DNA of 64,000 nt from Limnochordaceae bacterium (GTDB lineage: Bacteria > Bacillota > Limnochordia > Limnochordales > Geochordaceae): contig JADBKR010000004.1 in NCBI GenBank assembly GCA_014896295.1, positions 124,001-188,000 of the forward strand, written 5' to 3'. Of this stretch, positions 1 to 64,000 are shown piece after piece. Position numbers and translations under genes: made by a program. Each line of letters begins with the position of its first letter. Position 1 is the stretch's first letter. The notes under the pieces were generated by a model, which was not told the origin of the DNA, ran no database searches, and worked only from the letters and a program-made list of their open reading frames with translations.

Positions 1-504
1 CGGGGGCACCGCGAGCCCAGCCTTGTCCAGCATGGCCTTGTTGTAGAAGAAGAACCGGGTGTCGTTGTTCCACGGAATGCCGAGGACGTGCTCTCCCTGC
101 GTGAAGGTCTTCAGCAACCCGGGCACCAATTCGTCCAGATATGCTTTGCTCGTATACCGTTCCAGAGGCTCGACCCAGCCTGCCTCGGCAAACTTCGCGA
201 CCCATCCGTTGTCGAACTCGATGACGTCGTACGTTCCGCCGCCGGTCGCCATGTCCGTGAGTACCTTGTCGGCCACCTCGTCCCACGACATCTGGATGAA
301 CTCTACCTGGATACCGGTGGCTTGCTCGAATTCCCGTGTCTGCTTCTCCCAAATGCCCACCAGGTCCATCTCATGGCGAGGCATGATCACGGTAATCCGA
401 TCCGCGGCCAGGACGCTACCGCTCAGCGCACCGGCCAACAGTACTGCAACCAAGGTGCCTACCATGAGTCTGCATCGAAAGCATCCGTTCCGGGCCACTT
501 TCAC
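1..504 (-). CDS. ABC sugar importer, extracellular substrate-binding protein (N-terminal part)
   Basis: Periplasmic or surface solute-binding protein of a carbohydrate ABC importer; the 3' part lies beyond the window. Reading the minus strand from a GTG at 504 (or the GTG at 498, which sits better behind a GGGGG run) gives a basic start, a hydrophobic stretch and a signal cleavage site near residue 34. A family-1 binding-protein fold start follows (ITVIMPRHE), then a conserved YDVIEFDN segment and GIPWNNDTRFFFYNK, which is typical of maltose/sugar binding proteins. It is 18 bp behind the upstream permease and is the last visible gene of a five-gene minus-strand operon. Substrate unknown. Confidence 0.85.
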   Translation of the reverse strand, partial: MKVARNGCFRCRLMVGTLVAVLLAGALSGSVLAADRITVIMPRHEMDLVGIWEKQTREFEQATGIQVEFIQMSWDEVADKVLTDMATGGGTYDVIEFDNGWVAKFAEAGWVEPLERYTSKAYLDELVPGLLKTFTQGEHVLGIPWNNDTRFFFYNKAMLDKAGLAVPP

Positions 505-521
505 TACCCCCTTCTTATTAC

Positions 522-1409
522 TCAGCCTTTGACGGCTCCCGCAGTAAGTCCCTGGACGATGTAACGCTGGAAGGCAATGGCGAGGATGACCGGAGGCAAG
601 CTCGTGAGCACCCCCGCCGTGGCCATGGCCGCGTAGTCCACGCCCAGCTTACTCGAGAACTCGGCGATGACGACGCTCATCGTTTTGGATCTCAGCGTCG
701 AGCTCAGTATGAACGCGGAGAAAAACTCGTTCCATGCGATGATGAAGGCAAAGATCCCCGTGGCGGTGATTCCAGGGGTCGCCAGCGGCAAGACCACCCT
801 GGCCAGTGCTCCTGCTCTGGTGCAGCCGTCCACCCTGGCCGCATCCTCCAACTCCCGCGGAATATTCACGAAGTACCCTGTCAGGACCCAGGTGGTCAGC
901 GGAAGGATGAAGGCCACATCAGCCAGCGCGAGCGCGAGTTGGGTATCCAGCAAGTGAAGTGCGCGTACCGCGGCGTACATGGGTACGATGATTACCACTG
1001 CAGGTAGTAGCTGGGTCATCAACAGCCCGCCCAAGGCGAGGTCCCTGCCCCGGAAGCGTAGGCGAGCGAACGCATAACTCGCCATCGCGCCGGCGACGAG
1101 CGAGACGATCGTGGCACCTCCCGCCACGGTCAGGCTGTTGACCGCACTACGCTGCAGACTCCGGTGTACGCTCGTGGCGCCAGGCCCGCCCGTGAGGATC
1201 CACACGTAGTTCTCGAAATGGGGTCGCTCCGGAACCCATCTGAGCGGCACACTGGTCAGCTCAATCCGAGTGGATACGCTGCTGATGACCAGCCACGCGA
1301 ACGGAGCAAGAATCCACGCGCACAACCCCGCGACGGCCAGTAGGACACCCGCCTGGGCGACATGACGCCGCATCCTGCCGCGACGCCCCCTTGGAGTTCT
1401 CTCGGCCAC
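522..1409 (-). CDS. ABC sugar importer permease, MalG-type
   Basis: Inner-membrane permease subunit of the same carbohydrate importer, 295 aa, the usual MalG length. Six hydrophobic segments are visible. The EAA loop that docks the ATPase (IPRELEDAARVDG followed by VVLPLATPG) lies near residues 185-210, as expected for the CUT1 family. The start is uncertain: the GTG at 1409 directly abuts a GGAGG sequence, and an ATG lies 36 bp inside. It follows the MalF-type gene by 3 bp. No ATP-binding subunit is encoded nearby, so a shared MsmX/MsmK-like ATPase elsewhere is expected (inference). Confidence 0.9.
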   Translation of the reverse strand: MAERTPRGRRGRMRRHVAQAGVLLAVAGLCAWILAPFAWLVISSVSTRIELTSVPLRWVPERPHFENYVWILTGGPGATSVHRSLQRSAVNSLTVAGGATIVSLVAGAMASYAFARLRFRGRDLALGGLLMTQLLPAVVIIVPMYAAVRALHLLDTQLALALADVAFILPLTTWVLTGYFVNIPRELEDAARVDGCTRAGALARVVLPLATPGITATGIFAFIIAWNEFFSAFILSSTLRSKTMSVVIAEFSSKLGVDYAAMATAGVLTSLPPVILAIAFQRYIVQGLTAGAVKG

Positions 1410-1412
1410 CTC

Positions 1413-2306
1413 CTACGCCTCCACTTCCTGCGAGCCGAGAGTCCGGACGTATATCACGGCCACAACGAAGGCCACGATCCCGAGTAAGATGGCGAGGGCC
1501 GACCCGTATCCGAACCGAAGGAACTTGAAAGTCGTCAGGTAGGTGTAGTAAGTGAGCAGATTGGTCGCGTTCGCCGGGCCTCCTCGAGTCATGATGTAGA
1601 CAAGGTCGAACTCCTTGATGGCCCAGACGGTCTTGATCGCGAGCGTGACGGCAATCACCGGCCTCAGCATGGGCAACGTGATGGCTGTAAACCGCCTCCA
1701 CACAGTCGCTCCGTCTACCATCGCCGCTTCGTACAGCTGCGATGGGATGGTCTGTAGAGCCGCATGCAGAAGGATGACCGCGACGGGGGTCTCCTTCCAT
1801 ACGTTGGCCGCTACCACTGCCAGGAAGGCAGTGGTAGGCTGCCCCAACCAGATCTGATACTCCTTTGCCAGACCGGTTTGAACGAGCAGAGCATTCAGAA
1901 CCCCGTAGTTCGCATCGTATATCCACTTCCACATGGTGCCGTTGACGACGTACGGCAGAGCCCATGGCAGGAGAACGAGACCCCGAACCACGTTGCGAAG
2001 AGGAAACCGCTGGTTGAGGAGTAGAGCGATGAGTAACCCCAGCACGGTTTCAACCGGTACCGTCGCCAAAGCGAAGTAAAGGGTCCGGGTAAGGGCCATG
2101 CGAAACTCCGGGTCGCGAAAGGCTCGGAGGTAATTGGCCAGGCCCACCCAGGTGCCACTCGAGGGATCGGAAAGCACTAGCCCAGTCAGGCTCATGGCTA
2201 CCGCTCTCACAATGGGGTATGCCAACACGGCCGCCACCAGTAGAGCGGCGGGCAAGACCAGTATCCCGGCGAGGCTGCCCTGGCGATCCAGCCAACTCCG
2301 CTTCAT
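1413..2306 (-). CDS. ABC sugar importer permease, MalF-type
   Basis: Inner-membrane permease subunit, 297 aa from the ATG at 2306. An in-frame extension to 2456 is open but overlaps the kinase gene and is not needed. The protein begins MKRSWLDRQGSLAG and has six membrane segments. The EAA loop is near residues 195-215 (LYEAAMVDGATVWRRF, then ITLPMLRP). The start codon overlaps the kinase stop as TGATG, so translation is probably coupled. It pairs with the MalG-type gene downstream to form the heterodimeric channel of a CUT1 importer. Confidence 0.9.
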   Translation of the reverse strand: MKRSWLDRQGSLAGILVLPAALLVAAVLAYPIVRAVAMSLTGLVLSDPSSGTWVGLANYLRAFRDPEFRMALTRTLYFALATVPVETVLGLLIALLLNQRFPLRNVVRGLVLLPWALPYVVNGTMWKWIYDANYGVLNALLVQTGLAKEYQIWLGQPTTAFLAVVAANVWKETPVAVILLHAALQTIPSQLYEAAMVDGATVWRRFTAITLPMLRPVIAVTLAIKTVWAIKEFDLVYIMTRGGPANATNLLTYYTYLTTFKFLRFGYGSALAILLGIVAFVVAVIYVRTLGSQEVEA

Positions 2307-3289
2307 CAGCGTATGCCCCGTCCACGCTGCGCCATGAACTCCATCACGCGTTCCAACGACGGGAAGCCAGGTGTACCGCCCGGATAGGTCGTCGCGATCG
2401 CCCCGCACGCGTTGGCAAAGGCCAGGCGGTTCTCCACCGGTGCCCCGGCGAGCCACTGCACGATGAAGCCTGCATCGAAGGCGTCCCCGGCTCCCGTCGT
2501 GTCCACCGGGTCGACACGAAATGGCGGGCTTTCGACGAGCCTTCCGTCACGGCTCACGGCAAAGGCCCCATCCTTCCCGCGCTTCACGACGACCATTTCG
2601 CGTACCGTTTCGCAGACTGCCCGCGCCGCGTCACGAGGGTTTTGGATGCCCACGTCCCCGGTAAGCGTACGAGCAATTCCCAGGAGCTCCACCTCGTTGA
2701 GCATCAGCACGGTCACCCAGGGAAGCACGTTCTCGAGGCCCGCCCATCTCTCTGCCGGATCGTGCCCGGGGTCGAGGGAAGTCGTCATCCCCGCTTCCAC
2801 CGCCCTGCGCAGGATGGCGGGCAGGTCGTGCTGCAACGCGGTCTGGAGAAAGAAAGAGCCGGTATGGAGGTGACGCGAGCCCAACACCGCCTCGAGGTCG
2901 ACATCCCCGCCCTTCATGGCGGCCATCGCCCCGGGGAAGGTGATGAGCATACGTTCGTCCGTTCCGGTGATGGCGACCGTGACGCCTGTCTTCACCGATG
3001 GGTCGACCTTCACGGAGGTCGCGATCCCTTCGTCTTTCAACGCCTCCACCATGAACCGGCCGAACCAGTCGGCCCCGACCATCCCCACGAACCGTACCCG
3101 GATCCCAAGACGGGAGAGGATGGTAGCGCAGATGGCCGACGAACTCCCAATCGTGATGATCGCGTCCTCCACCACCCGCTCCCGCCCGGGGGCCAGCTTG
3201 CCCTGCACCCGGCTGAGGACGATGTCCGGGTTGAGCTCCCCGAGCACCGTGACGTCCGATGCTTGCTTCATCCGCCCGGCCTCACCCAA
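2306..3289 (-). CDS. PfkB-family carbohydrate kinase
   Basis: Cytoplasmic ATP-dependent sugar kinase of the ribokinase/fructokinase (PfkB) superfamily, 327 aa. The first PfkB signature region (GSSSAICATILSRLG) is near residue 48. The second signature with the catalytic Asp (DPVDTTGAGDAFDAGF) is near residues 255-275, followed by a conserved Asn/Gly-rich end. The start could be residue 1 (8 bp overlap with the upstream SIS gene) or Met7. Its place between a SIS-domain protein and sugar permeases suggests it phosphorylates the imported sugar or a derivative. The exact substrate cannot be told from sequence. Confidence 0.88.
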   Translation of the reverse strand: MGEAGRMKQASDVTVLGELNPDIVLSRVQGKLAPGRERVVEDAIITIGSSSAICATILSRLGIRVRFVGMVGADWFGRFMVEALKDEGIATSVKVDPSVKTGVTVAITGTDERMLITFPGAMAAMKGGDVDLEAVLGSRHLHTGSFFLQTALQHDLPAILRRAVEAGMTTSLDPGHDPAERWAGLENVLPWVTVLMLNEVELLGIARTLTGDVGIQNPRDAARAVCETVREMVVVKRGKDGAFAVSRDGRLVESPPFRVDPVDTTGAGDAFDAGFIVQWLAGAPVENRLAFANACGAIATTYPGGTPGFPSLERVMEFMAQRGRGIR

Positions 3290-4187
3290 GCTCTATCGAG
3301 CGCCGCAGGTGACGCGGATGGTCGGGGTCGAGCCCCTTGCGCAGGCTGATCGCACACGCCAGCCGCTGCAAGCGGACGAGCTCCACCATGGGGTCGTGCT
3401 CCGCCTGCACGACCCGTGCCCCGAGCGCCCCGATGTCCCGGGCAAGGGCGGCCATCCGTTCGTCCGAGGGGTCGAGGATCACGACGAGCGTGGAGGGGCC
3501 GGCGCAGCTCATGGGCCCGTGGCGGTACTCCAGCGGTACGTAACGCTCGGTCCACAGCAGTGCCATCTCCTGCGCCTTGAGGGCCGCCTCGCACGCTACC
3601 CCGAAGCGCCAGCCCGAGCCCAGGACGACCAGATGGTCCACGCCTTCAGCCGGAAGGGGGCTCGTCATGACCCGCTCGAGCAGATCCGGCAGATCGCCGG
3701 GCAACGGCCGACCGGCCAGGCGATCCACGGCTGCCCGCAAGAGCAGCAGAGCGCTCGTCGCCGAGGAGGTTTGCACGACGCTTTGCTCTCGCACCCACTC
3801 CAGCAGGATGGAATGGTCCACCCGTGTGGCCAGGGGGTTGCCGGAGTCACACGTCACCGAGACCCGGGGCCGGATGGCCGCCCGATCGGCCGCCTGGGCC
3901 GCCTCCAGCACCTCGGTCGTGGTACCGCTGCGGCTGATGAAGAGCACGGCCTCTCCAGGATTGGGGCGGTACACGGAAGCGGGCACCGCCCGGGCTTCCA
4001 CGCCAAGGGACTCTCGCGCGTACTCCGCTGCCGCGGTGGCGACGTAGTAGGACGAGCCGGCTCCCACCAGAGCAACCCGTCCTGTGCCGAAAAGCTCCCG
4101 GAAGACGGGCTCCCAACGGCTGACCGACTCCAGCGTTTTCCGCCACGCCGACGGCTGGCTCGCAATCTCGGCCTCCGTGAAGGTCAT
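3282..4187 (-). CDS. SIS-domain sugar isomerase/deaminase-like protein (AgaS/GlmS-like)
   Basis: Cytoplasmic protein of 301 aa with two SIS (sugar isomerase) domains. The first (near residues 35-165) has GAGSSYYVA and the phosphosugar-binding ISRSGTTTEV. The second (near residues 180-295) has GSGWRFGVACEAALKAQEM and LEYRHGPMS, the pattern of AgaS/FrlB-type aminosugar-phosphate enzymes. An upstream ATG at 4241 would add 18 residues without an SD, so the ATG at 4187 is preferred. It is the promoter-proximal gene of the minus operon SIS-PfkB-MalF-MalG-binding protein. The context suggests catabolism of an amino or N-substituted sugar (inference). Confidence 0.82.
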   Translation of the reverse strand: MTFTEAEIASQPSAWRKTLESVSRWEPVFRELFGTGRVALVGAGSSYYVATAAAEYARESLGVEARAVPASVYRPNPGEAVLFISRSGTTTEVLEAAQAADRAAIRPRVSVTCDSGNPLATRVDHSILLEWVREQSVVQTSSATSALLLLRAAVDRLAGRPLPGDLPDLLERVMTSPLPAEGVDHLVVLGSGWRFGVACEAALKAQEMALLWTERYVPLEYRHGPMSCAGPSTLVVILDPSDERMAALARDIGALGARVVQAEHDPMVELVRLQRLACAISLRKGLDPDHPRHLRRSIELG

Positions 4188-4255
4188 GCCTGCAACCCCC
4201 CGAGCCGGAGGGTAGCACGGCAACCGATACGAAGTCAACATGTCTATGCACGAAC

Positions 4256-4270
4256 GTGATTATATCTCAC
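4256..4270. promoter_or_regulatory. Inverted repeat GTGA-N7-TCAC between divergent genes
   Basis: A short dyad, GTGA and TCAC separated by seven AT-rich bases, sits between the minus-strand sugar importer operon and the plus-strand TIM-barrel gene. It may be an operator or may overlap a -10 element. The arms are only four bases long, so chance is quite possible. Confidence 0.2.
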
Positions 4271-4406
4271 CCGTGTGATGCGTCCGGTTGTCTGATCCCA
4301 CCAAACCGTGTGCCCACGCGGGGCTCAATGCAGGAGAGCCCGGCACCGGCGCCAATCCTTGCGCTGTCCCCTTGGGTAAACGCCACCCGGAAGGACGGTG
4401 GGAGCC

Positions 4407-5937
4407 GTGTCGACGCGCATCGCTGCCCAGCTTTACACGTTGCGCGAGATGCTCCGGACGCCGGAGGAGATCGGGCAGACCCTCCGGCAGGTCAAAACGG
4501 CGGGGTACGATGTCGTGGAGCTCTCCGGACTGGGCCCCGTGGACCCCCAACACCTGCGGGACATGCTGCAGGCGGCAGGCCTGGCCGTCTGCTCGACGCA
4601 CAATTCCTGGGAACGCCTGCGTGACGAGCCCGAGGCCGTCTTGCGGGAACTGCGCCTGTGGGGCGCCACGCACACGGCGGTCGCTTCCATGCCGTCCTCT
4701 TACCGGCACGAGGCCGGCTACCACCGGTTCGCCGCCGAACTCAACGAGCTCGCCGCCCAGTATGCCCGGGAGGGCGTTCGCCTGGCCTATCACAACCACA
4801 GCTTCGAGTTCGAGCGGTTCGGTGCGAAGAGCGGGATGCAGATCCTGCTCGACGAGGCCACCCATTACGCCCTCCAACTCGACACCTACTGGGTGCAGCA
4901 CGGCGGCGCTGACCCGGCCGCCTGGATCCGGCGGGCGGCGGGCAAGCTGCCGGCCGTGCACCTCAAGGACATGACCATCGCCGGCGGTGCGCAGGCCATG
5001 GCCGAGGTCGGCGAAGGCAATCTGGAGTGGCCGGCCATCTTGCGCGCATGCCAGGAGGCCGGGGTCGAGTGGTACGTGGTCGAGCAAGACGTCTGCCGCC
5101 GCCCGCCCCTGGAGAGCCTCGCCATCAGCCGGCGCAATCTGGAGCGCCTCCTGCGCACCAAGGAACGGGTGCAGTCCTTTTTCGGCCGGTACGCGGCCCA
5201 TTACGGCACGAGCGCCGGCCACCGGCACGGCTCCGACCTGGAGCGCCTCATCGAGATGCTGCGCCCCCGGCCCGGCGAGCGGGCTTTGGACGTCGCCACC
5301 GGCGGGGGCCACACGGCCTTCCGCCTGGCGAAGCACGTTGCCGAGGTGATCGGGCTCGACCTGACCGAGGCCATGCGTGACCCCTTCGAGCGAACGGCCC
5401 GGGAGCACGGGCTCCACAACGTGCGGTTCCACGTCGGGGATGCGGAGCGCCTGCCCTTCGAGGACGGAACGTTCGACGTGGTGGTCTCCCGCCGGGCACC
5501 GCACCACTTCGCCGACATCCGGCGGGCGCTGGCAGAAATGACCCGGGTGCTGCGTCCCGGCGGAAGGCTCGGCATCGCCGACATGAGCCCTCCGGAGGAT
5601 CCGGGCGCGGCCGCCCTGTTGAACGCGCTCGAACTCGCGCGCGACTCATCTCACGCAAGGGCCTATACCCCGGGTGAATGGCGGGAACTCGTGACTCGCG
5701 CAGGCCTCGAGGTGACGCACCTGGAGACGGTGTCGGCCGACGTCCCCTGGGAACAGTGGCTCGCCCCCGTCTCCGCCGGACGGCCCGGAGGGCAAGGCCG
5801 CCGCACGGCTCCTCCAACAGGCCGATGCGGCTGTGGCCGGTCACATCGTATCCCCCCGGCCGGCCGCGGCCGGCGGGCGCGTGGTGCACCGGCTTTGGAC
5901 CGTGTTGGTAGCCGCCAGGCCGCTGGCTCGCCCGTAG
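4407..5937 (+). CDS. Sugar phosphate isomerase/epimerase fused to a SAM methyltransferase (frameshift near the end)
   Basis: Residues 1-260 form an AP-endonuclease-2/xylose-isomerase-like TIM barrel (IAAQLYTLREML start, AYHNHSFEFERF, LQLDTYWVQHGG, AVHLKDM), as in inosose or hydroxypyruvate isomerase relatives. Directly after the barrel's usual end (ISRRNLERLLR) comes a class I SAM methyltransferase (VQSFFGRYAAHYGTS, LDVATGGGH, VIGLDLTE, and a motif like DVVVSRRAPHHF). An internal AAGGA plus GTG near 5168 could start the methyltransferase separately, so two genes with a lost stop are possible. Near 5755-5765, at a C-run, the frame shifts. The natural C-terminus (EGKAAARLLQQAD through VVHRLWTVLVAARP) is in the +1 frame and ends at 5937. 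Start: the GTG at 4407 gives the canonical MSTRIAAQL start; the GTG at 4398 is an alternative. Confidence 0.75.
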
Positions 5938-6038
5938 CCGTTCGCCGTGGAAACGTCTCTCGGCTCCACTCCGGTGAGAAGCGGCCCCGCTCGATCGGCA
6001 GGGCCGCCCGACTCCGCCCTGAGTTGCTCGACACGGAT

Positions 6039-6557
6039 CTAGCGAACGGTCACCGTACCGTGCATCCCGAGTTCGTAGTGGCCGGGCACCAGGCAGGCCA
6101 TCTCCCAATCGCCCTGGTGGTCGGCAGGCACCGTGAAGTCGAGGCTGGCCTCCCCGCCCGGTTCGACCTCCAGCTCCCCCAGATCCTCGACCTCCGCGGC
6201 CGCCTCACCCGCCTTCAACAAGACCTCCACGCCGCTGAAGAAGTTGGTGCGAAAGCTATGCGTGCCCCCCGAGGTGACCAATCCCCGGCCGATCATCAGC
6301 TCGTGCTCCGTCGTACCCCGGTTGCGGACCACCAGATGGTAGGTTTGCCCGGGTTTCAGCGTGATGCGGGACGGCGTGAAGTGGTAATCCCCCATCTCCA
6401 GGACCAACGTCGTGCCGCCGGCGCCCGCGGCCTGCTCGTCTGAGTGGCCGCTCTCCGCGGCCAGCGCCCCCGCCGCGAGCCCCAGCACCACCATGACCGC
6501 CGCCGCCACGATGCCCATCCCCCGGATGCCCGGCCTCGGCACTTCAACCTCCGTCAT
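6039..6557 (-). CDS. Secreted or membrane-anchored cupredoxin (plastocyanin-like)
   Basis: Type I copper protein of about 172 aa. The N-terminus has a membrane segment/signal (residues about 15-35). The cupredoxin domain follows, with the copper ligands His in TTEHELMIG and the C-terminal set Cys, His and Met in CLVPGHYELGMHG. The domain matches the cytochrome c oxidase II-like/plastocyanin fold of single-domain electron carriers. The Met start at 6557 is preferred over the upstream Met at 6632, which would put a long polar stretch before the signal. It stands alone, convergent with the methyltransferase gene, and probably acts outside the cytoplasmic membrane in electron transfer or copper handling. 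Confidence 0.8.
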   Translation of the reverse strand: MTEVEVPRPGIRGMGIVAAAVMVVLGLAAGALAAESGHSDEQAAGAGGTTLVLEMGDYHFTPSRITLKPGQTYHLVVRNRGTTEHELMIGRGLVTSGGTHSFRTNFFSGVEVLLKAGEAAAEVEDLGELEVEPGGEASLDFTVPADHQGDWEMACLVPGHYELGMHGTVTVR

Positions 6558-6652
6558 GCCTGTGGGACCCCCCTCTCCGATCACATTGTAACCGTAATCA
6601 ACGTCCATTACTTGCCATCCGCGGAAAGTCATGGACGGCCATCCGGATATGC

Positions 6653-6775
6653 GTGCGGGTGGCAGGCGTCTACGACCTCGACCTCGAGGCCATCTTCCTC
6701 AGCTACGTGGAAAGCCCGGGCGAGCGCACCCTGCCGCAACCGCCGGACCAAGCCGCTGAGGCGGCGCTCATGTGA
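6653..6775 (+). pseudogene. Remnant of an ABC transporter ATPase C-terminus
   Basis: About 40 codons ending in TGA at 6773-6775 read as the C-terminal tail of an ABC-2-type ATP-binding protein: VYDLDLEAIFLSYVES resembles the usual DLEEIFLRY ending of CcmA-like ATPases. No Walker motifs precede it; the sequence upstream belongs to the cupredoxin gene on the other strand. It is probably a deletion remnant. Confidence 0.35.
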
Positions 6776-6885
6776 AGGGGTTCATATTTTCTCCGTGGAG
6801 TCTTCATCATCGGCGTCCAGTCGATGGCTATGATGGGTGAGGGTGGTCTCCGGCAAGGCGGGCCACCTGGAGGGGGCAGCAGCAC

Positions 6886-8175
6886 GTGGCAACCGACCCC
6901 AAGGGACACAGGGGCGTGAGGCGGGGTGCAGGGCGCCGTCGCCTGGTTGGACGAGTCCCGGCCTGGCACGTGGCTTTCGTGCCGGCGGTGGCTCTCCTGG
7001 TAGCGTGGACGGCCGCTCTGCTGGCGACCGCTCCTGACGTGGCCAGGGCAGCTTCCGGCACGCCGCCGTCCGGCGGTGCGGCTCCAGCCGGTGGCACGGC
7101 TCCGGCTGCCGGGGCCAAGCAGGCTTCCGCAACCTCCGCGGCCTCGTCGCCGGGCGCCTTCACGCTGGATGACGCCGTCGCGGTCGCGCTCCAGGGTGCC
7201 GACTTCGAGCAGGCCCGGCTGGCGCTCGAAAAGGCTCGCCTGGAGTACCAGCAGGCCATCGCCGCCAACGCCGCCTCGCCGTCGCCGTTCGCCGAGCAGC
7301 TCGCGCGACACACCTTCGTCCAGGCGCAAAACCAGCTCGTCGACGCTTACCACCAGACGGTCTCCTCGACCGTCGGGGCGTACGTCGACGTGGTGGCAGC
7401 CCGCTACGGGCTACAGGCCGCGACCCTCCAAGCACAGAACGCCCGCCAGGCCCGTGACACGGCCCGGCAAAAGGCCGCGGCGGGTTCCCTCGGTCCCCTC
7501 GAGCTGCAGGACGCCGAAAACCAGTTGCAGTCCGCAGAGGCCGATCTCGCCCGGGCGCAACTGGCCCTGGACCAGGCGATGGATCGCCTCGCCCAGGCCC
7601 TCGGCTACCCGGAGCAGATGCCGCGGGCCGACGCGCTGGCGCTTCCCGCCCAGCTGCCGTCGGTGCCGGGCATCACCGCTCAGCAAGCTCTGCAAAAGGC
7701 GCTCGCCGCCAGCCGAGACGTCAAGTGGCGGCGGGAAGCGGTCGACATCGCTCAAAAACAGCTCGATCAGGCCGAAGCCGAAAAGGCATCCCCACTCGAG
7801 CTGCAGGTGCAACAAGCCAACTTGCGTCAGGCCCAGCTGGCCGCCCGGCAGGCAGAACGCGGCGTGGAGGCAGCGGTGCGAGGGGCGCTCGGGCAGGTGC
7901 AGGTGGCGCGGCGGGGGGTTGACGTGGCCAGGGCTCAGATGGAGCTCGAGCAACGGCGGCTCGACGGCGTACAGCAGCAGCGCAAGCTCGGCCTCAAGAC
8001 CGACCAAGACGTAACCGCTGCGCAGGCTGCGGTGGCCAAGGCGCAGCAGAGCTACGCGAACGCCGTCAAGACCTACCTCACCGCGCTGGTCGACCTGCAC
8101 GAGCAGCTGGGCGAGGCACCCGGGTGGGGGCCGGTCGACGCCCTGGACAAGCTGCTCGAGGAGCCGGCCTCATGA
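6886..8175 (+). CDS. TolC-family outer-membrane efflux protein (first copy)
   Basis: Outer-membrane channel protein of a tripartite exporter, 429 aa. A GTG start follows GGAGGGGG at a good distance. A long basic n-region and a hydrophobic segment (residues about 28-48) form the signal. The rest is a low-complexity Ala/Gln-rich helical protein with repeated coiled-coil segments (FTLDDAVAVALQ near residue 95, and VTAAQAAVAKAQQSYANAVKTYLTAL near the end), the structural repeat of TolC. It overlaps the next tolC-like gene by 4 bp (ATGA). Two adjacent, divergent TolC proteins followed by MacA and MacB types form one export operon. TolC implies an outer membrane. Confidence 0.82.
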   Translation: MATDPKGHRGVRRGAGRRRLVGRVPAWHVAFVPAVALLVAWTAALLATAPDVARAASGTPPSGGAAPAGGTAPAAGAKQASATSAASSPGAFTLDDAVAVALQGADFEQARLALEKARLEYQQAIAANAASPSPFAEQLARHTFVQAQNQLVDAYHQTVSSTVGAYVDVVAARYGLQAATLQAQNARQARDTARQKAAAGSLGPLELQDAENQLQSAEADLARAQLALDQAMDRLAQALGYPEQMPRADALALPAQLPSVPGITAQQALQKALAASRDVKWRREAVDIAQKQLDQAEAEKASPLELQVQQANLRQAQLAARQAERGVEAAVRGALGQVQVARRGVDVARAQMELEQRRLDGVQQQRKLGLKTDQDVTAAQAAVAKAQQSYANAVKTYLTALVDLHEQLGEAPGWGPVDALDKLLEEPAS

Positions 8176-9793
8176 ACGACCGCCGTAGTGGGCCGGGCAC
8201 ACGGCTTCCGGCCGTGCGGCTCGTGGCCGCGCTGCTCACGATGGCGGGGGCCCTGACAGTAGCAGGGGGAGCCGCACGGGCGGCGGCGCCTGTCGCCGCG
8301 CAGGGATCCGCCTCCCCCGTCTCCGTCGAAGAGGCCGTCGCCGCCTACGTCGAGCGGGACGCGGCCGTGCGCAAGGCTCGCACCGATTACGAGACGGCCC
8401 GGATCAACTATCAGAAGGCGACCGGAGTGGCGGCCGCCCCCCGGTTCGACGTCTCCGGATCGGCCGAGTGGGGAGTGCCCCCGGGCGGCAATCTCGGCGG
8501 CTCGCAGGGCGCGACGGCCGGAGACCTCACGCTGCAGTGGTCGCCTGTCGACCCTCTGGCGCTGTCCGGTACCGTACACGTCACCAACCGGCAGGAAGCC
8601 TCGAAAGGCACCACGCCGGCGACGTCATCCACGCAGGCGGAGAAGAGCACCGCGTCTTTCCAGGCGACCTGGACGCTCTGGCCGCCGTCCGGCGCTTCGG
8701 AGCGCTCTCTCCAGGCTCTGAGCGCCTCGGTGACCCTGCAGGACGCGACGTCCGCGCTCCGGGAGGCAGAGAGTGCGGCAGCGGCCAGGGCACGCCTGCT
8801 CTACGTGCAGGTCCAGGCGGCCGCAGCCCGGGTCTCCGTCCGTCAGAGCGCTCTGAGGTCGGCCGAAGAGGCCCTGGATCGGGCCAGGACCCGGCAGGCA
8901 GCCGGCCTGGCAGGGCCAGACGTGGTCGCGCAGGCTCGCCAGGCTGCCCAGCAGGCTGCGGCAGCGCTCCAGAAAGAGGTCGCCTCCCTCGCCTCGCTGG
9001 AGCAGTCCCTGGGCTTCCCCGCCTCCCGGCTACCGGCGCTCCCCACCGGTGACGCTCTGGTCGCGGCCGCCCGGCAGGCAGCTGCCGCAGCGCTCTCGCC
9101 CGCCGGCTTCCCGGGCGGGCAGTTTCCGGTCGGCCCTCCCGACGGGCGCGGGCTTGCGACTTCCGTTCGGCCCCTGCCTGACGGGCTCGTCGATGCCGCC
9201 CTGCGCCGGGCGCCGGAGGTTACGCTGGCGAAGGCCCGTCTCGATCTTGCGGTCCGCCAGCAGCGGGCCGTCGAGGCCAGGTGGGGCACCGTGAGCCTCT
9301 CCGGCGGCGTCCGGGCCCCCATCGAGACCTCGTCCGGCGGCTCGGGCCCGATTGGTGAGGGCACGTGGTTCGCCGGGGTCTCTGCCGGGCTTTCCCTGCT
9401 CGACGGCGGAGCGCGGCGCCTCGACGTCGAAAAGGCACGGCAAGCCGTCGACGACGCCCGGGCCGCCCTTGCCGATGCCGAGCGAACGGTGGCCAACGAC
9501 GTGGCCGGCCGGTGGCAGTCCGTGGCGAGTGCAGCCCTCAACCTGCACGCTGCCCTTGCGTCCATGGATCAAGCAGAACTCGCGTGGCGGACGGCCCAGG
9601 CCCGGGCCCAGGCAGGCGCTGCCTCGCAAGCGGAGGTGGACGAAGCCCGGCGCACGCTCGATCTGGCGGCCCTGGATGTCATCGAAGGGCCGCTACGCTG
9701 CGGCACGAGACCGAGCAGTTCGTTGCCCGGCTCGAGGGGGCAGTGGACGGGATCGCGGCCGGGAATGACGGCGCATCTGCCGCCGGGAACTGA
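8172..9793 (+). CDS. TolC-family outer-membrane efflux protein (second copy, frameshift near 9685)
   Basis: About 540 residues with a signal peptide (LVAALLTMAGALTVAGGAARA). The two repeats start at VSVEEAVAAYVERD and at PDGLVDAALRRAPEVTLAKARLDLA, and the beta-strand segments carry WSPVDPL and LSGGVRAP. The reading frame that covers most of the protein becomes unrelated after residue about 505. The expected helical tail (ETEQFVARLEGAVDGIAAG) continues in another frame and stops at 9793, so one base is probably missing near 9685. The start ATG overlaps the stop of the first copy. It is co-transcribed with macA/macB-type genes. Confidence 0.78.
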
Positions 9794-9884
9794 GGTGCGT
9801 TGCGCCGCAGGAGTGGGACATGCGGGACGCGCGGTACCGGCGGCCGGTGCCCGGTACCGGGCGTAACCGGGCGTAGCGTGTTGA

Positions 9885-11152
9885 GTGGGCCATCTTCAAG
9901 GAAAAGGGGGCTCGCGTGACGCCGTGCGATGGAACAAGCGCCACGCCTTGATCGGCGGGCTTCTCGTCGTAGTGGTGGCAGGCGCCGGCCTCGTAGCGGC
10001 AGGGGTGTTCGGGGCAGCGCCCTGGCAGCGACCTGCCTCCGGGAGCAATGCGTTCCAGGAGCGGGCGCCGTCCCGCGATGGAGCCTCGCCGGGGCGGGGC
10101 GCGCCTGCCCTCAGTACCGCGCTTGAGGCCGAAGGGCGCACGCTGATGCGGCTTTCCCAACAGGCCGGCGTCAGGGCGGTGCCCGTGCGCCGCATGGACA
10201 TCCAGCGCCACGTCGAGGCCACGGGGACCCTGGCGGCAGCCCGTGAACAAAGCCTCTCCTTCGGCATCGCCGGCCGGGTCGCCACGGTGCCCGTCGAAGA
10301 GGGGGCCACCGTCAAAGCCGGCACCGTGCTCGCCACCCTGCGGGACGACGACCAGCAGCTCGCCTACACCAAGGCGCGCAACGAGTACGAAACCGCCCGA
10401 CTCGAACAGGGGCCGGCCCAGGTCGAGGAGAAGCGCCTCGCCCTCGAAAAGGCGCGCCGTGACCTCGAGGCGACGCGCCTGGTGGCGCCGTTCGACGGCG
10501 TCGTCGCCCGCCTCGGCGTTCGACCCGGGGACCAGGTCAACGCCGCGCAAGAGGTGGCCTGGCTCGTCGACATGGGTTCGCTCGAAGCCCACGTGGCCGT
10601 CGACGAGGTGGACCTGGCGTACGTCAAGCCGGGGCAGGCCGTGACCGTCACGGTGAAGACCTATCCCGACCTGGCCATCCCCGGGCACGTCGACCGCATC
10701 GCCGCCGCAGGGCGGGCGCAGGGCGACGTGGTGTTGTTCGACGTGGTGGTGAAGCTCGACCAGGGTGACCCCCGGCTGCGGCCCGGCATGTCGGCCACGG
10801 CCCTGGTCGAGGTGCAAAACGCCCGCAACGTCCTGGCCGTCCCCGAAGAGGCGGTGGCCGAGGTCAACGGCGAGACGCTGGTCAGCCGGGTCGTCGGTGA
10901 CTCCCTCCAGCCGGTGAGGGTAGAGCTCGGCGTGAGCGACGGCAGCTTCGTCGAGGTGCGCAGCGGGCTTCAGGAGGGCGACCTGGTGCTCGCCACCAAC
11001 TACGCGGTCTACCGGCGGCTCACGGGCGGCCAGGAAGCGGGGGCGGTGGGTCGCCAGAGCAGCAACCCGTTCTTCTTCCGGTTGTCGCCGGGCCAGACGC
11101 AGGGGCAACGGATCCGCACCGAAGCCCCGTCCCGAGGGGATACCCGGTCCCG

Positions 11153-11156
<4 letters not shown>
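9885..11156 (+). CDS. Periplasmic adaptor protein of a tripartite exporter (MacA/HlyD family)
   Basis: Membrane-fusion protein, about 410-423 aa, bridging the inner-membrane MacB-type transporter and TolC. A transmembrane anchor (ALIGGLLVVVVAGAGLVAAG) is followed by a lipoyl/biotinyl half-motif (SFGIAGRVATVPVEEGATVKAG), a short coiled-coil hairpin, the second lipoyl half (LVAPFDGVVARLGVRPGDQV) and a beta-barrel domain. The GTG at 9885 opens the frame, but the GTG at 9924 just before WNKRHALIGG is as plausible. The stop overlaps the next start as ATGA. The C-terminal 40 residues are polar and not conserved. Confidence 0.85.
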
Positions 11157-11910
<754 letters not shown>

Positions 11911-11914
<4 letters not shown>

Positions 11915-13125
11915 GAACCGCGGAACTGTTGCGAGAGGCATGGCACAGCGTGAAGAGCGGCGGGATGCGGTCGTTCTTGTCGGCGCTGGGCATCGTGATC
12001 GGTGTCGCGGCGGTCATTACCCTCGTGTCCGTAGGAGAAGGGGCGCGCCTGCGCATCACGGCGCAGCTCACGGAGCTGGGCTCCAATCTGGTGACGGTGT
12101 CCCCGGCGTTCCGGGTCGGGTCGGGCGGCCGGGTGTCGGCGGAGGCGACGCAGGACTTGACCGTCGACGTGGCGGCGTCCTTGCGCGAAAACGTGCCGGC
12201 GGTGGCCGACGTGACGCCCATCGTGCAGACCCGGGCCACGGTGGTGGCCGGCGCCTCCAACTTGAACGTATCCGTCATGGGCGTGGACGCCTATTACGAC
12301 TCTATCCTCAACTACCACCCGCTGGTCGGGAGGTTCATCCAGGAGCGGGACGGCCAGGCTCGAAGCATGGCGGTGGTGCTCGGGTACCAGGTGGCGACCC
12401 AGCTCTTCGGCTCCGAGGTGCCCGTGGGGTTGCCGGTGATGCTGGTGTTCGGGGGGCGCAGCGTGCCGGGCGTGGTGGTCGGGGTGATGGAGCCGAGAGG
12501 CAGCGCCTTCTTCTCCAACTTCGACAACCAGGTGTACGTGCCCATCGAGTCCATGGTGGCCCGGGGTATCGTGCGGGACCGCGTCGGGCAGTACCTTGCT
12601 CGCGTGCGGGACGGCGTTTCGGTGGAGGAAGGCATCGCGCAGATCGAGTTCTTCTTCGCCCGCAAGCTCGGAGGCGACGGCCTCGTCAACGTGACGAGCC
12701 AGCAGGCCATCCTGTCGGCGGTCAACCAGGCAACGGGCACGATGACGCTGCTGCTGTCGGCCATCGCGGGGGTGGCGCTGGTCGTCGGCGGCATCGGCAT
12801 CATGAACGTCATGCTCGTGGCCGTGGCCGAGCGCACGCGGGAGATCGGCGTGAGGCTCGCCATCGGGGCGAGGCGGCGGGACATCGCGCGACAGTTCCTG
12901 GCGGAGTCCGGCGCGCTCAGCCTGATCGGCGGCGTCGTGGGGCTGTTGGTCGGGTGGTTCGGGGCGTGGGTGCTGGCAGGGGCGTTGAGCTTCCCCTTCG
13001 TGGTGTCGGTGCAATCGGTGATCGTGGCCATCGGCTTTTCGACGGCGGTCGGTATGATCTTCGGGCTGTATCCGGCACAACGGGCATCCCGGCTCGACCC
13101 CGTCGAGGCGCTGCGGTACGAGTGA
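11911..13125 (+). CDS. ABC exporter permease, MacB/FtsX family
   Basis: Inner-membrane permease, 404 aa, starting at the GTG overlapping the ATPase stop. The pattern is classical: one N-terminal membrane helix (FLSALGIVIGVAAVITLVSVG), a large extracytoplasmic MacB_PCD domain (residues about 45-270), then three C-terminal helices (LLLSAIAGVALVVGGIGIMNVM, SLIGGVVGLLVGWFGAWVLAG and VIVAIGFSTAVGMIFGL). PAQRASRLDPVEALRYE closes the protein, the hallmark end of the family. With the ATPase, adaptor and TolC proteins it should export a hydrophobic compound, peptide or lipoprotein-like substrate; the actual substrate is unknown. Confidence 0.92.
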
Positions 13126-13177
13126 GCCGGTGGAGCGGCCGGCCCCCATGGGCGGGGGGCCGGCTTGACAGGTGTCC

Positions 13178-13208
13178 TGAGACGGTGTATCACTGAGACG
13201 GTGTATCG
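13178..13208. promoter_or_regulatory. Two tandem 15-bp dyads in front of the Fur-family gene
   Basis: TGAGACGGTGTATCA at 13178-13192 recurs at 13194-13208 with one change at the last base. Each is an imperfect palindrome: TGAGAC and GTATCA around GGT, five of six bases matching. The second copy runs up to the ATG of the Fur-family gene. A third copy with exchanged arms is at 13755-13769. This is likely the binding box of the adjacent metalloregulator and would give autorepression. Confidence 0.55.
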
Positions 13209-13209
13209 A

Positions 13210-13659
13210 ATGGCCCATGACGGAAAGGCTCACGAGCAGACGGTCTCCAGCATGCTGCAGGCGCTCAAGGCGGCCGGGTACCGGGTCACGGCAGCCCGGA
13301 GGGCCGTGGTCGAGGCGATGCAGTCGTCGGGGCACCGCAGCGCCAGGGAAGTGGTCGAGGAGGTGCGGCGCCGGCATCCCGGTGTCGGCAGGGCCTCGGT
13401 CTACCGGACGCTCGCCATCCTCAGCAAGGTATGCGCAGTGCAGCCGTCGCTCCTGGGCACCACCCGGGCCCACTACAGCGCGGCCGACCAGGGGAGCCAC
13501 CACCACTTCATCTGCAACAGGTGCCACCGGGTCATCGAGTTCGACGAGTGTACGGCGGCGGGCATGGTCGGCGACATCGAGCGGCGCCTCGGCGTTCGCA
13601 TCCAGGGGCACTTGCTGGAGTTTTACGGGTTGTGCCGTTCGTGCCTGGCCGCCATGTGA
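13210..13659 (+). CDS. Fur-family metalloregulator (Zur/PerR-like)
   Basis: Cytoplasmic DNA-binding repressor, 149 aa from the ATG at 13210 (a GTG at 13201 is also in frame). The winged helix (YRVTAARRAVVEAM, then GRASVYRTLAILSKVC) fills residues about 20-85. The dimerisation domain has the HHHFICNRCHRVIEF segment and a second zinc pair in GLCRSCL, so both CxxC structural zinc motifs are present. It sits directly in front of a zinc/manganese-type ABC importer, and the tandem dyads at its start suggest it controls itself and probably the importer. Metal specificity (Zn, Mn or Fe) is not decided by the sequence. Confidence 0.88.
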   Translation: MAHDGKAHEQTVSSMLQALKAAGYRVTAARRAVVEAMQSSGHRSAREVVEEVRRRHPGVGRASVYRTLAILSKVCAVQPSLLGTTRAHYSAADQGSHHHFICNRCHRVIEFDECTAAGMVGDIERRLGVRIQGHLLEFYGLCRSCLAAM

Positions 13660-13705
13660 AGGTCGGCAATCCCGGCGGTGACCGGGCCATCGGAGGGGTG
13701 ACCGG

Positions 13706-14818
13706 ATGAACGAGGGCAAGCGAATCGACGGGCGCAGGGTAACGGCGAGTTTTGTGATACGGTGTCTCATCATCGCCTTCGCGGGCGTCATGCTCGTGGC
13801 AGGTGCCATCCCGGGCACGTTCGCCGGACGCCAAACCGGGCCGGTGCCAGCCACCGCAGCCGCGCCCGGCAGCGCGAGCGTTCCCGCCGGGGGGGTCGCC
13901 CGCTCGTCGACGGGCTCGCAGGGGCTCATCGTGACCAGCACCAGCATCACCGCAGACCTGGCTCGGCAGGTCGCCGGCGACCGGTGGGAGGTCGTCTCCC
14001 TCATGCCCCTCGGGGCCGATCCCCACGCGTTCGAGCCCACTCCCCAGGACGCCCGCCTGCTGGCGCGGGCCCGGCTCGTCGTGCTCGTCGGCGCCGGCCT
14101 CGAGCCGCCGGCCGTCACCCGCCTCGTTCGCTCGGCGGCTGTGCAGGCCCAGGTGATCGAGCTGGCGCCACAGCTCGCGGTACGCTGGGAGGGCGTCTCG
14201 GCGCACGAAGGCAGCTCCTCGCAGGAGGAGAGTCCGTCGGGGCATGAGCCCGGCACGGACGCGCACGAGGCGTCGCACGGCGACCTCGACCCCCACGTGT
14301 GGACGAGCGTGCCCAACGCGATGCGCATGGTGCAGCAGATTGCCTCGGCCCTCGAGCGCCTCGACCCGGCAGGGAAGGCCGCCATCGCGGCGCGCGCCGA
14401 GCGCTACCTCGCCCAGCTGCGGGAGCTCGACGCGTGGGTGCGCCGGCAGGTGGACCGCGTTCCGAGAGAGCGCCGTGTGCTGGTCACCAACCACGAGACG
14501 CTCCACTACTTCGCTCGAGAGTATGGATTCACCGTGGTGGGGGCCGTCATCCCGTCGGTGAGCACGCTGGCCGAGCCAACGGCGGCCGAGACGGCGAAGC
14601 TGCTGGACGCCATCCGGCGAGCCAACGTGCCCGCCATCTTCGTGGAGGCGACGGTCTCGCCGGTGCTCGCCCGTCGGCTGGCCCAGGAGGCAGGAGTGAG
14701 GGTCGTGGCCCTTTACTCGGATTCCCTGGGCCCCGCCGGATCCGGTGCCGACAGCTACGCCGGCTATATGCGCACCAACGTGACCCGCATCGTGGAGGCG
14801 ATGTCCGATGGCCGCTGA
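13706..14818 (+). CDS. Metal ABC importer substrate-binding protein (ZnuA/TroA family)
   Basis: Exported metal-binding protein, 370 aa, ATG behind GGAGGGG. The signal is near residues 15-40 (VIRCLIIAFAGVMLVAGAIPGTFA). Metal ligands of the TroA fold are visible: His in GADPHAFEP, His in DPHVWTS, His in NHETLHYFA, and an acidic ligand candidate in FVEATVSP. Between the first two lies a short His/Glu/Ser-rich loop (residues about 170-192) like the flexible loop of zinc transporters, which slightly favours zinc. The next gene starts 11 bp before its stop. Confidence 0.88.
   Translation: MNEGKRIDGRRVTASFVIRCLIIAFAGVMLVAGAIPGTFAGRQTGPVPATAAAPGSASVPAGGVARSSTGSQGLIVTSTSITADLARQVAGDRWEVVSLMPLGADPHAFEPTPQDARLLARARLVVLVGAGLEPPAVTRLVRSAAVQAQVIELAPQLAVRWEGVSAHEGSSSQEESPSGHEPGTDAHEASHGDLDPHVWTSVPNAMRMVQQIASALERLDPAGKAAIAARAERYLAQLRELDAWVRRQVDRVPRERRVLVTNHETLHYFAREYGFTVVGAVIPSVSTLAEPTAAETAKLLDAIRRANVPAIFVEATVSPVLARRLAQEAGVRVVALYSDSLGPAGSGADSYAGYMRTNVTRIVEAMSDGR
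13755..13769. promoter_or_regulatory. Third copy of the 15-bp metalloregulator dyad
   Basis: TGATACGGTGTCTCA has the same arms and the same central GGT as the two copies in front of the Fur-family gene, with the arms exchanged. It lies inside the signal-peptide coding part of the binding-protein gene, so it would act as an intragenic or roadblock site if it is bound. Confidence 0.45.
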
Positions 14819-15653
14819 GCGGCAAGTAGCCGTACTGCCGGACGGAGAGGTGCCCGGCCCTGCGCCAGCGCCAGGCGGGCCGGCCCGGCCACTCCTGGAG
14901 GTCGCGGGGCTTCGGGCCGGATACGGCACCCGGGTCGTGCTCCATGACGTGAGCTTCACGGTAGAGGCCGGCCAGCGGGTGGCCGTGGTGGGGCCCAACG
15001 GGGCCGGCAAGTCGACGCTCTTCAAGTGCATCGCGGGCGTCCTGCGCCCGCTCGCCGGGGCCGTGCGGGTGCAGGGCGGCCCGGTCGCCTACGCCCCGCA
15101 GCGGGAGGCCGTCAACTGGCATTTCCCCGCCACCGTTTGGGACGTGGTCATGATGGCCCGCTACCCGTACTACGGGCTGTGGCGCCGCCCCCGCCCTGAA
15201 GACCGCGAAGCCGTGGCCGAAGCGCTCGAGCAGGTCGGCATGGCCGGCCTCGCCCGCTCCCCCATCCAGGCGCTTTCGGGCGGCCAGCAGCAGCGGGTCT
15301 TCCTGGCCCGGGCGCTGGCGCAGCGGGCGCGCCTGGTGGTGCTCGACGAGCCGTTCAACGCCGTCGAGGAAGGAGCGCAAGCCGCGGTCATCGAGGCGCT
15401 GTCCAGGCTGCGCGAGCGCGGCGTCGCGCTGCTGGTCTCGACCCACGACCTGGATTTCGTGGCAGGGAGTGACTGGTTCGACCGGGTGATGGTGCTCAAC
15501 GGGCGCATCCTCGCCTTCGGCCCGCCGCAACAGGTCTGCGGCCGGCCTTCCGCCACGGGCAGCCCGTCCATGGTGCGGTGGGCCCAACCGGCTCGCTGGG
15601 CCGCGTGGGCCTCGTCGGCTCCGTCCGAAAGCCGTAACGGGGGTACGGCCTGA
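14808..15653 (+). CDS. Metal ABC importer ATP-binding protein (ZnuC/TroB family)
   Basis: Cytoplasmic ATPase, 281 aa. Walker A GPNGAGKSTLFK near residue 65, VAYAPQREAVNWHFPATVWDVV (typical of metal-type importers), signature LSGGQQQRVFLARAL, Walker B LVVLDEPFNAVE and STHD are intact. The aspartate-rich TGVD seen in many relatives is replaced by NAVE. The first 25 and last 30 residues are Pro/Ala-rich extensions. It overlaps the binding-protein gene by 11 bp and the permease start by 1 bp. Confidence 0.9.
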   Translation: MAAERQVAVLPDGEVPGPAPAPGGPARPLLEVAGLRAGYGTRVVLHDVSFTVEAGQRVAVVGPNGAGKSTLFKCIAGVLRPLAGAVRVQGGPVAYAPQREAVNWHFPATVWDVVMMARYPYYGLWRRPRPEDREAVAEALEQVGMAGLARSPIQALSGGQQQRVFLARALAQRARLVVLDEPFNAVEEGAQAAVIEALSRLRERGVALLVSTHDLDFVAGSDWFDRVMVLNGRILAFGPPQQVCGRPSATGSPSMVRWAQPARWAAWASSAPSESRNGGTA

Positions 15654-16507
15654 TGTGGCACTGGCTGGCCGACCCGCTGCAGTACGGCTTCATGCAGACG
15701 GCCCTGATGGCTGCCTTGATCTTGGGCGTAACGAGCGGGCTCACGAGCACGTTCACGGTGGTACGGGGGATGGCCTTCTTCGCGGACGCGCTGGCGCACG
15801 CGGTGCTGCCGGGGGTGGCGCTGGCGTTCGTGTGGTGGGGGGCGAGCGGGGCATCGCTTTTCTGGGGGGCACTGGCGGCAGCCCTCCTGGCGTCGTGGGC
15901 AGTGTACGGCATCGCCCGGGAAAGCCGCGTCCGGGAAGAGACCGCCATCGGCATCGTCATGGCGGCGGCCCTCGCGCTGGGGGTGGCCATCATCTCCACG
16001 CAGAGGACGTATGCGGTGGACCTCTCTCACGTCCTCTTCGGCGACATCCTGGGGGTAGGGTCCGAAGACCTGGTGCGCACGGCCGTGCTGGCCGCGGCCG
16101 CCCTTGCGGTCACGGTGGCGCTGTGGCGGCCGTTCTCCATCGTCTCCTTCGACCCGGTGCTGGGAGCGACCATGGGGCTCAGGGTCGGGGCTTTGCAGTA
16201 CGGGCTGCTCGCCCTCATCGCCGTCACCACCGTGCTGGCACTGCAGACGGTGGGCGTCACCATGAGCCTGGCCATCCTGGTCATCCCGGGCGCGACCGCG
16301 AGGCTGCTGACAAGCCGGCTCACTCCCATGGCGCTGGCGTCCGTCGCGATCGGCGTCGGGGCGTCCGTCGTGGGCCTGTACGCCTCCTACTACCTCTCGA
16401 TCCCGTCGGGGCCGGCCATCGTCCTGGCCCACACGGCCATCTTCGCAGCCGCGCGGGTGGCAACTTCGTTGCGGCCCGGCGGGGGCCGCGCAGCCGCCGG
16501 GCCGTAG
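15653..16507 (+). CDS. Metal ABC importer permease (ZnuB/TroC family)
   Basis: Inner-membrane permease of 284 aa with about eight hydrophobic helices. The opening (LADPLQYGFMQTALMAALILG), the FFADALAHAVLPGVAL segment and the C-terminal VTMSLAILVIPGATARLLTSRL are typical of the ABC-3 family (ZnuB, MntB, TroC). The start codon overlaps the ATPase stop. It is the last gene of the metal importer operon and is convergent with a nucleoside hydrolase gene 60 bp away. Confidence 0.9.
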   Translation: MWHWLADPLQYGFMQTALMAALILGVTSGLTSTFTVVRGMAFFADALAHAVLPGVALAFVWWGASGASLFWGALAAALLASWAVYGIARESRVREETAIGIVMAAALALGVAIISTQRTYAVDLSHVLFGDILGVGSEDLVRTAVLAAAALAVTVALWRPFSIVSFDPVLGATMGLRVGALQYGLLALIAVTTVLALQTVGVTMSLAILVIPGATARLLTSRLTPMALASVAIGVGASVVGLYASYYLSIPSGPAIVLAHTAIFAAARVATSLRPGGGRAAAGP

Positions 16508-16566
16508 GTCAGGCGTCCCCGGGCAGCGGCGGGAACACCAGGCCGAAGCGCAGCACGGCTCGTCCC

Positions 16567-17532
16567 TCACAACCCTTCCAGCGCGCCCAGGACGAGTTCC
16601 ACAAAGCCCGCGGCATTGACCCTCACGGCCACCTCGACGTTGCGCTTGCGGTCGTCCCGTTCCGGCGGAAGCACCCTGGTGTCGCACAGAGTCATGCCGT
16701 AGGCGCTGCCCCCGTCCGTCACGACCTGCACCGGCAACGCCTGCATCTCGAAGAGCTCGGGGCGGGCCAGATAGGCCACGGGGCACGGATCGTGCAGCGG
16801 AGCCCCGAGCTCTCGCTCCCCGAAATGGCGGGCGCTGGTCTCCAGGTAGAAGGTCAGGAGATCCGCCAGCGGCTTACAAAGCCGCCCCCCTGAGCGCCGC
16901 ACGCGCTCCACGTGGGCCGGGGTGAGCCGGGCCTGGTGGGTCACGTTCAAGCCGAACATCGCAAGCGGCGCCCCCGACTCGAGCACGATGCGGGCCGCTT
17001 CGGCGTCCGCCCAGATGTTGAACTCCGCCGCCGGCGTCACGTTGCCGGCCCCCGTGGAGCCTCCCATGAACGCGATCCGACGCACCCGGCGGGCGAGCTC
17101 CGGCCGAAGGCGAAGGGCAAGGGCGAGGTTGGTCATCGGGCCCGTGGTCACGACGGTGATCTCCCCGGGCGACGCCTCCACGAGGCGGATGATGGCCTCG
17201 ACCGCGTGGCCCGGCGCCGGCGCCTCGTCGCAGGGGGGCAGTTCGGCGCCCGCAGAGGCCAGCCCGTTTTCCCCGTGGAAGCCCTGGGCGGTCTGCTGCG
17301 TTCGCACCAGAGGCCGGTCGGCGCCCTGGTAGACCGGCACGCGGCTGCCGATGGCGCGCAGGATGCGCAGCGCGTTGCGGGTCGTGTCTCGCACGGGAGC
17401 GTTGCCGGCCACCGTCGTCACGGCCTCGAGCCGGAGCGACGGGTGACGGGCCGCCAGGATCAGGGCCACCATGTCGTCGTGGCCCGGGTCGCAGTCGAGG
17501 ATGAGCCGGGTGGGGCCCGGCGCCGGCGTCAT
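16567..17532 (-). CDS. Inosine-uridine type nucleoside hydrolase
   Basis: Cytoplasmic N-ribohydrolase that cleaves nucleosides to base and ribose, 321 aa from the ATG at 17532. The calcium-binding DCDPGHDD near residue 15, TTGPMTNLALALR near residue 120, AEFNIWADAEAA near residue 160 and the distal HDPCPVAYL are the family landmarks, all intact. The start overlaps the stop of the upstream aminotransferase. It is the last gene of a three-gene operon with an alkaline phosphatase and a PLP enzyme, so it may process dephosphorylated nucleotides (inference). Confidence 0.9.
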   Translation of the reverse strand: MTPAPGPTRLILDCDPGHDDMVALILAARHPSLRLEAVTTVAGNAPVRDTTRNALRILRAIGSRVPVYQGADRPLVRTQQTAQGFHGENGLASAGAELPPCDEAPAPGHAVEAIIRLVEASPGEITVVTTGPMTNLALALRLRPELARRVRRIAFMGGSTGAGNVTPAAEFNIWADAEAARIVLESGAPLAMFGLNVTHQARLTPAHVERVRRSGGRLCKPLADLLTFYLETSARHFGERELGAPLHDPCPVAYLARPELFEMQALPVQVVTDGGSAYGMTLCDTRVLPPERDDRKRNVEVAVRVNAAGFVELVLGALEGL

Positions 17533-18713
17533 GGCCTTCTCGACCTGCCCTCCGAGCACCCGCTGGGCGGCCAGTCGCCGAGCGCTTCGAGCGCGGCACC
17601 GACCCCCGCGCCGAGCTTGACGGGGAACCCCAGGTCGGCCAGGCTGCGCTCCAGGACGGCAAGCTGGGCCGCCAGGTAAGCCGGATGCGCCGCCTTGCCC
17701 ATGTGCCCGAGCCGAAACAGCTTGCCTGCCAGTTCCCCGTAGCCTCCCGAGATCATGACCCCGTAGCGGCTGCGCATGTGGCCGCGCAGTTGCTCGTCAG
17801 TGATGCCGTCCGGCACGTGCACCGCCGTCACGGCGTTGCCGGCGATACTCTCCCGGGCCGGCCACAGCCGCAGCCCCAGAGCCTTCACCCCTTCCCGGCA
17901 TGCTCGCGCGATGGCAGCGTGGCGCGCCGCGTAGGGCTCGACGCCGACCTCGAGCACATGGCGCAGCGCGGACTCGAGCGCGTAGATCAGGCTCACCGAC
18001 GGCGTGTACGGAAACCGCCGGTGCTGGAGCCACGTGTCCTTCCAGTCGAGCAGCGACAGGAAGCTCGACCGGAGCGGCGGCTTACGGCGTTCCATGGCCT
18101 CCCACGCGGCCGGGCTGACGGCCATGAGCGAAAGCCCGGGCGGCCCCCCCAGGCATTTCTGCGGGCCGGCGACGGCGACGTCGATGTTCCACTCCTCGGG
18201 GCTCAACACTTCGCCACCCAGCCCCGAAACGGTATCGACGACGGTCAGCACCCCTCGCTCCCGGGCGATGCGCCCGATCTCGGCGACCGGGTTGACCGTG
18301 CCCGAGGGGGTCTCCGAATGGACGACGGAGAGCACCTTCACGTCCGGGTGCCGGTCCAGGGCGCGCTCCACGTCGGCCGGGTCGATGGCCTCGTTGTACG
18401 GCACGGCGAGCTCGATGACCTGCCCGCCGTGCCTTTCGACGTACAGCTCGAACCACTTGCCGAAGACGCCCGACACGAGGTTGAGCACCTTGTCGCCCGG
18501 GTTGAGCAGCGACGCTGCGGCCGCCTCGAGCCCCAGCACCGCCTCCCCCTGCAGGATCACGACGTCGTATTGAGTCCGGTAGACCTGCTTGAGCAGCGAG
18601 GACGTGTGGTCGAAGAAATCCACGAACGCCGGGTCGTAGTGGTAGAGCACCGGCCGCGACTGAGCGCGCAGCACCTCGTCCGTAACCTCGACCGGGCCGG
18701 ACGCCGCCGTCAT
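17529..18713 (-). CDS. Class V aminotransferase, pyridoxamine-pyruvate transaminase-like
   Basis: PLP-dependent enzyme of 394 aa. The opening ARPVLYHYDPAF-like segment, GEAVLGLEAAAASLLNPGD, VPYNEAIDP, SETPSGTVNP, AGPQKCLGGPPGLS (PLP lysine) and FPYTPSVSLI follow the order and spacing of Mesorhizobium pyridoxamine-pyruvate transaminase more closely than ordinary alanine-glyoxylate enzymes (comparison from memory). The last 30 residues are an extra Gly/Arg-rich tail overlapping the nucleoside hydrolase start. The start ATG overlaps the phosphatase stop. It may act in vitamin B6 turnover. A serine/alanine-glyoxylate or ureidoglycine aminotransferase role is the alternative. Confidence 0.8.
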   Translation of the reverse strand: MTAASGPVEVTDEVLRAQSRPVLYHYDPAFVDFFDHTSSLLKQVYRTQYDVVILQGEAVLGLEAAAASLLNPGDKVLNLVSGVFGKWFELYVERHGGQVIELAVPYNEAIDPADVERALDRHPDVKVLSVVHSETPSGTVNPVAEIGRIARERGVLTVVDTVSGLGGEVLSPEEWNIDVAVAGPQKCLGGPPGLSLMAVSPAAWEAMERRKPPLRSSFLSLLDWKDTWLQHRRFPYTPSVSLIYALESALRHVLEVGVEPYAARHAAIARACREGVKALGLRLWPARESIAGNAVTAVHVPDGITDEQLRGHMRSRYGVMISGGYGELAGKLFRLGHMGKAAHPAYLAAQLAVLERSLADLGFPVKLGAGVGAALEALGDWPPSGCSEGRSRRP

Positions 18714-19939
18714 GAAAGGCCACTCCACACTCCGCACCCCCCTGTGCTCTGATGGACGGTCAGGGCCGCTTGCTCTTCTACCAGCCGAGAGAGCACCCCG
18801 CCCACGTCCGTCAGGTGCCGGAGCCCCTGGAACCGCTCGGCCCCCGCGCCCTTGACCCGCAGGGGCACTTCCCGGCTCGTGTGCCCACCCGGCCACCGGA
18901 AGTACCAGATGCGGGCGGCCGAACGCTCCAGGCCTCCCGTCTCGTGATCCGCCGTGAGCACGACGAGAGCGCCGGGCCGCTTCGCGGCAAAGCGAAGCGC
19001 CACTCCCACGGCCTCGTCGAGGGCCTGCATCTCCTGCGGGAGGATGTCCACCCGGCCCTCGTGGCCGAGGTGGTCGATGCGACCCGCCTCCACCACGAGC
19101 ACGAACGGCTGCCCGCTCCCGCCGTCGAGCCACCGTAGCGCCGTTTCGGTCATCTCGGCCAGCGAAGGCTGGTGAGGAGGCCGCTCGGCCTCGTAGGCCA
19201 TGGGGCCGTCGGCAAACAGGCCGAGCAGCCTGGCCTGCTCTCCTGCCGCCTGGCCCCGCTCTGCTGCCTTTTGCGCCACCGTACGCAGTTCGGAGCCCGT
19301 CTGCACGACCAGATAACCAAGCGATCGCGCCCGTTCCAGAGGTGCTTGCCCGCCCCCGTCCTGCGTGCGATGCGTCCACTGGTAGCGCCCTCCGCCGAGG
19401 ATCACGTCCACGCCGAGGTCCAGGTACTGGCGCGCGACCGATTGGTGCTCCTGGCGGCGCTCGACGTGGGCCGCGAACGCGGCCGGGGTCGCGTCGGTCA
19501 CGGTGGTCGTGCTCACCAGGCCTACCCGCATGCCGGCCTGCTTGGCCCGCTCCAGCAGAGTGGGCCATCGCTCTCCGTGCGGGCCCATGGCCACCATCCC
19601 GTTGGCGGTCGGGTGGCCGGTCGACAGGGCCGTCGCGGCCGCGGCCGAATCGGTCACGCCGGAAAGCGAACGGGTCGCAAGCGAGGCGGCGGGCTCGAGC
19701 TCGTCCACGAACGGCTTGCTGTGCCGGAACGCCCGCAACAGCTCCAGGTGCTGGTGTCCCATCCCGTCCCCGATGAACAGCACGATCTGAAGCGGATGCG
19801 TCGCCGGCTGCCCCCGGGCCACGTCGCCCGGCGGCGTCCACGCGCCCAGCGTCACCGCTGCCAGGAGGGCCATCGCGACGACCCGCGCGCCCCAGGCCGT
19901 TCGACCGGCCGCCCCACCAACCCCGACGGGATGCCTCAT
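18710..19939 (-). CDS. Secreted alkaline phosphatase (PhoA superfamily)
   Basis: Exported phosphomonoesterase of 409 aa. A signal peptide (residues about 18-45) is followed by the metal-binding IGDGMG, the Ser nucleophile in VTDSAAAATALSTG, TTTVTDATPAAF, the Zn/Mg ligand block EAGRIDHLGH, TADHETGG and a late GGHTSREVPL. All canonical ligand positions are present. It is the first gene of an operon of three overlapping genes and would release phosphate from nucleotides or phosphorylated cofactors outside the membrane. Confidence 0.9.
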   Translation of the reverse strand: MRHPVGVGGAAGRTAWGARVVAMALLAAVTLGAWTPPGDVARGQPATHPLQIVLFIGDGMGHQHLELLRAFRHSKPFVDELEPAASLATRSLSGVTDSAAAATALSTGHPTANGMVAMGPHGERWPTLLERAKQAGMRVGLVSTTTVTDATPAAFAAHVERRQEHQSVARQYLDLGVDVILGGGRYQWTHRTQDGGGQAPLERARSLGYLVVQTGSELRTVAQKAAERGQAAGEQARLLGLFADGPMAYEAERPPHQPSLAEMTETALRWLDGGSGQPFVLVVEAGRIDHLGHEGRVDILPQEMQALDEAVGVALRFAAKRPGALVVLTADHETGGLERSAARIWYFRWPGGHTSREVPLRVKGAGAERFQGLRHLTDVGGVLSRLVEEQAALTVHQSTGGCGVWSGLS

Positions 19940-20027
19940 GCGGCCTCATCGTTCCTTTCCCTGCGAGCCTCGCCGGTACTCATCGGTACGGTTGCCCGCC
20001 CAAGAGCTCCCCTCCTGCGTCGGAGCC

Positions 20028-20056
20028 ATCATAGCACGGCGCCCGCCGTGCTCACG
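20028..20056 (-). promoter_or_regulatory. Possible promoter with an inverted repeat, phosphatase operon
   Basis: On the minus strand a TATGAT (20033-20028) could be the -10 box. Just upstream lies a perfect 8-bp inverted repeat, AGCACGGC around GCCC (20033-20052), filling the spacer, where a repressor could bind. The -35 region is poor, so this is tentative. The rest of 19940-20202 shows nothing else. Confidence 0.25.
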
Positions 20057-20202
20057 AGGAGGGACGCTGTGGACGATGACGAGGACGAAGGCTTCATCGG
20101 GACCGGAGGGCAGGGGACGGCCGCGGGCGCCTGGAAAGGAGCACCGGGCCATGCCGGACGCGCCTTTCGCCAATCGCCGGCCCTGAGGAGGAGGCGTCGC
20201 CC

Positions 20203-20886
20203 ATGTTTGGGATGCTCGGCATCGCTGCAGGCATCGTCGCACCCATCCTGTACGCCGTCACCGTGGTCGCCGGGGCCGCAGCCACTCCGGGCTACAGCCA
20301 CGCCCGCAACGCCATCAGCGAACTCATCCAGACCGGTGCTCCCGCAAAGGCATCCCTCGACCCGTGGTTCCTGGTGTACAACGGCCTGGTCGTCATGTTC
20401 GGCGTGGCTCTGGCGCAGGCGTTCGAGGCGCGTACGGATCGGCACGGCCGGGGCGCGGGCCGTTTCGCGGGCGGCGTTCTCGCGATGGTCGGGGTACTTG
20501 GCGGCGTGATGACCCTGTGGTTTCCCATGGATCCCATCGGAAGCGAGGCTACCCCTGCCGGTACCGGCCACGTGGTGCTGGCCGGCCTCGTCTCGCTCGG
20601 CTCCATCGTCGCCATGGCGAGCGCTGGGCTCGCTTTCAGCCGGAGCGGGCGATGGGCAGGTTACGGGCTTTACTCGTTCGTCTCTGTCGCGGTGGTTTTC
20701 GCTACCGGCGCCATGGCCGCGTGGAGTGCGGCGACCGGCTCGGGGTGGATGGGCCTGTGGGAGCGGCTCACCATCGGCGCCTTCCTGCAGTGGCTCCTGG
20801 TCGTCGCCCTGGCGGTGATGGCGAGGCGCAAGCGTCCGGCCTGGGTAGGGGTGGGCCGGAGGCCGGGCAGGATCTTCATGCGCTGA
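20203..20886 (+). CDS. DUF998 family integral membrane protein
   Basis: Small membrane protein, 227 aa, ATG behind GAGGAGG. Six hydrophobic helices are visible. The conserved DUF998 opening (GIAAGIVAPILYAVTVVAGAA) is followed by YSHARNAISELIQTGAP, the family's YSxxxxxISELG-type motif, and by DPIGSE in the middle. Biochemical function is unknown for the family. It stands alone between the divergent phosphatase operon and the LacI gene. Confidence 0.8.
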   Translation: MFGMLGIAAGIVAPILYAVTVVAGAAATPGYSHARNAISELIQTGAPAKASLDPWFLVYNGLVVMFGVALAQAFEARTDRHGRGAGRFAGGVLAMVGVLGGVMTLWFPMDPIGSEATPAGTGHVVLAGLVSLGSIVAMASAGLAFSRSGRWAGYGLYSFVSVAVVFATGAMAAWSAATGSGWMGLWERLTIGAFLQWLLVVALAVMARRKRPAWVGVGRRPGRIFMR

Positions 20887-21149
20887 GACCACTGCCAGGG
20901 GCTCGTCGAGCCGGCAGGCGGGTACGGACGGGCACAGCAAACCGCAAGACGTACGCGATCTCGACGTTTTCAGAATGCCCGCGCAACGACGGATCCTGAC
21001 GAACGGCTTCGGTATTCCGTAACCCCTGTCGGATCGCTCCGCAAGCCACGTACGATAGCCCACGTGCGACAGCCATCTCGGTGCCGTCCCCTCCTGAGGC
21101 GCTACCACCGGGTACTCGGACAGGATGGCCCCTTGAGCCTGGTAGCCGG

Positions 21150-21157
21150 AATCGATT
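21150..21157. promoter_or_regulatory. Upstream LacI-type operator (AATCGATT)
   Basis: Perfect 8-bp palindrome around a central CG, flanked by GG and GCC. It is centred exactly 90 bp from a second, longer copy. Central-CG palindromes are the usual LacI-family operators, and the next gene encodes such a regulator. Confidence 0.45.
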
Positions 21158-21238
21158 GCCCTTTCGTCGATTTCACCGATTTCCCATCAGGGCAGGAGGA
21201 GTGACGCCGTCTATGTCGTATACGGGGAGCAGGGGATG

Positions 21239-21248
21239 CAATCGATTG
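21239..21248. promoter_or_regulatory. Downstream LacI-type operator (CAATCGATTG)
   Basis: Perfect 10-bp palindrome about 50 bp before the lacI-type start codon. Together with the copy centred 90 bp upstream it could support looping and autoregulation of the sugar operon. Confidence 0.5.
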
Positions 21249-21294
21249 TGATAGAAGAGAGACTCAGCTGCGTTGCCGCAGCGTGGGATGCACG

Positions 21295-22398
21295 GTGACC
21301 ATCAAGGAGATCGCCGCGAAACTGGGGCTCTCGGCGTCCACGGTGAGCCGGGCGCTCAACCACCCTGAGATGGTGGCACCCGAAACCCGAGTCCGGGTGG
21401 AGGCGGCCGTCCGGCGCCACCGCTACCGGCCGAGCACCATCGCACGCAGCCTGCGCGTCCGCAATTCGCAAACGATTGGGCTCATACTGGCCGACATCAC
21501 CAACCCCTTCCACGCCGAGCTGGCTCGCGCTGTGGAAGCGATTGCTAGAGCCCGCGGCTTTACGGTGATCTTGTCCAACAGCGACGAGGACTCGGAGCGC
21601 GAGCGAGCCTCTCTCGAGACGCTGTTGAGCTGGCGGGTGCGGGGCCTCATCATCGCCCCGTGCGGCCGTAATCAGGATCTGCTCCAGGAAAGCCTCCGCA
21701 CGGGCATCCCCGTAGTGCAGGTCGACCGCGTGATCGAGGGGCTGGAGGCTGACGCGGTGTTGGTCGACAACCGCGCCGGCGCCCGCATGGCCGTCGAGCA
21801 CCTGCTCGAGCTCGGGCATCGGCGGGTGGCCCACGTGGCCGGGTCGCTCCATCTCACCACGGGCGCCCGGCGTCTCGAGGGGTACCGGCAGGCTATGGCT
21901 GCCGGGGGAATGGCACCCGACGAAGCCATGGTGGCCGTTGGCGATTTCCGTGAAGAGGGGGGCTACCGTGCCACCCTCGAGCTGTTCGGGCACAGCGCGA
22001 ACCGCAACCTTCCGACAGCGCTGTTCGTGGCCAACAACGAGATGGCTGCAGGAGCGATCCGAGCGCTCGGAGAGCTCGGCCTGAGCGTCCCGGAAGACGT
22101 GTCGTTTGTTTGCTTCGATGATTCCCGATGGGCGCGCCTGATGCGGCCATCCTTGACCGTCGTGGCCCAGCCGGTCGGCGACATGGGACGCACGGCAGCG
22201 GAGCTGCTCTTGCGCCGCATCGAATCCGGTCGGCAGCAGCCCACGACTTACACGTTGCAGCCGAGCCTCGTCAAACGGCAATCGACCGCCATGGCGCCCC
22301 CAGAGGCGTCGCTTTCAGGGGGAGGACAAAACGCGGCGGAGCCGCCCGGCAAACGCCGCGCTACTCGGCGGAGCCTCGCGAGGCCTGCGGTGACATAG
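21295..22398 (+). CDS. LacI-family transcriptional regulator
   Basis: Repressor of 367 aa; the GTG at 21295 gives the canonical opening VTIKEIAAKLGLSASTVSRALN, and an in-frame GTG lies 12 bp upstream. The helix-turn-helix covers residues 1-22, the hinge helix is near residue 50 (YRPSTIARSLR), and the periplasmic-binding-like effector domain runs to about residue 325 (IGLILADITNPFHAEL, VLVDNRAGARMAVEHLLELGH, DVSFVCFDDSRW). A basic, Gly/Arg-rich 40-residue tail after VKRQSTA is unusual. It heads a sugar isomerase-aldolase-ABC-kinase operon and probably senses the sugar or a phosphate ester of it. Confidence 0.9.
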   Translation: MTIKEIAAKLGLSASTVSRALNHPEMVAPETRVRVEAAVRRHRYRPSTIARSLRVRNSQTIGLILADITNPFHAELARAVEAIARARGFTVILSNSDEDSERERASLETLLSWRVRGLIIAPCGRNQDLLQESLRTGIPVVQVDRVIEGLEADAVLVDNRAGARMAVEHLLELGHRRVAHVAGSLHLTTGARRLEGYRQAMAAGGMAPDEAMVAVGDFREEGGYRATLELFGHSANRNLPTALFVANNEMAAGAIRALGELGLSVPEDVSFVCFDDSRWARLMRPSLTVVAQPVGDMGRTAAELLLRRIESGRQQPTTYTLQPSLVKRQSTAMAPPEASLSGGGQNAAEPPGKRRATRRSLARPAVT

Positions 22399-22412
22399 CG
22401 AGGAGCAGGACG

Positions 22413-23904
22413 GTGGTGTTGGTGGTGCAGAAGTAGACCGAAGCTCGGCATCCTCACCTTCTCCGATGGCCGGCGTTACGCCCACGAACGGCTGATCGAA
22501 GAGAATAAGGCCTTCGAGCGGCGTCTACGGGGCGCCCTCGAGGGCGCCGGCGTCGAGGTGGTCACCGGCGAACTGGTGTGGACCAACCAGCTGGCGGTGC
22601 AGGAGGCTCAGCGTCTGGCCCGAGAGGGTTGCGAGGCGACCATCTTCCATTACGCGGTCTGGGCTTTCCCGCAATTCACGGCCCTTGCCGCCCGGTTCGC
22701 ACCCCGCCCCATCCTGCTCTTCGGCCCGATCAATCCATCCAGGCCCGGGATGGTGTCGGTGCTGGCGGCCGCTGGAGCGCTCGACCAGATGGGCATCCCC
22801 TACCGGCGGGTCTTCGGCGAAATCGAGGAGCCAGAGGTGCTCCACAGGGTCCTGGCATGGGCCCGTGGCGCCCATGCGGCCTATCGGCTGCAGGGCGAGA
22901 CTTTCGGGCTGTTCGGAGGGCGGCCCATCGGCATCAACACGGCAACAGCGCCGGTGGATCAGTGGGTGAGCCAGTTTGGAATCGACGTCGAGCACGTCGA
23001 CCAGTGGGAGGTCGTACGACGCTCGCAGGCGTTGATCGGGACGGATCGGGTGCGCCGTGCTCGGCAGTGGCTGGAGGAGCACGTGCGCAAGGTACATTAC
23101 GACGGGCAGCAACTCACTCCCGAAAAGCTGGAGCTGCAAATTGCCTCTTATCACGCCCTTCGTGACATCATCGATGAACGCGGTTTCGACTTCATCGGCA
23201 TCAAGAGCCAGCCGGAGCTCACCGAGCACTTCGTGACAACGGACGTGCCCGAAGCGTTCCTCAACGACCCGTACGACTGGGAGGGCCCGCACGATCCCAT
23301 CGTCTGTGCCACCGAAGCGGACATGGACGCAGCCTTGACGATGGAGGTTTTCAAGCACGTTGCCGGCACTCCCGTGCTCTTCGCCGACGTGCGGCACTAC
23401 TTCGCCGACCTCGGCATCTTCGACCTGGTGAACTCCGGCCAGCATGCGACCTACTTCGCCGGCCGCAGCTTCGAGCCGGAGCACAACCTCCCGAGGGTCG
23501 AGCTCAAGCCTCAAGGCTTCTACTTCCCGGCCGGCGGCGCCGCGGTCTTCCACGTAGCCGCCCCGGGCGACGTTACCCTGGCCCGGCTCACCCGTGAGAA
23601 GGGCGAGTACCGGATGCACATCGTGCGGGGTGAATTCGTGAGGCTCGGACCAGAAGACGAAACGCGCCGCATTGCCCTCGTCCAGGACAACTGGCCGCAC
23701 GCGTTCGTGCGACTCCGTGTGCCTGCAGAGCGTTTTCTGGCCGAGTTCCCCTGCAACCACGTCCATGGGGTCTACGGCAACGTGGTCGCGGAGCTCCTCG
23801 AGTGGTGCGAGATCACCGGGACTCGCCCCATCTTGCTGGGAGATGGAGACGTGCCAGGATCGCCCATCACGGATACCAGGCAACAGAAGGGTGGACGTCC
23901 ATGA
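22413..23904 (+). CDS. L-fucose/L-arabinose isomerase-like protein (frameshift near the start)
   Basis: Cytoplasmic aldose-ketose isomerase-like protein of about 496 residues. The conserved N-terminus (LGILTFSDGRRYAHERL) is read from 22441, but that frame has no start codon after its upstream stop at 22396. The GTG run at 22413, behind AGGAG, is in the neighbouring frame and reaches a stop at 22434, so one extra base near 22433 is likely. The body matches the FucI/AraA superfamily (AVWAFPQF, ILLFGPINPSRPGMVSVLAAAGAL, FIGIKSQPELTEHF, ATEADMDAALTMEVFKH, LFADVRHYF). A truncated start at 22558 is the only intact reading. It probably converts the imported sugar to a ketose before kinase and aldolase. 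Confidence 0.8.
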
Positions 23905-24782
23905 CCCTTAGCAGGCGCTCGTGGCAACCGCTGAAAGAGCTGCTTCAGGACGTGCTCGACCGGCCGTACGCCCTGGCGGCCTTCAACGTCTACGATTTCT
24001 GGGTCACCCGAGCTGTCGTCCGCGCGGCCAGCGACCTGGGCGTGCCGGTCATCGTCGCATGCGGAGGGTCCGACCTGGACATCGTGGGCCCGGAGGCAGT
24101 GGCCTCGTGGGTCGCTTCGGAACGTTCAAAGGCGCCTGTCCCCGTGTATCTTCACCTCGATCACGGTCGGGACCTGGCGGAGGTCATCCGGTGCATCGCG
24201 GCCGGATTCGATTCCGTGATGTTCGACGGGTCGCAGCTTCCGTTTGAAAAGAACGTCCAGAAGACCCGTGAAGTGGTGTATGCCGCGCGCTCGACAGGCG
24301 CCGTCGTCGAGGGAGCCGTGGGACGGATCCCCTCGAAAGGGCAAGGCGAGCCCGGCGTTGCCATCACGTCCGAGGATCGGGTGTCCGTCGAGATGGTGTC
24401 CCTGTTCGTACAGGAGACCGGCGTCGACCTCGTGGCCGTTCCGGTGGGAAGCGCTCACGGCGCCTACGCGGCCGGGACACGGACCCACCTCGACCTGGAT
24501 CTGGTTCGCGCCCTGAGCCAGCAGGTGCGGGTGCCACTCGCGCTGCATGGGGGATCGGGAGTGGACGAAAGCGACATACGCGCCGCGATCGGCATGGCTT
24601 TGGGAAAAGTCAACTTTGGAAGCGTGCTACGCGCCGCGCACACCGGTGCGATTCGCGAGTTTTGTCATGCTTCTCCCGCGCGGGATCCTGCCGAGCTCGG
24701 CCGGATGACTGTTGAGAGCGTGTACGAATCCGCCCGGGCAAAGCTGTCACTCCTCTTCGAGGCGGTGGGACAGGGGAGGTGA
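23901..24782 (+). CDS. Class II ketose-bisphosphate/ketose-phosphate aldolase
   Basis: Zinc-dependent aldolase of the FbaA/GatY/IolJ family, 293 aa, ATG overlapping the isomerase stop. Landmarks: YALAAFNVYDFW near residue 27; the zinc-binding and catalytic segment VYLHLDHGRD; FDSVMFDGSQLPFEKNV; VEGAVGRIPSKGQ; VPVGSAHGAY; LALHGGSGVDESDIR and KVNFGS. Metal ligand His and catalytic Asp positions are intact. In this operon it would cleave a ketose (bis)phosphate made by the isomerase and FGGY kinase to dihydroxyacetone phosphate and an aldehyde (inference). Confidence 0.9.
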   Translation: MTLSRRSWQPLKELLQDVLDRPYALAAFNVYDFWVTRAVVRAASDLGVPVIVACGGSDLDIVGPEAVASWVASERSKAPVPVYLHLDHGRDLAEVIRCIAAGFDSVMFDGSQLPFEKNVQKTREVVYAARSTGAVVEGAVGRIPSKGQGEPGVAITSEDRVSVEMVSLFVQETGVDLVAVPVGSAHGAYAAGTRTHLDLDLVRALSQQVRVPLALHGGSGVDESDIRAAIGMALGKVNFGSVLRAAHTGAIREFCHASPARDPAELGRMTVESVYESARAKLSLLFEAVGQGR

Positions 24783-24852
24783 GGCAAGGCGGTCAAGGAG
24801 GCTGACGACAGGCATCACGACGAAAAGCGAGACGGAAAGGGGTTGTAAGATC

Positions 24853-26499
24853 ATGCAGTCTCACAAGCGGTTGACGCTCCTCGTGTGGGTCGTCCTCGCG
24901 ACGTTGGCCATGGCCGTGTCCGTGCACGCCGCATCCGACCTCGTTCCCATCAAGAACCTGTCAGGAGATACCGTCTACGTACCCAAGAGCGACCTGGGCA
25001 CCATTATCACGGACGGGAAGAAGCCTTTCGCGGGAAAGACCATCACCATCACCGTCAACGTCGCCGGGCCGAAGGGGCCCATCGAGGGGCCGCTGCACGA
25101 GTGGCGTAAGCCATGGGAGGAACTCACCGGTGGTAAGGTGAACATCGTTGGCATTCCTTACGCCGAGCATTACTCGAAGGCTATGACCGACCTCCTCACG
25201 GGCACTGGCCAGTACGATATCTTCATGGCGGGAGCCGATTGGTACGGTGACCTGATAGCGGGAAACTACATCATCCCCATCGACAAGTATTTGAACGATC
25301 CCCGCTTCCCGAAGTGGGATCGCTCCGCCATGCCCCTGTCGCAGGTCGCACTGCACACGTGGCAAGGCCACTGGTATGGGGTGCTCAATGATTCAGATGG
25401 CCAGGTGCTCTACTACCGGCGTGACATCCTGACCAACGCCTCGTACCGCCAGAGGTTCAAGGCAAAGTACGGTTACGACCTGCCCGTACCGCCCAAGACG
25501 TGGGAGCAGGTTCGCGATATCGCCGAGTTCTTCAACGGCTGGGACTGGAACGGAGACGGTGAGCCCGATTCCGGTATGGTGATGCACCTCAAGGTTGGCG
25601 GGCAGGGAATGTTCCACTACGCCTCCCTGTCCGCTCCGTTCGTGCTCTTTCCCGGACCGACGGTGGACAGGTACCACAACGTGTACTGGTTCGATCCCGA
25701 AAACATGAATCCTCTCATCAACTCTCCCGGACACGTTCGCGCGCTGGAGCTCCTGTTGCAGCTCGCCAAGTTCGGTCCTTCTGCACAGCTCAGCTGGGAC
25801 CTGGGTGAGGCCTGGGACTACTTCATGCGCGGCAAAGCCGTGCTCACCTTCTCCTGGGGTGACGTGGGCGGGCTCGTCCAGGAGCCAGGTCGCTCGGTCA
25901 TCAAGGGTAAGCTGGGCACTGCCATGCTTCCCGGTACCCTCGAAGTGTGGGACCGTGAGCATAATCGCTGGGTCAAGTTTGACTCGCCGAACGTGGTGGG
26001 CAACACAACTGGTGGATCGTGGCACGGCGTGATTTCGGCACTTTCCAAGAATCCGGAGGTTGCCTATCACTTCCTCGCATTCCTGGCCATGACTCCCATC
26101 AGCCAGTGGCACGCTTACCGGGGCTGGGACGGCGTAGATCCGGGTACCCGGCACCATTTCCTGGCGCCACAGGGCGATGCAAAGCTGGAGGATTACGTGG
26201 CGCAGGGCTGGAATGCGGAGGACGTGCGCGAGTACACACAGGCGTACTACGAGACCTTCTTCGCGGAGAGGCAGCTACCCTACCTGCGTATCCCGGGAGG
26301 CCACGAGTACTGGGTGTCGCTCGATCAGCACATCTCAGAGGCGTTGACCGGCGCCGTCAGCGCAAAGGAGGCCCTGGACAGGACGGCCCGGGACTGGGAC
26401 GAGATCACCAACCGTCTCGGAAGGCGCGAGCAGCTAGAGCTCTACAGGCAATCGATCGGATACGGCAAGCCCTATCAAGAGGCCATGGGCGGAAAGTGA
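24853..26499 (+). CDS. ABC sugar importer substrate-binding protein
   Basis: Exported family-1 solute-binding protein, 548 aa, ATG behind GAAAGGGG. The signal peptide is residues 1-27 (LTLLVWVVLATLAMAVSVHA). It is larger than usual binding proteins, with a segment near residues 30-60 before the ITITVNVAG core. Conserved family pieces are YDIFMAGADWYGDL, GHWYGVLNDSDGQVLYYRRD, KTWEQVRDIAEFFNG and AVLTFSWGDVGG. The gene is followed by a strong hairpin that separates it from the permease genes. Substrate presumably the sugar handled by the isomerase, aldolase and kinase. Confidence 0.9.
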   Translation: MQSHKRLTLLVWVVLATLAMAVSVHAASDLVPIKNLSGDTVYVPKSDLGTIITDGKKPFAGKTITITVNVAGPKGPIEGPLHEWRKPWEELTGGKVNIVGIPYAEHYSKAMTDLLTGTGQYDIFMAGADWYGDLIAGNYIIPIDKYLNDPRFPKWDRSAMPLSQVALHTWQGHWYGVLNDSDGQVLYYRRDILTNASYRQRFKAKYGYDLPVPPKTWEQVRDIAEFFNGWDWNGDGEPDSGMVMHLKVGGQGMFHYASLSAPFVLFPGPTVDRYHNVYWFDPENMNPLINSPGHVRALELLLQLAKFGPSAQLSWDLGEAWDYFMRGKAVLTFSWGDVGGLVQEPGRSVIKGKLGTAMLPGTLEVWDREHNRWVKFDSPNVVGNTTGGSWHGVISALSKNPEVAYHFLAFLAMTPISQWHAYRGWDGVDPGTRHHFLAPQGDAKLEDYVAQGWNAEDVREYTQAYYETFFAERQLPYLRIPGGHEYWVSLDQHISEALTGAVSAKEALDRTARDWDEITNRLGRREQLELYRQSIGYGKPYQEAMGGK

Positions 26500-26510
26500 C
26501 GATGCCGCAA

Positions 26511-26543
26511 GCAGGCCGCCGGACCTCCGGTCCGGCGGCCTGC
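26511..26543 (+). terminator. Intercistronic hairpin after the binding-protein gene
   Basis: GCAGGCCGCCGGACC and its exact complement form a 15-bp perfect stem with a TCC loop, 11 bp after the stop codon. No T-run follows, so it is more likely a 3' stabiliser or partial attenuator than a full terminator. Such hairpins keep binding-protein mRNA in excess over permease mRNA. Confidence 0.75.
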
Positions 26544-26564
26544 GAGAGTACTGGGGGTGTAAGT

Positions 26565-27488
26565 GTGAGCAGGCAGCCAAGGACTGCCACAATGGGGCTT
26601 GCAGGGGCGGAGATGATAGGTTGGCCACGCCTTTCCTACAAGACGGTGACCAAGCGTATCCTTCTGCTTCCGGCGGCAGTGTGGACGCTCCTCTTCACGG
26701 TCTTTCCCTTCGTATATACGCTCTGGATTTCCACCCAGCGCATTCGTCTGGGACGTCCGGGGTACTTCGTAGGGATGGAGAATTTCGCGAAGGCGTTTGC
26801 TGACTACAAGCTGTCCGAAAGTGCCCTCGGGACCATCCTCTTCATCGCCGTCGCCGTGCCTCTCGAGCTCATCCTGGGATTTGCATTCGCTCTCCTGTTC
26901 AATCGCGATTTCCGAGGGCAAGGCGTGCTACGAGCCATCATGACGATGCCGCTGTTTGCGACGCCGGTCGGTGTGGCATACCTTTTCACGACGATCCTCT
27001 ATGAGGAGGGCGGGCTCGTCAACTCCCTCCTTGCCCCGCTCGGGTGGCATCCCCCGTGGCTTTCCAATCCCTTCTGGGCACGACTCTCCGTGCTGCTGGT
27101 GGACGTATGGCAGTGGACACCCTTTTGCTTCCTCGTGTTCCTGGCGGGGCTGCAAGGCCTGCCTCAGGAAGTCCTGGAAGCGGCAAGCCTGGATGTGGTG
27201 AAAAACAGACAGATCGTCACGCAGGTCGTACTACCCATGATGGCGCCGCTGATCCGGCTCGTGTTGCTCCTCAGGTTCATCGAGGCAGCGAAGGTCTTCG
27301 ACATTCCCTTCGTGCTAACTTCGGGCGGGCCAGGACGGAGCACGGAAGTGTACTCCCTATACACGTTTCGTGTGGGGCTGCGCTTCTTCGACCTCGGGTA
27401 TGCGGCAGCCCTCAGCCTGTTGTTGCTGGTAGTCGTGATGGTCGTCGCGAACCTGCTGTTCCGCGGCACGAGGGAGATGTATGACTGA
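26565..27488 (+). CDS. ABC sugar importer permease, MalF-type
   Basis: Inner-membrane permease, 307 aa from the GTG at 26565 behind GGGGGTG; ATG codons at 26592 and 26613 are alternatives. Six membrane helices are visible after a polar 25-residue start. The EAA loop has LPQEVLEAASLDVVKNRQIVTQVVLPMM near residue 210. It overlaps the MalG-type start by one base. With the next gene it forms the importer channel; no ATPase gene is present in the operon. Confidence 0.9.
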   Translation: MSRQPRTATMGLAGAEMIGWPRLSYKTVTKRILLLPAAVWTLLFTVFPFVYTLWISTQRIRLGRPGYFVGMENFAKAFADYKLSESALGTILFIAVAVPLELILGFAFALLFNRDFRGQGVLRAIMTMPLFATPVGVAYLFTTILYEEGGLVNSLLAPLGWHPPWLSNPFWARLSVLLVDVWQWTPFCFLVFLAGLQGLPQEVLEAASLDVVKNRQIVTQVVLPMMAPLIRLVLLLRFIEAAKVFDIPFVLTSGGPGRSTEVYSLYTFRVGLRFFDLGYAAALSLLLLVVVMVVANLLFRGTREMYD

Positions 27489-28363
27489 TGCACAGGACAG
27501 ACGAGAGCCGGTTTCGAGATGCTGTGTCGAAGACACTGACCCGGGTTGGCCTCGTCCTCGTCACCGCCATCGTCGTGGTCTGGGTCATCCTGCCCTTTTA
27601 CTGGGGGATATCGATGTCGTTCAGACCGGCAGCCCAGGCGCTGCAGATCTCCGGGCTTGCCGTGCCGGGGTTGTCATTTCGTCCTACGGCCGAAAACTGG
27701 ATAACCGAGCTACATGTGCCGGAAATGCGCAGATCCATGGTCAACAGTATGCTGGCAGGTCTGGGCGGCACGGCCATTGCGCTGCTTCTCGGAGCGCCTG
27801 CTGCCTACTCGCTTGCCCGCTTCAGGTTTACTCGTCCAAAGAACCGTGACATCACCATCTGGTTCATCTCGCAGCGTGTCATGCCGCCGGTCGTCGTGGC
27901 CATTCCGTTCTTCCTGACCATGAGGGCCCTGCATCTGCTGGATACGTTGATCGCACTCGTTCTGGTCAACGCTACTTTCACAATGCCCTTCGTGATAGCC
28001 ATCCTCGTCCAGTCGTTCCGTGACCTGCCCCCCGATCTGGAGGAGGCGGCCCTCCTGGACGGAGCGACACACATCGGGGCAATGCTGAGGGTTGCCATTC
28101 CGCTGGTTGCGCCGTCGCTCGTGGCGGCGGGTCTCATCGGGTTCGCATTCAGCTGGAACGAGTTCCTCATGGCGCTGACCCTTACGTCCAGAGACGCCAT
28201 CACGATGCCGGTCCGCATTGCAAGCGGATACGACACGCGGGGTGCGCAGTTCTGGTACATCGCCGTACGATCTCTTCTGGCCATGAGCCCTCCGGCGATC
28301 GTGGCCATCATCGCGCAGAGGTTCGTGGTGCGAGGCTTGACGCTCGGCGCCGTTCGAGGGTAG
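27488..28363 (+). CDS. ABC sugar importer permease, MalG-type
   Basis: Inner-membrane permease, 291 aa, start overlapping the stop of the MalF-type gene (TGATG). Six helices, and an EAA loop (LPPDLEEAALLDGATHIGAMLRVAIPLVAPS) near residues 185-215. The C-terminus (FVVRGLTLGAVRG) is the usual ending of CUT1 permeases and closely resembles that of the MalG-type permease at 522-1409, so the two importers are related. It precedes the kinase gene by 35 bp. Confidence 0.92.
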   Translation: MHRTDESRFRDAVSKTLTRVGLVLVTAIVVVWVILPFYWGISMSFRPAAQALQISGLAVPGLSFRPTAENWITELHVPEMRRSMVNSMLAGLGGTAIALLLGAPAAYSLARFRFTRPKNRDITIWFISQRVMPPVVVAIPFFLTMRALHLLDTLIALVLVNATFTMPFVIAILVQSFRDLPPDLEEAALLDGATHIGAMLRVAIPLVAPSLVAAGLIGFAFSWNEFLMALTLTSRDAITMPVRIASGYDTRGAQFWYIAVRSLLAMSPPAIVAIIAQRFVVRGLTLGAVRG

Positions 28364-28398
28364 GGGCGGCGCAGCAGGTGGAGAGGGCCTGACCGGCA

Positions 28399-29926
28399 GT
28401 GTACCTGATCGGGATCGATATAGGCACTACCAACTGGAAAGTGATAGCCTTCAACCAAAGCGGGGAGATTGTCGCATCGTTCAAGCAGGCCACCAAACGG
28501 TACCATCAAGGAGCCGGCCGGAGCGTATGGCGCGCAGACGACGTCTGGGAGGCGGTCATCCAGGGGCTTGCCTCCGTGACAGAGCAACTGGGATCCGACC
28601 GAGCTCGTGAAGTAACCGCGATATCCGTGACGAGCGTGGGCGAGGCCGGGCTCTTGGTGGATCGTCGAGGCGATCCCGTCAGCGAGATCATTGAATGGTT
28701 CGACTCCAGGACGGAGCCGCAGCGTCTTTGGTGGGAGAGCCGTCGGAGTCCCAGGAGTATCTACGCGATAACCGGCTTCCCGATGTCTCACATTCCGAGC
28801 ATCAACAAGGTGATGTGGTTCAAGCAGCACGATCCGGTACTATTCGGCAGAGCATCCAAGTGGTTGTGTGTTGCTGACTACGTGCTGTTCAAGCTGAGCG
28901 GGGAGATGGTCATGGACTTCTCCCTGGCAAGCCGTACGATGGCGTTCGATATCCGCGGACGTCGATGGTCATCCGAATTGCTAGAAGAAGCGGGTATCCC
29001 CGTGTCGCTGTGGCCCAGTCTGGTGCCATCCGGCACGCCGCTGGGGCCCGTCACGGAGGAGGTACGGAGACGGACGGGGCTGGGGTCTGGGACCACGATC
29101 GTTGCAGGCGGCCACGATCACGTTTGTGGCGCGTTGGCCGCCGGCATCTATCGCCCGGGTGAGGTGCTTCATTCCATGGGCACGGCGGAGGCCGTGCTGA
29201 TGACCTTACCATCGCCGCTGCTCACGGAATCCCTCGCCGAGGCGGGATTCAGTATCGGGTGCCACGCCGCAAGGGACCGATACTATATCATGGGCGGGCT
29301 GCTGGCATCCGGGGCTACCATCGAATGGCTACGGGAGCTATTTCCAGACCTTGGATACGGAGAGGCCTTCTACCTCGGCATGACCCGGGAAGCGGGCAAC
29401 TCGCCGCCTGGGGCGAACGGGTGCCTGTTTGTCCCGCACCTAAGGGGTACCATTCAGCCGCCTGACGCGCGGGCTCGGGGGGCATGGTTGGGCCTGGGAG
29501 CCTATCACAAACGCGCGGACCTCCTGAGGGCTGTGCTGGAGGGACTGGCCCTGGAGACCATGTTCCTCACTGCACTCATGCATCAGTTGACCGGCCAGGG
29601 CATCGATTCCATCACCGTCACCGGCGGGGGCACGCGTAACAAGCTCTGGGTGGATATCAAAGCCGCCGCCTCCCCTGCCCCTTTGTACCTCGCGGAAGTG
29701 CCCGAAGCTACCGCGCTGGGCGCGGCCTTGCTCGGCGGGCTGGGAGCAGGCGTCTGGACCGACGAAGCGGAAGCGGTGGCGAGCATGGTACCGTCCAAAC
29801 AGGTGGTGCAGGGCAATCCTCGGTGGAACACCATCTACCAGCGCAGCTCTCCGCCGGTGGGCCGATCTTTACACTGCGCTGCAGAGCGTGGGGGCATTGG
29901 CCACCGTACCCGATCTGCCGGATTGA
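28399..29926 (+). CDS. FGGY-family carbohydrate kinase (frameshift near 29840)
   Basis: Cytoplasmic sugar kinase of the xylulokinase/gluconokinase group, about 509 residues, GTG start giving MYLIGIDIGTTNWKVIAFN. Both FGGY actin-like ATPase domains are present: DIGTTN phosphate loop, AIEWFDSRTEP-like substrate segment, GGHDHVCGALAAG with the catalytic Asp, and TVTGGGTRNKLWVDIKA for adenosine binding. After IYQR the expected tail (LRRWADLYTALQSVGALATV) continues in the +1 frame and stops at 29926, so an extra base near 29840 is likely. The uncorrected frame runs on as unrelated sequence. It probably phosphorylates the ketose made by the isomerase. Confidence 0.85.
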
Positions 29927-29958
29927 CCGACGCGTGCCTCCCGGAGTCGTTGGGGGCC

Positions 29959-30607
29959 CTACGCGCCCTTGAGCGCGCGGCAGACGCTGACCGGGTGCCC
30001 TCCTACCGCCTAAGCCAGGACGGTCTGGGGCACCGGCCTCTCGACGGAGACGGGGATCCTTTGCGTCAGCTTCCTCTCGAAGGTCTCGATCCGCTGCCGG
30101 AGCGGCAGCAGCGTGCTCACCTCGAGTTCGTCCAGCAGCTCGGAGTAGCGCTGGCACATGTACTTCAAGAGCCACCGGCAGAGCGTATCGTCCCGCTCCA
30201 CCGCGCGATCGAGCGCGAGCCGGCTCACCTGGATGACCTCGGTCTCGCCGATGCTGTAGAACGGCACCATGGGATACTCCGAGGCGTGGCTCTCGCACTC
30301 GCGCAGCATGCTCGCGATCCGGTTGACGATGCCGATGTTGTCCAGCTCTTCGTCGATGCCCAGGGTGAGCCCCAGCGTCCTGGCGTTGAGCATGGCAGCT
30401 GGTAAGGACGCCGAAATCCGGACGGTAACCCGGCACCTTGGTAAACAGGAGGGCCGGTCCCCGCCGCTTGCTGTTCAGCTCCGAGATGGCGCCGATCTCG
30501 AGCCTCGCTTCCGCGTTTTCCACTCGCCTGAGCTGGCCTATTTTCTCCGCCTTCTCCAGCCACCCGCGGAGGTCGAAGGCCTCATACGTCGAACGAGGGA
30601 CAGCCAA
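29959..30607 (-). pseudogene. Chimeric remnant: UbiD decarboxylase N-terminus joined to a broken Crp/Fnr regulator
   Basis: From the start at 30607 the first 75 codons are the N-terminus of a UbiD-family decarboxylase (FDLRGWLEKAEKIGQLRRVE, GPALLFTKVPGYRPDFGVLTS). Near 30395 the frame shifts, and the continuation MLNARTLGLTLGID still looks UbiD-like. It then turns into a Crp/Fnr sensor-domain end (YSIGETEVIQVSRLALDRAV, RWLLKYMCQRYSELLDELE, LPLRQRI). A stop at 30010 interrupts a recognisable helix-turn-helix (AVGGHPVSVCRALKGA), and a second stop follows at 29959. More than 350 UbiD residues are missing. This looks like a deletion joining two genes, followed by decay. The ORF 30010-30393 might still be expressed. 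Confidence 0.55.
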
Positions 30608-30672
30608 CCGACGACACCCCTTTCAAATCGGTTGCTTCCGGCGGAACACTACCACCGCAGGTGGAACACCAT

Positions 30673-30690
30673 CATTAGCGCAGGCTAATG
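30673..30690. promoter_or_regulatory. FNR-architecture palindrome CATTAGC-N4-GCTAATG (site 1)
   Basis: Perfect 7-bp arms around GCAG. The inner TTAGC-N4-GCTAA has exactly the 5-4-5 layout of Crp/Fnr-family sites (compare TTGAT-N4-ATCAA). It lies 66 bp before the UbiD-like start on the minus strand. A second copy precedes the riboflavin kinase gene. Confidence 0.6.
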
Positions 30691-30776
30691 TGGGGGTGCC
30701 GGGAGCCGAGGGCCTCACATATAACTATTCAACTTGATTACTCTTTGAAGAATGATGCCGTGAGGAAGCCCTGGCC

Positions 30777-31430
30777 TCAGTCCGCTCGCCGGCCGAGAGA
30801 GAATCCCGCCGGGGTCTTGGTCAACTGGCGGGCGATCACGGAGCAAAGCGCGAAGTTGATGCCGCCCTTCAGAAGGTTGAAGGGAACGACCACGGGCAGG
30901 AGCAACGCGACGGCGTCATCCAGGCTCCCTCCCATGAAGAGCGGCACCAGGAGGAGGGTCAGCAGGACCTCCGCCGCCGTGTAGGCTGCGACGGCCACCA
31001 CCCCGGCGAATCCGATCCGGCGCCCGCCGCGGTGGAACGCGACCGCCGCCGCCACTCCCAGGGCGGCGCTCCCCACCAGCCGGCTGACCACGCCCACCGC
31101 GCCGCCGCCCGCCGTCGCCCCGAGAGCCAGCGCCACCACGGCGCTGATGGGCAGCACCCAGCCCGGACCCAGCCATAAGCCGGCCAGGATCACCGGGATG
31201 TCGCTCGGGTCGTAGAGGAGGTAGGGCGCGACGGGCAGCAGGGGGAAATGGACATACAGCGCAAGTACCAGGGAGATGGCCGCCAGTAGCCCCGACGAAG
31301 CGAGGCTCCGGACCCACCTGGCTTCCCGGCTTCCTCCCTGCCCTCCTGCCGGGACCCTCTCCGGTTGCTGGATGTCCTTCAGGCACGGTCCCATCCGGCG
31401 GTACCTCCCGTGGGTCAAATCAGGGTGCAT
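30777..31430 (-). CDS. ECF transporter S component, riboflavin type (RibU-like)
   Basis: Membrane substrate-capture subunit of an energy-coupling-factor vitamin importer, about 205-217 aa. After a polar start (an alternative Met lies 36 bp in) there are five or six helices. The segment LLYDPSDIPVILAGLWLGPG matches the YDPSDIPxLI motif of riboflavin S components. NLLKGGINFALCSVIARQL near the end is the expected last helix and its flank. The EcfA/EcfT module is not in the window. It overlaps the riboflavin kinase gene by 11 bp, which supports riboflavin as substrate. Confidence 0.8.
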   Translation of the reverse strand: MHPDLTHGRYRRMGPCLKDIQQPERVPAGGQGGSREARWVRSLASSGLLAAISLVLALYVHFPLLPVAPYLLYDPSDIPVILAGLWLGPGWVLPISAVVALALGATAGGGAVGVVSRLVGSAALGVAAAVAFHRGGRRIGFAGVVAVAAYTAAEVLLTLLLVPLFMGGSLDDAVALLLPVVVPFNLLKGGINFALCSVIARQLTKTPAGFSLGRRAD

Positions 31431-31863
31431 CCGCGAGCGTCCATCGGCCCCGCGGCTCCGGGACGTCGAAGCGGAGCAGGACCTCCTGGCCGTCGGCCAG
31501 GCCCAACGTCGTCCGCAGGTGGACGGGAGCCACGATCTCTACCTTGCAGGGGTCGTACCCCTCGACCAGCGGCCGAACCACCAAGCCGTCTTGCCAGCTG
31601 CTGACGCATGCCAGCCGCACCCGTCGCAGGATGGAGCAACAGATGGCTCGGGAAGGCGGGACCAGCACCGTCCCCTTTCCCAGGAGCTCTTCCAGAAGCA
31701 CCAAGCGACTCTGGATCTCCTCCGCCACCTGGACGTTCAGCGTGCCGAGCTCCGGGACGAAGCCGTAGCGCTCCTCCACCGCTTTGCGAAACCAGCCGTG
31801 GGCCGTGGCTTGCGTCCCATGCCCGTTGCCGGTCCGCACCGTGCCTCTGACGATCCGCTCCAA
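31420..31863 (-). CDS. CTP-dependent riboflavin kinase (archaeal RibK/DUF120 type)
   Basis: Cytoplasmic enzyme making FMN from riboflavin with CTP, 147 aa. The order of motifs follows the DUF120 family known mainly from archaea: RGTVRTGNGHGTQATAHGW with the nucleotide loop, ERYGFVPELGTLNVQV with the GTLNV core, DGLVVRPLVEGYDPCKVEIVAPVHLRTTLGL and DGQEVLLRF. Family members are usually 120-220 aa. It is the first gene of a riboflavin kinase-transporter pair upstream of the UbiD remnant; UbiD enzymes use prenylated FMN, which gives the group a common theme. The second TTAGC palindrome lies 80 bp upstream. Confidence 0.8.
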   Translation of the reverse strand: MERIVRGTVRTGNGHGTQATAHGWFRKAVEERYGFVPELGTLNVQVAEEIQSRLVLLEELLGKGTVLVPPSRAICCSILRRVRLACVSSWQDGLVVRPLVEGYDPCKVEIVAPVHLRTTLGLADGQEVLLRFDVPEPRGRWTLADAP

Positions 31864-31942
31864 CCGGGACGTACCTCCTCGGGCCCTGGTTCCTCCCGCC
31901 GTCTCACCTTCTCATCGCGTACCGCTCGCGCCTCGCGCCGCG

Positions 31943-31960
31943 CATTAGCGTGGGCTAAGG
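31943..31960. promoter_or_regulatory. FNR-architecture palindrome CATTAGC-N4-GCTAAGG (site 2)
   Basis: TTAGC-GTGG-GCTAA repeats the core of site 1 with a different spacer and one mismatch in the outer arm. It lies about 80 bp before the riboflavin kinase start and may serve both divergent promoters. Confidence 0.55.
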
Positions 31961-32043
31961 CGGTTGCTGGGGCTTCTTTCCTCGCACGGGGGCGCTTCCC
32001 GGGGCCGGCGCAGGCGCACTGCAGGCCGCCTCTCCGCTTCGAC

Positions 32044-32053
32044 GTGACGTCAC
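32044..32053. promoter_or_regulatory. Palindrome GTGACGTCAC
   Basis: Perfect 10-bp palindrome in the same intergenic region, followed by another GACGTC. Possible operator for the rightward gene; no further copy was found in the window. Confidence 0.25.
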
Positions 32054-32238
32054 TTGGACGTCGCCGGCACGGGTCGGAGGTGATCATTTGATATCGAGGC
32101 GGCCGTCCCCGGAGGCGCACCATGTTACCGGATGCACGCAGTGCGGGCCGGGAACCGGCGGTGCCGTCGCCCGAGGCCCGGGATCGTCCGCTGCCCGCCG
32201 GGAACGCAGGATCAATATCAGAAGGGAGAGGCGTTTGC

Positions 32239-33126
32239 ATGGGCAACCTTCACCTGACCATGGCCTGCTGGAACTACGATCGGACCCGTGCATTGCAGGA
32301 GGGACGTATCAAACCCGACGGGATCGACCTGACGTACCTTCCGCTGCCGGTCGAGGAGACCTTCTTCCGGATGCTGCGGCACCGGGAATTCGACGCCGCG
32401 GAGATGTCCCTGTCGTCGTACGTGGTATCGCTCTTCAGCGACAACCCGCCGTTCATCACGCCCGAGTACCAGATGACGGCCGGCGTCTGGATTCGCGGGA
32501 TCCTGTCCGACGAATATGGCGTACCCGTGGACAGCGTGGAGTACTTCACCGGCGGCGAAGAGGAGCCCGGCCGCCCGGAGAAGCTCCGCCTGGATCTGCC
32601 GAGCAGCATCCACGTCCACCCCATCGGGCCCGAGAAGACGCTCTCGGCCATGCTCGACAGCGGCGAGATCGACGCCCTTTACACGGCGCGCATGCCCTCG
32701 TGCTTCGCGCGGGGCTCGCAGAACGTCCGACGGCTATTCCCCAACTACAAGGAAGTCGAGCAGGCGTACTTCCAGAAGACGCGCATCTTCCCCATCATGC
32801 ACACCGTGGTCATCCGCCGCGACGTCTACGAGAAGCACCCGTGGGTGGCGCAGTCGCTGATGAAGGCGCTGGCCCAGGCCCAGCAGGAGGCCTACGCGGA
32901 CCTTTACCAGACCGCTGCCCTCAAGCTCATGCTTCCCTGGCTCACGTCGCACGTGGAAGAGACGCGTGCCGTCATGGGCCGGGACTTCTGGCCCTACGGG
33001 TTCGAGGCCAACGAGGCAACGTCGGCGGTCTTCCTGCGCTACTCGTACGGGCAGGGGCTGTCCAAGCGCCTCCTCCAGCCCCGGGACCTCTTCGCCCCGG
33101 AGACGCTGGAGTCGTTCAAGATCTGA
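32239..33126 (+). CDS. NMT1/4,5-dihydroxyphthalate-decarboxylase-like periplasmic-binding-fold protein
   Basis: 295 aa from the ATG behind GGGAGAGG. The opening LTMACWNYDRTRALQEGRIKPDGIDLTYLPLPVEETFFRMLRH and EFDAAEMSLSSYV are typical of proteins annotated as 4,5-dihydroxyphthalate decarboxylase or NMT1-like binding proteins, and PEYQMTAGVWIRGIL is their usual mid-region. No signal peptide is visible. Between SDNPPF and ITPEYQMTAG the stretch that normally carries the RHSxIYV and DLxGKxVG segments (about 35-40 residues) is missing in frame, judged from memory of the family. The neighbouring UbiD piece and permease hint at aromatic acid metabolism, but the function is uncertain. Confidence 0.7.
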   Translation: MGNLHLTMACWNYDRTRALQEGRIKPDGIDLTYLPLPVEETFFRMLRHREFDAAEMSLSSYVVSLFSDNPPFITPEYQMTAGVWIRGILSDEYGVPVDSVEYFTGGEEEPGRPEKLRLDLPSSIHVHPIGPEKTLSAMLDSGEIDALYTARMPSCFARGSQNVRRLFPNYKEVEQAYFQKTRIFPIMHTVVIRRDVYEKHPWVAQSLMKALAQAQQEAYADLYQTAALKLMLPWLTSHVEETRAVMGRDFWPYGFEANEATSAVFLRYSYGQGLSKRLLQPRDLFAPETLESFKI

Positions 33127-33249
33127 GCCGTTCGAAAGGCGAGGGGGCGCCGGCCGCACCCCCTGGGCGGGCCGCACGCCCCTTGCGCCCTTTCGAGGCA
33201 ACGGCGAGTCCTTCAGGGGACCGCCTACCACCTGGAAGGTGGGGGAACC

Positions 33250-34407
33250 GTGAGCATGCAGTCCGCTCAACCACTCACGCGGTGGTGGGCCCTTACCCGC
33301 GGCGACGTCGACGCCACGGTGGCGCAGGTAGGGCTCAACCTGGCACAGATGATCATTCCCGTCTTCCTCCTGCTGCCGGCCGGAATCTCGGCGGCCTTCA
33401 GCACGACGCACCTCTTGCCGGGGTACGCCCTGGGCTTCCTGGTCGGCTCCCTGGGCCTGGCTTTCCTCGGGATCCAGCTCGGTCGCCGGCAGGCGCGGTC
33501 GGACGTCACCTCGCACGTCTACGGGAACAACGTGCCTGCCATCCTGGCCTACACCCTCTCCATCATGCTGCCGGTCTACCTGGATCAGCACGATCCGGTG
33601 CTGGCCTGGGAGATCGCGGCGGGTGCCGTGATCTGGACCGGCCTCATCAAGCTGGCCATGGCGCCCCTCGCCAGGAGGTTGCGAGCCATCATCCCGGTGC
33701 CGGCCTCCATGACGGTGTTCGGCACCGCCATGTACAGCTACCTCGCCCTGATCCTGCTCCAGCGCCTGTTCGACAACCCGATCGTCGGCCTGGTGGCCCT
33801 GGCCATCGTCGCCGCGGCCGTCCTGGCGCGGCTGCGCGTCACCCGCTGGGGCATTCCGCCGTTTCTGGTGGTCTGGCCCATCCCGCTGGCCATCGGCCTG
33901 GCCATCGGCTACGTGCGTCCGACCTGGCAGGGGATCGCGCCGACGGTGCCATGGGCGGTCTCCCTGGGGAGCTTCCCGAGCACCACGGTGCTTTTCAGCG
34001 CCATCACCGATGCGCGGCTCTTGCTCTTCGACTACGAGGACTTCTGCGCAGCGCTGGATTCGGATCCGGCCATGATGCGGCTGCTCTTCTCCCAGCTCCA
34101 GCAAAGGTTCCTGGTGGCGGTGGAGCAGTGTCTCGTTTTCTCGAGCGAGGCTGACCAGGCGGTGGCCTTCACCCTGCGGTCGCTGGCGGAGGCTCTGGGC
34201 GACGGCCGCAGTTCCGAGGTTGCCGTCAAGCTGCCGGTGGTGCGCGAGCAGATCGCCATGTTGAGCGGCAAGAGCGTCCCTTCGGCCAACCGCGCGCTGC
34301 AGCGGCTTCGCCGGCAGGGAAAAGTCCGGTTGGACCGTGCGACCATCACCGTGCCCGGGGAATTCCGCATCGCCTCCTCGGAACGAAGATGGCTCTGGCA
34401 AGGCTGA
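33250..34407 (+). CDS. Chimeric ORF: NCS2-like permease N-terminal half joined to Crp/Fnr regulator C-terminal half
   Basis: 385 aa in one open frame. Residues 1-240 are seven or eight membrane helices of a xanthine/uracil-type permease (LNLAQMIIPVFLLLPAGI, SDVTSHVYGNNVPAILAYTLSIMLP, IPVPASMTVFGTAMYSY, GIPPFLVVWPIPLAIGLAIGY). From about residue 243 (FPSTTVLFSAITDARLLLFDYEDF) the sequence is the second half of a Crp/Fnr protein: cNMP-domain end, long C-helix and a winged helix with VVREQIAMLSGKSVPSANRALQRLRRQGKV. The regulator's N-terminal barrel and the permease's C-terminal helices are both absent. A deletion fusion (or assembly join) near 33970 is the simplest reading; a membrane-tethered regulator is the exciting alternative. 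Confidence 0.7.
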   Translation: MSMQSAQPLTRWWALTRGDVDATVAQVGLNLAQMIIPVFLLLPAGISAAFSTTHLLPGYALGFLVGSLGLAFLGIQLGRRQARSDVTSHVYGNNVPAILAYTLSIMLPVYLDQHDPVLAWEIAAGAVIWTGLIKLAMAPLARRLRAIIPVPASMTVFGTAMYSYLALILLQRLFDNPIVGLVALAIVAAAVLARLRVTRWGIPPFLVVWPIPLAIGLAIGYVRPTWQGIAPTVPWAVSLGSFPSTTVLFSAITDARLLLFDYEDFCAALDSDPAMMRLLFSQLQQRFLVAVEQCLVFSSEADQAVAFTLRSLAEALGDGRSSEVAVKLPVVREQIAMLSGKSVPSANRALQRLRRQGKVRLDRATITVPGEFRIASSERRWLWQG

Positions 34408-34468
34408 GGCGATCGGAGCCGCATACCCGGCTGCTGTGCCGAAGCTCCTCGCCGTCATCTGAAAAGGG

Positions 34469-34496
34469 TTGCAAACGTGGGCACCGTGCGTAATAA
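34469..34496 (+). promoter_or_regulatory. Putative promoter of the pqq operon
   Basis: TTGCAA (34469-34474) and TAATAA (34491-34496) are separated by 16 bp, a reasonable sigma-A-type promoter. The leader to pqqA would be about 125 nt and contains a CCGCCC/GGGCGG hairpin just before the GAAAGGGGG SD. Confidence 0.5.
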
Positions 34497-34628
34497 TCAC
34501 CGTAACGAGGCGGCGAGCCGACGGCTCGGTCTTCCCGTTGCCCTGGTCTCCCCCATCAACCACCGGTTTCTGGAGCCTGTCGCATCACCGCCCGGCAAGC
34601 TGGGCGGGAAAGAAAGGGGGCAACCAGC

Positions 34629-34700
34629 ATGTGGGTGAAGCCGGCGTTCGAGGAGATCTCCGTCTGCGCTGAGGTCACCGCCTACGTGTACGTCCGCTGA
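34629..34700 (+). CDS. pqqA: PQQ precursor peptide PqqA
   Basis: 23-residue precursor of pyrroloquinoline quinone. After MWVKPAFEEISVC the essential Glu15 and Tyr19 stand in the conserved E-x3-Y arrangement (AEVTAYVYVR); these two side chains are cross-linked by PqqE to build PQQ. A strong GAAAGGGGG SD precedes it. Length and the KPxFEEI start match PqqA peptides. The downstream pqqD-pqqE-pqqB-pqqC genes confirm the assignment. The 147-bp gap to pqqD is GC-rich and may hold an attenuating structure that lets the peptide be made in excess. Confidence 0.93.
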   Translation: MWVKPAFEEISVCAEVTAYVYVR

Positions 34701-34847
34701 GTACCGGACCGGCGGTCGAGCCGGGCACCGGGCCGGAGAGCGCTTCACCGTAACGGCAGCCCCACGTCCACGTACCTGACCCGGCGGGTTTCTCCCACCT
34801 CCCGGCCCGGGCCCTCCGACCGGTGGCGGTAGAAGGGCGAAGCCGCC

Positions 34848-35132
34848 ATGGACGCCACCAACGCATGGGCCAGACCCAGGTTGGCCCGTAGAGTTCGCTT
34901 GCGCTGGGACAGCGTGCGCCGTCGTCACGTGCTCTTGATGCCCGAGAAGGTCATCGTCCTCAACGAAACGGCCGCCGCTGTCCTTGCCTGCTGCGACGGC
35001 AGCCGTACCACCCGCGACCTCATCGCCGAGTTGAAGCAGCGCTACCCGAGCGCTGAAGTGGGCGACGACGTCATGGCTTTCCTCCAGGAGGCGACAAAGA
35101 GAGGGTGGGTGGAATGGGTGCTGCCGGGGTGA
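34848..35132 (+). CDS. pqqD: PQQ peptide chaperone PqqD
   Basis: 94-aa peptide-binding protein that delivers PqqA to the radical SAM enzyme PqqE. The conserved order RPRLARRVRLRWDSVRRRHVLLMPEKVIVLNETAAAVL, then a DLIAELKQRYP helix and the final wing, is the RRE/PqqD fold. Length is typical. Its stop overlaps the pqqE start (TGATG), and the two are sometimes fused in other bacteria. Confidence 0.93.
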   Translation: MDATNAWARPRLARRVRLRWDSVRRRHVLLMPEKVIVLNETAAAVLACCDGSRTTRDLIAELKQRYPSAEVGDDVMAFLQEATKRGWVEWVLPG

Positions 35133-36295
35133 TGGCGGGCGCTCGGACGCCCCGCCCTGTTGCCCCGCCGATGGCCATGCTGGCCGAACTCACCCACCGG
35201 TGCCCGCTGCAGTGCGTTTACTGCTCCAACCCCGTCCAACTCGTCGCTCGCTCCGCGGAGCTGGACACCCATGCGTGGGCCCGCATCTTTCGCCAGGCGG
35301 CTCGGCTCGGCGTGCTCCAGCTGCACCTATCCGGCGGTGAGCCGCTCTTGCGCCGTGACCTGGCCGAGCTCGTGCGGGTGGCTTCGGAAGAAGGACTGTA
35401 CACCAATCTCATCACCAGCGGAGTGGGCCTGTCCCAACGCAGGGTGGAGGAGCTCAAGGATGCCGGGTTGGGCGCGGTTCAGCTGAGCTTTCAGGCGGCC
35501 GACCCGTCCCTTGCCCGGGAGATTGCGGGTGGCGAGTTTTGGGAGGAGAAGGTAGCTGCCGCCACGCTCATTCGAGAGGCGGGCATCCCCTTGTCCCTCA
35601 ACGTGGTGCTCCATCGCCACAACCTCGGCCAGGTCCGGGAGCTCATGGAGATGGCGGCCGCGCTCGGAGCCGAGCGCCTGGAGCTCGCCAATACGCAGTT
35701 CTACGGGTGGGCGCTTGCCAACCGCGCCTTCCTGATGCCGGACCGGGCTGCCCTGGAGAGCGCCGAGAGAGAGGTGGCCGCCTTTCGCGCCCGGGGCAGC
35801 TCCCTCGAGATCCTTTGGGTCATCCCCGACTACCACGAGGGCCGCCCCAAGCCGTGCATGGGCGGCTGGGGGCGCCTCCAGCTCACGGTGGCCCCCGACG
35901 GGCGGGCGCTGCCGTGCCCGGTGGCCTACGTCCTGCCCGGCCTGGACCCACCGCTTGCCACCGAGGCGGCGCTGGACTGGATCTGGTACGAGTCCCCGGC
36001 GTTCCAGAGATTTCGTGGGTTTGACTGGATGCAGGAGCCGTGCCGGAGCTGTGCACGCCGGTTCGAGGATTTCGGCGGCTGCCGCTGCCAGGCGTTTCTG
36101 CTCACGGGCGATCCTGAGGCGACGGATCCGGCCTGCGCCCTATCCCCACACCACGAGCGAGTCGTCGCGGCAACCAGCCCGCTCAGGGGTCTCGACGCTG
36201 CATCCCCGCGACCCTCGCCGGCCAGCAGCCCCCGCCCGGCGAAGCCTCTTTACCGCACGTATCCGGGCCCCCGCGAGGCGGGCGTTTCCTCATGA
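35132..36295 (+). CDS. pqqE: PqqA cross-linking radical SAM enzyme PqqE
   Basis: 387 aa. It forms the Glu-Tyr C-C bond in PqqA. The radical SAM CxxxCxxC is in THRCPLQCVYCSNP near residue 25, followed by HLSGGEPLLRRDL. The C-terminal SPASM domain has the auxiliary cluster cysteines in KPCMGGWG, LPCPVAY, EPCRSCARRFEDFGGCRCQAF and DPACAL. The start is the ATG overlapping the pqqD stop, since an upstream GTG at 35105 lies within pqqD. The last 45 residues are a Pro/Ser-rich tail. The stop overlaps the pqqB start. Confidence 0.95.
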   Translation: MAGARTPRPVAPPMAMLAELTHRCPLQCVYCSNPVQLVARSAELDTHAWARIFRQAARLGVLQLHLSGGEPLLRRDLAELVRVASEEGLYTNLITSGVGLSQRRVEELKDAGLGAVQLSFQAADPSLAREIAGGEFWEEKVAAATLIREAGIPLSLNVVLHRHNLGQVRELMEMAAALGAERLELANTQFYGWALANRAFLMPDRAALESAEREVAAFRARGSSLEILWVIPDYHEGRPKPCMGGWGRLQLTVAPDGRALPCPVAYVLPGLDPPLATEAALDWIWYESPAFQRFRGFDWMQEPCRSCARRFEDFGGCRCQAFLLTGDPEATDPACALSPHHERVVAATSPLRGLDAASPRPSPASSPRPAKPLYRTYPGPREAGVSS

Positions 36296-37215
36296 GGATC
36301 CGGGTGCTCGGCACGGCCGCGGGCGGCGGTCTCCCCCAGTGGAACTGCAACTGCGCCAACTGCCGCCGTGCTCGGGCCGCCGGCCCGTCCGGCCGCCGTC
36401 TCCAATCCTCGCTGGCCGTCTCTCCCGATGGCGCAGCGTGGTACCTGATCAACGCAACGCCGGACGTCCGCGAGCAGATGGCGAATTTCCGGGCGCTGGC
36501 GCCGGGGCCTGGCATCCGGGAGACCCCGCTTCGCGGCGTCCTGCTGACCGACGCCGAACTCGACCATACCCTCGGGCTGCTGAACCTGCGAGAAAACGCT
36601 CGTTGGACGCTGTGGGCCACTCCTGCCGTCCTGCACGTGCTCGAGAGCGTCTATCCGGTGCTTCCCATCCTGCGCGCTTACTCCTCAGAGCTGCAGGTGA
36701 GGGCCATGCCGGTGGACAGGGCGTTCATGCTCCCGCCTGAGCGTGCACCGGGCGCGAGCGTCCGGGTGCTCGCGCACGGAGGTCTCTCGGCGACTGCCCA
36801 TCTACGCGCAAGCCTTGTCCGGCGCGCCTGCGCCGGGAGCGGTCGTCGCCTTCACGTTGACCAACCCGACTACCGGCCGACGGCTGGTCTACGCTCCAGG
36901 GCTGCGCCGGCTCGAGGCCCCCTCCGAGCACAGCTCGAACAGGCCGACGTCGTGCTGCTGGACGGCACGCTCTGGGACGAGGACGAACTCGTCCGCCTCG
37001 GCGTCGCCCACCGCACCGCGGCCGACATGGATCATGCCCCGATGAACGGCAGCCACGGTACGGCCCGGTGGTTCGGCGAATTGTCTGCGCGGTGGAAGCT
37101 TTACGTTCACGTCAACAACACCAACCCGGCCCTGGATCCCTCGTCGCCGGAGCGGCGAAGGCTCCGGGAGGCCGGGCTGGACATCGCCGAAGACGGTTGG
37201 GAGGTCGAACTATGA
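36292..37215 (+). CDS. pqqB: PQQ biosynthesis protein PqqB (segment in the wrong frame)
   Basis: Metallo-beta-lactamase-fold protein of 307 residues. The start MRIRVLGTAAGGGLPQWNCNC, INATPDVREQM, LTDAELDHTLGLLNLRE and the end DMDHAPMNGSHG through YVHVNNTNP are canonical PqqB. Between about 36780 and 36920, however, the open frame reads as noise, while the neighbouring frame gives the expected middle (RRLPIYAQALSGAPAPGAVV and then FTLTNPTTGRRLVYAPGLRRLE). Two compensating one-base indels therefore flank this segment, the second beside a C-run near 36918. As read, about 50 residues would be replaced. Start and stop overlap pqqE and pqqC. Confidence 0.88.
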   Translation: MRIRVLGTAAGGGLPQWNCNCANCRRARAAGPSGRRLQSSLAVSPDGAAWYLINATPDVREQMANFRALAPGPGIRETPLRGVLLTDAELDHTLGLLNLRENARWTLWATPAVLHVLESVYPVLPILRAYSSELQVRAMPVDRAFMLPPERAPGASVRVLAHGGLSATAHLRASLVRRACAGSGRRLHVDQPDYRPTAGLRSRAAPARGPLRAQLEQADVVLLDGTLWDEDELVRLGVAHRTAADMDHAPMNGSHGTARWFGELSARWKLYVHVNNTNPALDPSSPERRRLREAGLDIAEDGWEVEL

Positions 37216-37916
37216 GCCAGCCATGGCCGGCCGCGGAGTTCGAGGCGAGGCTGCGGGCCGTCGGGGAACGGCGCTATCACCACCTGCATCCGTTCAACCA
37301 GAGGATGCACGCCGGGCAGCTCTCCCCCAACGACATGCGCTTGTGGATAGCCAACCGGTTCTACTACCAGAAGAACGTGCCCGTCAAAGACGGGATCCTG
37401 CTGTCCAAGCTCCCGACCCGGGAAGACCGCAGGCTCTGGCTGCAGCGCATCATCGATCAGGATGGACGGGAGGGCAACGAGGGCGGCTTGGAGCTGTGGG
37501 TCATGATGGGCGAGGCGGCAGGGCTGGAGCGGGACGACCTCTGGTCGGACCGTTTCCTGCTGCCGGGGGTACGGTTCGCGGTGGACGCTTACGTCACCTT
37601 CGTGCGGGAGCGACCGTGGCTCGAGGGCGTGGCGGCCTCCCTCACCGAGCTCTTTGCGCCCGGCATCCACGAGGCGCGGCTCGAGGCCTTCCGGCGCCAC
37701 TACCCGTGGATCCGGCCCGAGGGGTACCGGTACTCCGAGAGCCGGCTCAGCCAGGCGCGGCGGGACGTGCAGCACGGGCTGTCGCTGGTACTGCAGCACG
37801 CCCGCACCCGCGAGGACCAGGAACGGTGCGTGGCGGCCCTGGAGTTCAAGTGCGACGTGCTGTGGTCGCTGCTCGACGCCGTGCAACTGGCCTGCGAGCA
37901 GCGCCGGGCTGCGTGA
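37212..37916 (+). CDS. pqqC: Pyrroloquinoline-quinone synthase PqqC
   Basis: 234-aa cofactor-free oxidase that performs the final ring closure and oxidation to PQQ. The TENA/heme-oxygenase-like fold is recognised from RRYHHLHPFNQRMHAGQLSPNDMRLWIANRFYYQKNVPVKDG, WLQRIIDQDG, FAPGIHEARLEAFRRHYPWI and the closing helix. Catalytic His residues in YHHLHPF and the RFYYQ segment are present. The ATG overlaps the pqqB stop (ATGA). It is the last gene of the operon; no pqqF-like protease and no PQQ-dependent dehydrogenase lie in the window. Confidence 0.95.
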   Translation: MSQPWPAAEFEARLRAVGERRYHHLHPFNQRMHAGQLSPNDMRLWIANRFYYQKNVPVKDGILLSKLPTREDRRLWLQRIIDQDGREGNEGGLELWVMMGEAAGLERDDLWSDRFLLPGVRFAVDAYVTFVRERPWLEGVAASLTELFAPGIHEARLEAFRRHYPWIRPEGYRYSESRLSQARRDVQHGLSLVLQHARTREDQERCVAALEFKCDVLWSLLDAVQLACEQRRAA

Positions 37917-38025
37917 CGAGGGCGAACGGCGACAGCCGGCCTCCCCGCTCCCCCCGCCCCTGCCTGAGGAGGGCGTTCCGCCCATGGGGGTGCCTCGTTA
38001 GGCGTTTTGATCGAGACGCCCCCGC

Positions 38026-39360
38026 TCACAGCTTCTCCGCAAGCCAGTCGACGACCTCGGCCCAGAGACGGGGCCGTGCCTCCAGCAGAGTCGTGCCGTG
38101 CCCGGTCTCAGGCAGGACACGCAGCTCCCATGCCCCCTGCGGCGCCTCGTCGAACATCTCCCGGTTACGCAGGGTGAACGGCCCGTCGTCGACGCTCGTG
38201 ACGAGCAGCGTCGGATCACTACGCTGCCGGGCTGCATCTACGGTGCCTGCAGGGGAGAGCAGCACCAGAGCGCGGACAGGCGGCTGTCCGGCCACTGCGG
38301 TGAGGAGCGCCACCGTTCCTCCGAAGCTGGCCCCTACGGCGCCAAGGCGTCCGGCAGCAGCGCCCCGCGCAGCCAGCATCTCCAGCGCGGCCTTCCCATC
38401 TTCGGCCAGCGCCTTGCGATCGAGGCCCGGGCCCACGCTCATCCCCTGCCCCGGAGGGTCGAGGGCCAGCACGTGCCATCCCCGGGCGGTCATCTCTCCG
38501 ACGTAGGGAGACCAGGCGTGCCTGGAACTCCCGGCCATCGCGAGGAGCAACACACCCGGCGCTCCCTCGAAGCCCTTCCAGTAAGAAGCGTACAGCGTCC
38601 GGCCGGCCGAAGGTGCCACCTCGACGGCCTCTGCCCCCGCCAGCGCGGTGAACTCCAGGTCCGCCTTCCGACGCTGCCGAATGAGGGTTTTCACGTCGAC
38701 CCCGGACGCGGTACACCGCTCTTCGATCCGGGCATATTCGACCGGTGCCAGCGGGTCCGCCAGCATCGCCGCGTAGACCCGCGATGCGGCCTCCCGGTCG
38801 CCCTCGTCCCACTGCACGTCGGCCCGGAAGAGCTGCAGGAACTTGCTCATCCATCCCGCGAAATGCGAGCCCGCCCTGGCGAGCTCGTCTTCGCGCCGGA
38901 TGGCCTGGTCCAGGCAGGCCTTGCCGGCCGCCCTGTCGCCTCGCCGGATCAGCGCTTCGGCGAGGTTGGCGAGAATCATGCACTCCAGCACAGCGTCATC
39001 GGGCTTCCGCTCGGCCAGTGCGCGCCGCAGCAACGCGATGGCGGCGTCCAGCACCCCAGGATCCGTGTGGCGCTCCTCGGCGTACCGTCCGAGGCCCAGT
39101 AGCGTGCGCGGATCGGCGTCGGTGGTCTCCAGGAGGCGGCGCATCCATGCCGTGGCGGCTTCGTACTGCGAACGATCAAGGTACCAACGGGCGCATATCT
39201 CGAGTGCGGCGGCCCGCTCACGAGAGGAAGCGCGCTTCAGGAGGTCTTCGGCCGCAGCATCGCCCCCGGCCTCCAGCGCCTGCCGGACACGCTCCTCCCA
39301 CCTGCCCGCTCCTGCCATCCCCCGCACCCGCCTCCCCGCCGCATGCTTCGGCGCCGTCAT
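38026..39360 (-). CDS. Alpha/beta hydrolase with N-terminal helical-repeat domain
   Basis: 444 aa; the ATG at 39360 has GGAAGGGG upstream. Residues about 15-225 are all-helical with TPR-like repeats (ARWYLDRSQYEAATAWMRRLLETT, LANLAEALIRRGDRAAGKACLDQA). Residues about 240-440 form an alpha/beta hydrolase: LALDPPGQGMS, nucleophile elbow GASFGG, LVTSVDDGPF with the acid and ETGHGTTL with the His. The substrate cannot be told; esterase or peptidase-like activity is likely. The gene is divergent from the LuxR-type regulator and convergent with pqqC. No signal peptide is seen. Confidence 0.8.
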   Translation of the reverse strand: MTAPKHAAGRRVRGMAGAGRWEERVRQALEAGGDAAAEDLLKRASSRERAAALEICARWYLDRSQYEAATAWMRRLLETTDADPRTLLGLGRYAEERHTDPGVLDAAIALLRRALAERKPDDAVLECMILANLAEALIRRGDRAAGKACLDQAIRREDELARAGSHFAGWMSKFLQLFRADVQWDEGDREAASRVYAAMLADPLAPVEYARIEERCTASGVDVKTLIRQRRKADLEFTALAGAEAVEVAPSAGRTLYASYWKGFEGAPGVLLLAMAGSSRHAWSPYVGEMTARGWHVLALDPPGQGMSVGPGLDRKALAEDGKAALEMLAARGAAAGRLGAVGASFGGTVALLTAVAGQPPVRALVLLSPAGTVDAARQRSDPTLLVTSVDDGPFTLRNREMFDEAPQGAWELRVLPETGHGTTLLEARPRLWAEVVDWLAEKL

Positions 39361-39518
39361 ACGATGGCCCCTTCCGGGAACCCTCCAGGCTCCTTCTCGA
39401 GGCCCTCCACGGCCGCTACTACGCCGCACCCGTGAGCCAAGCCCCGCTGCCCACGCCACCGAGCGGCAGGTGTTGCCGGCCGGCCACCGAACTGCCGGTA
39501 CGAGGGAAGGAGACCGAG

Positions 39519-40223
39519 ATGCCGGTAGGATGGGACCTGACGGAGGGAGCCGGTGCGGCAACCTCCGGCGAGCGCATCCGGGTGGTCATCGTAGAGGACG
39601 AAGGGCTGTATCGAGACCTCCTGGCCACGGCGCTGTCTCGCCACCCGCGCATCGAGGTGGCGCGGGCGTTCGGGGATGCCGGGTCGGCGCTCGAGGTGGT
39701 GCCGTCGCTGGACCCTCACGTGGCCATCCTGGATATCCAGCTGGGCGGGCCCTTCAACGGCATCCACCTCGGCCTGCGGCTCCGGCGCAACATACCGGGA
39801 TTGGGCGTGGTCTTGCTCTCCAACCACGCCGATCCGGATTTCCTGATGGCCGTGCCGCAAGAGGAGCTCTCCGGGTGGTCTTACCTCCTCAAGCGCTCCG
39901 TCGGGGACCTGGCCACGCTCGAGCGGGCCGTGGAAGGGTCGGCCGCCGGGCTCGTCGTCCTCGATCCGCAGCTGACTCGAGGAGCGCTGGCCCAGCGGCG
40001 CGGCGGGCCCGCGAGCCTCACCCCGCGCCAGCGGGAGATTTGGGCCCTGATCGCCCAGGGCTACACCAATACGGCCATCGCGGAAAAGCTGCATCTGTCC
40101 CCCAAGTCGGTCGAGAATCACATCAATCTGCTCTATCAGGAACTCGGTATCGACAGCGCGGACCGCACGGTGCACCCGCGGGTGAAGGCCGTGCTGCGGT
40201 ACTTGAAGGAACCGGGCGCTTGA
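39519..40223 (+). CDS. NarL/LuxR-family response regulator
   Basis: 234 aa from the ATG behind GGGAAGGAG. The receiver domain (residues about 20-140) has the acidic pair in VVIVEDEGLY, the phospho-acceptor Asp in VAILDIQLGG and Lys in LLKRS. The C-terminal LuxR helix-turn-helix is LTPRQREIWALIAQGYTNTAIAEKLHLSPKSVENHINLLYQELGI. No partner kinase gene is adjacent. A lone receiver protein is encoded convergently 45 bp away, and a kinase/LuxR pair lies at 47.1-48.7 kb. Confidence 0.9.
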   Translation: MPVGWDLTEGAGAATSGERIRVVIVEDEGLYRDLLATALSRHPRIEVARAFGDAGSALEVVPSLDPHVAILDIQLGGPFNGIHLGLRLRRNIPGLGVVLLSNHADPDFLMAVPQEELSGWSYLLKRSVGDLATLERAVEGSAAGLVVLDPQLTRGALAQRRGGPASLTPRQREIWALIAQGYTNTAIAEKLHLSPKSVENHINLLYQELGIDSADRTVHPRVKAVLRYLKEPGA

Positions 40224-40268
40224 GCGCCCTTGAAACGTGCCGCCGTAGCCAGGGCACGGTTTCCCCTC

Positions 40269-40634
40269 TCAGCGCGGGATCCCCAGAAGCTGGCGAAGTC
40301 TCGAGACCTCCAGATGCTTCTTGCTCAAGAAGCCGGCGGCTCCCACCGACCGGGAGAGGGCCTCGTACTCAGGATCGTCCAGCGCGCTGACCAACACGAC
40401 GCGTACGCGCGGCCACCGGTCCAGGGCCTGCCGGGCCGTCTCCAACCCATTGAGGCCCGGCAGGTGCACGTCGATCAGGAGCACGTCCGGCTGAAGCTCG
40501 ACGAGTCGCTGTAGCGCTTCTTCGCCTGTGCCCGCCGTTCCCACGACTCGGAAGGCGGGATCGGTGGCGAGGATGAGACGGGCCATCCGGAGAAAATCGG
40601 GCTGGTCGTCGACCAGCAATACGGCGTATCCCAT
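40269..40634 (-). CDS. Single-domain response regulator (receiver only)
   Basis: 121 aa, a complete receiver domain and nothing else: VLLVDDQPDF with the acidic pair, VLLIDVHLPGLNG with the phospho-acceptor Asp, VVLVSALDD and FLSKKHL with the conserved Lys. Single-domain receivers act by protein contact or as phosphate sinks. It is convergent with the LuxR-type regulator. Its sequence (VELQPDVLLID) resembles NarL-type receivers, so it may be a truncated NarL protein that lost its DNA-binding part. Confidence 0.88.
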   Translation of the reverse strand: MGYAVLLVDDQPDFLRMARLILATDPAFRVVGTAGTGEEALQRLVELQPDVLLIDVHLPGLNGLETARQALDRWPRVRVVLVSALDDPEYEALSRSVGAAGFLSKKHLEVSRLRQLLGIPR

Positions 40635-41074
40635 CCGCTCTTCCGGATACCCGTCCCATCCTACCCCCGAAAACCCCGGGACGAGCTTACCGTACCATCG
40701 GGCAGCGGTCGAGCAACAGGGGGCACCCCCTGGTTCGACCCGGGGGTCATCCCCTGGCTGCCCCCGGGCGCACCCTCGCGCCGGTGGGGGCTGCCCTCCC
40801 CTGCAACGAGGGACGTCACCCTGGTTGCCCCGTGCGCACGGTTGTTATGCTGGGTACCGCATCGAGCCGGCGGAAGGCCCGCCCCGTGGTCGCGACGGCG
40901 GCCCCTCGCACCGGGCGGGACGCCTGCGAACAGGCGTGCGTTGATCTCATGGCCATCGTCCTTGGGATCAGCCGGGTGGTCCTCCGTCCAATTGCTCGCA
41001 TGCTGGCACCGTTCGTACACTCTCCACGGTAAGCAAGCCGCATCATGGTGCGGCGGGCGGGAGGCTGTGAAAAC
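40635..41074. other. GC-rich intergenic region with repeated G/C runs
   Basis: About 440 bases without a convincing gene. Between about 40710 and 40800 runs of five G alternate with runs of five C, giving several mutually exclusive hairpins. It may be a structured leader or a terminator pair between the divergent genes. The reading frames here are shadows. Confidence 0.4.
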
Positions 41075-42052
41075 TTGGGGCGTTACGGTCCGGCGCGGCG
41101 CCACTTGATGGCCGTCGTTCTTGGAGTGGGACTCGCCTCGGCATCGGTCGCCGCGGCACACGCCACCGCTCCGATCACGGTGGACTACCAGCTCGACTCG
41201 CCGACGCCCGGAGCGAGCCGCAACGACGATGGCGTCTGGGTCGTACCGGCCGGCCAGCGCATCGAGTGGACCGTCACCTGGACCCTCTACAACCGCTCGG
41301 GGCAGTCGTTGAACGACGTCGGCGCGGTCAACCACTACTCGGCCGAGATCGACGTCGACCCCCGCTCGGTGGTCGCATCCCGGGGCGAAGTGCTCGTGGA
41401 GCCCGTCGGCGGGCGCAGGAGCGCAACCGCCGTCGTTTGGGACGTGGGCACGATGCGTCCCGGGGAGACGGCGACGATGGTACTGAAGATTGCGACCGGA
41501 ACGAACCCGCGCGGCAAGCAGATGTACGGCGAACCGGGCAACTATGCCCTGGATTCGGGCCTGACCGTTCGGTGGCGAAAAGGCAGCCTCTCCCTCCCGT
41601 GCGTCGGGGTCAAGGCGGTGGCAAGAGGATGGCTCCGGGTCGAGGTGTCCGGGACCCGGATCGACTGGCGCATCCGAAAGCCGGGAGAGTATGCCGCCCT
41701 GGCTTTCCGGGCAATCGTCTCGAGCAACCAGGACGTGACGTTCTACTTCCGGGAGTTCGGGGAGCTCTTGCCGGCAGCTTCGTCCCGCGGGGACGCCCCT
41801 GGCATCCCGGTGTTCTATGCGATAGGCGATAGCCTCGACCAGGCCGCGAGCGCGGGATGGCTGGCCGCTGACCAGCTCAACGGCCTGCAGGTCCGGTTGG
41901 GCCGCTCCGAGGCCCTCGAGGAAGGGATCGCGTGGTCCTTGTGGCAGCGGCTGCGCATCGGCCCCGAGGTCGGGCCTGCGGCCTACGTGAACGAGGCGTC
42001 CGTGGTCTTCGTACCGGCCAACGTTCGCGAGTTCGTGGCCGACGGTTCATGA
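41075..42052 (+). CDS. Secreted protein with Ig-like N-terminal and DWRIRKPG C-terminal domain
   Basis: Exported protein of unknown function, about 325 aa. The TTG at 41075 behind GGGCGGGAGG gives a clean signal peptide ending AAAHA; an ATG at 41045 adds ten residues. Residues about 35-185 look like a beta-sandwich of the conserved-repeat/DUF11 type (PAGQRIEWTVTWTLYNRSGQSLNDV, VWDVGTMRPGETATMVLKI). Residues about 190-325 form a second domain with DWRIRKPGEYAALAFRAIVSSNQDVTFYF-type sequence and WSLWQRLRI, also found in the next gene. It starts a run of exported proteins leading to a secretin. I do not recognise the family. Confidence 0.75.
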   Translation: MGRYGPARRHLMAVVLGVGLASASVAAAHATAPITVDYQLDSPTPGASRNDDGVWVVPAGQRIEWTVTWTLYNRSGQSLNDVGAVNHYSAEIDVDPRSVVASRGEVLVEPVGGRRSATAVVWDVGTMRPGETATMVLKIATGTNPRGKQMYGEPGNYALDSGLTVRWRKGSLSLPCVGVKAVARGWLRVEVSGTRIDWRIRKPGEYAALAFRAIVSSNQDVTFYFREFGELLPAASSRGDAPGIPVFYAIGDSLDQAASAGWLAADQLNGLQVRLGRSEALEEGIAWSLWQRLRIGPEVGPAAYVNEASVVFVPANVREFVADGS

Positions 42053-42205
42053 AACACGGGCACCGCCCTGAGAGGGGGTGAGAGATGGCTCGATCCGGTT
42101 GAGGTCGTGTGAACTGGTCGTGTGCGTCGGATAGTTTCCATCGTCGTGTCCGTCTGTTCCGTCTGTATGATCGCCCGTCTGCCAGGAAAACGGAAGGAGA
42201 ACGGC

Positions 42206-42982
42206 ATGAAGAGGTTCAAGGCACTCTTTTTCGTGATGGTGACCGGCCTCGTGCTCGCGGCCGGCGCGGCCGCCTCGGCCCAGTACAATCCGAACGGCGA
42301 GGCGCTCCCGTCGGGCGCGAGGGAACAGGAAGTGTACTACTTCAACCCGGACAATCAGGCCTGGGAGTCCATCGGCTCGGGCAACGCAGACCAACTTGCC
42401 CGGAGCTGGAACTCGGGCCCGCTCCAGGGCAACTGCAACAAGGCGTACTGGGACATCACGTTCACGAGCCATGCGTCGGTCGCCCAGTGGATCAACTGGT
42501 CGCTGGCGACCAGCCGCAAGGACTGGCGGATCCGTAAGCCCGGGCAGTACGCCTCCGACTCCATCGACTTCACCATCGCGAGCAACAACGACGTGGTCGT
42601 GAGCTTCGACGGCTTCGGCGACCTGGAGTACCTCGGGCAGCGGGTCGAGGACCCGCAACTCCAATACACGATCCCCACGTACTTCGGCGTGGGCGCCAGC
42701 TTCGCCGAGGCCAACGCGAACGGCTGGGTACGGGCGGCTGACCTCAACGAGACGACCTATACCTTCCCCAACAGCGAAGACCTCCACCAGGGCTTCCAGC
42801 TCAAGTTCTGGCAGCGCCTGGACGTCCAGAAGTCCAACTCGTCGTCGGAGTACGAAAACGTGGGGACGGTGCGGCTGGCCGTCACCAACCTGAAGTTCTG
42901 GATCGATGGGCAGACCGGCCGCTACGCCCAGGATCAGTTCGGCACCCCGCCGACTGAGGAGTACGTCCCGTCGACCATCTGA
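42206..42982 (+). CDS. Secreted DWRIRKPG-domain protein
   Basis: Exported protein of 258 aa, ATG behind GGAAGGAG, with a clear signal peptide (residues 1-26, ending AAASAQ). The body is rich in Asn, Tyr, Trp and Asp, unlike the Ala/Arg-rich average of the window, as is common in extracellular structural proteins. DWRIRKPGQYASDSIDF, IASNNDVVVSF, ADLN and FWQRLDV align with the C-terminal domain of the previous gene product, so the two are paralogues. There is a single Cys (GNCNKAYWD). Function unknown; a secreted structural subunit or cargo is a reasonable guess. Confidence 0.78.
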   Translation: MKRFKALFFVMVTGLVLAAGAAASAQYNPNGEALPSGAREQEVYYFNPDNQAWESIGSGNADQLARSWNSGPLQGNCNKAYWDITFTSHASVAQWINWSLATSRKDWRIRKPGQYASDSIDFTIASNNDVVVSFDGFGDLEYLGQRVEDPQLQYTIPTYFGVGASFAEANANGWVRAADLNETTYTFPNSEDLHQGFQLKFWQRLDVQKSNSSSEYENVGTVRLAVTNLKFWIDGQTGRYAQDQFGTPPTEEYVPSTI

Positions 42983-43068
42983 GGCGCTGCGGCGGAGGGA
43001 GGGGGAGGGCAGGGTCCCTTCCCTTCCTCCTTCCAGGACAACCTCGAGCGTTCAAGGAGGCATCCGGT

Positions 43069-44763
43069 TTGAACCGTCCGCATCGCATCCCTCTCCAGAT
43101 GGCCGCCGGCCTCCTCGCCCTCCTGGTCTTTGGCCGGGTGGCTGGGGCGCAGCAGATCGGGTTCACGGTGAGCCCGCTCTTGCTCGAGCTGGAGGGGGCA
43201 CCAGGGAGCACGGCCCGGTTCGAGATCACGGTGGCCAACGAGAGTGGAAGCCGACCGGGCAACTTCACCGTGTCGGTGGCGCCCGTTCGCCAGGACCTCT
43301 CGGGCAACTACCGGGTCGACCCGACCAGCAAGAGCGACCGGTCGGCGGCGGAGTGGATCCGGGTGAGCCCGGACCGGTTCTCCCTGGAGCCCGGCAAGGG
43401 GCAAATCATCGCGGGGGAGCTCACGTTTCCCCGCCGGTTCCGAGGTGGAGCTTACGCGGCCGTGCTCGTCACGCTCCAGCCCGACGAGGGAGGCCCCCAA
43501 GACGCAGCACGCCAGGTGCTGCGAAACGAAGTGGCCGTCATCGTCGAGGCGGTGGCCATGACGCCCGGTGTGCGCCCCGATATCCACCTCGAACGCTTCA
43601 GCGTGCTGTCCGCCGCGCAGAAGGGCTTGGAGCAGTACGCCCGGCAGTTCGGTTCGCAGGCGCTCATCTTCATCGGGGACCTGGTCAACGAGGGTACCGT
43701 GCACGGGTTTGCGGCGGGGTCGATCAGCCTCTGGGACGAGGCAGGAAGGAAGATCAAGCAGATCCCCCTGGGTACGGGGCGGGGGGCCATCCTTCCCGGC
43801 GCTACCGTACGAATGGCGTCCATCCTGCCCAACGGGCTCCCGCCGGGCCATTACTCGCTGCAAGCGGTGGTGAACTACGGAGGGCTCCGGCCGGCCATCT
43901 TGCGCCAGAAGTTTACGGTGGGGTCCGAACTGCTCCAGGCCTCCCAGAGCGGGCGAGGCGTCCGTTTGGCCGTGGAGCCCGACGACGTGACGTTCGATCT
44001 CCTACCCGGGGCCTCTCGCTACGCGTCGGTGCGCATTCGTAACCTCGACAAGGTGCCGCTCGCGGTTAGCGCCCGGGTCCTGCCGCTGGTCTACGACGCC
44101 GGCGGCAATCCCAACACGGAGCCGGTCGCAACCCGGGATCCGGCGGCGCAGTGGGTGGAGCTCCGCCCCGACACCGTCACCATCGAGCCCGGGCAGGTAC
44201 GCAGCATCCAGGTGGGGGTGCGGACGCCGAAGGACGCCTCGCAAGGGGGTCACTACGCCCAGGTGCTGGTGACGGCCCGGCCGGCCCGGGAGCCGGGCCA
44301 GGACGCCGGAGAAACGCAGATCAACGTGCCGCTCCACGCCATGCTGGGTAAAGACCTCAAGGCCGCCGCCGAGCTGGCTCCTTTGAAGGTGGAGCCTTCT
44401 CCGGACGGGAGGTTCTGGCTGGTTTCGTCCGTCTTTCGCAATACTGGCCAGATCCACCTGACCCCCAGCGCCCAGGTGATCGTCGAGCTCAAGACCCTCC
44501 CGGAGACGGCGCCGGGCACCGAGTACGTCGGCGACCCGATCTGGGTCGAGTCGACCCGGCTGACGTTGCCTCCCGTCACGACGCCGGTATTGCCGGGGGG
44601 TGAGCGCAACCTGGGAGCGCTGCTCGAGATCCCTTCGCAGCCCGGCGAATATCGCATCCGGGCGGTGGTGCGCTACCCGGGCGGGCAAGCCCTGGCCCAG
44701 GAGGCCATGATGCGCGTCAGCCAGACCACCGCGTCCAAACAGCCAGCGGCGCAGGGCCGGTGA
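43069..44763 (+). CDS. Exported tandem Ig-like protein (PapD/DUF916-like halves)
   Basis: 564 aa from a TTG behind a perfect AAGGAGG. A signal peptide (ending VAGAQ) precedes two similar halves. The first has FTVSPLLLELEGAPGSTARFEITVANES and EWIRVSPDRFSLEPGKGQII; the second has LAVEPDDVTFDLLPGASRYASVRIRNLDK and QWVELRPDTVTIEPGQVRSIQVGV. Each half has an N-terminal PapD-like strand pattern ending in a YAQVLVT/YAAVLVT strand, then a further Ig-like module. The layout resembles periplasmic pilus chaperones or DUF916 surface proteins. It lies 39 bp before the secretin gene, so a role as chaperone or scaffold for the exported proteins is likely (inference). Confidence 0.75.
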   Translation: MNRPHRIPLQMAAGLLALLVFGRVAGAQQIGFTVSPLLLELEGAPGSTARFEITVANESGSRPGNFTVSVAPVRQDLSGNYRVDPTSKSDRSAAEWIRVSPDRFSLEPGKGQIIAGELTFPRRFRGGAYAAVLVTLQPDEGGPQDAARQVLRNEVAVIVEAVAMTPGVRPDIHLERFSVLSAAQKGLEQYARQFGSQALIFIGDLVNEGTVHGFAAGSISLWDEAGRKIKQIPLGTGRGAILPGATVRMASILPNGLPPGHYSLQAVVNYGGLRPAILRQKFTVGSELLQASQSGRGVRLAVEPDDVTFDLLPGASRYASVRIRNLDKVPLAVSARVLPLVYDAGGNPNTEPVATRDPAAQWVELRPDTVTIEPGQVRSIQVGVRTPKDASQGGHYAQVLVTARPAREPGQDAGETQINVPLHAMLGKDLKAAAELAPLKVEPSPDGRFWLVSSVFRNTGQIHLTPSAQVIVELKTLPETAPGTEYVGDPIWVESTRLTLPPVTTPVLPGGERNLGALLEIPSQPGEYRIRAVVRYPGGQALAQEAMMRVSQTTASKQPAAQGR

Positions 44764-44801
44764 GACACCAACGAGAGATGCAGGAAACGGTGGGGTAACC
44801 G

Positions 44802-46097
44802 ATGCAGTGCAGGCGCCTCGTGATCCTGGCCGTTGCGCTGGTGGTGGGGACCTCCGCAAGCGTGCAGGCCCAGGCCGCGCCCCCGAAGCAGGCCCCGGCG
44901 CAACAGCAGCCGGCGGCACAGAAGCAGCCTCCCGCCCCGAATCAAGACGCGGATGCATCCCCGGCGGAGCCGCTGGTCTCCAACGTCTTCGTCGAGACGT
45001 ACCTGACGCAGGCGTTGCAGGACATCGCCATGCAGGCGGGTGTCAACATCCTGGTGGACCCCGGCGCGCAGGGGTTCGTCACCCTGGAGCTCAAGGACGT
45101 ACCTCTGGAGAAGGCACTGGCCATGGTGCTGGCACCCAACGGGCTCACGTTCGTCAAGCTGGACGACCGCACGTACCTGATCGGCAAACCCGACCCGAAA
45201 AGCCCCATCTTCCACCAGCTCAGCCAGACCGAACGGGTCCGGCTCGGATACGTCACGGCCGATGAAGCGAAGCGCCTGCTCTCCGACTACTACACGCCTT
45301 ACGTGCGCTTCGACGCCGAGACCAACACCGCCGTGATCACCGCGGCGCCCGATCTGTTGAAGCGCATCCGGGAGGACCTCCAACGCATCGACCGGCCCGC
45401 CCCCCAGGTGCTGATCGATGCCGTCGTGTCGGAGGTGTCGGACGAGGCGCGCAGGCAACTGGGCCTCGACTGGGGTGTGACCTTCACGCCCGATGATGCC
45501 GGGCGGAATCGAAAGTACGAAGCAGGATTCAACATGTTGCAGCAAGGGGTGTTCAACGTCGCGCTGCAATTGCCTTACGAGTCGCTCATCGCCAACCTGC
45601 GCAAGATGGAGGACGCCGGCAAGGCCTCGATCCGTGCCAACCCCCGGCTCACCGTGCTCGACGGCCAGAGCGCGGAGATCTTCGTGGGCGAGGACCGTTA
45701 CTTCAAAATCGTCACGGGATCCGACGCCACCCCCTTCACCCGCCTGGAGGCCATCAACGTGGGCGTCACCCTCAACATCACCCCCAGGGTCGCGCCGGGC
45801 GGCTACGTGACGCTTGTCGTCAAGCCAACCGTCAGCGACGTCACCGGCCAGGTCGGCGACGATCTGCCGGTGGTGAGCCGGCGCCAGATCTCCACCACCG
45901 TGCGGGTCAAGGACGGAGAGACGCTGGCGCTCGGGGGCCTCGTGCAGGACAGCGAGCAGACGGTCACCTCCAAGGTGCCGCTGTTGGGTGACCTTCCCTT
46001 GCTCCGCTTCCTGTTCTCGTCGACGCGCACCCAGCGTGCCAAGTCGGAGGTCGTGGTGTTCATCACTCCTCACCTCCTCGAATCGCCCGGACCGTAG
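44802..46097 (+). CDS. Secretin-family outer-membrane channel protein
   Basis: 431 aa. Signal peptide (residues 1-25), a Gln/Pro/Ala-rich linker, then an STN-like domain (VETYLTQALQDIAMQAGVNILVD, LKDVPLEKALAMVLAPNGLTFVK), one N-domain with ADEAKRLLSDYYTPYVRFDAETNTAVIT, and the secretin core (ASIRANPRLTVLDGQSAEIFVG, LNITPRVAPGGYVTL). The end VPLLGDLPLLRFLFSST and VVVFITPHLL is diagnostic of GspD/PilQ-type secretins. It is shorter than PilQ and has no pilus or type II secretion genes around it. It requires an outer membrane and probably exports the neighbouring secreted proteins. Confidence 0.9.
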   Translation: MQCRRLVILAVALVVGTSASVQAQAAPPKQAPAQQQPAAQKQPPAPNQDADASPAEPLVSNVFVETYLTQALQDIAMQAGVNILVDPGAQGFVTLELKDVPLEKALAMVLAPNGLTFVKLDDRTYLIGKPDPKSPIFHQLSQTERVRLGYVTADEAKRLLSDYYTPYVRFDAETNTAVITAAPDLLKRIREDLQRIDRPAPQVLIDAVVSEVSDEARRQLGLDWGVTFTPDDAGRNRKYEAGFNMLQQGVFNVALQLPYESLIANLRKMEDAGKASIRANPRLTVLDGQSAEIFVGEDRYFKIVTGSDATPFTRLEAINVGVTLNITPRVAPGGYVTLVVKPTVSDVTGQVGDDLPVVSRRQISTTVRVKDGETLALGGLVQDSEQTVTSKVPLLGDLPLLRFLFSSTRTQRAKSEVVVFITPHLLESPGP

Positions 46098-46150
46098 CCC
46101 GCTCGACAGAAGTCAACAGGAACCATCCCGTACGAAAGGAAGCGTCTGAC

Positions 46151-47077
46151 GTGCGAGGCTCTACCAGGACCCTGGCGAGGCAGATATGCCGGGTAGTGGC
46201 TGCCGTTCTCCTGATGGCCGCGGGCGCCGGCCTGCGTTCCGTCGCCGTCCGGGCCGGCTCGACGGGAGGCGGCCTGCCGGATGACCCGGCCGCCCATGTC
46301 GCCCTGTTCGACGTCGCCGGGGCGTCGTCATCGGCTTCGGCCGTCCTGCTCAACCCTGCGGCGGCTGCGCAACTGGGGCGGCCTCTGGTGGCCGGGTGGG
46401 CGGTCGTGCCCTCCGCCGGCTCAGCGCCGGGGGACGCCCGGCCTCTTTATGCCGTAGCCCTGCTCGATCCGGGGACCGGGGGCCCGGGAGCCAGTCTATC
46501 CGGCGGGCTCACGGGCGTCTTCCGCCGGTCAGGCACGGATACGCCGGGCGACGGTGAGTTGCTCCGGCTCGCCTACACGGTGGCGGCCCGCATCGGCTCC
46601 GTCGCCCTCGGAGCCAGGGCCGGCTGGGAAAGGCGGCTCGCAGGCGCTGACCCCGAGCAGCAATGGACCGCCGACGTGGGCTTTCGCACCCAGCTCGGCG
46701 CCTGGCTGGCCGTGGGAGGCGCGATCGCCGGGATCCCGGTGGGAGCGAGCGACCTCGCCGCCAGGGCCCGGCGAGGAAGCGCCGGCCTCACCATCTCCTT
46801 CCCCGGACTCGCCGGAGGCCCCCTGGAGGGGAGCCTCCTGGCCCTCGGGTGGGACGATGCCAACCTCGAGTCCGGCGCCGGCACCACCCTGGTGGCCAGC
46901 GGGCGGCTGGCGGCCAACCGGATGGTGGCCCTGGACGCGGCGGCCGGATATGACCCGAGCACGAGACAGTTGGGTTACTGGGCAGTCGCACTGGCCGTGT
47001 TGCCGTCTCCTTTCGGTCTGGAAATCGGGTACTCCTCGAGCCGCTCCTATCGCCTGGGTATCGACTTTCAGCCGTGA
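46151..47077 (+). CDS. Exported protein, probable outer-membrane beta-barrel
   Basis: 308 aa from a GTG behind GAAAGGAAG. A signal peptide (residues about 12-35) is followed by DVAGASSSASAVLLNPAAAAQLGRPLVAG, like the N-terminal plug/strand of PorV/UPF0164-type barrel proteins. Many Gly/Ala-rich alternating strands follow. The last strand ends SYRLGIDFQP, with a penultimate-region aromatic as in barrel proteins. No named family is recognised with certainty. It follows the secretin gene and may be its outer-membrane partner. Confidence 0.6.
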   Translation: MRGSTRTLARQICRVVAAVLLMAAGAGLRSVAVRAGSTGGGLPDDPAAHVALFDVAGASSSASAVLLNPAAAAQLGRPLVAGWAVVPSAGSAPGDARPLYAVALLDPGTGGPGASLSGGLTGVFRRSGTDTPGDGELLRLAYTVAARIGSVALGARAGWERRLAGADPEQQWTADVGFRTQLGAWLAVGGAIAGIPVGASDLAARARRGSAGLTISFPGLAGGPLEGSLLALGWDDANLESGAGTTLVASGRLAANRMVALDAAAGYDPSTRQLGYWAVALAVLPSPFGLEIGYSSSRSYRLGIDFQP

Positions 47078-47125
47078 ACCGAAAAGGGTCCAGCGGCTCG
47101 GCCGGGGGTTTGGGGGGTTCCTTCA

Positions 47126-47865
47126 GTGACCGTTTTCGTAACGGAGACCTGGGCACAGCAGGGCAACGACGTAGGCCCGCTACCGGGCCATGAGGCGGAG
47201 CTCCACGAGCTGTGGTGGGCACACGAGGTCAAGACGATGCTGGCGGTGGTCCAGATGAGCCTGGCAGCCCTTCAGCGCAAGGCGCCGCCGGTGCGGGAGC
47301 TCGCGGCCCGAGAGATCGACACGGCGCAGGCCTCCATCCGCCGGGCCACGGCTCTCGTGGAAGGGGCCCTCGGCCGTCCCACTTTCCGCTTGATCGAAGG
47401 GGAACCGCTGCTCGTACCGGGCATGCTGCGCTCCGTGGCTTCCATGATACGCTCGGCAGCGGACGGGCGGGGCGAGTCGTCCGGGCCCGTGGAGGTCGTC
47501 GAACGCTATGACCCCTCGGTGCCCCTGATCTGGGGGATCGCCGGCTGCTCGAGGCGGCCTTCGTCAACCTCGCCATCAACAGCCTGCAGGCGATCGGAGC
47601 GGAGGGCGGGCGCATCGAGTTTTGCGTGGCCTCCACGCCGGCCGGCCTGGAGGTCTGCGTCCGCGACACCGGGCCGGGCTTTGCGCGACGCGGCCTGCCG
47701 GAGCTCGCCGACCCCGCGCTCCGGCAACTCGCCGGGTGCGGTGGGACGGGCCTGGGGCTGTCCATTGTCCGGGCGGCCGTGTACATCCACGGTGGCCGGC
47801 TTCACATCGGCGATATCGAGCCCCGCGGCGCAGAGGTCGGGATCGTGCTGCCGGTGTTCGGGTGA
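47126..47865 (+). CDS. Sensor histidine kinase without obvious sensor domain (frameshift near 47532)
   Basis: About 247 residues. A short N-terminus is followed by the H-box (WWAHEVKTMLAVVQMSL). After YDPSVPLIWG the frame breaks; the missing continuation DRRLLEAAFVNLAINSLQAIG is in another frame and contains the N-box. DTGPGFARRG (G1) and GGTGLGLSIV (G2) follow in that frame to a stop at 47865. Adding one G to the GGGGG run at 47530-47534 restores the frame. No membrane helix is present, so it is a cytoplasmic kinase. The LuxR-type regulator gene downstream is its likely partner. Confidence 0.82.
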
Positions 47866-47908
47866 CGGGCACGGTTCACAGGCATGCCCGACAGACAGGG
47901 GGAGTCGG

Positions 47909-48661
47909 ATGAACAGCGGGGATGCAGGCAAGGGCCAACCGGGCACGGTCGCCGAGCCGGCGCGGAGGGTGCTCGTCGTGGACGACGACCCCCTCTCCCG
48001 CAGCGCGTTGCGTTCTTTGCTCGACACGATTCCCGACGTGATCGTGGTCGGCGAGAGCTCGCAGGCGTCGGAGGCAGCGCAGCGGGTCGACAGCCTCCAG
48101 CCGGACGTGGTGCTGATCGACATCCAGATGGCCGGCCCCAACGGCCTCGAGCTGACCCGGAGCCTGGTGCAACGGCACCCTGACCTCAAGGTGCTCATGG
48201 TGAGCGTGCTGCCGGAAGATCCGTTCGCGGTCGAGGCGCTCAAGGCAGGAGCGCTCGGCTACCTCCACAAACGAGACGCCGGCACGCACCTGGAGCAAGC
48301 CCTCGCCCGGGTCGCCCTCGGCGAGGTCTACCTGGCCCCGTCGGTGGCTCCGAAACTGGTGCGCCGCCTGGTCCACGAGCGTGTCCAGGGTCCATCGGGT
48401 CAAGGACTCACCCCGAGGGAACGGGAGGTGCTGAAGCTCCTGGCCGCCGGCCGCAGCAACAAGGAGATCGCCACGGCGCTCGACGTGACGCCCAGGACCG
48501 TGAAGGCTCACGTGTCTCGGATTCTCCACAAGCTCCATCTGGACGACCGCTTCCAGGCGGCCCTGTACGCGCTGCGTTCGGGCATTGCGCCCGCTCCGGA
48601 CGCGGCGGCCCCTCCCACCGAGGGAGTGGCAGGCAGAGGGGGACGTTCCACGGAACCGTGA
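47909..48661 (+). CDS. NarL/LuxR-family response regulator (partner of the kinase)
   Basis: 250 aa, ATG behind AGGGGGAG. The receiver domain has VLVVDDDPLS, VVLIDIQMAGPNG (phospho-Asp) and YLHKRDAG (Lys). The LuxR helix-turn-helix is LTPREREVLKLLAAGRSNKEIATALDVTPRTVKAHVSRILHKL. A Pro/Ala-rich 30-residue tail follows. It lies 43 bp after the kinase gene and closes the plus-strand run that includes the secretin locus, so it is a candidate regulator of those genes. Confidence 0.92.
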   Translation: MNSGDAGKGQPGTVAEPARRVLVVDDDPLSRSALRSLLDTIPDVIVVGESSQASEAAQRVDSLQPDVVLIDIQMAGPNGLELTRSLVQRHPDLKVLMVSVLPEDPFAVEALKAGALGYLHKRDAGTHLEQALARVALGEVYLAPSVAPKLVRRLVHERVQGPSGQGLTPREREVLKLLAAGRSNKEIATALDVTPRTVKAHVSRILHKLHLDDRFQAALYALRSGIAPAPDAAAPPTEGVAGRGGRSTEP

Positions 48662-48695
48662 AAGGCCCCCTCCCGCTCACCCTCACCCGGGCCGC

Positions 48696-50083
<1,388 letters not shown>

Positions 50084-50085
50084 GT

Positions 50086-51708
50086 TCAACCCCTCCCTCT
50101 CTCCTGAGCGATGCCGGCGTGAGTTTCCCGCAGGTAGGACAGGCCGGGGATCGTGAGGAACTCGACGAACTCCGGATCGAGCACCAGCCGGTCGAGCAGC
50201 TGGGCCGCCTCGTCGAGCCGCAACGGGCCACCGTCGCCGCCGTCCGCACCCGAGGCGGCAGGCGAGGAGCCGGCCTCGGCGCGCAGGCGTTGCAGCTGCT
50301 CCGCTCGCGCGGACCGGTAGAGGGCCCCGAAGTCCCGGTGGCGCACCCACTGCCACAGCTGAGACCGAGCGATCTCGGCCGTGGCGGTGTCTTCCATCAG
50401 GTGATGGATCGCCACCGCCCCCCGGCCGCTCAGCCATGCGGCCAGATAGCGCAGCGCCACGTCGATGTCGCCGGCGAGGCCCCCCTCGGTGATGGGCCCG
50501 TCAGGAATCGCGAGCAGCTCCTCCGGGCGCTCCGGAGCCGGGGACATCCGCTCGAGCTGGTTGGGCCCCGGGAAGGCCCGCTCGAAGACCTCCCGCACCA
50601 CCCCGACCAGCCCCGGGTGCGCGACCCACGCGCCGTCGTACCCCTCACCCGCCTCCCGCTCTTTGTCTGCCCGCACCTGGGCGAGCGCCCGCTCGTTGGC
50701 GTCGGGATCGTCCTTGCGCGGGATGTACGCCGACATCCCGCCGATGGCGTGGGCGCCGCGCCGGTGGCAGACGTGGACGAGCAGCTGCGACGCCGTGCGC
50801 AAGAACGGCGTGGACGGCACCGTCAGAAGCGCCCTGTCCGGCAGCACTCGGTCGGGACGGTGGGCAAAGGTCTTGATGAAGCTGAAGATGTAATCCCACC
50901 GCCCGAGGTTGAGCCCGGTGATCCGCTCCCGGAGCTCGTACAGGATCCCCTCCATCTCGAGCGCCGCCAGGACGTGCTCGATGAGCACGGTGGCCCGGAT
51001 GGAGCGGCTCGGCAGGCCCAGGCGCTGCTCGCTCCACTCGAACACCTCGTTCCACAGCCGGGCCTCCGCTGCGCCCTCGAGCTTGGGAAGGTAGAAGTAC
51101 GGGCCGCTGCCCCGTTGCAGGAGCTCCCGGGCGTTGTGGAAGGCGAACAGCCCGAAGTCGAACAGCGAGGCGGAAACGGGCCGGCCGTCCACCCACACCC
51201 CGGGCTCGTCGAGATGCCAACCCCTGGGCCGAACGCTCAAGACCGCCGGTTGGGAGCCGAGCCGGTACACCCGACCGTCGGGCGCGACGTAGCTCAACGT
51301 ACGGCGGACGGCCTGCCGGAGGTGGGCCTGCCCCTGCACCATGTTGGCCCACGTGGGGGCGTTGGCGTCCTCGAAATCGGCCATGAAGACCTGGGCTCCC
51401 GAGTTGAGGGCGTTGATGATCATCTTCGGGTCGGTCGGGCCCGTGATCTCGACGCGCCGGTCCACGAGGTCGGATGGGGGCGGCGCTACCTTCCACTCGC
51501 CCACCGGGCCCGCCCGAAGGTCGAGCCCTTTACCTTCGCGCACCTCTTCGAGCCGGTCGATGCGCCGACGGAGCAACTCCTGCCGTGCCTGCCCGAACGT
51601 CCTGGCCAGTGCCGCCACGAAAGCGAGGGCAGCCGGGGTGAGCACGCTCTCGGAGCCCGGTACGGGCGGTTCTCTGAGCTCCACGCCGTCCGGCACCTGG
51701 TAAGACAA
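50086..51708 (-). CDS. aceB: Malate synthase A
   Basis: Condenses glyoxylate and acetyl-CoA to malate, 540 aa, the usual length of malate synthase A. The TTG at 51708, nine bases after a perfect AAGGAGG, is the best start; the open frame runs further up without support. Family blocks: [102 protein letters not shown] and [10 protein letters not shown] with catalytic Arg and Asp positions present. With aceA it allows growth on acetate or fatty acids. Confidence 0.95.
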
Positions 51709-52075
51709 ACCACAGCGCCTCCTTCCTCGGGTACGGGAGCGTGAGGCCGGATCCAGCCGCAGACGGAGGCCGATGGTTTGCACGGAAGGCAGTGTGTATA
51801 CAGGGTGTGGGATCCACACTAGCGATTCGATCTCCGGGGCGCAAGCGAGATTTCGCTCCGGGAGAGACGAAGCTGGCCAGGAAGGCTCGCCAAAGCGCCG
51901 CCTAGCTCGCCCGGCCACACAGAGAGGCTTTTCGCAACCCAGGCCCGCCGACAAAACCTTTGATACCCCTTGCAGATACCTGGGGAAGTCTCCTAGGATA
52001 GACGTCAAAGGTTCGAAGCTTACCTTTGTGACAACGGTTGCTACCATGCCCCGGCCGTTGAAAGGGGGGAAATGG
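51709..52075. other. Divergent intergenic region upstream of aceB and the universal stress gene
   Basis: About 370 bases with no gene. It holds a TGTATACA palindrome, a GTGTGG-GAT-CCACAC inverted repeat and the SD sequences of both divergent genes. No RNA gene was recognised. Confidence 0.5.
51795..51819. promoter_or_regulatory. Palindromes TGTATACA and GTGTGG-N3-CCACAC upstream of aceB
   Basis: TGTATACA (51795-51802) is a perfect 8-bp palindrome of the type bound by GntR-family regulators. The second repeat (51805-51819) has perfect 6-bp arms. They lie about 90-110 bp before the aceB start on the minus strand and are candidate operators for the glyoxylate shunt. Confidence 0.3.
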
Positions 52076-52516
52076 GTGTTGCGGGTGCTCGTGGCGGTCG
52101 ACGGTTCCGAGGGCGCGCGCAAGGCGGTCGACGTCACGGCCCGGTTGCTCGAGGAGGTGGCCCGGCCGGACGTCATCCTGCTCCACGTCCTCCCCGGACA
52201 GCGGGGCCTGGAGTACCTCAGCTCGTCCCCCGAGCTCTGGGAACGCATCCAGGACCTGTCGGCCGAGGAAGAGGAGGAGGGCCGGCAGCTTCTCCAGCGC
52301 TACAAAGAGCGCCTCTCCGGACTGCCTTCCGCTCCCGAACTGCTCCTCCGGCGAGGGGACCCTGCCGAGACCATCCTCGCCACCGCCCAGGAACGCAAGG
52401 TCGACCTCATCGTCATGGGTGCCCGGGGCCTGGGCCCGGTCGCTCAACTCATCCTCGGCAGCGTCAGCCACAAGGTACTCCACCTGGCGAGCTGTCCCGT
52501 ACTCATCGCGCGGTGA
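52076..52516 (+). CDS. Universal stress protein, UspA family
   Basis: 146 aa from the GTG at 52076 behind AAAGGGGGG; this gives the canonical MLRVLVAVDGSEGARKAVD start. Upstream in-frame codons would add unrelated sequence. The ATP-binding signature G-x2-G-x9-G-S is present in MGARGLGPVAQLILGSVSHKV, so it is probably an ATP-binding Usp. The protein ends HLASCPVLIAR, typical of the family. The gene lies 58 bp before the MHS-family symporter gene, perhaps as a regulator of transport. Confidence 0.92.
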   Translation: MLRVLVAVDGSEGARKAVDVTARLLEEVARPDVILLHVLPGQRGLEYLSSSPELWERIQDLSAEEEEEGRQLLQRYKERLSGLPSAPELLLRRGDPAETILATAQERKVDLIVMGARGLGPVAQLILGSVSHKVLHLASCPVLIAR

Positions 52517-52574
52517 CGGCGGGAAAGCATGGTGGAGCGGTCCCTTCCCATTCGACGCACGGGGGGTTGAAACC

Positions 52575-53943
52575 ATGGAGGCTCGGGCTGGAGCGCACGC
52601 AGCCGTGGTACAGGCGCGAGCGCACGAGACCACCGCCAGGCTCTGGCACGTGATCGCCGCGTCGACGGGCGGCACGCTCATCGAATGGTACGACTTCTAC
52701 ATCTACGGCAGCCTGGCCACCGTCATCGCGGGAGCATTCTTCCCGCCCGGCCATCCCACGGCCGCGTTCTTGGCCACGCTGGCGACGTTCGCCACCGGGT
52801 TCGCCGTGAGGCCTTTCGGCGCGCTCGTGTTCGGGCGCATCGGCGACCTGGTGGGCCGTAAGTACGCCTTCTTGGTGACGCTCACCATCATGGGCGGTTC
52901 GACGATGGCCATCGGGCTCGTGCCGTCGTACGCATCCATCGGCCTGTTTGCGCCGCTCATCGTGTTGCTGCTCCGGTTGCTCCAGGGCCTGGCGCTGGGC
53001 GGCGAGTACGGCGGAGCGGCGGTCTACGTCGCCGAGCATGCACCCGACGGGCGGCGGGCTTCTATACCAGCTTCATCCAGACGACGGCGACGCTCGGGCT
53101 CTTCGTCTCGCTGGGGGTCATCCTGGCGGTCCGGCTCTCCCTGCCGGAGGCGGACTTCAACGCCTGGGGCTGGCGCATCCCCTTCCTGCTCTCGAGCGTG
53201 CTGCTCGCGCTCTCCCTGTACATGCGGGTGCGGCTCAAGGAGTCGCCGCTCTTCAGCAGGCTCAAGCAGGCCGGGCGCACCTCGCGCTCCCCCTGCGCGA
53301 CACCGGGCGCAATTGGAAGCTGATGGCGCTTGCGCTGTTCGGCGCCACCGCGGGGCAAGGGGTGGTGTGGTATACCGGCCAGTTCTACGCCCTATACTTC
53401 CTGCAAAACACGCTCAAGGTGCCGTTCGTGACCTCCAACGTCATCATTGCCGTGGCGCTGGCCCTCGGCACCCCGTTCTTCATCTTCTTCGGGTGGCTGT
53501 CCGACAAGGTGGGCCGCAAGCCGGTCATGATGGCCGGTAACCTGCTGGCGGTCCTCACGTACTATCCCATCTACCAGGCCATGAAGGCGTTCTCGGACCC
53601 CTTCAACCCGGTGGGCCTGACCCTCATGGTCTTCCTGCAGGTGCTCTACGTGACCATGGTCTACGGGCCCATCGCAGCGTTCCTGGTGGAGCTGTTCCCT
53701 GCGAAGATCCGCTACACGTCGCTCTCCTTGCCGTATCACCTCGGCAACGGGTGGTTCGGAGGGTTCACTCCGCTCATCGCTTCGTCGGCGGTGGCGGCCA
53801 CGGGCAACATTTACGCCGGGCTCGTCTACCCGGTGGCCGTGGCGGCCATGACCTTCGTGGTGGGTACCTTGCTGGTCAAGGAGACCCACAAGGTCTCCAT
53901 CTGGGAAGAGGTCGAGGGGTTGGAGGCGGCCGGCGCCGAGTAG
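52575..53943 (+). CDS. MFS metabolite:H+ symporter, MHS family (two frameshifts)
   Basis: Inner-membrane transporter of about 456 residues and 12 helices. The start has STGGTLIEWYDFYIYGSLA, the MHS signature, followed by GRIGDLVGRKYAF (A-motif) and LALGGEYGGAAVYVAEHAP. After PDGRR (near 53055) the frame shifts and FYTSFIQTTATLGLFVSLGV, WGWRIPFLLS and RLKESPLFSRLKQ continue one frame over. Near 53280-53295 a second shift leads to PLRDTGRNWKLMALALFG and the rest, with FFGWLSDKVGRKPVM and the C-terminal half. Each shift corresponds to one missing base in a G- or C-rich run. Relatives carry organic acids or betaine; the substrate is unknown, but the aceBA neighbours suggest an organic acid. Confidence 0.8.
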
Positions 53944-54030
53944 CGGGGGCGCCGGCGCGAGAGACGGTACAGGCGCTCTGCACGGCCCGGGATACGGTGT
54001 GCGTGCGGGCGTGCCGTGCGGACCCATTCG

Positions 54031-54060
54031 GGGGCTTTTCACCGGTGCGTGAAAAGCCCC
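54031..54060 (+). terminator. Rho-independent terminator after the MHS symporter gene
   Basis: GGGGCTTTTCAC and GTGAAAAGCCCC pair perfectly over 12 bp around a CGGTGC loop, followed by TTCTGCGTT. It separates the symporter gene from the men operon promoter. Confidence 0.8.
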
Positions 54061-54063
54061 TTC

Positions 54064-54092
54064 TGCGTTACCCCTCTGCACGGTGGTATAAT
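54064..54092 (+). promoter_or_regulatory. Putative promoter of the men operon
   Basis: A consensus TATAAT at 54087-54092 lies 26 bp before the menF start, with a poor -35 element 17 bp upstream. The implied leader is short, and no clear SD precedes the menF ATG. Confidence 0.5.
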
Positions 54093-54117
54093 CCCGCTAG
54101 ACTGACTGGTCGGTTCG

Positions 54118-55710
54118 ATGGCGGCGCCGGTGGGGATGGGGTCGTTGGCACGGGCAATCCATCTCGCGGTCGAGGCGGCAAGAAAGCGGGCACGAGCGCT
54201 CGGACACCCGGTACTGGCCAGCGCGGTCTTGCCGGTGGGCCGTCTCGACCCGTCGGCCGCGTTCGTGGGCGCCCTCTCGTGGCCGGGACATGCCCCCGGG
54301 CCGTCTCGTAGCGCTCCTGGTTGGCAGCGCTTCGCCCTGGCCGCTGGCGACGAAGGGCCGACGATCATAGGCGTTGGCGCCGAGTGGACGCTCACGGCAG
54401 CAGGGGACGCCCGTTTCGAGGAGATCCAGGCCCGCTTCCGCCGCCTCGCGGAAGCGTCGACCATCCTTCGCGACGGCCACGGGGACCTTCGCGACGGCCA
54501 CGGGGATGGCCATCCTGCTGCCACGGGCATCGTGGCGCTGGGCGGCTTTCGCTATGATCCGCACCGGTCACCCGATGCCGCCTGGCAGCAGATCGCCGAC
54601 GCGGACTTCATGATCCCCCGGTTCTTGCTGACGATACCGGCAGGGTCGGAGCCGGCCCTGCTCACGATCAACCTGGCCGTTTCTCCTTCTGCCGATGCCG
54701 GCTTGACGGCCTCCCAGGCGGCCTCGCAGGCTCGCGCCTTGATCGAGGCCATTTCGCAAGGTCTGCCGGCCCAGCCGCCGGCGGTGTCGCAAGCTCCACC
54801 GCCTGTGCCCGATGACGGCGCACGACGGTGGCTGCGCGATGACGGCGCGGATCGCTGGCTGCACGAGGTGCGCCTTGCAGTCGACGCCATCCGCGAAGGC
54901 CGCCTCTCGAAGGTGGTGCTGGCCCGGGCGCTCGACGTGGAGGCTCCCGGCCCCCTCGACCTGGGGCGCCTTTTCGAGGCGCTCTGGGGCCAGTGCCCCG
55001 GCTGCGCCCGCTTCGCGCTGTCGTACGGCGGGATGTGGTTCATCGGCGCGTCGCCGGAGCGGCTCGCGGCCGTCGACGCCGGCGGGCAGGTCCGTTGCAT
55101 GGCGCTGGCCGGTTCCACGGGCCGGGCAACGAGCTTTCACGAAGACGAGGCGCTGGCCCGGGCGCTTTTCGACAGCCCCAAGGAGCGCCACGAGCACCGG
55201 CTCGTCGTCGACGCCCTGCGCGAGGCGCTCGCTCCCCTGACGGAGTCGCTGCAGGTGCCAGGCACCCCACGCCTGCTGCGGCTGGCCTCCGTCCAGCATC
55301 TGCACACCCCGCTCGCCGGGCGCCTGCGCGCCGGCATCTCCGTCGTGGACGTGGTGAAAGCTCTGCATCCCACGCCGGCGGTCGGTGGCCATCCGAAAGC
55401 GGCCGCCCTGGAATGGCTGCGGGGGCACGAGGAGTTCGACCGGGGCTGGTACTCGGCTCCCATCGGCTGGTGGGACGCTCAGGGCAACGGCGACTTCTGG
55501 GTCGCCATTCGCTCGGCGCGGCTGGAAGAGGCCCGGGCCACCCTCTTCGCCGGATGCGGCATCGTCGCCGACTCCCGCCCCGAGAGCGAGTGGGAGGAGT
55601 CGTGGCTCAAGCTCCAGCCCATGCTGCGCGTCCTCGAGGAAGGCTGGAGGCGGGGGAGGGTCGAGCGCACTCGTGAACCCGGCCGAGGTCACCTACCTCT
55701 ACGTGCGTGA
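54118..55710 (+). CDS. menF: Isochorismate synthase MenF
   Basis: First enzyme of menaquinone synthesis, chorismate to isochorismate, 530 aa. The C-terminal chorismate-binding domain (residues about 250-510) has the catalytic Lys in LSKVVLARALD, GASPERLAAV, ALAGSTGRA, HLHTPLAGRL, LHPTPAVGGHPKAAAL and AGCGIVADSRPESEWEESWLKLQPML. The N-terminal half is weakly conserved and contains a 21-bp tandem duplication. The ATG at 54118 has no clear SD and lies close to the predicted transcription start. It overlaps menD by 38 bp. The order menF-D-H-B-A-E is a typical Firmicute-like men cluster. Confidence 0.92.
   Translation: MAAPVGMGSLARAIHLAVEAARKRARALGHPVLASAVLPVGRLDPSAAFVGALSWPGHAPGPSRSAPGWQRFALAAGDEGPTIIGVGAEWTLTAAGDARFEEIQARFRRLAEASTILRDGHGDLRDGHGDGHPAATGIVALGGFRYDPHRSPDAAWQQIADADFMIPRFLLTIPAGSEPALLTINLAVSPSADAGLTASQAASQARALIEAISQGLPAQPPAVSQAPPPVPDDGARRWLRDDGADRWLHEVRLAVDAIREGRLSKVVLARALDVEAPGPLDLGRLFEALWGQCPGCARFALSYGGMWFIGASPERLAAVDAGGQVRCMALAGSTGRATSFHEDEALARALFDSPKERHEHRLVVDALREALAPLTESLQVPGTPRLLRLASVQHLHTPLAGRLRAGISVVDVVKALHPTPAVGGHPKAAALEWLRGHEEFDRGWYSAPIGWWDAQGNGDFWVAIRSARLEEARATLFAGCGIVADSRPESEWEESWLKLQPMLRVLEEGWRRGRVERTREPGRGHLPLRA
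54465..54506. repeat. 21-bp tandem duplication inside menF
   Basis: Two identical 21-bp copies (54465-54485 and 54486-54506) follow each other without a gap and encode a repeated LRDGHGD peptide near residue 120. The repeat keeps the frame, and a partial third unit (GDGHPA) follows. Confidence 0.9.
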
Positions 55711-57490
55711 GTTCGTCGACGCCCTGGCCGTGTCGGGACTGCGCCACGTCTGCCTGGCGCCAGGATCGCGATCGACGCCGCTCGCGATGGTGCTGGCGGA
55801 GCACCCGGGGGTGCGCGTCTGGACCCACGTCGACGAGCGCTCGTGCGCCTTTTTTGCGCTCGGCATGGCCAGGGGGTTGCGGGAGCCCGTCGCCGTCGTC
55901 TGCACGTCCGGCACTGCGGCCGCCAACTTCTACCCCGCCGTGATCGAGGCCCGGTATGCCCGGGTGCCGCTCGTGGTGCTGACGGCCGACCGCCCTCCGG
56001 AGCTGCGTGACGTGGGTGCCTCCCAGGCCATCGACCAGCTGGGCCTGTACGGGCCCCACGTCAAGTGGTTCGTGGACGCAGCCCCTCCGGAGGCCTCCGG
56101 CCGGATGCTGCGGTACGCCCGCATGCTGGCGGCCCGAGCCGTCCGGGCCGCCGCGGCGGAGCCGGCAGGCCCCGTGCACCTCAACTTCCCTTTCCGGGAA
56201 CCCCTGGTGCCGCAGGCGCCCGAGGCCGCCGGCGGCGACGGGCCGGCCGCCTGGAGCACGGACTCCCTCAGGCTCGTCGAGGGCCGGCGAACCGTCGACC
56301 CTGCCGTCCTCGACGACATCGCGCGGTGGATCGCGGGTTCGCCCCGGCCCCTTTTCGTGCTGGGCCCGCAGGAGGACCCACGCCTGGCGGCGCTCGCAAG
56401 CGGGTTTGCGGCCCGGGTGGGAGCGCCGCTGCTGGCCGACCCTCTTTCCCAGGCCCGGTGGGGACGTCACGAGCTGCGAGCGGTGGTCGACAGCTACGAC
56501 CTCTTCTTGCGGGACGAGGCGTTGGCGGACCAGCTACGCCCCACCGCCATCGTGCGCCTGGGAGCGGCGCCCGTCTCCAAGGCGTTGCTCGGCTACCTGG
56601 AGCGCCGCCTCGACGTCCCCCAGGTGGTCGTGGATCCCGGGGGCGGATGGCGGGACCCGGCGCTGTCGGCCACGCAGGTTTGGCCGGTGGATCCGGTGGC
56701 GCTGCTCGAGGAGCTATCCCGCTACGTGGAGGCGCCGGAAGGGCCGGGCAACCAGCCACGCGCCGGCGTCCTGCAGCTGCAGGGGTCCCGCCAGGAGGAG
56801 CGCCGGGCCTGGCTGGAGCGCTGGCTCGCCCTGCACCGCGCAGCTCGCCAGGCGGCCTGGCGGCTGCTCTCAGAAGGCGAGGGGCTCTCCGAGGCCCGGG
56901 CGATCGCAGAGCTGGTCCGGTTGCTGCCCGATGGCTCGACTCTTTACGCCGGCAACAGCATGCCGGTGCGTGACCTGGACGGCTTCGCAGAGGCCGGCCC
57001 CCGGGCGATCCGGGCGCTGGGCAACCGGGGCGCGAGCGGCATCGACGGCGTGGTCTCGAGTGCCCTGGGGGTCGCGGCGGTGAGCAAGGGGCCGGTGGCG
57101 CTCGCCATCGGGGATCTCTCCTTCTACCACGACCTCAACGGCCTGCTGGCCGCGCGCCTGCACTCCCTCTCGCTCACGGTACTGCTCCTGCACAACGACG
57201 GCGGCGGCATCTTCTCCTTGCTGCCCCAGGCCGACCACCCCCAACACTTCGAGCAGCTGTTCGGCACGCCCACCGGGTTGGATTTCCGGCCTGCCGTGGA
57301 GATGTACGGAGGGCGCTTCACGAGGGTGGCGAGCTGGGGCGAGTTCCAACGCGCCGTGCGGCAGGGACTGGAGGCGGGCGGCCTCTCGGTGGTCGAGGTT
57401 CGCACCGAGCGCAGCGCCAACGCGGCCCACCACCGGCGGTTGTGGGACCAGGTGGTGCAGGAAGTGCGGGCGGCGGTGGGGCTCTCATGA
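55673..57490 (+). CDS. menD: SEPHCHC synthase MenD
   Basis: Thiamine diphosphate enzyme joining isochorismate and 2-oxoglutarate, 605 aa. GTG start overlapping the menF end, with GGGGGAGGG a little upstream. [31 protein letters not shown] and [17 protein letters not shown] form the N-terminal PYR domain with the catalytic Glu region; [14 protein letters not shown] follows. The C-terminal domain has [20 protein letters not shown] and the ThDP motif [16 protein letters not shown], plus [12 protein letters not shown]. All MenD landmarks are intact. Its stop overlaps the menH start (ATGA). Confidence 0.95.
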
Positions 57491-58369
57491 CCGGCCGGGC
57501 CCAGGGCGCTCCCGGCGTTCGCATCCCGGTCAACGGGCTGCACCTCTACGTGGAAGCCTCAGGGCCGGGCCCGGGCACGGAGCCGCATGACCGGACGCGG
57601 CCGCCGCTCCTGTTGATCCATGGCTTCACGGGAAGCACCCGGACGTGGCAGGCCCATCTCGGGCCATTGGGCCAAGCGAGGGGCCTGGCGTACGCCGTGG
57701 ATCTGGTCGGGCACGGCCGCTCCGACGCGCCCGGGGAGCCATCCCGCTATGGTTTCGCCAGCGTGGTCGAGGACCTGCTCGGGCTGATGGACCGGCTCGA
57801 GGCGCGGGTGGTCGACGTGCTCGGCTACTCGATGGGAGGGCGGGTCGCCATGCACCTGGCCCTGGCCGCGCCCGGCCGGGTGCGCTCGCTGATCGTGGAA
57901 AGCGCCTCGCCGGGCATCGAGGACCCCGAGGAACGAGCCCGCAGGCGGGCACAGGACGAGGAGCTGGCCCTGCTGCTCGAACGGGAGGGCATCCGCGCTT
58001 TCGTCGAACGCTGGGAGAGCCAGCCGCTCTTCGCGACCCAGGCCGCGCTCGATCCGGCCGTGCGGGACGCGGTGCGAGCCGACCGCCTCAGCCAGCGCCC
58101 TCACGGGCTCGCCTTCGCGCTCCGCGGCCTGGGTGCCGGAGTCCAGCAGCCTCTGTGGAACGCGCTCGGCCGGGCTGCGCCTGCCGGTGCTGGTGCTCGC
58201 CGGCGAGAAAGACGCCAGGTACCGCCACCTGGCAAGGCGCATGGGTGCCCTCGTGCCCGGCGCCCGCGTGGCCGTGGTAGAGGGCGCCGGGCATGCCGTA
58301 CATCTCGAGCGGCCCGAGGCGTTCCGGTCGCTCGTGCTGGAGTTTCTGGCCGGGGTGGACGCCCGGTAA
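57487..58369 (+). CDS. menH: SHCHC synthase MenH (frameshift near 58165)
   Basis: Alpha/beta hydrolase-fold lyase removing pyruvate from SEPHCHC, about 294 residues. [15 protein letters not shown] (oxyanion), [12 protein letters not shown], nucleophile elbow [14 protein letters not shown], and the MenH-type lid [14 protein letters not shown] with [13 protein letters not shown] are in the first frame. [20 protein letters not shown] and the catalytic His segment [16 protein letters not shown] are one frame over, ending at 58369. One extra base near 58160-58170 explains the break. In the uncorrected frame the ORF runs into menB and would look like a 596-aa MenH-MenB fusion, which I consider false. 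Confidence 0.88.
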
Positions 58370-58413
58370 CGGGCCGCCCCGCCGGAAGGGACTTCTGCTG
58401 GGAGGTGAGCGAG

Positions 58414-59232
58414 GTGCCGGTTGCGTGGAAGCAAACCCGCACCTACCAGGACATCCTGTACGAAACCGCGGAGGGCATGGCGAAGATCACCATCAACCGG
58501 CCCGAAGTGCGCAACGCCTTTCGGCCCGAGACGGTGATGGAGCTCATGGACGCTTTCGCGGCCGCCCGGGACGACGGGTCGGTGGGGGTGATCATCCTCA
58601 CCGGCGCGGGCAAGGAGGCGTTTTGTTCCGGAGGCGACCAGCGGGTGCGGGGCGAAGGGGGTTACGTGGGAGCCGACAAGATTCCGAGGCTCAACGTGCT
58701 GGACCTCCAGCGCCAGATCCGCACGCTCCCCAAGCCGGTCATCGCGATGGTGGCCGGCTGGTGCATCGGAGGCGGCAACGTGCTCCAGCTGGTCTGCGAT
58801 CTCACCATCGCCGCCGACAACGCCATCTTCGGGCAGACGGGGCCCCAGGTCGGCAGCTTCGACGGTGGCTACGGGGCAGGCCTCCTGGCCCGCACGGTCG
58901 GCCAGAAGAAGGCGCGGGAGATCTGGTACCTCTGCCGGCGCTACACGGCCCAGGAGGCCCTGCAGATGGGCCTCGTCAACGCCGTGGTGCCCCTCGATCA
59001 GCTGGAAGAGGAGACGGTGCGGTGGGCCAAGGAGATCCTGGCCAAGAGCCCGACGGCGATCCGGGTGCTCAAGGCAGCGTTCAACGCCGATACGGACGGG
59101 CTCGCCGGCATCCAGGAACTGGCCGGCAACGCCACGCTCCTTTACTACCTCACCGAGGAAGCGAAGGAGGGGCGCAATGCGTTCCTGGAAAAGCGGAAGC
59201 CCGACTTCTCCAGGTTCCCCAGGCTCCCGTGA
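58414..59232 (+). CDS. menB: 1,4-dihydroxy-2-naphthoyl-CoA synthase MenB
   Basis: 272 aa, exactly the usual MenB length. The GTG at 58414, five bases after GGAGGTGA, gives [17 protein letters not shown]. It catalyses ring closure of o-succinylbenzoyl-CoA. The crotonase fold shows [20 protein letters not shown], the MenB-specific [64 protein letters not shown] and [21 protein letters not shown]. All are intact. Neighbours menH and menA. Confidence 0.96.
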
Positions 59233-59272
59233 CCGGGGCTTCGCGGCGACGGGCACGGGTACGGCCGTGGGC

Positions 59273-60208
59273 ATGGGCGTGACGGGCCCCGCCGAGGCGG
59301 CGGCCGGGCTCCGGCAGCCCGGAGTGAGCCGGGCGAAGGCGTGGGTCATGGCCGCCCGCATCCCCACGCTCCCTGCGGCGACGGCGCCGGTGCTGGCGGG
59401 CACGGGGGCAGCGGCCGCGCACGGGCCGTTGAGCCTTCCCGTCTTTCTGGCCACGCTGGCGGCCGCGCTGCTCATCCAGGTCGGGACCAACTTCGCCAAC
59501 GACCTCTACGATTTCCGGAAAGGGGCGGACCGGCCCGGGCGCCTGGGCCCGACCCGGGTCACGCAGACGGGACTGCTCTCCGAGCGGGACGTGGAGCGGG
59601 GCACGGTCGTCGCCTTCGGGGCAGCCGTGCTCATCGGGGCGTACCTGGCCTCGGTGGGCGGGTGGCCCATCGTGGCCGTGGGGCTCGCCTCCATCGTCGC
59701 CGGCGTGCTCTACACAGGAGGGCCCTGGCCCATCGGCTACCACGGCCTCGGGGATCTCTTCGTCTTCGTCTTCTTCGGGGTCGTCGCCGTGACGGGCACG
59801 TTCTACCTGCAGGCCGGGGCCGTCACGCCGGGGGCGCTTCTCGCCTCCGTACCGGTCGGGCTGCTCGTGACCGACATTCTGGTGGTCAACAACCTGCGCG
59901 ACATCGACCAGGACCGGCAGGCGGGCAAGCGGACCCTCGCGGTGCGCATCGGAGAACAGGCCACCCGCATCCAGTACGCGCTTTTCGTCGCCACGGCCTT
60001 TGCCATGCCCGCCGTCTTGCGGGCCGTGGGAGCAGCGGGGACGCTCTTTTGGCTGCCCTGGCTCAGCGCGCCCATCGCCTGGCCGCTGGTGCGCCGCGTC
60101 CTGGGCGGCGAACGCGGGGCGACGCTCAACCAGGTGCTCAAGGGCACCGGGCGGCTGCTCCTTGCCTTCAGCGCGCTGCTCGCCATCGGCATGGCGTGGT
60201 CGCCATGA
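59273..60208 (+). CDS. menA: 1,4-dihydroxy-2-naphthoate polyprenyltransferase MenA
   Basis: UbiA-superfamily membrane prenyltransferase, about 311 aa and eight helices. The first Asp-rich motif is NFANDLYDFRKGADRPGRLGP, the second NNLRDIDQDRQAGKRTLAVRIG, both diagnostic of MenA. AWVMAARIPTLPAATAPVLAG is the usual start of the fold. The exact start is uncertain: GTG 59267, ATG 59273, GTG 59279 and GTG 59324 are all in frame and none has a strong SD. It attaches the polyprenyl tail at the membrane. Its stop overlaps the menE start. Confidence 0.92.
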   Translation: MGVTGPAEAAAGLRQPGVSRAKAWVMAARIPTLPAATAPVLAGTGAAAAHGPLSLPVFLATLAAALLIQVGTNFANDLYDFRKGADRPGRLGPTRVTQTGLLSERDVERGTVVAFGAAVLIGAYLASVGGWPIVAVGLASIVAGVLYTGGPWPIGYHGLGDLFVFVFFGVVAVTGTFYLQAGAVTPGALLASVPVGLLVTDILVVNNLRDIDQDRQAGKRTLAVRIGEQATRIQYALFVATAFAMPAVLRAVGAAGTLFWLPWLSAPIAWPLVRRVLGGERGATLNQVLKGTGRLLLAFSALLAIGMAWSP

Positions 60209-61811
60209 GGCTCCCGGACTGGTTGGCGCACCGGGCGGCGACGGCCGGAGAGCGCCTGGCGATCATCGCCGGCGACGTGCGGTGGACCTTTCGGGAGCTC
60301 GACCGGCGGGCGGCCTCGCTGGCCCGCCGGATGGTCGGGCTCGGGGTTCGCCCCGGGGACCGGGTCGCTTTGCTGCTGCCCAACGGGCCCGAGTTCGTCG
60401 AGCTGGCGCACGGGGTCGGCCGCGCGGGCGGCATCCTGGTGCCGCTCAACACGCGCCTCGCCCCGCCGGAACTCGCCTGGCAGCTCGGGCATGCAGCTCC
60501 CCGGGCGTTCGTCTACGCCCCGCAGACCGAGCCGGCGGCCCGAGCCGCTCTGGCCCGGTGGGCGCAGGAAGGGCAGACGGGGGCGAGGCCGCCGCCTCCG
60601 AGGTCGCTGCCCTTTCCACGGAGGAACTGGCGTCGGCACCCGAAGCGCCCGATGCGTCTCTCCGTCCGTTCGTGGAACTCGAGGCGGTGCACAGCATCCT
60701 CTACACCTCCGGCACCACCGGGCGGCCCAAAGGGGCCTTGCTCACGTACGGCAACTACTGGTGGAGCGCGGTGGGCTCGGCCCTCAACCTGGGCCTCTGC
60801 GCCGGGGATCGCTGGCTTGCCAACCTGCCCCTCTTCCACGTGGGGGGCCTCTCCATCCTGGTGCGTGGCGTCATCTACGGCATGACGGCGGTGGTGCACC
60901 CGCGCTTCGACCCGCAGGCCGCCAACCGCGCCATCGACGAGGAAGGGGTGACCCTCCTCTCGGTGGTGGCCACCACGCTGGCCCGCATGCTGGATGCCCG
61001 GGGCGAGCGCCCTTATCCCCCGTCGCTCCGGGCCGTGCTCGTGGGCGGCGGGCCCGTGCCCGTGGCGCTCTTGGAGCGCGCCGCCCGGCTCGGTATGCCG
61101 GTCGTCCAGACGTACGGCCTGACGGAGGCCGCCTCGCAGGTGACCACGCTCCCGCCCGGCCAGGCGCTGCGCAAGCTGGGTTCGGCCGGCAGGCCGCTGC
61201 TCCCCACGGAGGTGCGGATCGAGCGAGATGGCCGGCCTGCCGGGCCTGGAGAGGTGGGCGAGATCCTGGTGCGTGGCCCTACCGTGAGCCCGGGGTATTT
61301 CCGCGAGGCGTCGGCGGCTGCCGCCGGGAAAGACGGGGCCAAGCAGGATGCGCCGTCGCTTCCCGCCCGGCGAGACGGGGGCTGGTTGCGCACCGGGGAT
61401 CTGGGGTACCTGGACGAAGAGGGTTACCTGTACGTGGTCGACCGCCGGGACGACCTCATCGTGAGCGGCGGCGAAAACGTCTACCCGGCCGAAGTGGAAG
61501 CAGCCCTCCTGGCCCATCCGGCCGTCCAGGAGGCGGGCGTGGTGGGGATCCCGCACCCCGAGTGGGGCCAGGTGCCGGTGGCCGCCGTGCGGTTGCGCGC
61601 GGGCTGGGCGCTAACGGCGGAGGAGCTCCTCGCCCACTGCGCCGGGCGGCTGGCGCGCTACAAGGTGCCCAGGGAAGTGCGCATCGTGCAAGCGCCTCTG
61701 CCCCGCAACGCGGCGGGCAAGCTGCTGCGCAGCAGGCTTCGTGAGCAGTGGCTCGAAGCGCGCGCAGGGGGCGGCGGCCAGGGACAGGAGGTCTCACCCG
61801 GCGAGCCTTGA
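60205..61811 (+). CDS. menE: o-succinylbenzoate-CoA ligase MenE (frameshift near 60575)
   Basis: Acyl-CoA synthetase (ANL superfamily), about 535 residues. The ATG overlaps the menA stop. The N-terminal part (RAATAGERLAIIAGDVRWTFRELDRRA, LLLPNGPEFVELAHG, GGILVPLNTRLAPPELAW) is in one frame. From about 60580 the protein continues in another: HSILYTSGTTGRPKGALLTYGNYWWSA, NLPLFHVGGLSILVRG, QTYGLTEAASQVTTL, RTGDLGYLDEEGYLYVVDRRDDLIVSGGENVYPAEVE and PRNAAGKLLR. One missing base beside the GGGGG run at about 60578 explains it. It activates o-succinylbenzoate; menC is not in the window. Confidence 0.88.
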
Positions 61812-61816
61812 GCTGC

Positions 61817-63622
61817 TCAGGCAGCCTCCCAGAAGGAGCCGGCCTCTTCCGCCCGCCTCGCATGGCTCAGGTGGCTGCTTGCCCACGGCCTGAGGCGACC
61901 CCATGCGCCTCCCAGACGGCGCGCCGCCAGCCGTCCCGAGCCGACCGCCACGAGGCCGAGCGCCAGCAGCGTGCCGAGGGCTGCGCTCTGGCTGGCGTAG
62001 CCGCCCTGTTCGAGCCCGAAAATGAGCCATCCGATGGTTTCGGTCCCGGACCCGGCCAGGATGGCCGAGAGGGTCAGCTCGGCGAACGACTGGGTCAGGA
62101 CCAGCACGGCCCCTGCGGCCAGCGCCGGCCGCAGGATGGGGACGAGGACGTAGCGCATCGCCTGGAGGAACGAGGCGCCGTCCACCTGCGCCGCCTCCTC
62201 CAGGCTCGGGTCCAAGTCGCGCCAGCCCGCCGCCACCGGTTCGAAGGCGAACGCCAGGAACCGCCCGAAGTAGGCGACGTTGAGCAGGCCCAGCGTGCCG
62301 TAGAGCTCGAGGCCGGGAACGGGCGGCTTCAACCAGGCGAGTAGCACGCCCAGGCTGAAGACCATCCCGGGCACGGCGCCCGGCAGCGCGATCGCCAGCC
62401 GTACCGGTCGCCACCACCACCGGCGCCACGTCGACCCCTGCCGCTCCGCCCGGACGACACCGTACCCCAGGATCCCTGCCAGCCCTGCCGTGACCAGAGC
62501 GGCAGATCCTGCCAGCCACAGGCTGTGGAGCAGGGCCCGGCGCAACGGCTCCAGCCGCCCGAGGACGAAGGCGAAGTGTTCCAGGGTGAGATTGGCCCAT
62601 CGCAGGGGTAGCCCGTACGCCCGGATCATGGCCATGGCGGCCATAGCCATGAACGGCACCAGCACCAGCGCCGCAAGCCCGCCGACCAGCAGGACGGCAC
62701 CGGCCCAGCGACCCCGGCCCCAGGAGAACGGCGCCTTCCCGGATTGCTCCCCCGTGCCCCAGCCCCCGGCGCCCTGCGCCCACTTGGTTTGGAGGCCCAC
62801 GAGGAGCCCCGCCGGCAGCGCGAGCGCCAGCGCCAGCCCCACGGGCCGGTCGAACCCGCTCCCCAGGGCAGAGGCGACCTCCCGGTAGATGAGCGTCGGA
62901 AGCGTGATGTACCCCGACGGGATGCCGAGCAGCGCCGGCACTCCGAAGTCGCTGAGAGCGGACAGCGCGGCCAGCAGCGCGGCGGCCGCCAGGTAAGGGC
63001 GTACCATCGGCAGCGTCACGTGGAGCAACAGCCGCCAGCCCGACGCGCCCTCACAGCGGGCCGCCTCTTCCACCTCCCTGGGCACGGCCAGCAGGCCCGC
63101 CCGGATCGGGAAGAAGGCCAGAGGAAGGGTGACGAGCACCAGCAGGGCAACGATACCGCCCGGCCCGTAAAGCGACCAGAGCGGCCCCTGCGCACCCGAG
63201 ATCCACCGTAGCGCCTGCTGCAGCGCGCCGACCGGGCCGGCCCAGTGGATGTAGGCGATGGTAAGCAGGTGGGGTGGCACGACCAGCGGCACGAGCAGGG
63301 CGGGTGCGACCCACCGGCGGCCCGGGAGGTCCGTCTTCGTGGCAGCGACGGCAAGCGCCAACGCCAGCGCGGTCGTCACGACCGCCGACGCGCTCGTGGT
63401 GAAGAGGCTATGGAGGAAAGCCGCCTGCACCTGGCGGCTGGTAGCCAGCCATGTCGCTACGGCGCCCGCCCGGGCGAGCCCGCCCGAGCCGCCGGCGAAG
63501 AGATGGGTGCCCAGCCTCACGAGCGGTATCACGCTGAGGACGACCACGCCGGCCGTCCCCGTCGCGAACCAAACCCCGGCCGGGACGGCTCCCCGGCGAA
63601 GCGGGCGGCGCATCGCGTTCAC
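61817..63622 (-). CDS. Iron(III)-type ABC importer permease (FbpB family, two-domain)
   Basis: Inner-membrane permease of 601 aa, with two fused permease domains of about six helices each. The EAA loops are VPREVEEAARCEGASGWRLLLHVTLPMVRP (near residue 195) and LDPSLEEAAQVDGASFLQAMRYVLVPILRP (near residue 490). This two-domain layout is typical of FbpB/SfuB iron permeases, with thiamine and phosphonate permeases as relatives. The start overlaps the stop of the upstream binding-protein gene. The ATPase gene is not visible; the gene ends 5 bp from menE, convergent. Confidence 0.9.
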   Translation of the reverse strand: MNAMRRPLRRGAVPAGVWFATGTAGVVVLSVIPLVRLGTHLFAGGSGGLARAGAVATWLATSRQVQAAFLHSLFTTSASAVVTTALALALAVAATKTDLPGRRWVAPALLVPLVVPPHLLTIAYIHWAGPVGALQQALRWISGAQGPLWSLYGPGGIVALLVLVTLPLAFFPIRAGLLAVPREVEEAARCEGASGWRLLLHVTLPMVRPYLAAAALLAALSALSDFGVPALLGIPSGYITLPTLIYREVASALGSGFDRPVGLALALALPAGLLVGLQTKWAQGAGGWGTGEQSGKAPFSWGRGRWAGAVLLVGGLAALVLVPFMAMAAMAMIRAYGLPLRWANLTLEHFAFVLGRLEPLRRALLHSLWLAGSAALVTAGLAGILGYGVVRAERQGSTWRRWWWRPVRLAIALPGAVPGMVFSLGVLLAWLKPPVPGLELYGTLGLLNVAYFGRFLAFAFEPVAAGWRDLDPSLEEAAQVDGASFLQAMRYVLVPILRPALAAGAVLVLTQSFAELTLSAILAGSGTETIGWLIFGLEQGGYASQSAALGTLLALGLVAVGSGRLAARRLGGAWGRLRPWASSHLSHARRAEEAGSFWEAA

Positions 63623-64000
63623 TGCCCGAAGACGTCGGAGAAGCGCTGCTTGTCCGCTTCCCGCCCGGCCGCCAGCTCGGCCGGCGGCACGGCCATCACC
63701 CGGATCCGCTCGAGCGCCGGAAACCCTTCCGGAGGCGTCACGTCGCTCCGAAGCGGCATGTACCCGAGCCGCGCGGCGAGCTCTTGCCCCTGCTTCGAAA
63801 GCACGAAGTCGACGAACCGCCGGGCCGCCTCGAGGTTGGGCGTACCCTTGACGATGCCGATGGGCTCCGTGATGACGGGCACCCCCTCCTCGGGATACAC
63901 CACCTCGATGGGGGACCCCTGCAGGCGCGCCCGCACGGCCATGAAGTCGACGATCGTCCCGTATGGCCGCTCTCCGCTCGCCACGCTACGCAGCACGGCG
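63619..64000 (-). CDS. Iron(III)-type ABC importer substrate-binding protein (C-terminal part)
   Basis: C-terminal 125 or so residues of a periplasmic binding protein; the 5' part lies beyond the window. VASGERPYGTIVDFMAVRARLQGSPIEVVYPEEGVPVITEPIGIVKGTPNLEAARRFVDFVLSKQGQELAARLGYMPLRSDV is the typical second-lobe end of FbpA/AfuA-like proteins. The fragment gives no metal ligand evidence, so iron, thiamine or phosphonate remain possible. The stop overlaps the permease start. Confidence 0.85.
   Translation of the reverse strand, partial: AVLRSVASGERPYGTIVDFMAVRARLQGSPIEVVYPEEGVPVITEPIGIVKGTPNLEAARRFVDFVLSKQGQELAARLGYMPLRSDVTPPEGFPALERIRVMAVPPAELAAGREADKQRFSDVFGQ

What the first reader, a model, noticed from the sequence alone, without database searches (positions are those of the whole stretch)
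41075..47077. Secretin locus without pilus or type II secretion machinery, next to exported paralogues and an Ig-like chaperone-like protein
Seen: two exported paralogues (41075-42052, 42206-42982), a 564-aa exported protein with two PapD/DUF916-like halves, a 431-aa secretin and a possible beta-barrel protein in consecutive same-strand genes, followed by a soluble histidine kinase and LuxR regulator. Known: secretins normally serve type II/III secretion, type IV pili or phage export, with ATPases and platform proteins. None is present here. Inference: a small secretin-dependent export or surface-assembly system in a diderm Firmicute, with the DWRIRKPG proteins as cargo or subunits, the Ig protein as periplasmic chaperone and the kinase/regulator as control.
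Basis: partly seen in the sequence, partly recalled or inferred. Interest (0 to 1): 0.75.

Follow-up and report, generated by a model that had tools for sequence, protein, structure and literature searches.

The report
Secretin plus chaperone surface-assembly gene cluster
In Gram-positive-related bacteria that carry an outer membrane, a conserved gene set pairs a dedicated outer-membrane pore with a doubled, pilus-type folding chaperone and pilus-like cargo proteins but no motor, which looks like an undescribed way of putting fibres or surface proteins on the cell.

Summary
The order P1-P2-P3-P4 (long exported protein, short exported protein, double Ig protein, secretin) recurs in about 30 loci across the class and phylum, usually followed by an outer-membrane-barrel-like gene. 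Full-length tandem P3 occurs in 39 of 398 phylum genomes; all 39 have a secretin (103/398 overall), within 5 kb of P3 at all 33 places measured. The P4 secretins form their own clade, apart from PilQ, Tad, GspD, HofQ and phage secretins. Eleven of 33 system genomes lack any T4P/T2SS platform protein, including two single-contig genomes; ushers are absent (0/73). AlphaFold2 models: P3 is two tandem WxLIP/PapD-type chaperone units (Z 13.9 to WxLIP, 13.2 to CsuC; profile match to WxLIP 94-96%); P2 resembles donor-strand pilins and TasA (CsuA/B Z 8.9, moderate). Best reading: a motor-less chaperone-secretin pathway that exports, and probably polymerises, donor-strand-complemented subunits. Conservation, the secretin clade and P3's fold are shown; transport through P4, strand exchange and fibre formation are inferred.

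The parts
41045..42052 (+). P1: long exported subunit; N-terminal Ig/DUF11-like region plus C-terminal DWRIRKPG (pilin-like) domain; candidate tip or large surface subunit. Start could be 41045, 41075 or 41108
   Evidence: ORF; C-terminal domain paralogous to P2; 5 of 18 family members hit DUF11 weakly
42206..42982 (+). P2: short exported subunit; N-terminal ~65-aa extension then one pilin/TasA-like beta-sandwich (residues 91-228)
   Evidence: AF2 pLDDT 79.7; Foldseek TasA 3.4e-4 and CS17/Csu pilins; Z 8.9 to CsuA/B, 8.4 to FimG
43069..44763 (+). P3: exported tandem WxLIP/PapD-type chaperone, two units of two Ig domains, no C-terminal TM helix
   Evidence: AF2 pLDDT 91.6; Z 13.9 WxLIP, 13.2 CsuC; halves homologous; hhalign to WxLIP 94-96%
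44802..46097 (+). P4: dedicated 431-aa secretin (STN/N0, Secretin_N/N1, Secretin)
   Evidence: Pfam; below all NCBIfam secretin cut-offs; own clade
46151..47077 (+). P5: exported protein of a variable fifth-gene family resembling PorV/FadL outer-membrane barrels
   Evidence: aligned family with DARxMGMG...NPA motif and, in many members, C-terminal F; weak single-member hits Porin_4 4e-7, FadL 0.098
47126..47866 (+). Histidine kinase, frameshifted here; neighbour, not conserved core
   Evidence: one-base deletion near 47535 versus L036
47909..48661 (+). LuxR-family response regulator; neighbour, not conserved core
   Evidence: Response_reg + GerE; absent beside most distant loci

Best explanation
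A chaperone-secretin pathway. P1 and P2 are exported by Sec. In the periplasm each incomplete pilin-like domain is held by a P3 unit, which works like PapD or WxLIP by completing the subunit's beta-sandwich. The dedicated secretin P4 takes the place of an usher as the outer-membrane exit, perhaps helped by the barrel-like protein P5. At the exit P2's N-terminal extension replaces the chaperone strand in the preceding subunit (donor-strand exchange), with P1 (extra N-terminal domain plus pilin-like domain) at the tip or as the large surface subunit. Folding energy, not an ATPase, drives the process. Shown: conserved operon, secretin clade, P3 fold (predicted) and homology to WxLIP, absence of usher, and independence from any T4P/T2SS platform. 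Moderately supported: the pilin-like fold of P2. Inferred: transport through P4, strand exchange, polymerisation, and the role of P5.
For: Synteny: P1-P2-P3-P4 recurs in loci of about 12 other class genomes and about 19 phylum genomes from several further families. Co-occurrence: 39/39 genomes with full-length tandem P3 have a secretin (103/398 overall; hypergeometric 2e-26, not corrected for relatedness), within 5 kb at all 33 places measured. System secretins form one side of a branch (SH-aLRT 99), apart from own PilQ, Tad, E. coli GspD/HofQ and phage pIV. 11/33 system genomes have no T2SSF, including single-contig G065 and G066; in G065 and G111 P4 is the only secretin. Usher 0/73. P3 model: WxLIP Z 13.9, CsuC Z 13.2 over 183 residues, then CfaA, FimC, Caf1M and others; hhalign to WxLIP 95.7/94.0% over 230 columns. 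P2 model: nearly all top 50 VIA rows are chaperone-usher pilins, and the alignment to FimGt, which lacks its donor strand, is nearly end to end. A second, diverged cluster type keeps P3 and P4 but carries several short subunits plus a two-domain one ending AGxYxGxIxVTV; as a profile they match P2 at 94.7%, P 6e-8. WxLIP is predicted in the literature to complete the WxL sandwich with an inserted strand (PMC10599100).
Against: No experiment and no complex model. P2's Z of 8.9 is only just above the 7-8 typical of models without a clear match, and there is no sequence-profile signal to E. coli pilins or WxL. P3 shows no profile signal to E. coli PapD-type chaperones. Secretins elsewhere work with ATPase-driven machines. 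Only one candidate polymerising subunit gene is present in the window's type.
Confidence: 0.58

Rival explanations
1. A diderm WxL-like cluster: P1 (large) and P2 (small) are not polymerised but displayed on the surface or bound to peptidoglycan as a complex stabilised by P3. The secretin only lets them, or part of the complex, through the outer membrane.
For: Gene logic small + large + WxLIP is that of WxL clusters (PMC10599100). P3 is closer to WxLIP than to PapD by sequence and slightly by structure. WxLIP in monoderms makes no known fibre.
Against: P1/P2 are not PF13731 WxL (0 hits in own genome and sampled class genomes) and P2 shows no profile match to WxL. P2 has a long N-terminal extension as expected of a polymerising subunit, and the second cluster type has several subunits like a fimbrial operon.
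Confidence: 0.25
2. A TasA-like extracellular matrix fibre: P2 assembles outside by itself, P3 is a TapA-like helper, and the secretin is just the exit.
For: TasA fibre is the first Foldseek hit (E 3.4e-4). TasA assembles by donor-strand exchange without an usher (PMC9674648), with TapA as strand-complementing chaperone (PMC10151520, title).
Against: No TasA/Peptidase_M73 family hit. The VIA ranking favours chaperone-usher pilins. P3 matches PapD/WxLIP-type proteins.
Confidence: 0.08
3. P4 is a spare or specialised secretin of a type IV pilus, Tad or type II machine encoded elsewhere, and P1-P3 are its adhesins or substrates.
For: Own genome has a T4P operon; a T4P operon converges on the system in G084 and Tad-like genes lie about 10 kb upstream in genus g90.
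Against: Those machines have their own secretins. 11/33 system genomes have no T2SSF platform at all. P4 is phylogenetically separate.
Confidence: 0.05
4. P4 and P3 form a static outer-membrane to cell-wall scaffold and do not export anything.
For: WxLIP is described as peptidoglycan-binding (PMC10599100).
Against: Linked to exported pilin-like proteins in nearly every locus; P4 keeps the full N0-N1-secretin architecture.
Confidence: 0.04

Closest known systems
Chaperone-usher pathway, archaic Csu type
   Same: Two-Ig L-shaped periplasmic chaperone fold (CsuC, Z 13.2); pilin-like subunit (CsuA/B, Z 8.9); two-domain large subunit; no motor
   Different: No usher (0/73 genomes); a secretin instead; chaperone duplicated in tandem; no detectable sequence-profile similarity to E. 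coli chaperones or pilins
WxL / WxLIP (DUF916-DUF3324) surface clusters of monoderm Bacillota
   Same: Small + large exported paralogues plus WxLIP homologue (profile 94-96%, Z 13.9)
   Different: P3 is doubled and lacks the TM helix; subunits are not PF13731; accompanied by a secretin and a barrel-like protein in outer-membrane-bearing cells
Secretins of T4P, T2SS, Tad and filamentous phage (PilQ, GspD, RcpA, pIV)
   Same: N0-N1-secretin architecture, about pIV length
   Different: Separate clade, below family cut-offs, no ATPase or platform protein
TasA/TapA biofilm fibres
   Same: P2 top Foldseek hit is the TasA fibre; donor-strand logic
   Different: No TasA family match; the system includes an outer-membrane pore and a PapD/WxLIP-type protein

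Membership tests
Type IV pilus / type II secretion / Tad | ATPase and platform protein accompany the secretin | tested here: not met
   PilB/PilT/PilC/PilM homologues absent from all fetched system loci but L095; T2SSF absent from 11/33 whole genomes
Type IV pilus / type II secretion / Tad | Secretin assigned to PilQ, GspD, MshL or another named family | tested here: not met
   GspD 201 vs cut-off 351, PilQ 189 vs 284, others lower; separate clade
Chaperone-usher pathway | Outer-membrane usher PF00577 | tested here: not met
   0 of 73 class genomes; positive control rings
Chaperone-usher pathway | Two-domain PapD-type chaperone fold | tested here: met
   Predicted P3 halves Z 11-13.2 to CsuC, CfaA, FimC, Caf1M
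Chaperone-usher pathway | PapD-family sequence profile | tested here: not met
   No Pfam PapD hit; hhalign to 7 E. coli chaperones under 2%
Chaperone-usher pathway | Incomplete pilin sandwich completed by donor strand | tested here: inconclusive
   P2 Z 8.9/8.4 and nearly end-to-end match to FimGt, but Z near background and no complex predicted
WxL/WxLIP cluster | WxLIP protein (DUF916 + DUF3324) | tested here: met
   hhalign 95.7/94.0% over both domains; Z 13.9; 2 members hit PF06030
WxL/WxLIP cluster | WxL domains PF13731 | tested here: not met
   No hit in P1/P2; 0 in own genome; hhalign 0.2-0.3% for P2
WxL/WxLIP cluster | C-terminal transmembrane helix of WxLIP | tested here: not met
   P3 model ends in strand plus disordered tail
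TasA family | Peptidase_M73/TasA profile | tested here: not met
   No Pfam hit at E 0.1 among 18 members

The most novel reading that the evidence does not exclude
A motor-less 'chaperone-secretin' pathway, in which a secretin rather than an usher exports donor-strand-complemented pilin-like subunits and assembles them into fibres, and in which WxLIP-type proteins are the link between monoderm WxL clusters and chaperone-usher pili.
Probability: 0.4. Interest if true: 0.92.

Novelty: categorically new. Interest (0 to 1): 0.8.

Why it matters
Secretins are known as exits of ATPase-powered machines, and chaperone-assisted donor-strand pili are known only with ushers. A conserved secretin family that travels with a tandem PapD/WxLIP chaperone and pilin-like subunits, in genomes with no motor, would be a new outer-membrane export or assembly principle. 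It would also tie together WxL surface clusters of monoderms, TasA fibres and chaperone-usher pili, which bears on how surface fibres changed when Bacillota lost or kept the outer membrane. It can be tested directly in cultured relatives or by reconstitution.

Tried and rejected
hhalign of P3 against seven E. coli PapD-type chaperones and of P2 against sixteen E. coli pilins gave nothing. P2 against WxL gave nothing. Pfam/NCBIfam gave no names for P1, P2, P5 or the second-type subunits beyond weak hits. PDB sequence searches with P2 and P3 profiles were empty. An outgroup search in another phylum was not possible with the tool, so distribution outside the searched phylum is unknown. WxL structures were not seen among the rows listed for P2, which tests nothing. 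Literature searches found no description of a secretin with a chaperone and no motor; the library lacks preprints and most subscription papers. Considered and dropped: 'P4 is phage pIV-like' (tree) and 'kinase/regulator are part of the system' (not conserved).

Full report
What is there. The window (contig C4 of a 2.89 Mb genome) holds five consecutive same-strand genes, P1 to P5, at 41045-47077. P4 carries STN, Secretin_N and Secretin domains. P1 and P2 share a domain with the motif DWRIRKPG; its coding pattern is found twice in the window and never in shuffles. P3 has no confident single-protein Pfam hit, but several family members hit fn3_5, NPCBM_assoc and, in two cases, WxLIP_PGBD. The genome is diderm by gene content: Omp85/BamA is present in it and in all 17 system genomes tested. 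Limnochordia, Negativicutes and Halanaerobiia are described as diderm Bacillota (PMC11448272). That this genome belongs to a Limnochordia-like lineage is my guess, not tested.

Is it conserved? Yes. A protein search with P2 finds it in 19 of 73 class genomes, and a second, weaker match (P1) lies next to it in most of them. Neighbourhoods show P1-P2-P3-P4 in the same order and strand wherever the contig is long enough. One locus (L039) lacks P3, with P2 and P4 truncated. In the wider phylum, 25 of 398 genomes have the P2 domain, and the 20 loci fetched show the same order apart from contig ends. Flanking genes differ: RecD2 helicase, transglutaminase, polysaccharide deacetylase, sigma-54 activators, BTAD regulators. 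The core is therefore P1-P4 plus, in most loci, a fifth gene of a variable family. That family aligns with an N-terminal DARxMGMG...NPA motif and often a C-terminal phenylalanine, as expected of outer-membrane barrels of the PorV/FadL kind (the resemblance is from memory). Library support for it is weak.

A second cluster type. Many remaining ~400-aa secretins of the class sit with a P3 homologue too, but with other subunits: several exported proteins of 160-220 residues, one two-domain protein of about 300, a ~440-aa protein with a barrel-like C-terminal part and often a BTAD regulator. The short proteins end in AGxYxGxIxVTV. As a profile they match the P2 domain at 94.7% (P 6e-8 over 125 columns), and the two-domain protein's C-terminus matches at 85%. 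This composition is like that of a fimbrial operon.

The secretin. P4 scores below every NCBIfam secretin cut-off (GspD 201 of 351, PilQ 189 of 284). In a tree of 75 secretins, the P4 proteins of both cluster types fall on one side of a branch with SH-aLRT 99. The genome's own PilQ, T4P and Tad secretins, E. coli GspD and HofQ, and two phage secretins lie on the other side (quick search, midpoint root, some long branches). The genome's T4P operon (pilB, pilT, pilC, pilM, pilN, secretin) is elsewhere. Of 33 system genomes, 11 have no T2SSF platform gene, including the single-contig G065 and G066. G065 and G111 have no secretin but P4. Only G084 has a T4P operon facing the system, and one genus has Tad-like genes about 10 kb away; in both, those machines have their own secretin.

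Co-occurrence. Full-length tandem P3 is found in 39 of 398 phylum genomes. All 39 have a secretin, against 103 of 398 overall. At the 33 places with coordinates the secretin domain is within 5 kb, mostly within 1 kb. Single-unit relatives of P3 occur more widely, in at least six genomes without a detected secretin. Relatedness of genomes is not corrected for in the probability of 2e-26.

What the proteins look like. P3 was predicted with pLDDT 91.6 and pTM 0.83 from 44 sequences: four Ig domains in two similar halves (profile comparison of the halves 99.9%). Each half matches two-domain L-shaped proteins. The best is WxLIP of Enterococcus faecium (Z 13.9, 231 residues), next to it the chaperone CsuC (Z 13.2, 183 residues, 4.3 A), then CfaA, FimC, Caf1M and others. 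By sequence profile both halves match WxLIP (95.7% and 94.0% over 230 columns), while E. coli chaperones give nothing. P2 was predicted with pLDDT 79.7. Its residues 91-228 match chaperone-usher pilins (CsuA/B Z 8.9, FimG Z 8.4) and TasA (Foldseek E 3.4e-4). Z 8.9 is not far above the background of 7-8, so this is moderate evidence. It gains weight because the neighbouring protein independently looks like the chaperone of such subunits.

Mechanism. In chaperone-usher pili the chaperone completes the pilin's sandwich with its own strand, and the next subunit's N-terminal extension replaces it (established knowledge). TasA fibres assemble by the same exchange (PMC9674648), with TapA as strand-complementing chaperone (PMC10151520, title). 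WxLIP is predicted to insert a strand that completes WxL (PMC10599100). P3 belongs to the WxLIP family by homology and P2 resembles the subunits, so the simplest reading is that P3 holds P1/P2 in the periplasm by strand complementation and hands them to the secretin P4, which takes the usher's place, with P5 as accessory outer-membrane protein. P2's ~65-residue N-terminal extension is the candidate donor strand; P1, with an extra N-terminal domain, is the candidate tip. No ushers were found in the class and no motor is linked, so the driving force would be folding. That P3 holds the subunits and everything after it is inference.

Rivals. The main alternative is a diderm version of a WxL surface complex that is exported but not polymerised; small + large + WxLIP is exactly the WxL gene logic. 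My data do not separate the two. Dependence on a T4P/T2SS machine is largely excluded by the genomes that lack one.

Novelty. I found no paper on a secretin system with a chaperone and without a motor. Parts belong to known superfamilies, but the combination fits no known system: usher, motor and WxL-domain criteria were each tested and not met. I therefore rate it categorically new, with the fibre step unproven.

Noticed in passing
window 47126-47866 (near 47535): Histidine kinase broken by a one-base deletion relative to the same-species genome (L036), in a G-run; assembly error or real.
   Followed up: yes
window 48696-50437, minus strand: An isocitrate-lyase-like gene appears split into two overlapping frames, while L036 has a 601-aa ORF in the corresponding place; next to a malate-synthase-like gene at 50086-52248. 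With the kinase this hints at assembly indels.
   Followed up: partly
window 35105-37916: Consecutive genes that look like PQQ biosynthesis (PqqE-, PqqB- and PqqC-like), read by eye only.
   Followed up: no
L109, L110, L111, L113, L114, L115, L118, L119, L123, L124: Second, diverged cluster type: P4-like secretin, P3-like protein, several pilin-like short exported proteins, a two-domain one and often a BTAD regulator with degenerate GGDEF.
   Followed up: partly
L097, L098: Tandem second copy P2-P3-P4' (shortened secretin) followed in both by two conserved genes, an S41-type peptidase and a ~447-aa protein.
   Followed up: no
L120, L121 (G066): Two further secretins (503-507 aa), each beside very large proteins (1,333-1,602 aa) of one family; not in the P4 clade, no T2SSF in this genome.
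   Followed up: no
phylum genomes such as G062, G092, G278, G342: Single-unit P3-like proteins occur in genomes without a detected secretin; possibly the undoubled ancestor-type chaperone.
   Followed up: no
L039 (G067): Locus with P3 deleted and P2/P4 truncated; draft genome, may be an assembly artefact.
   Followed up: no
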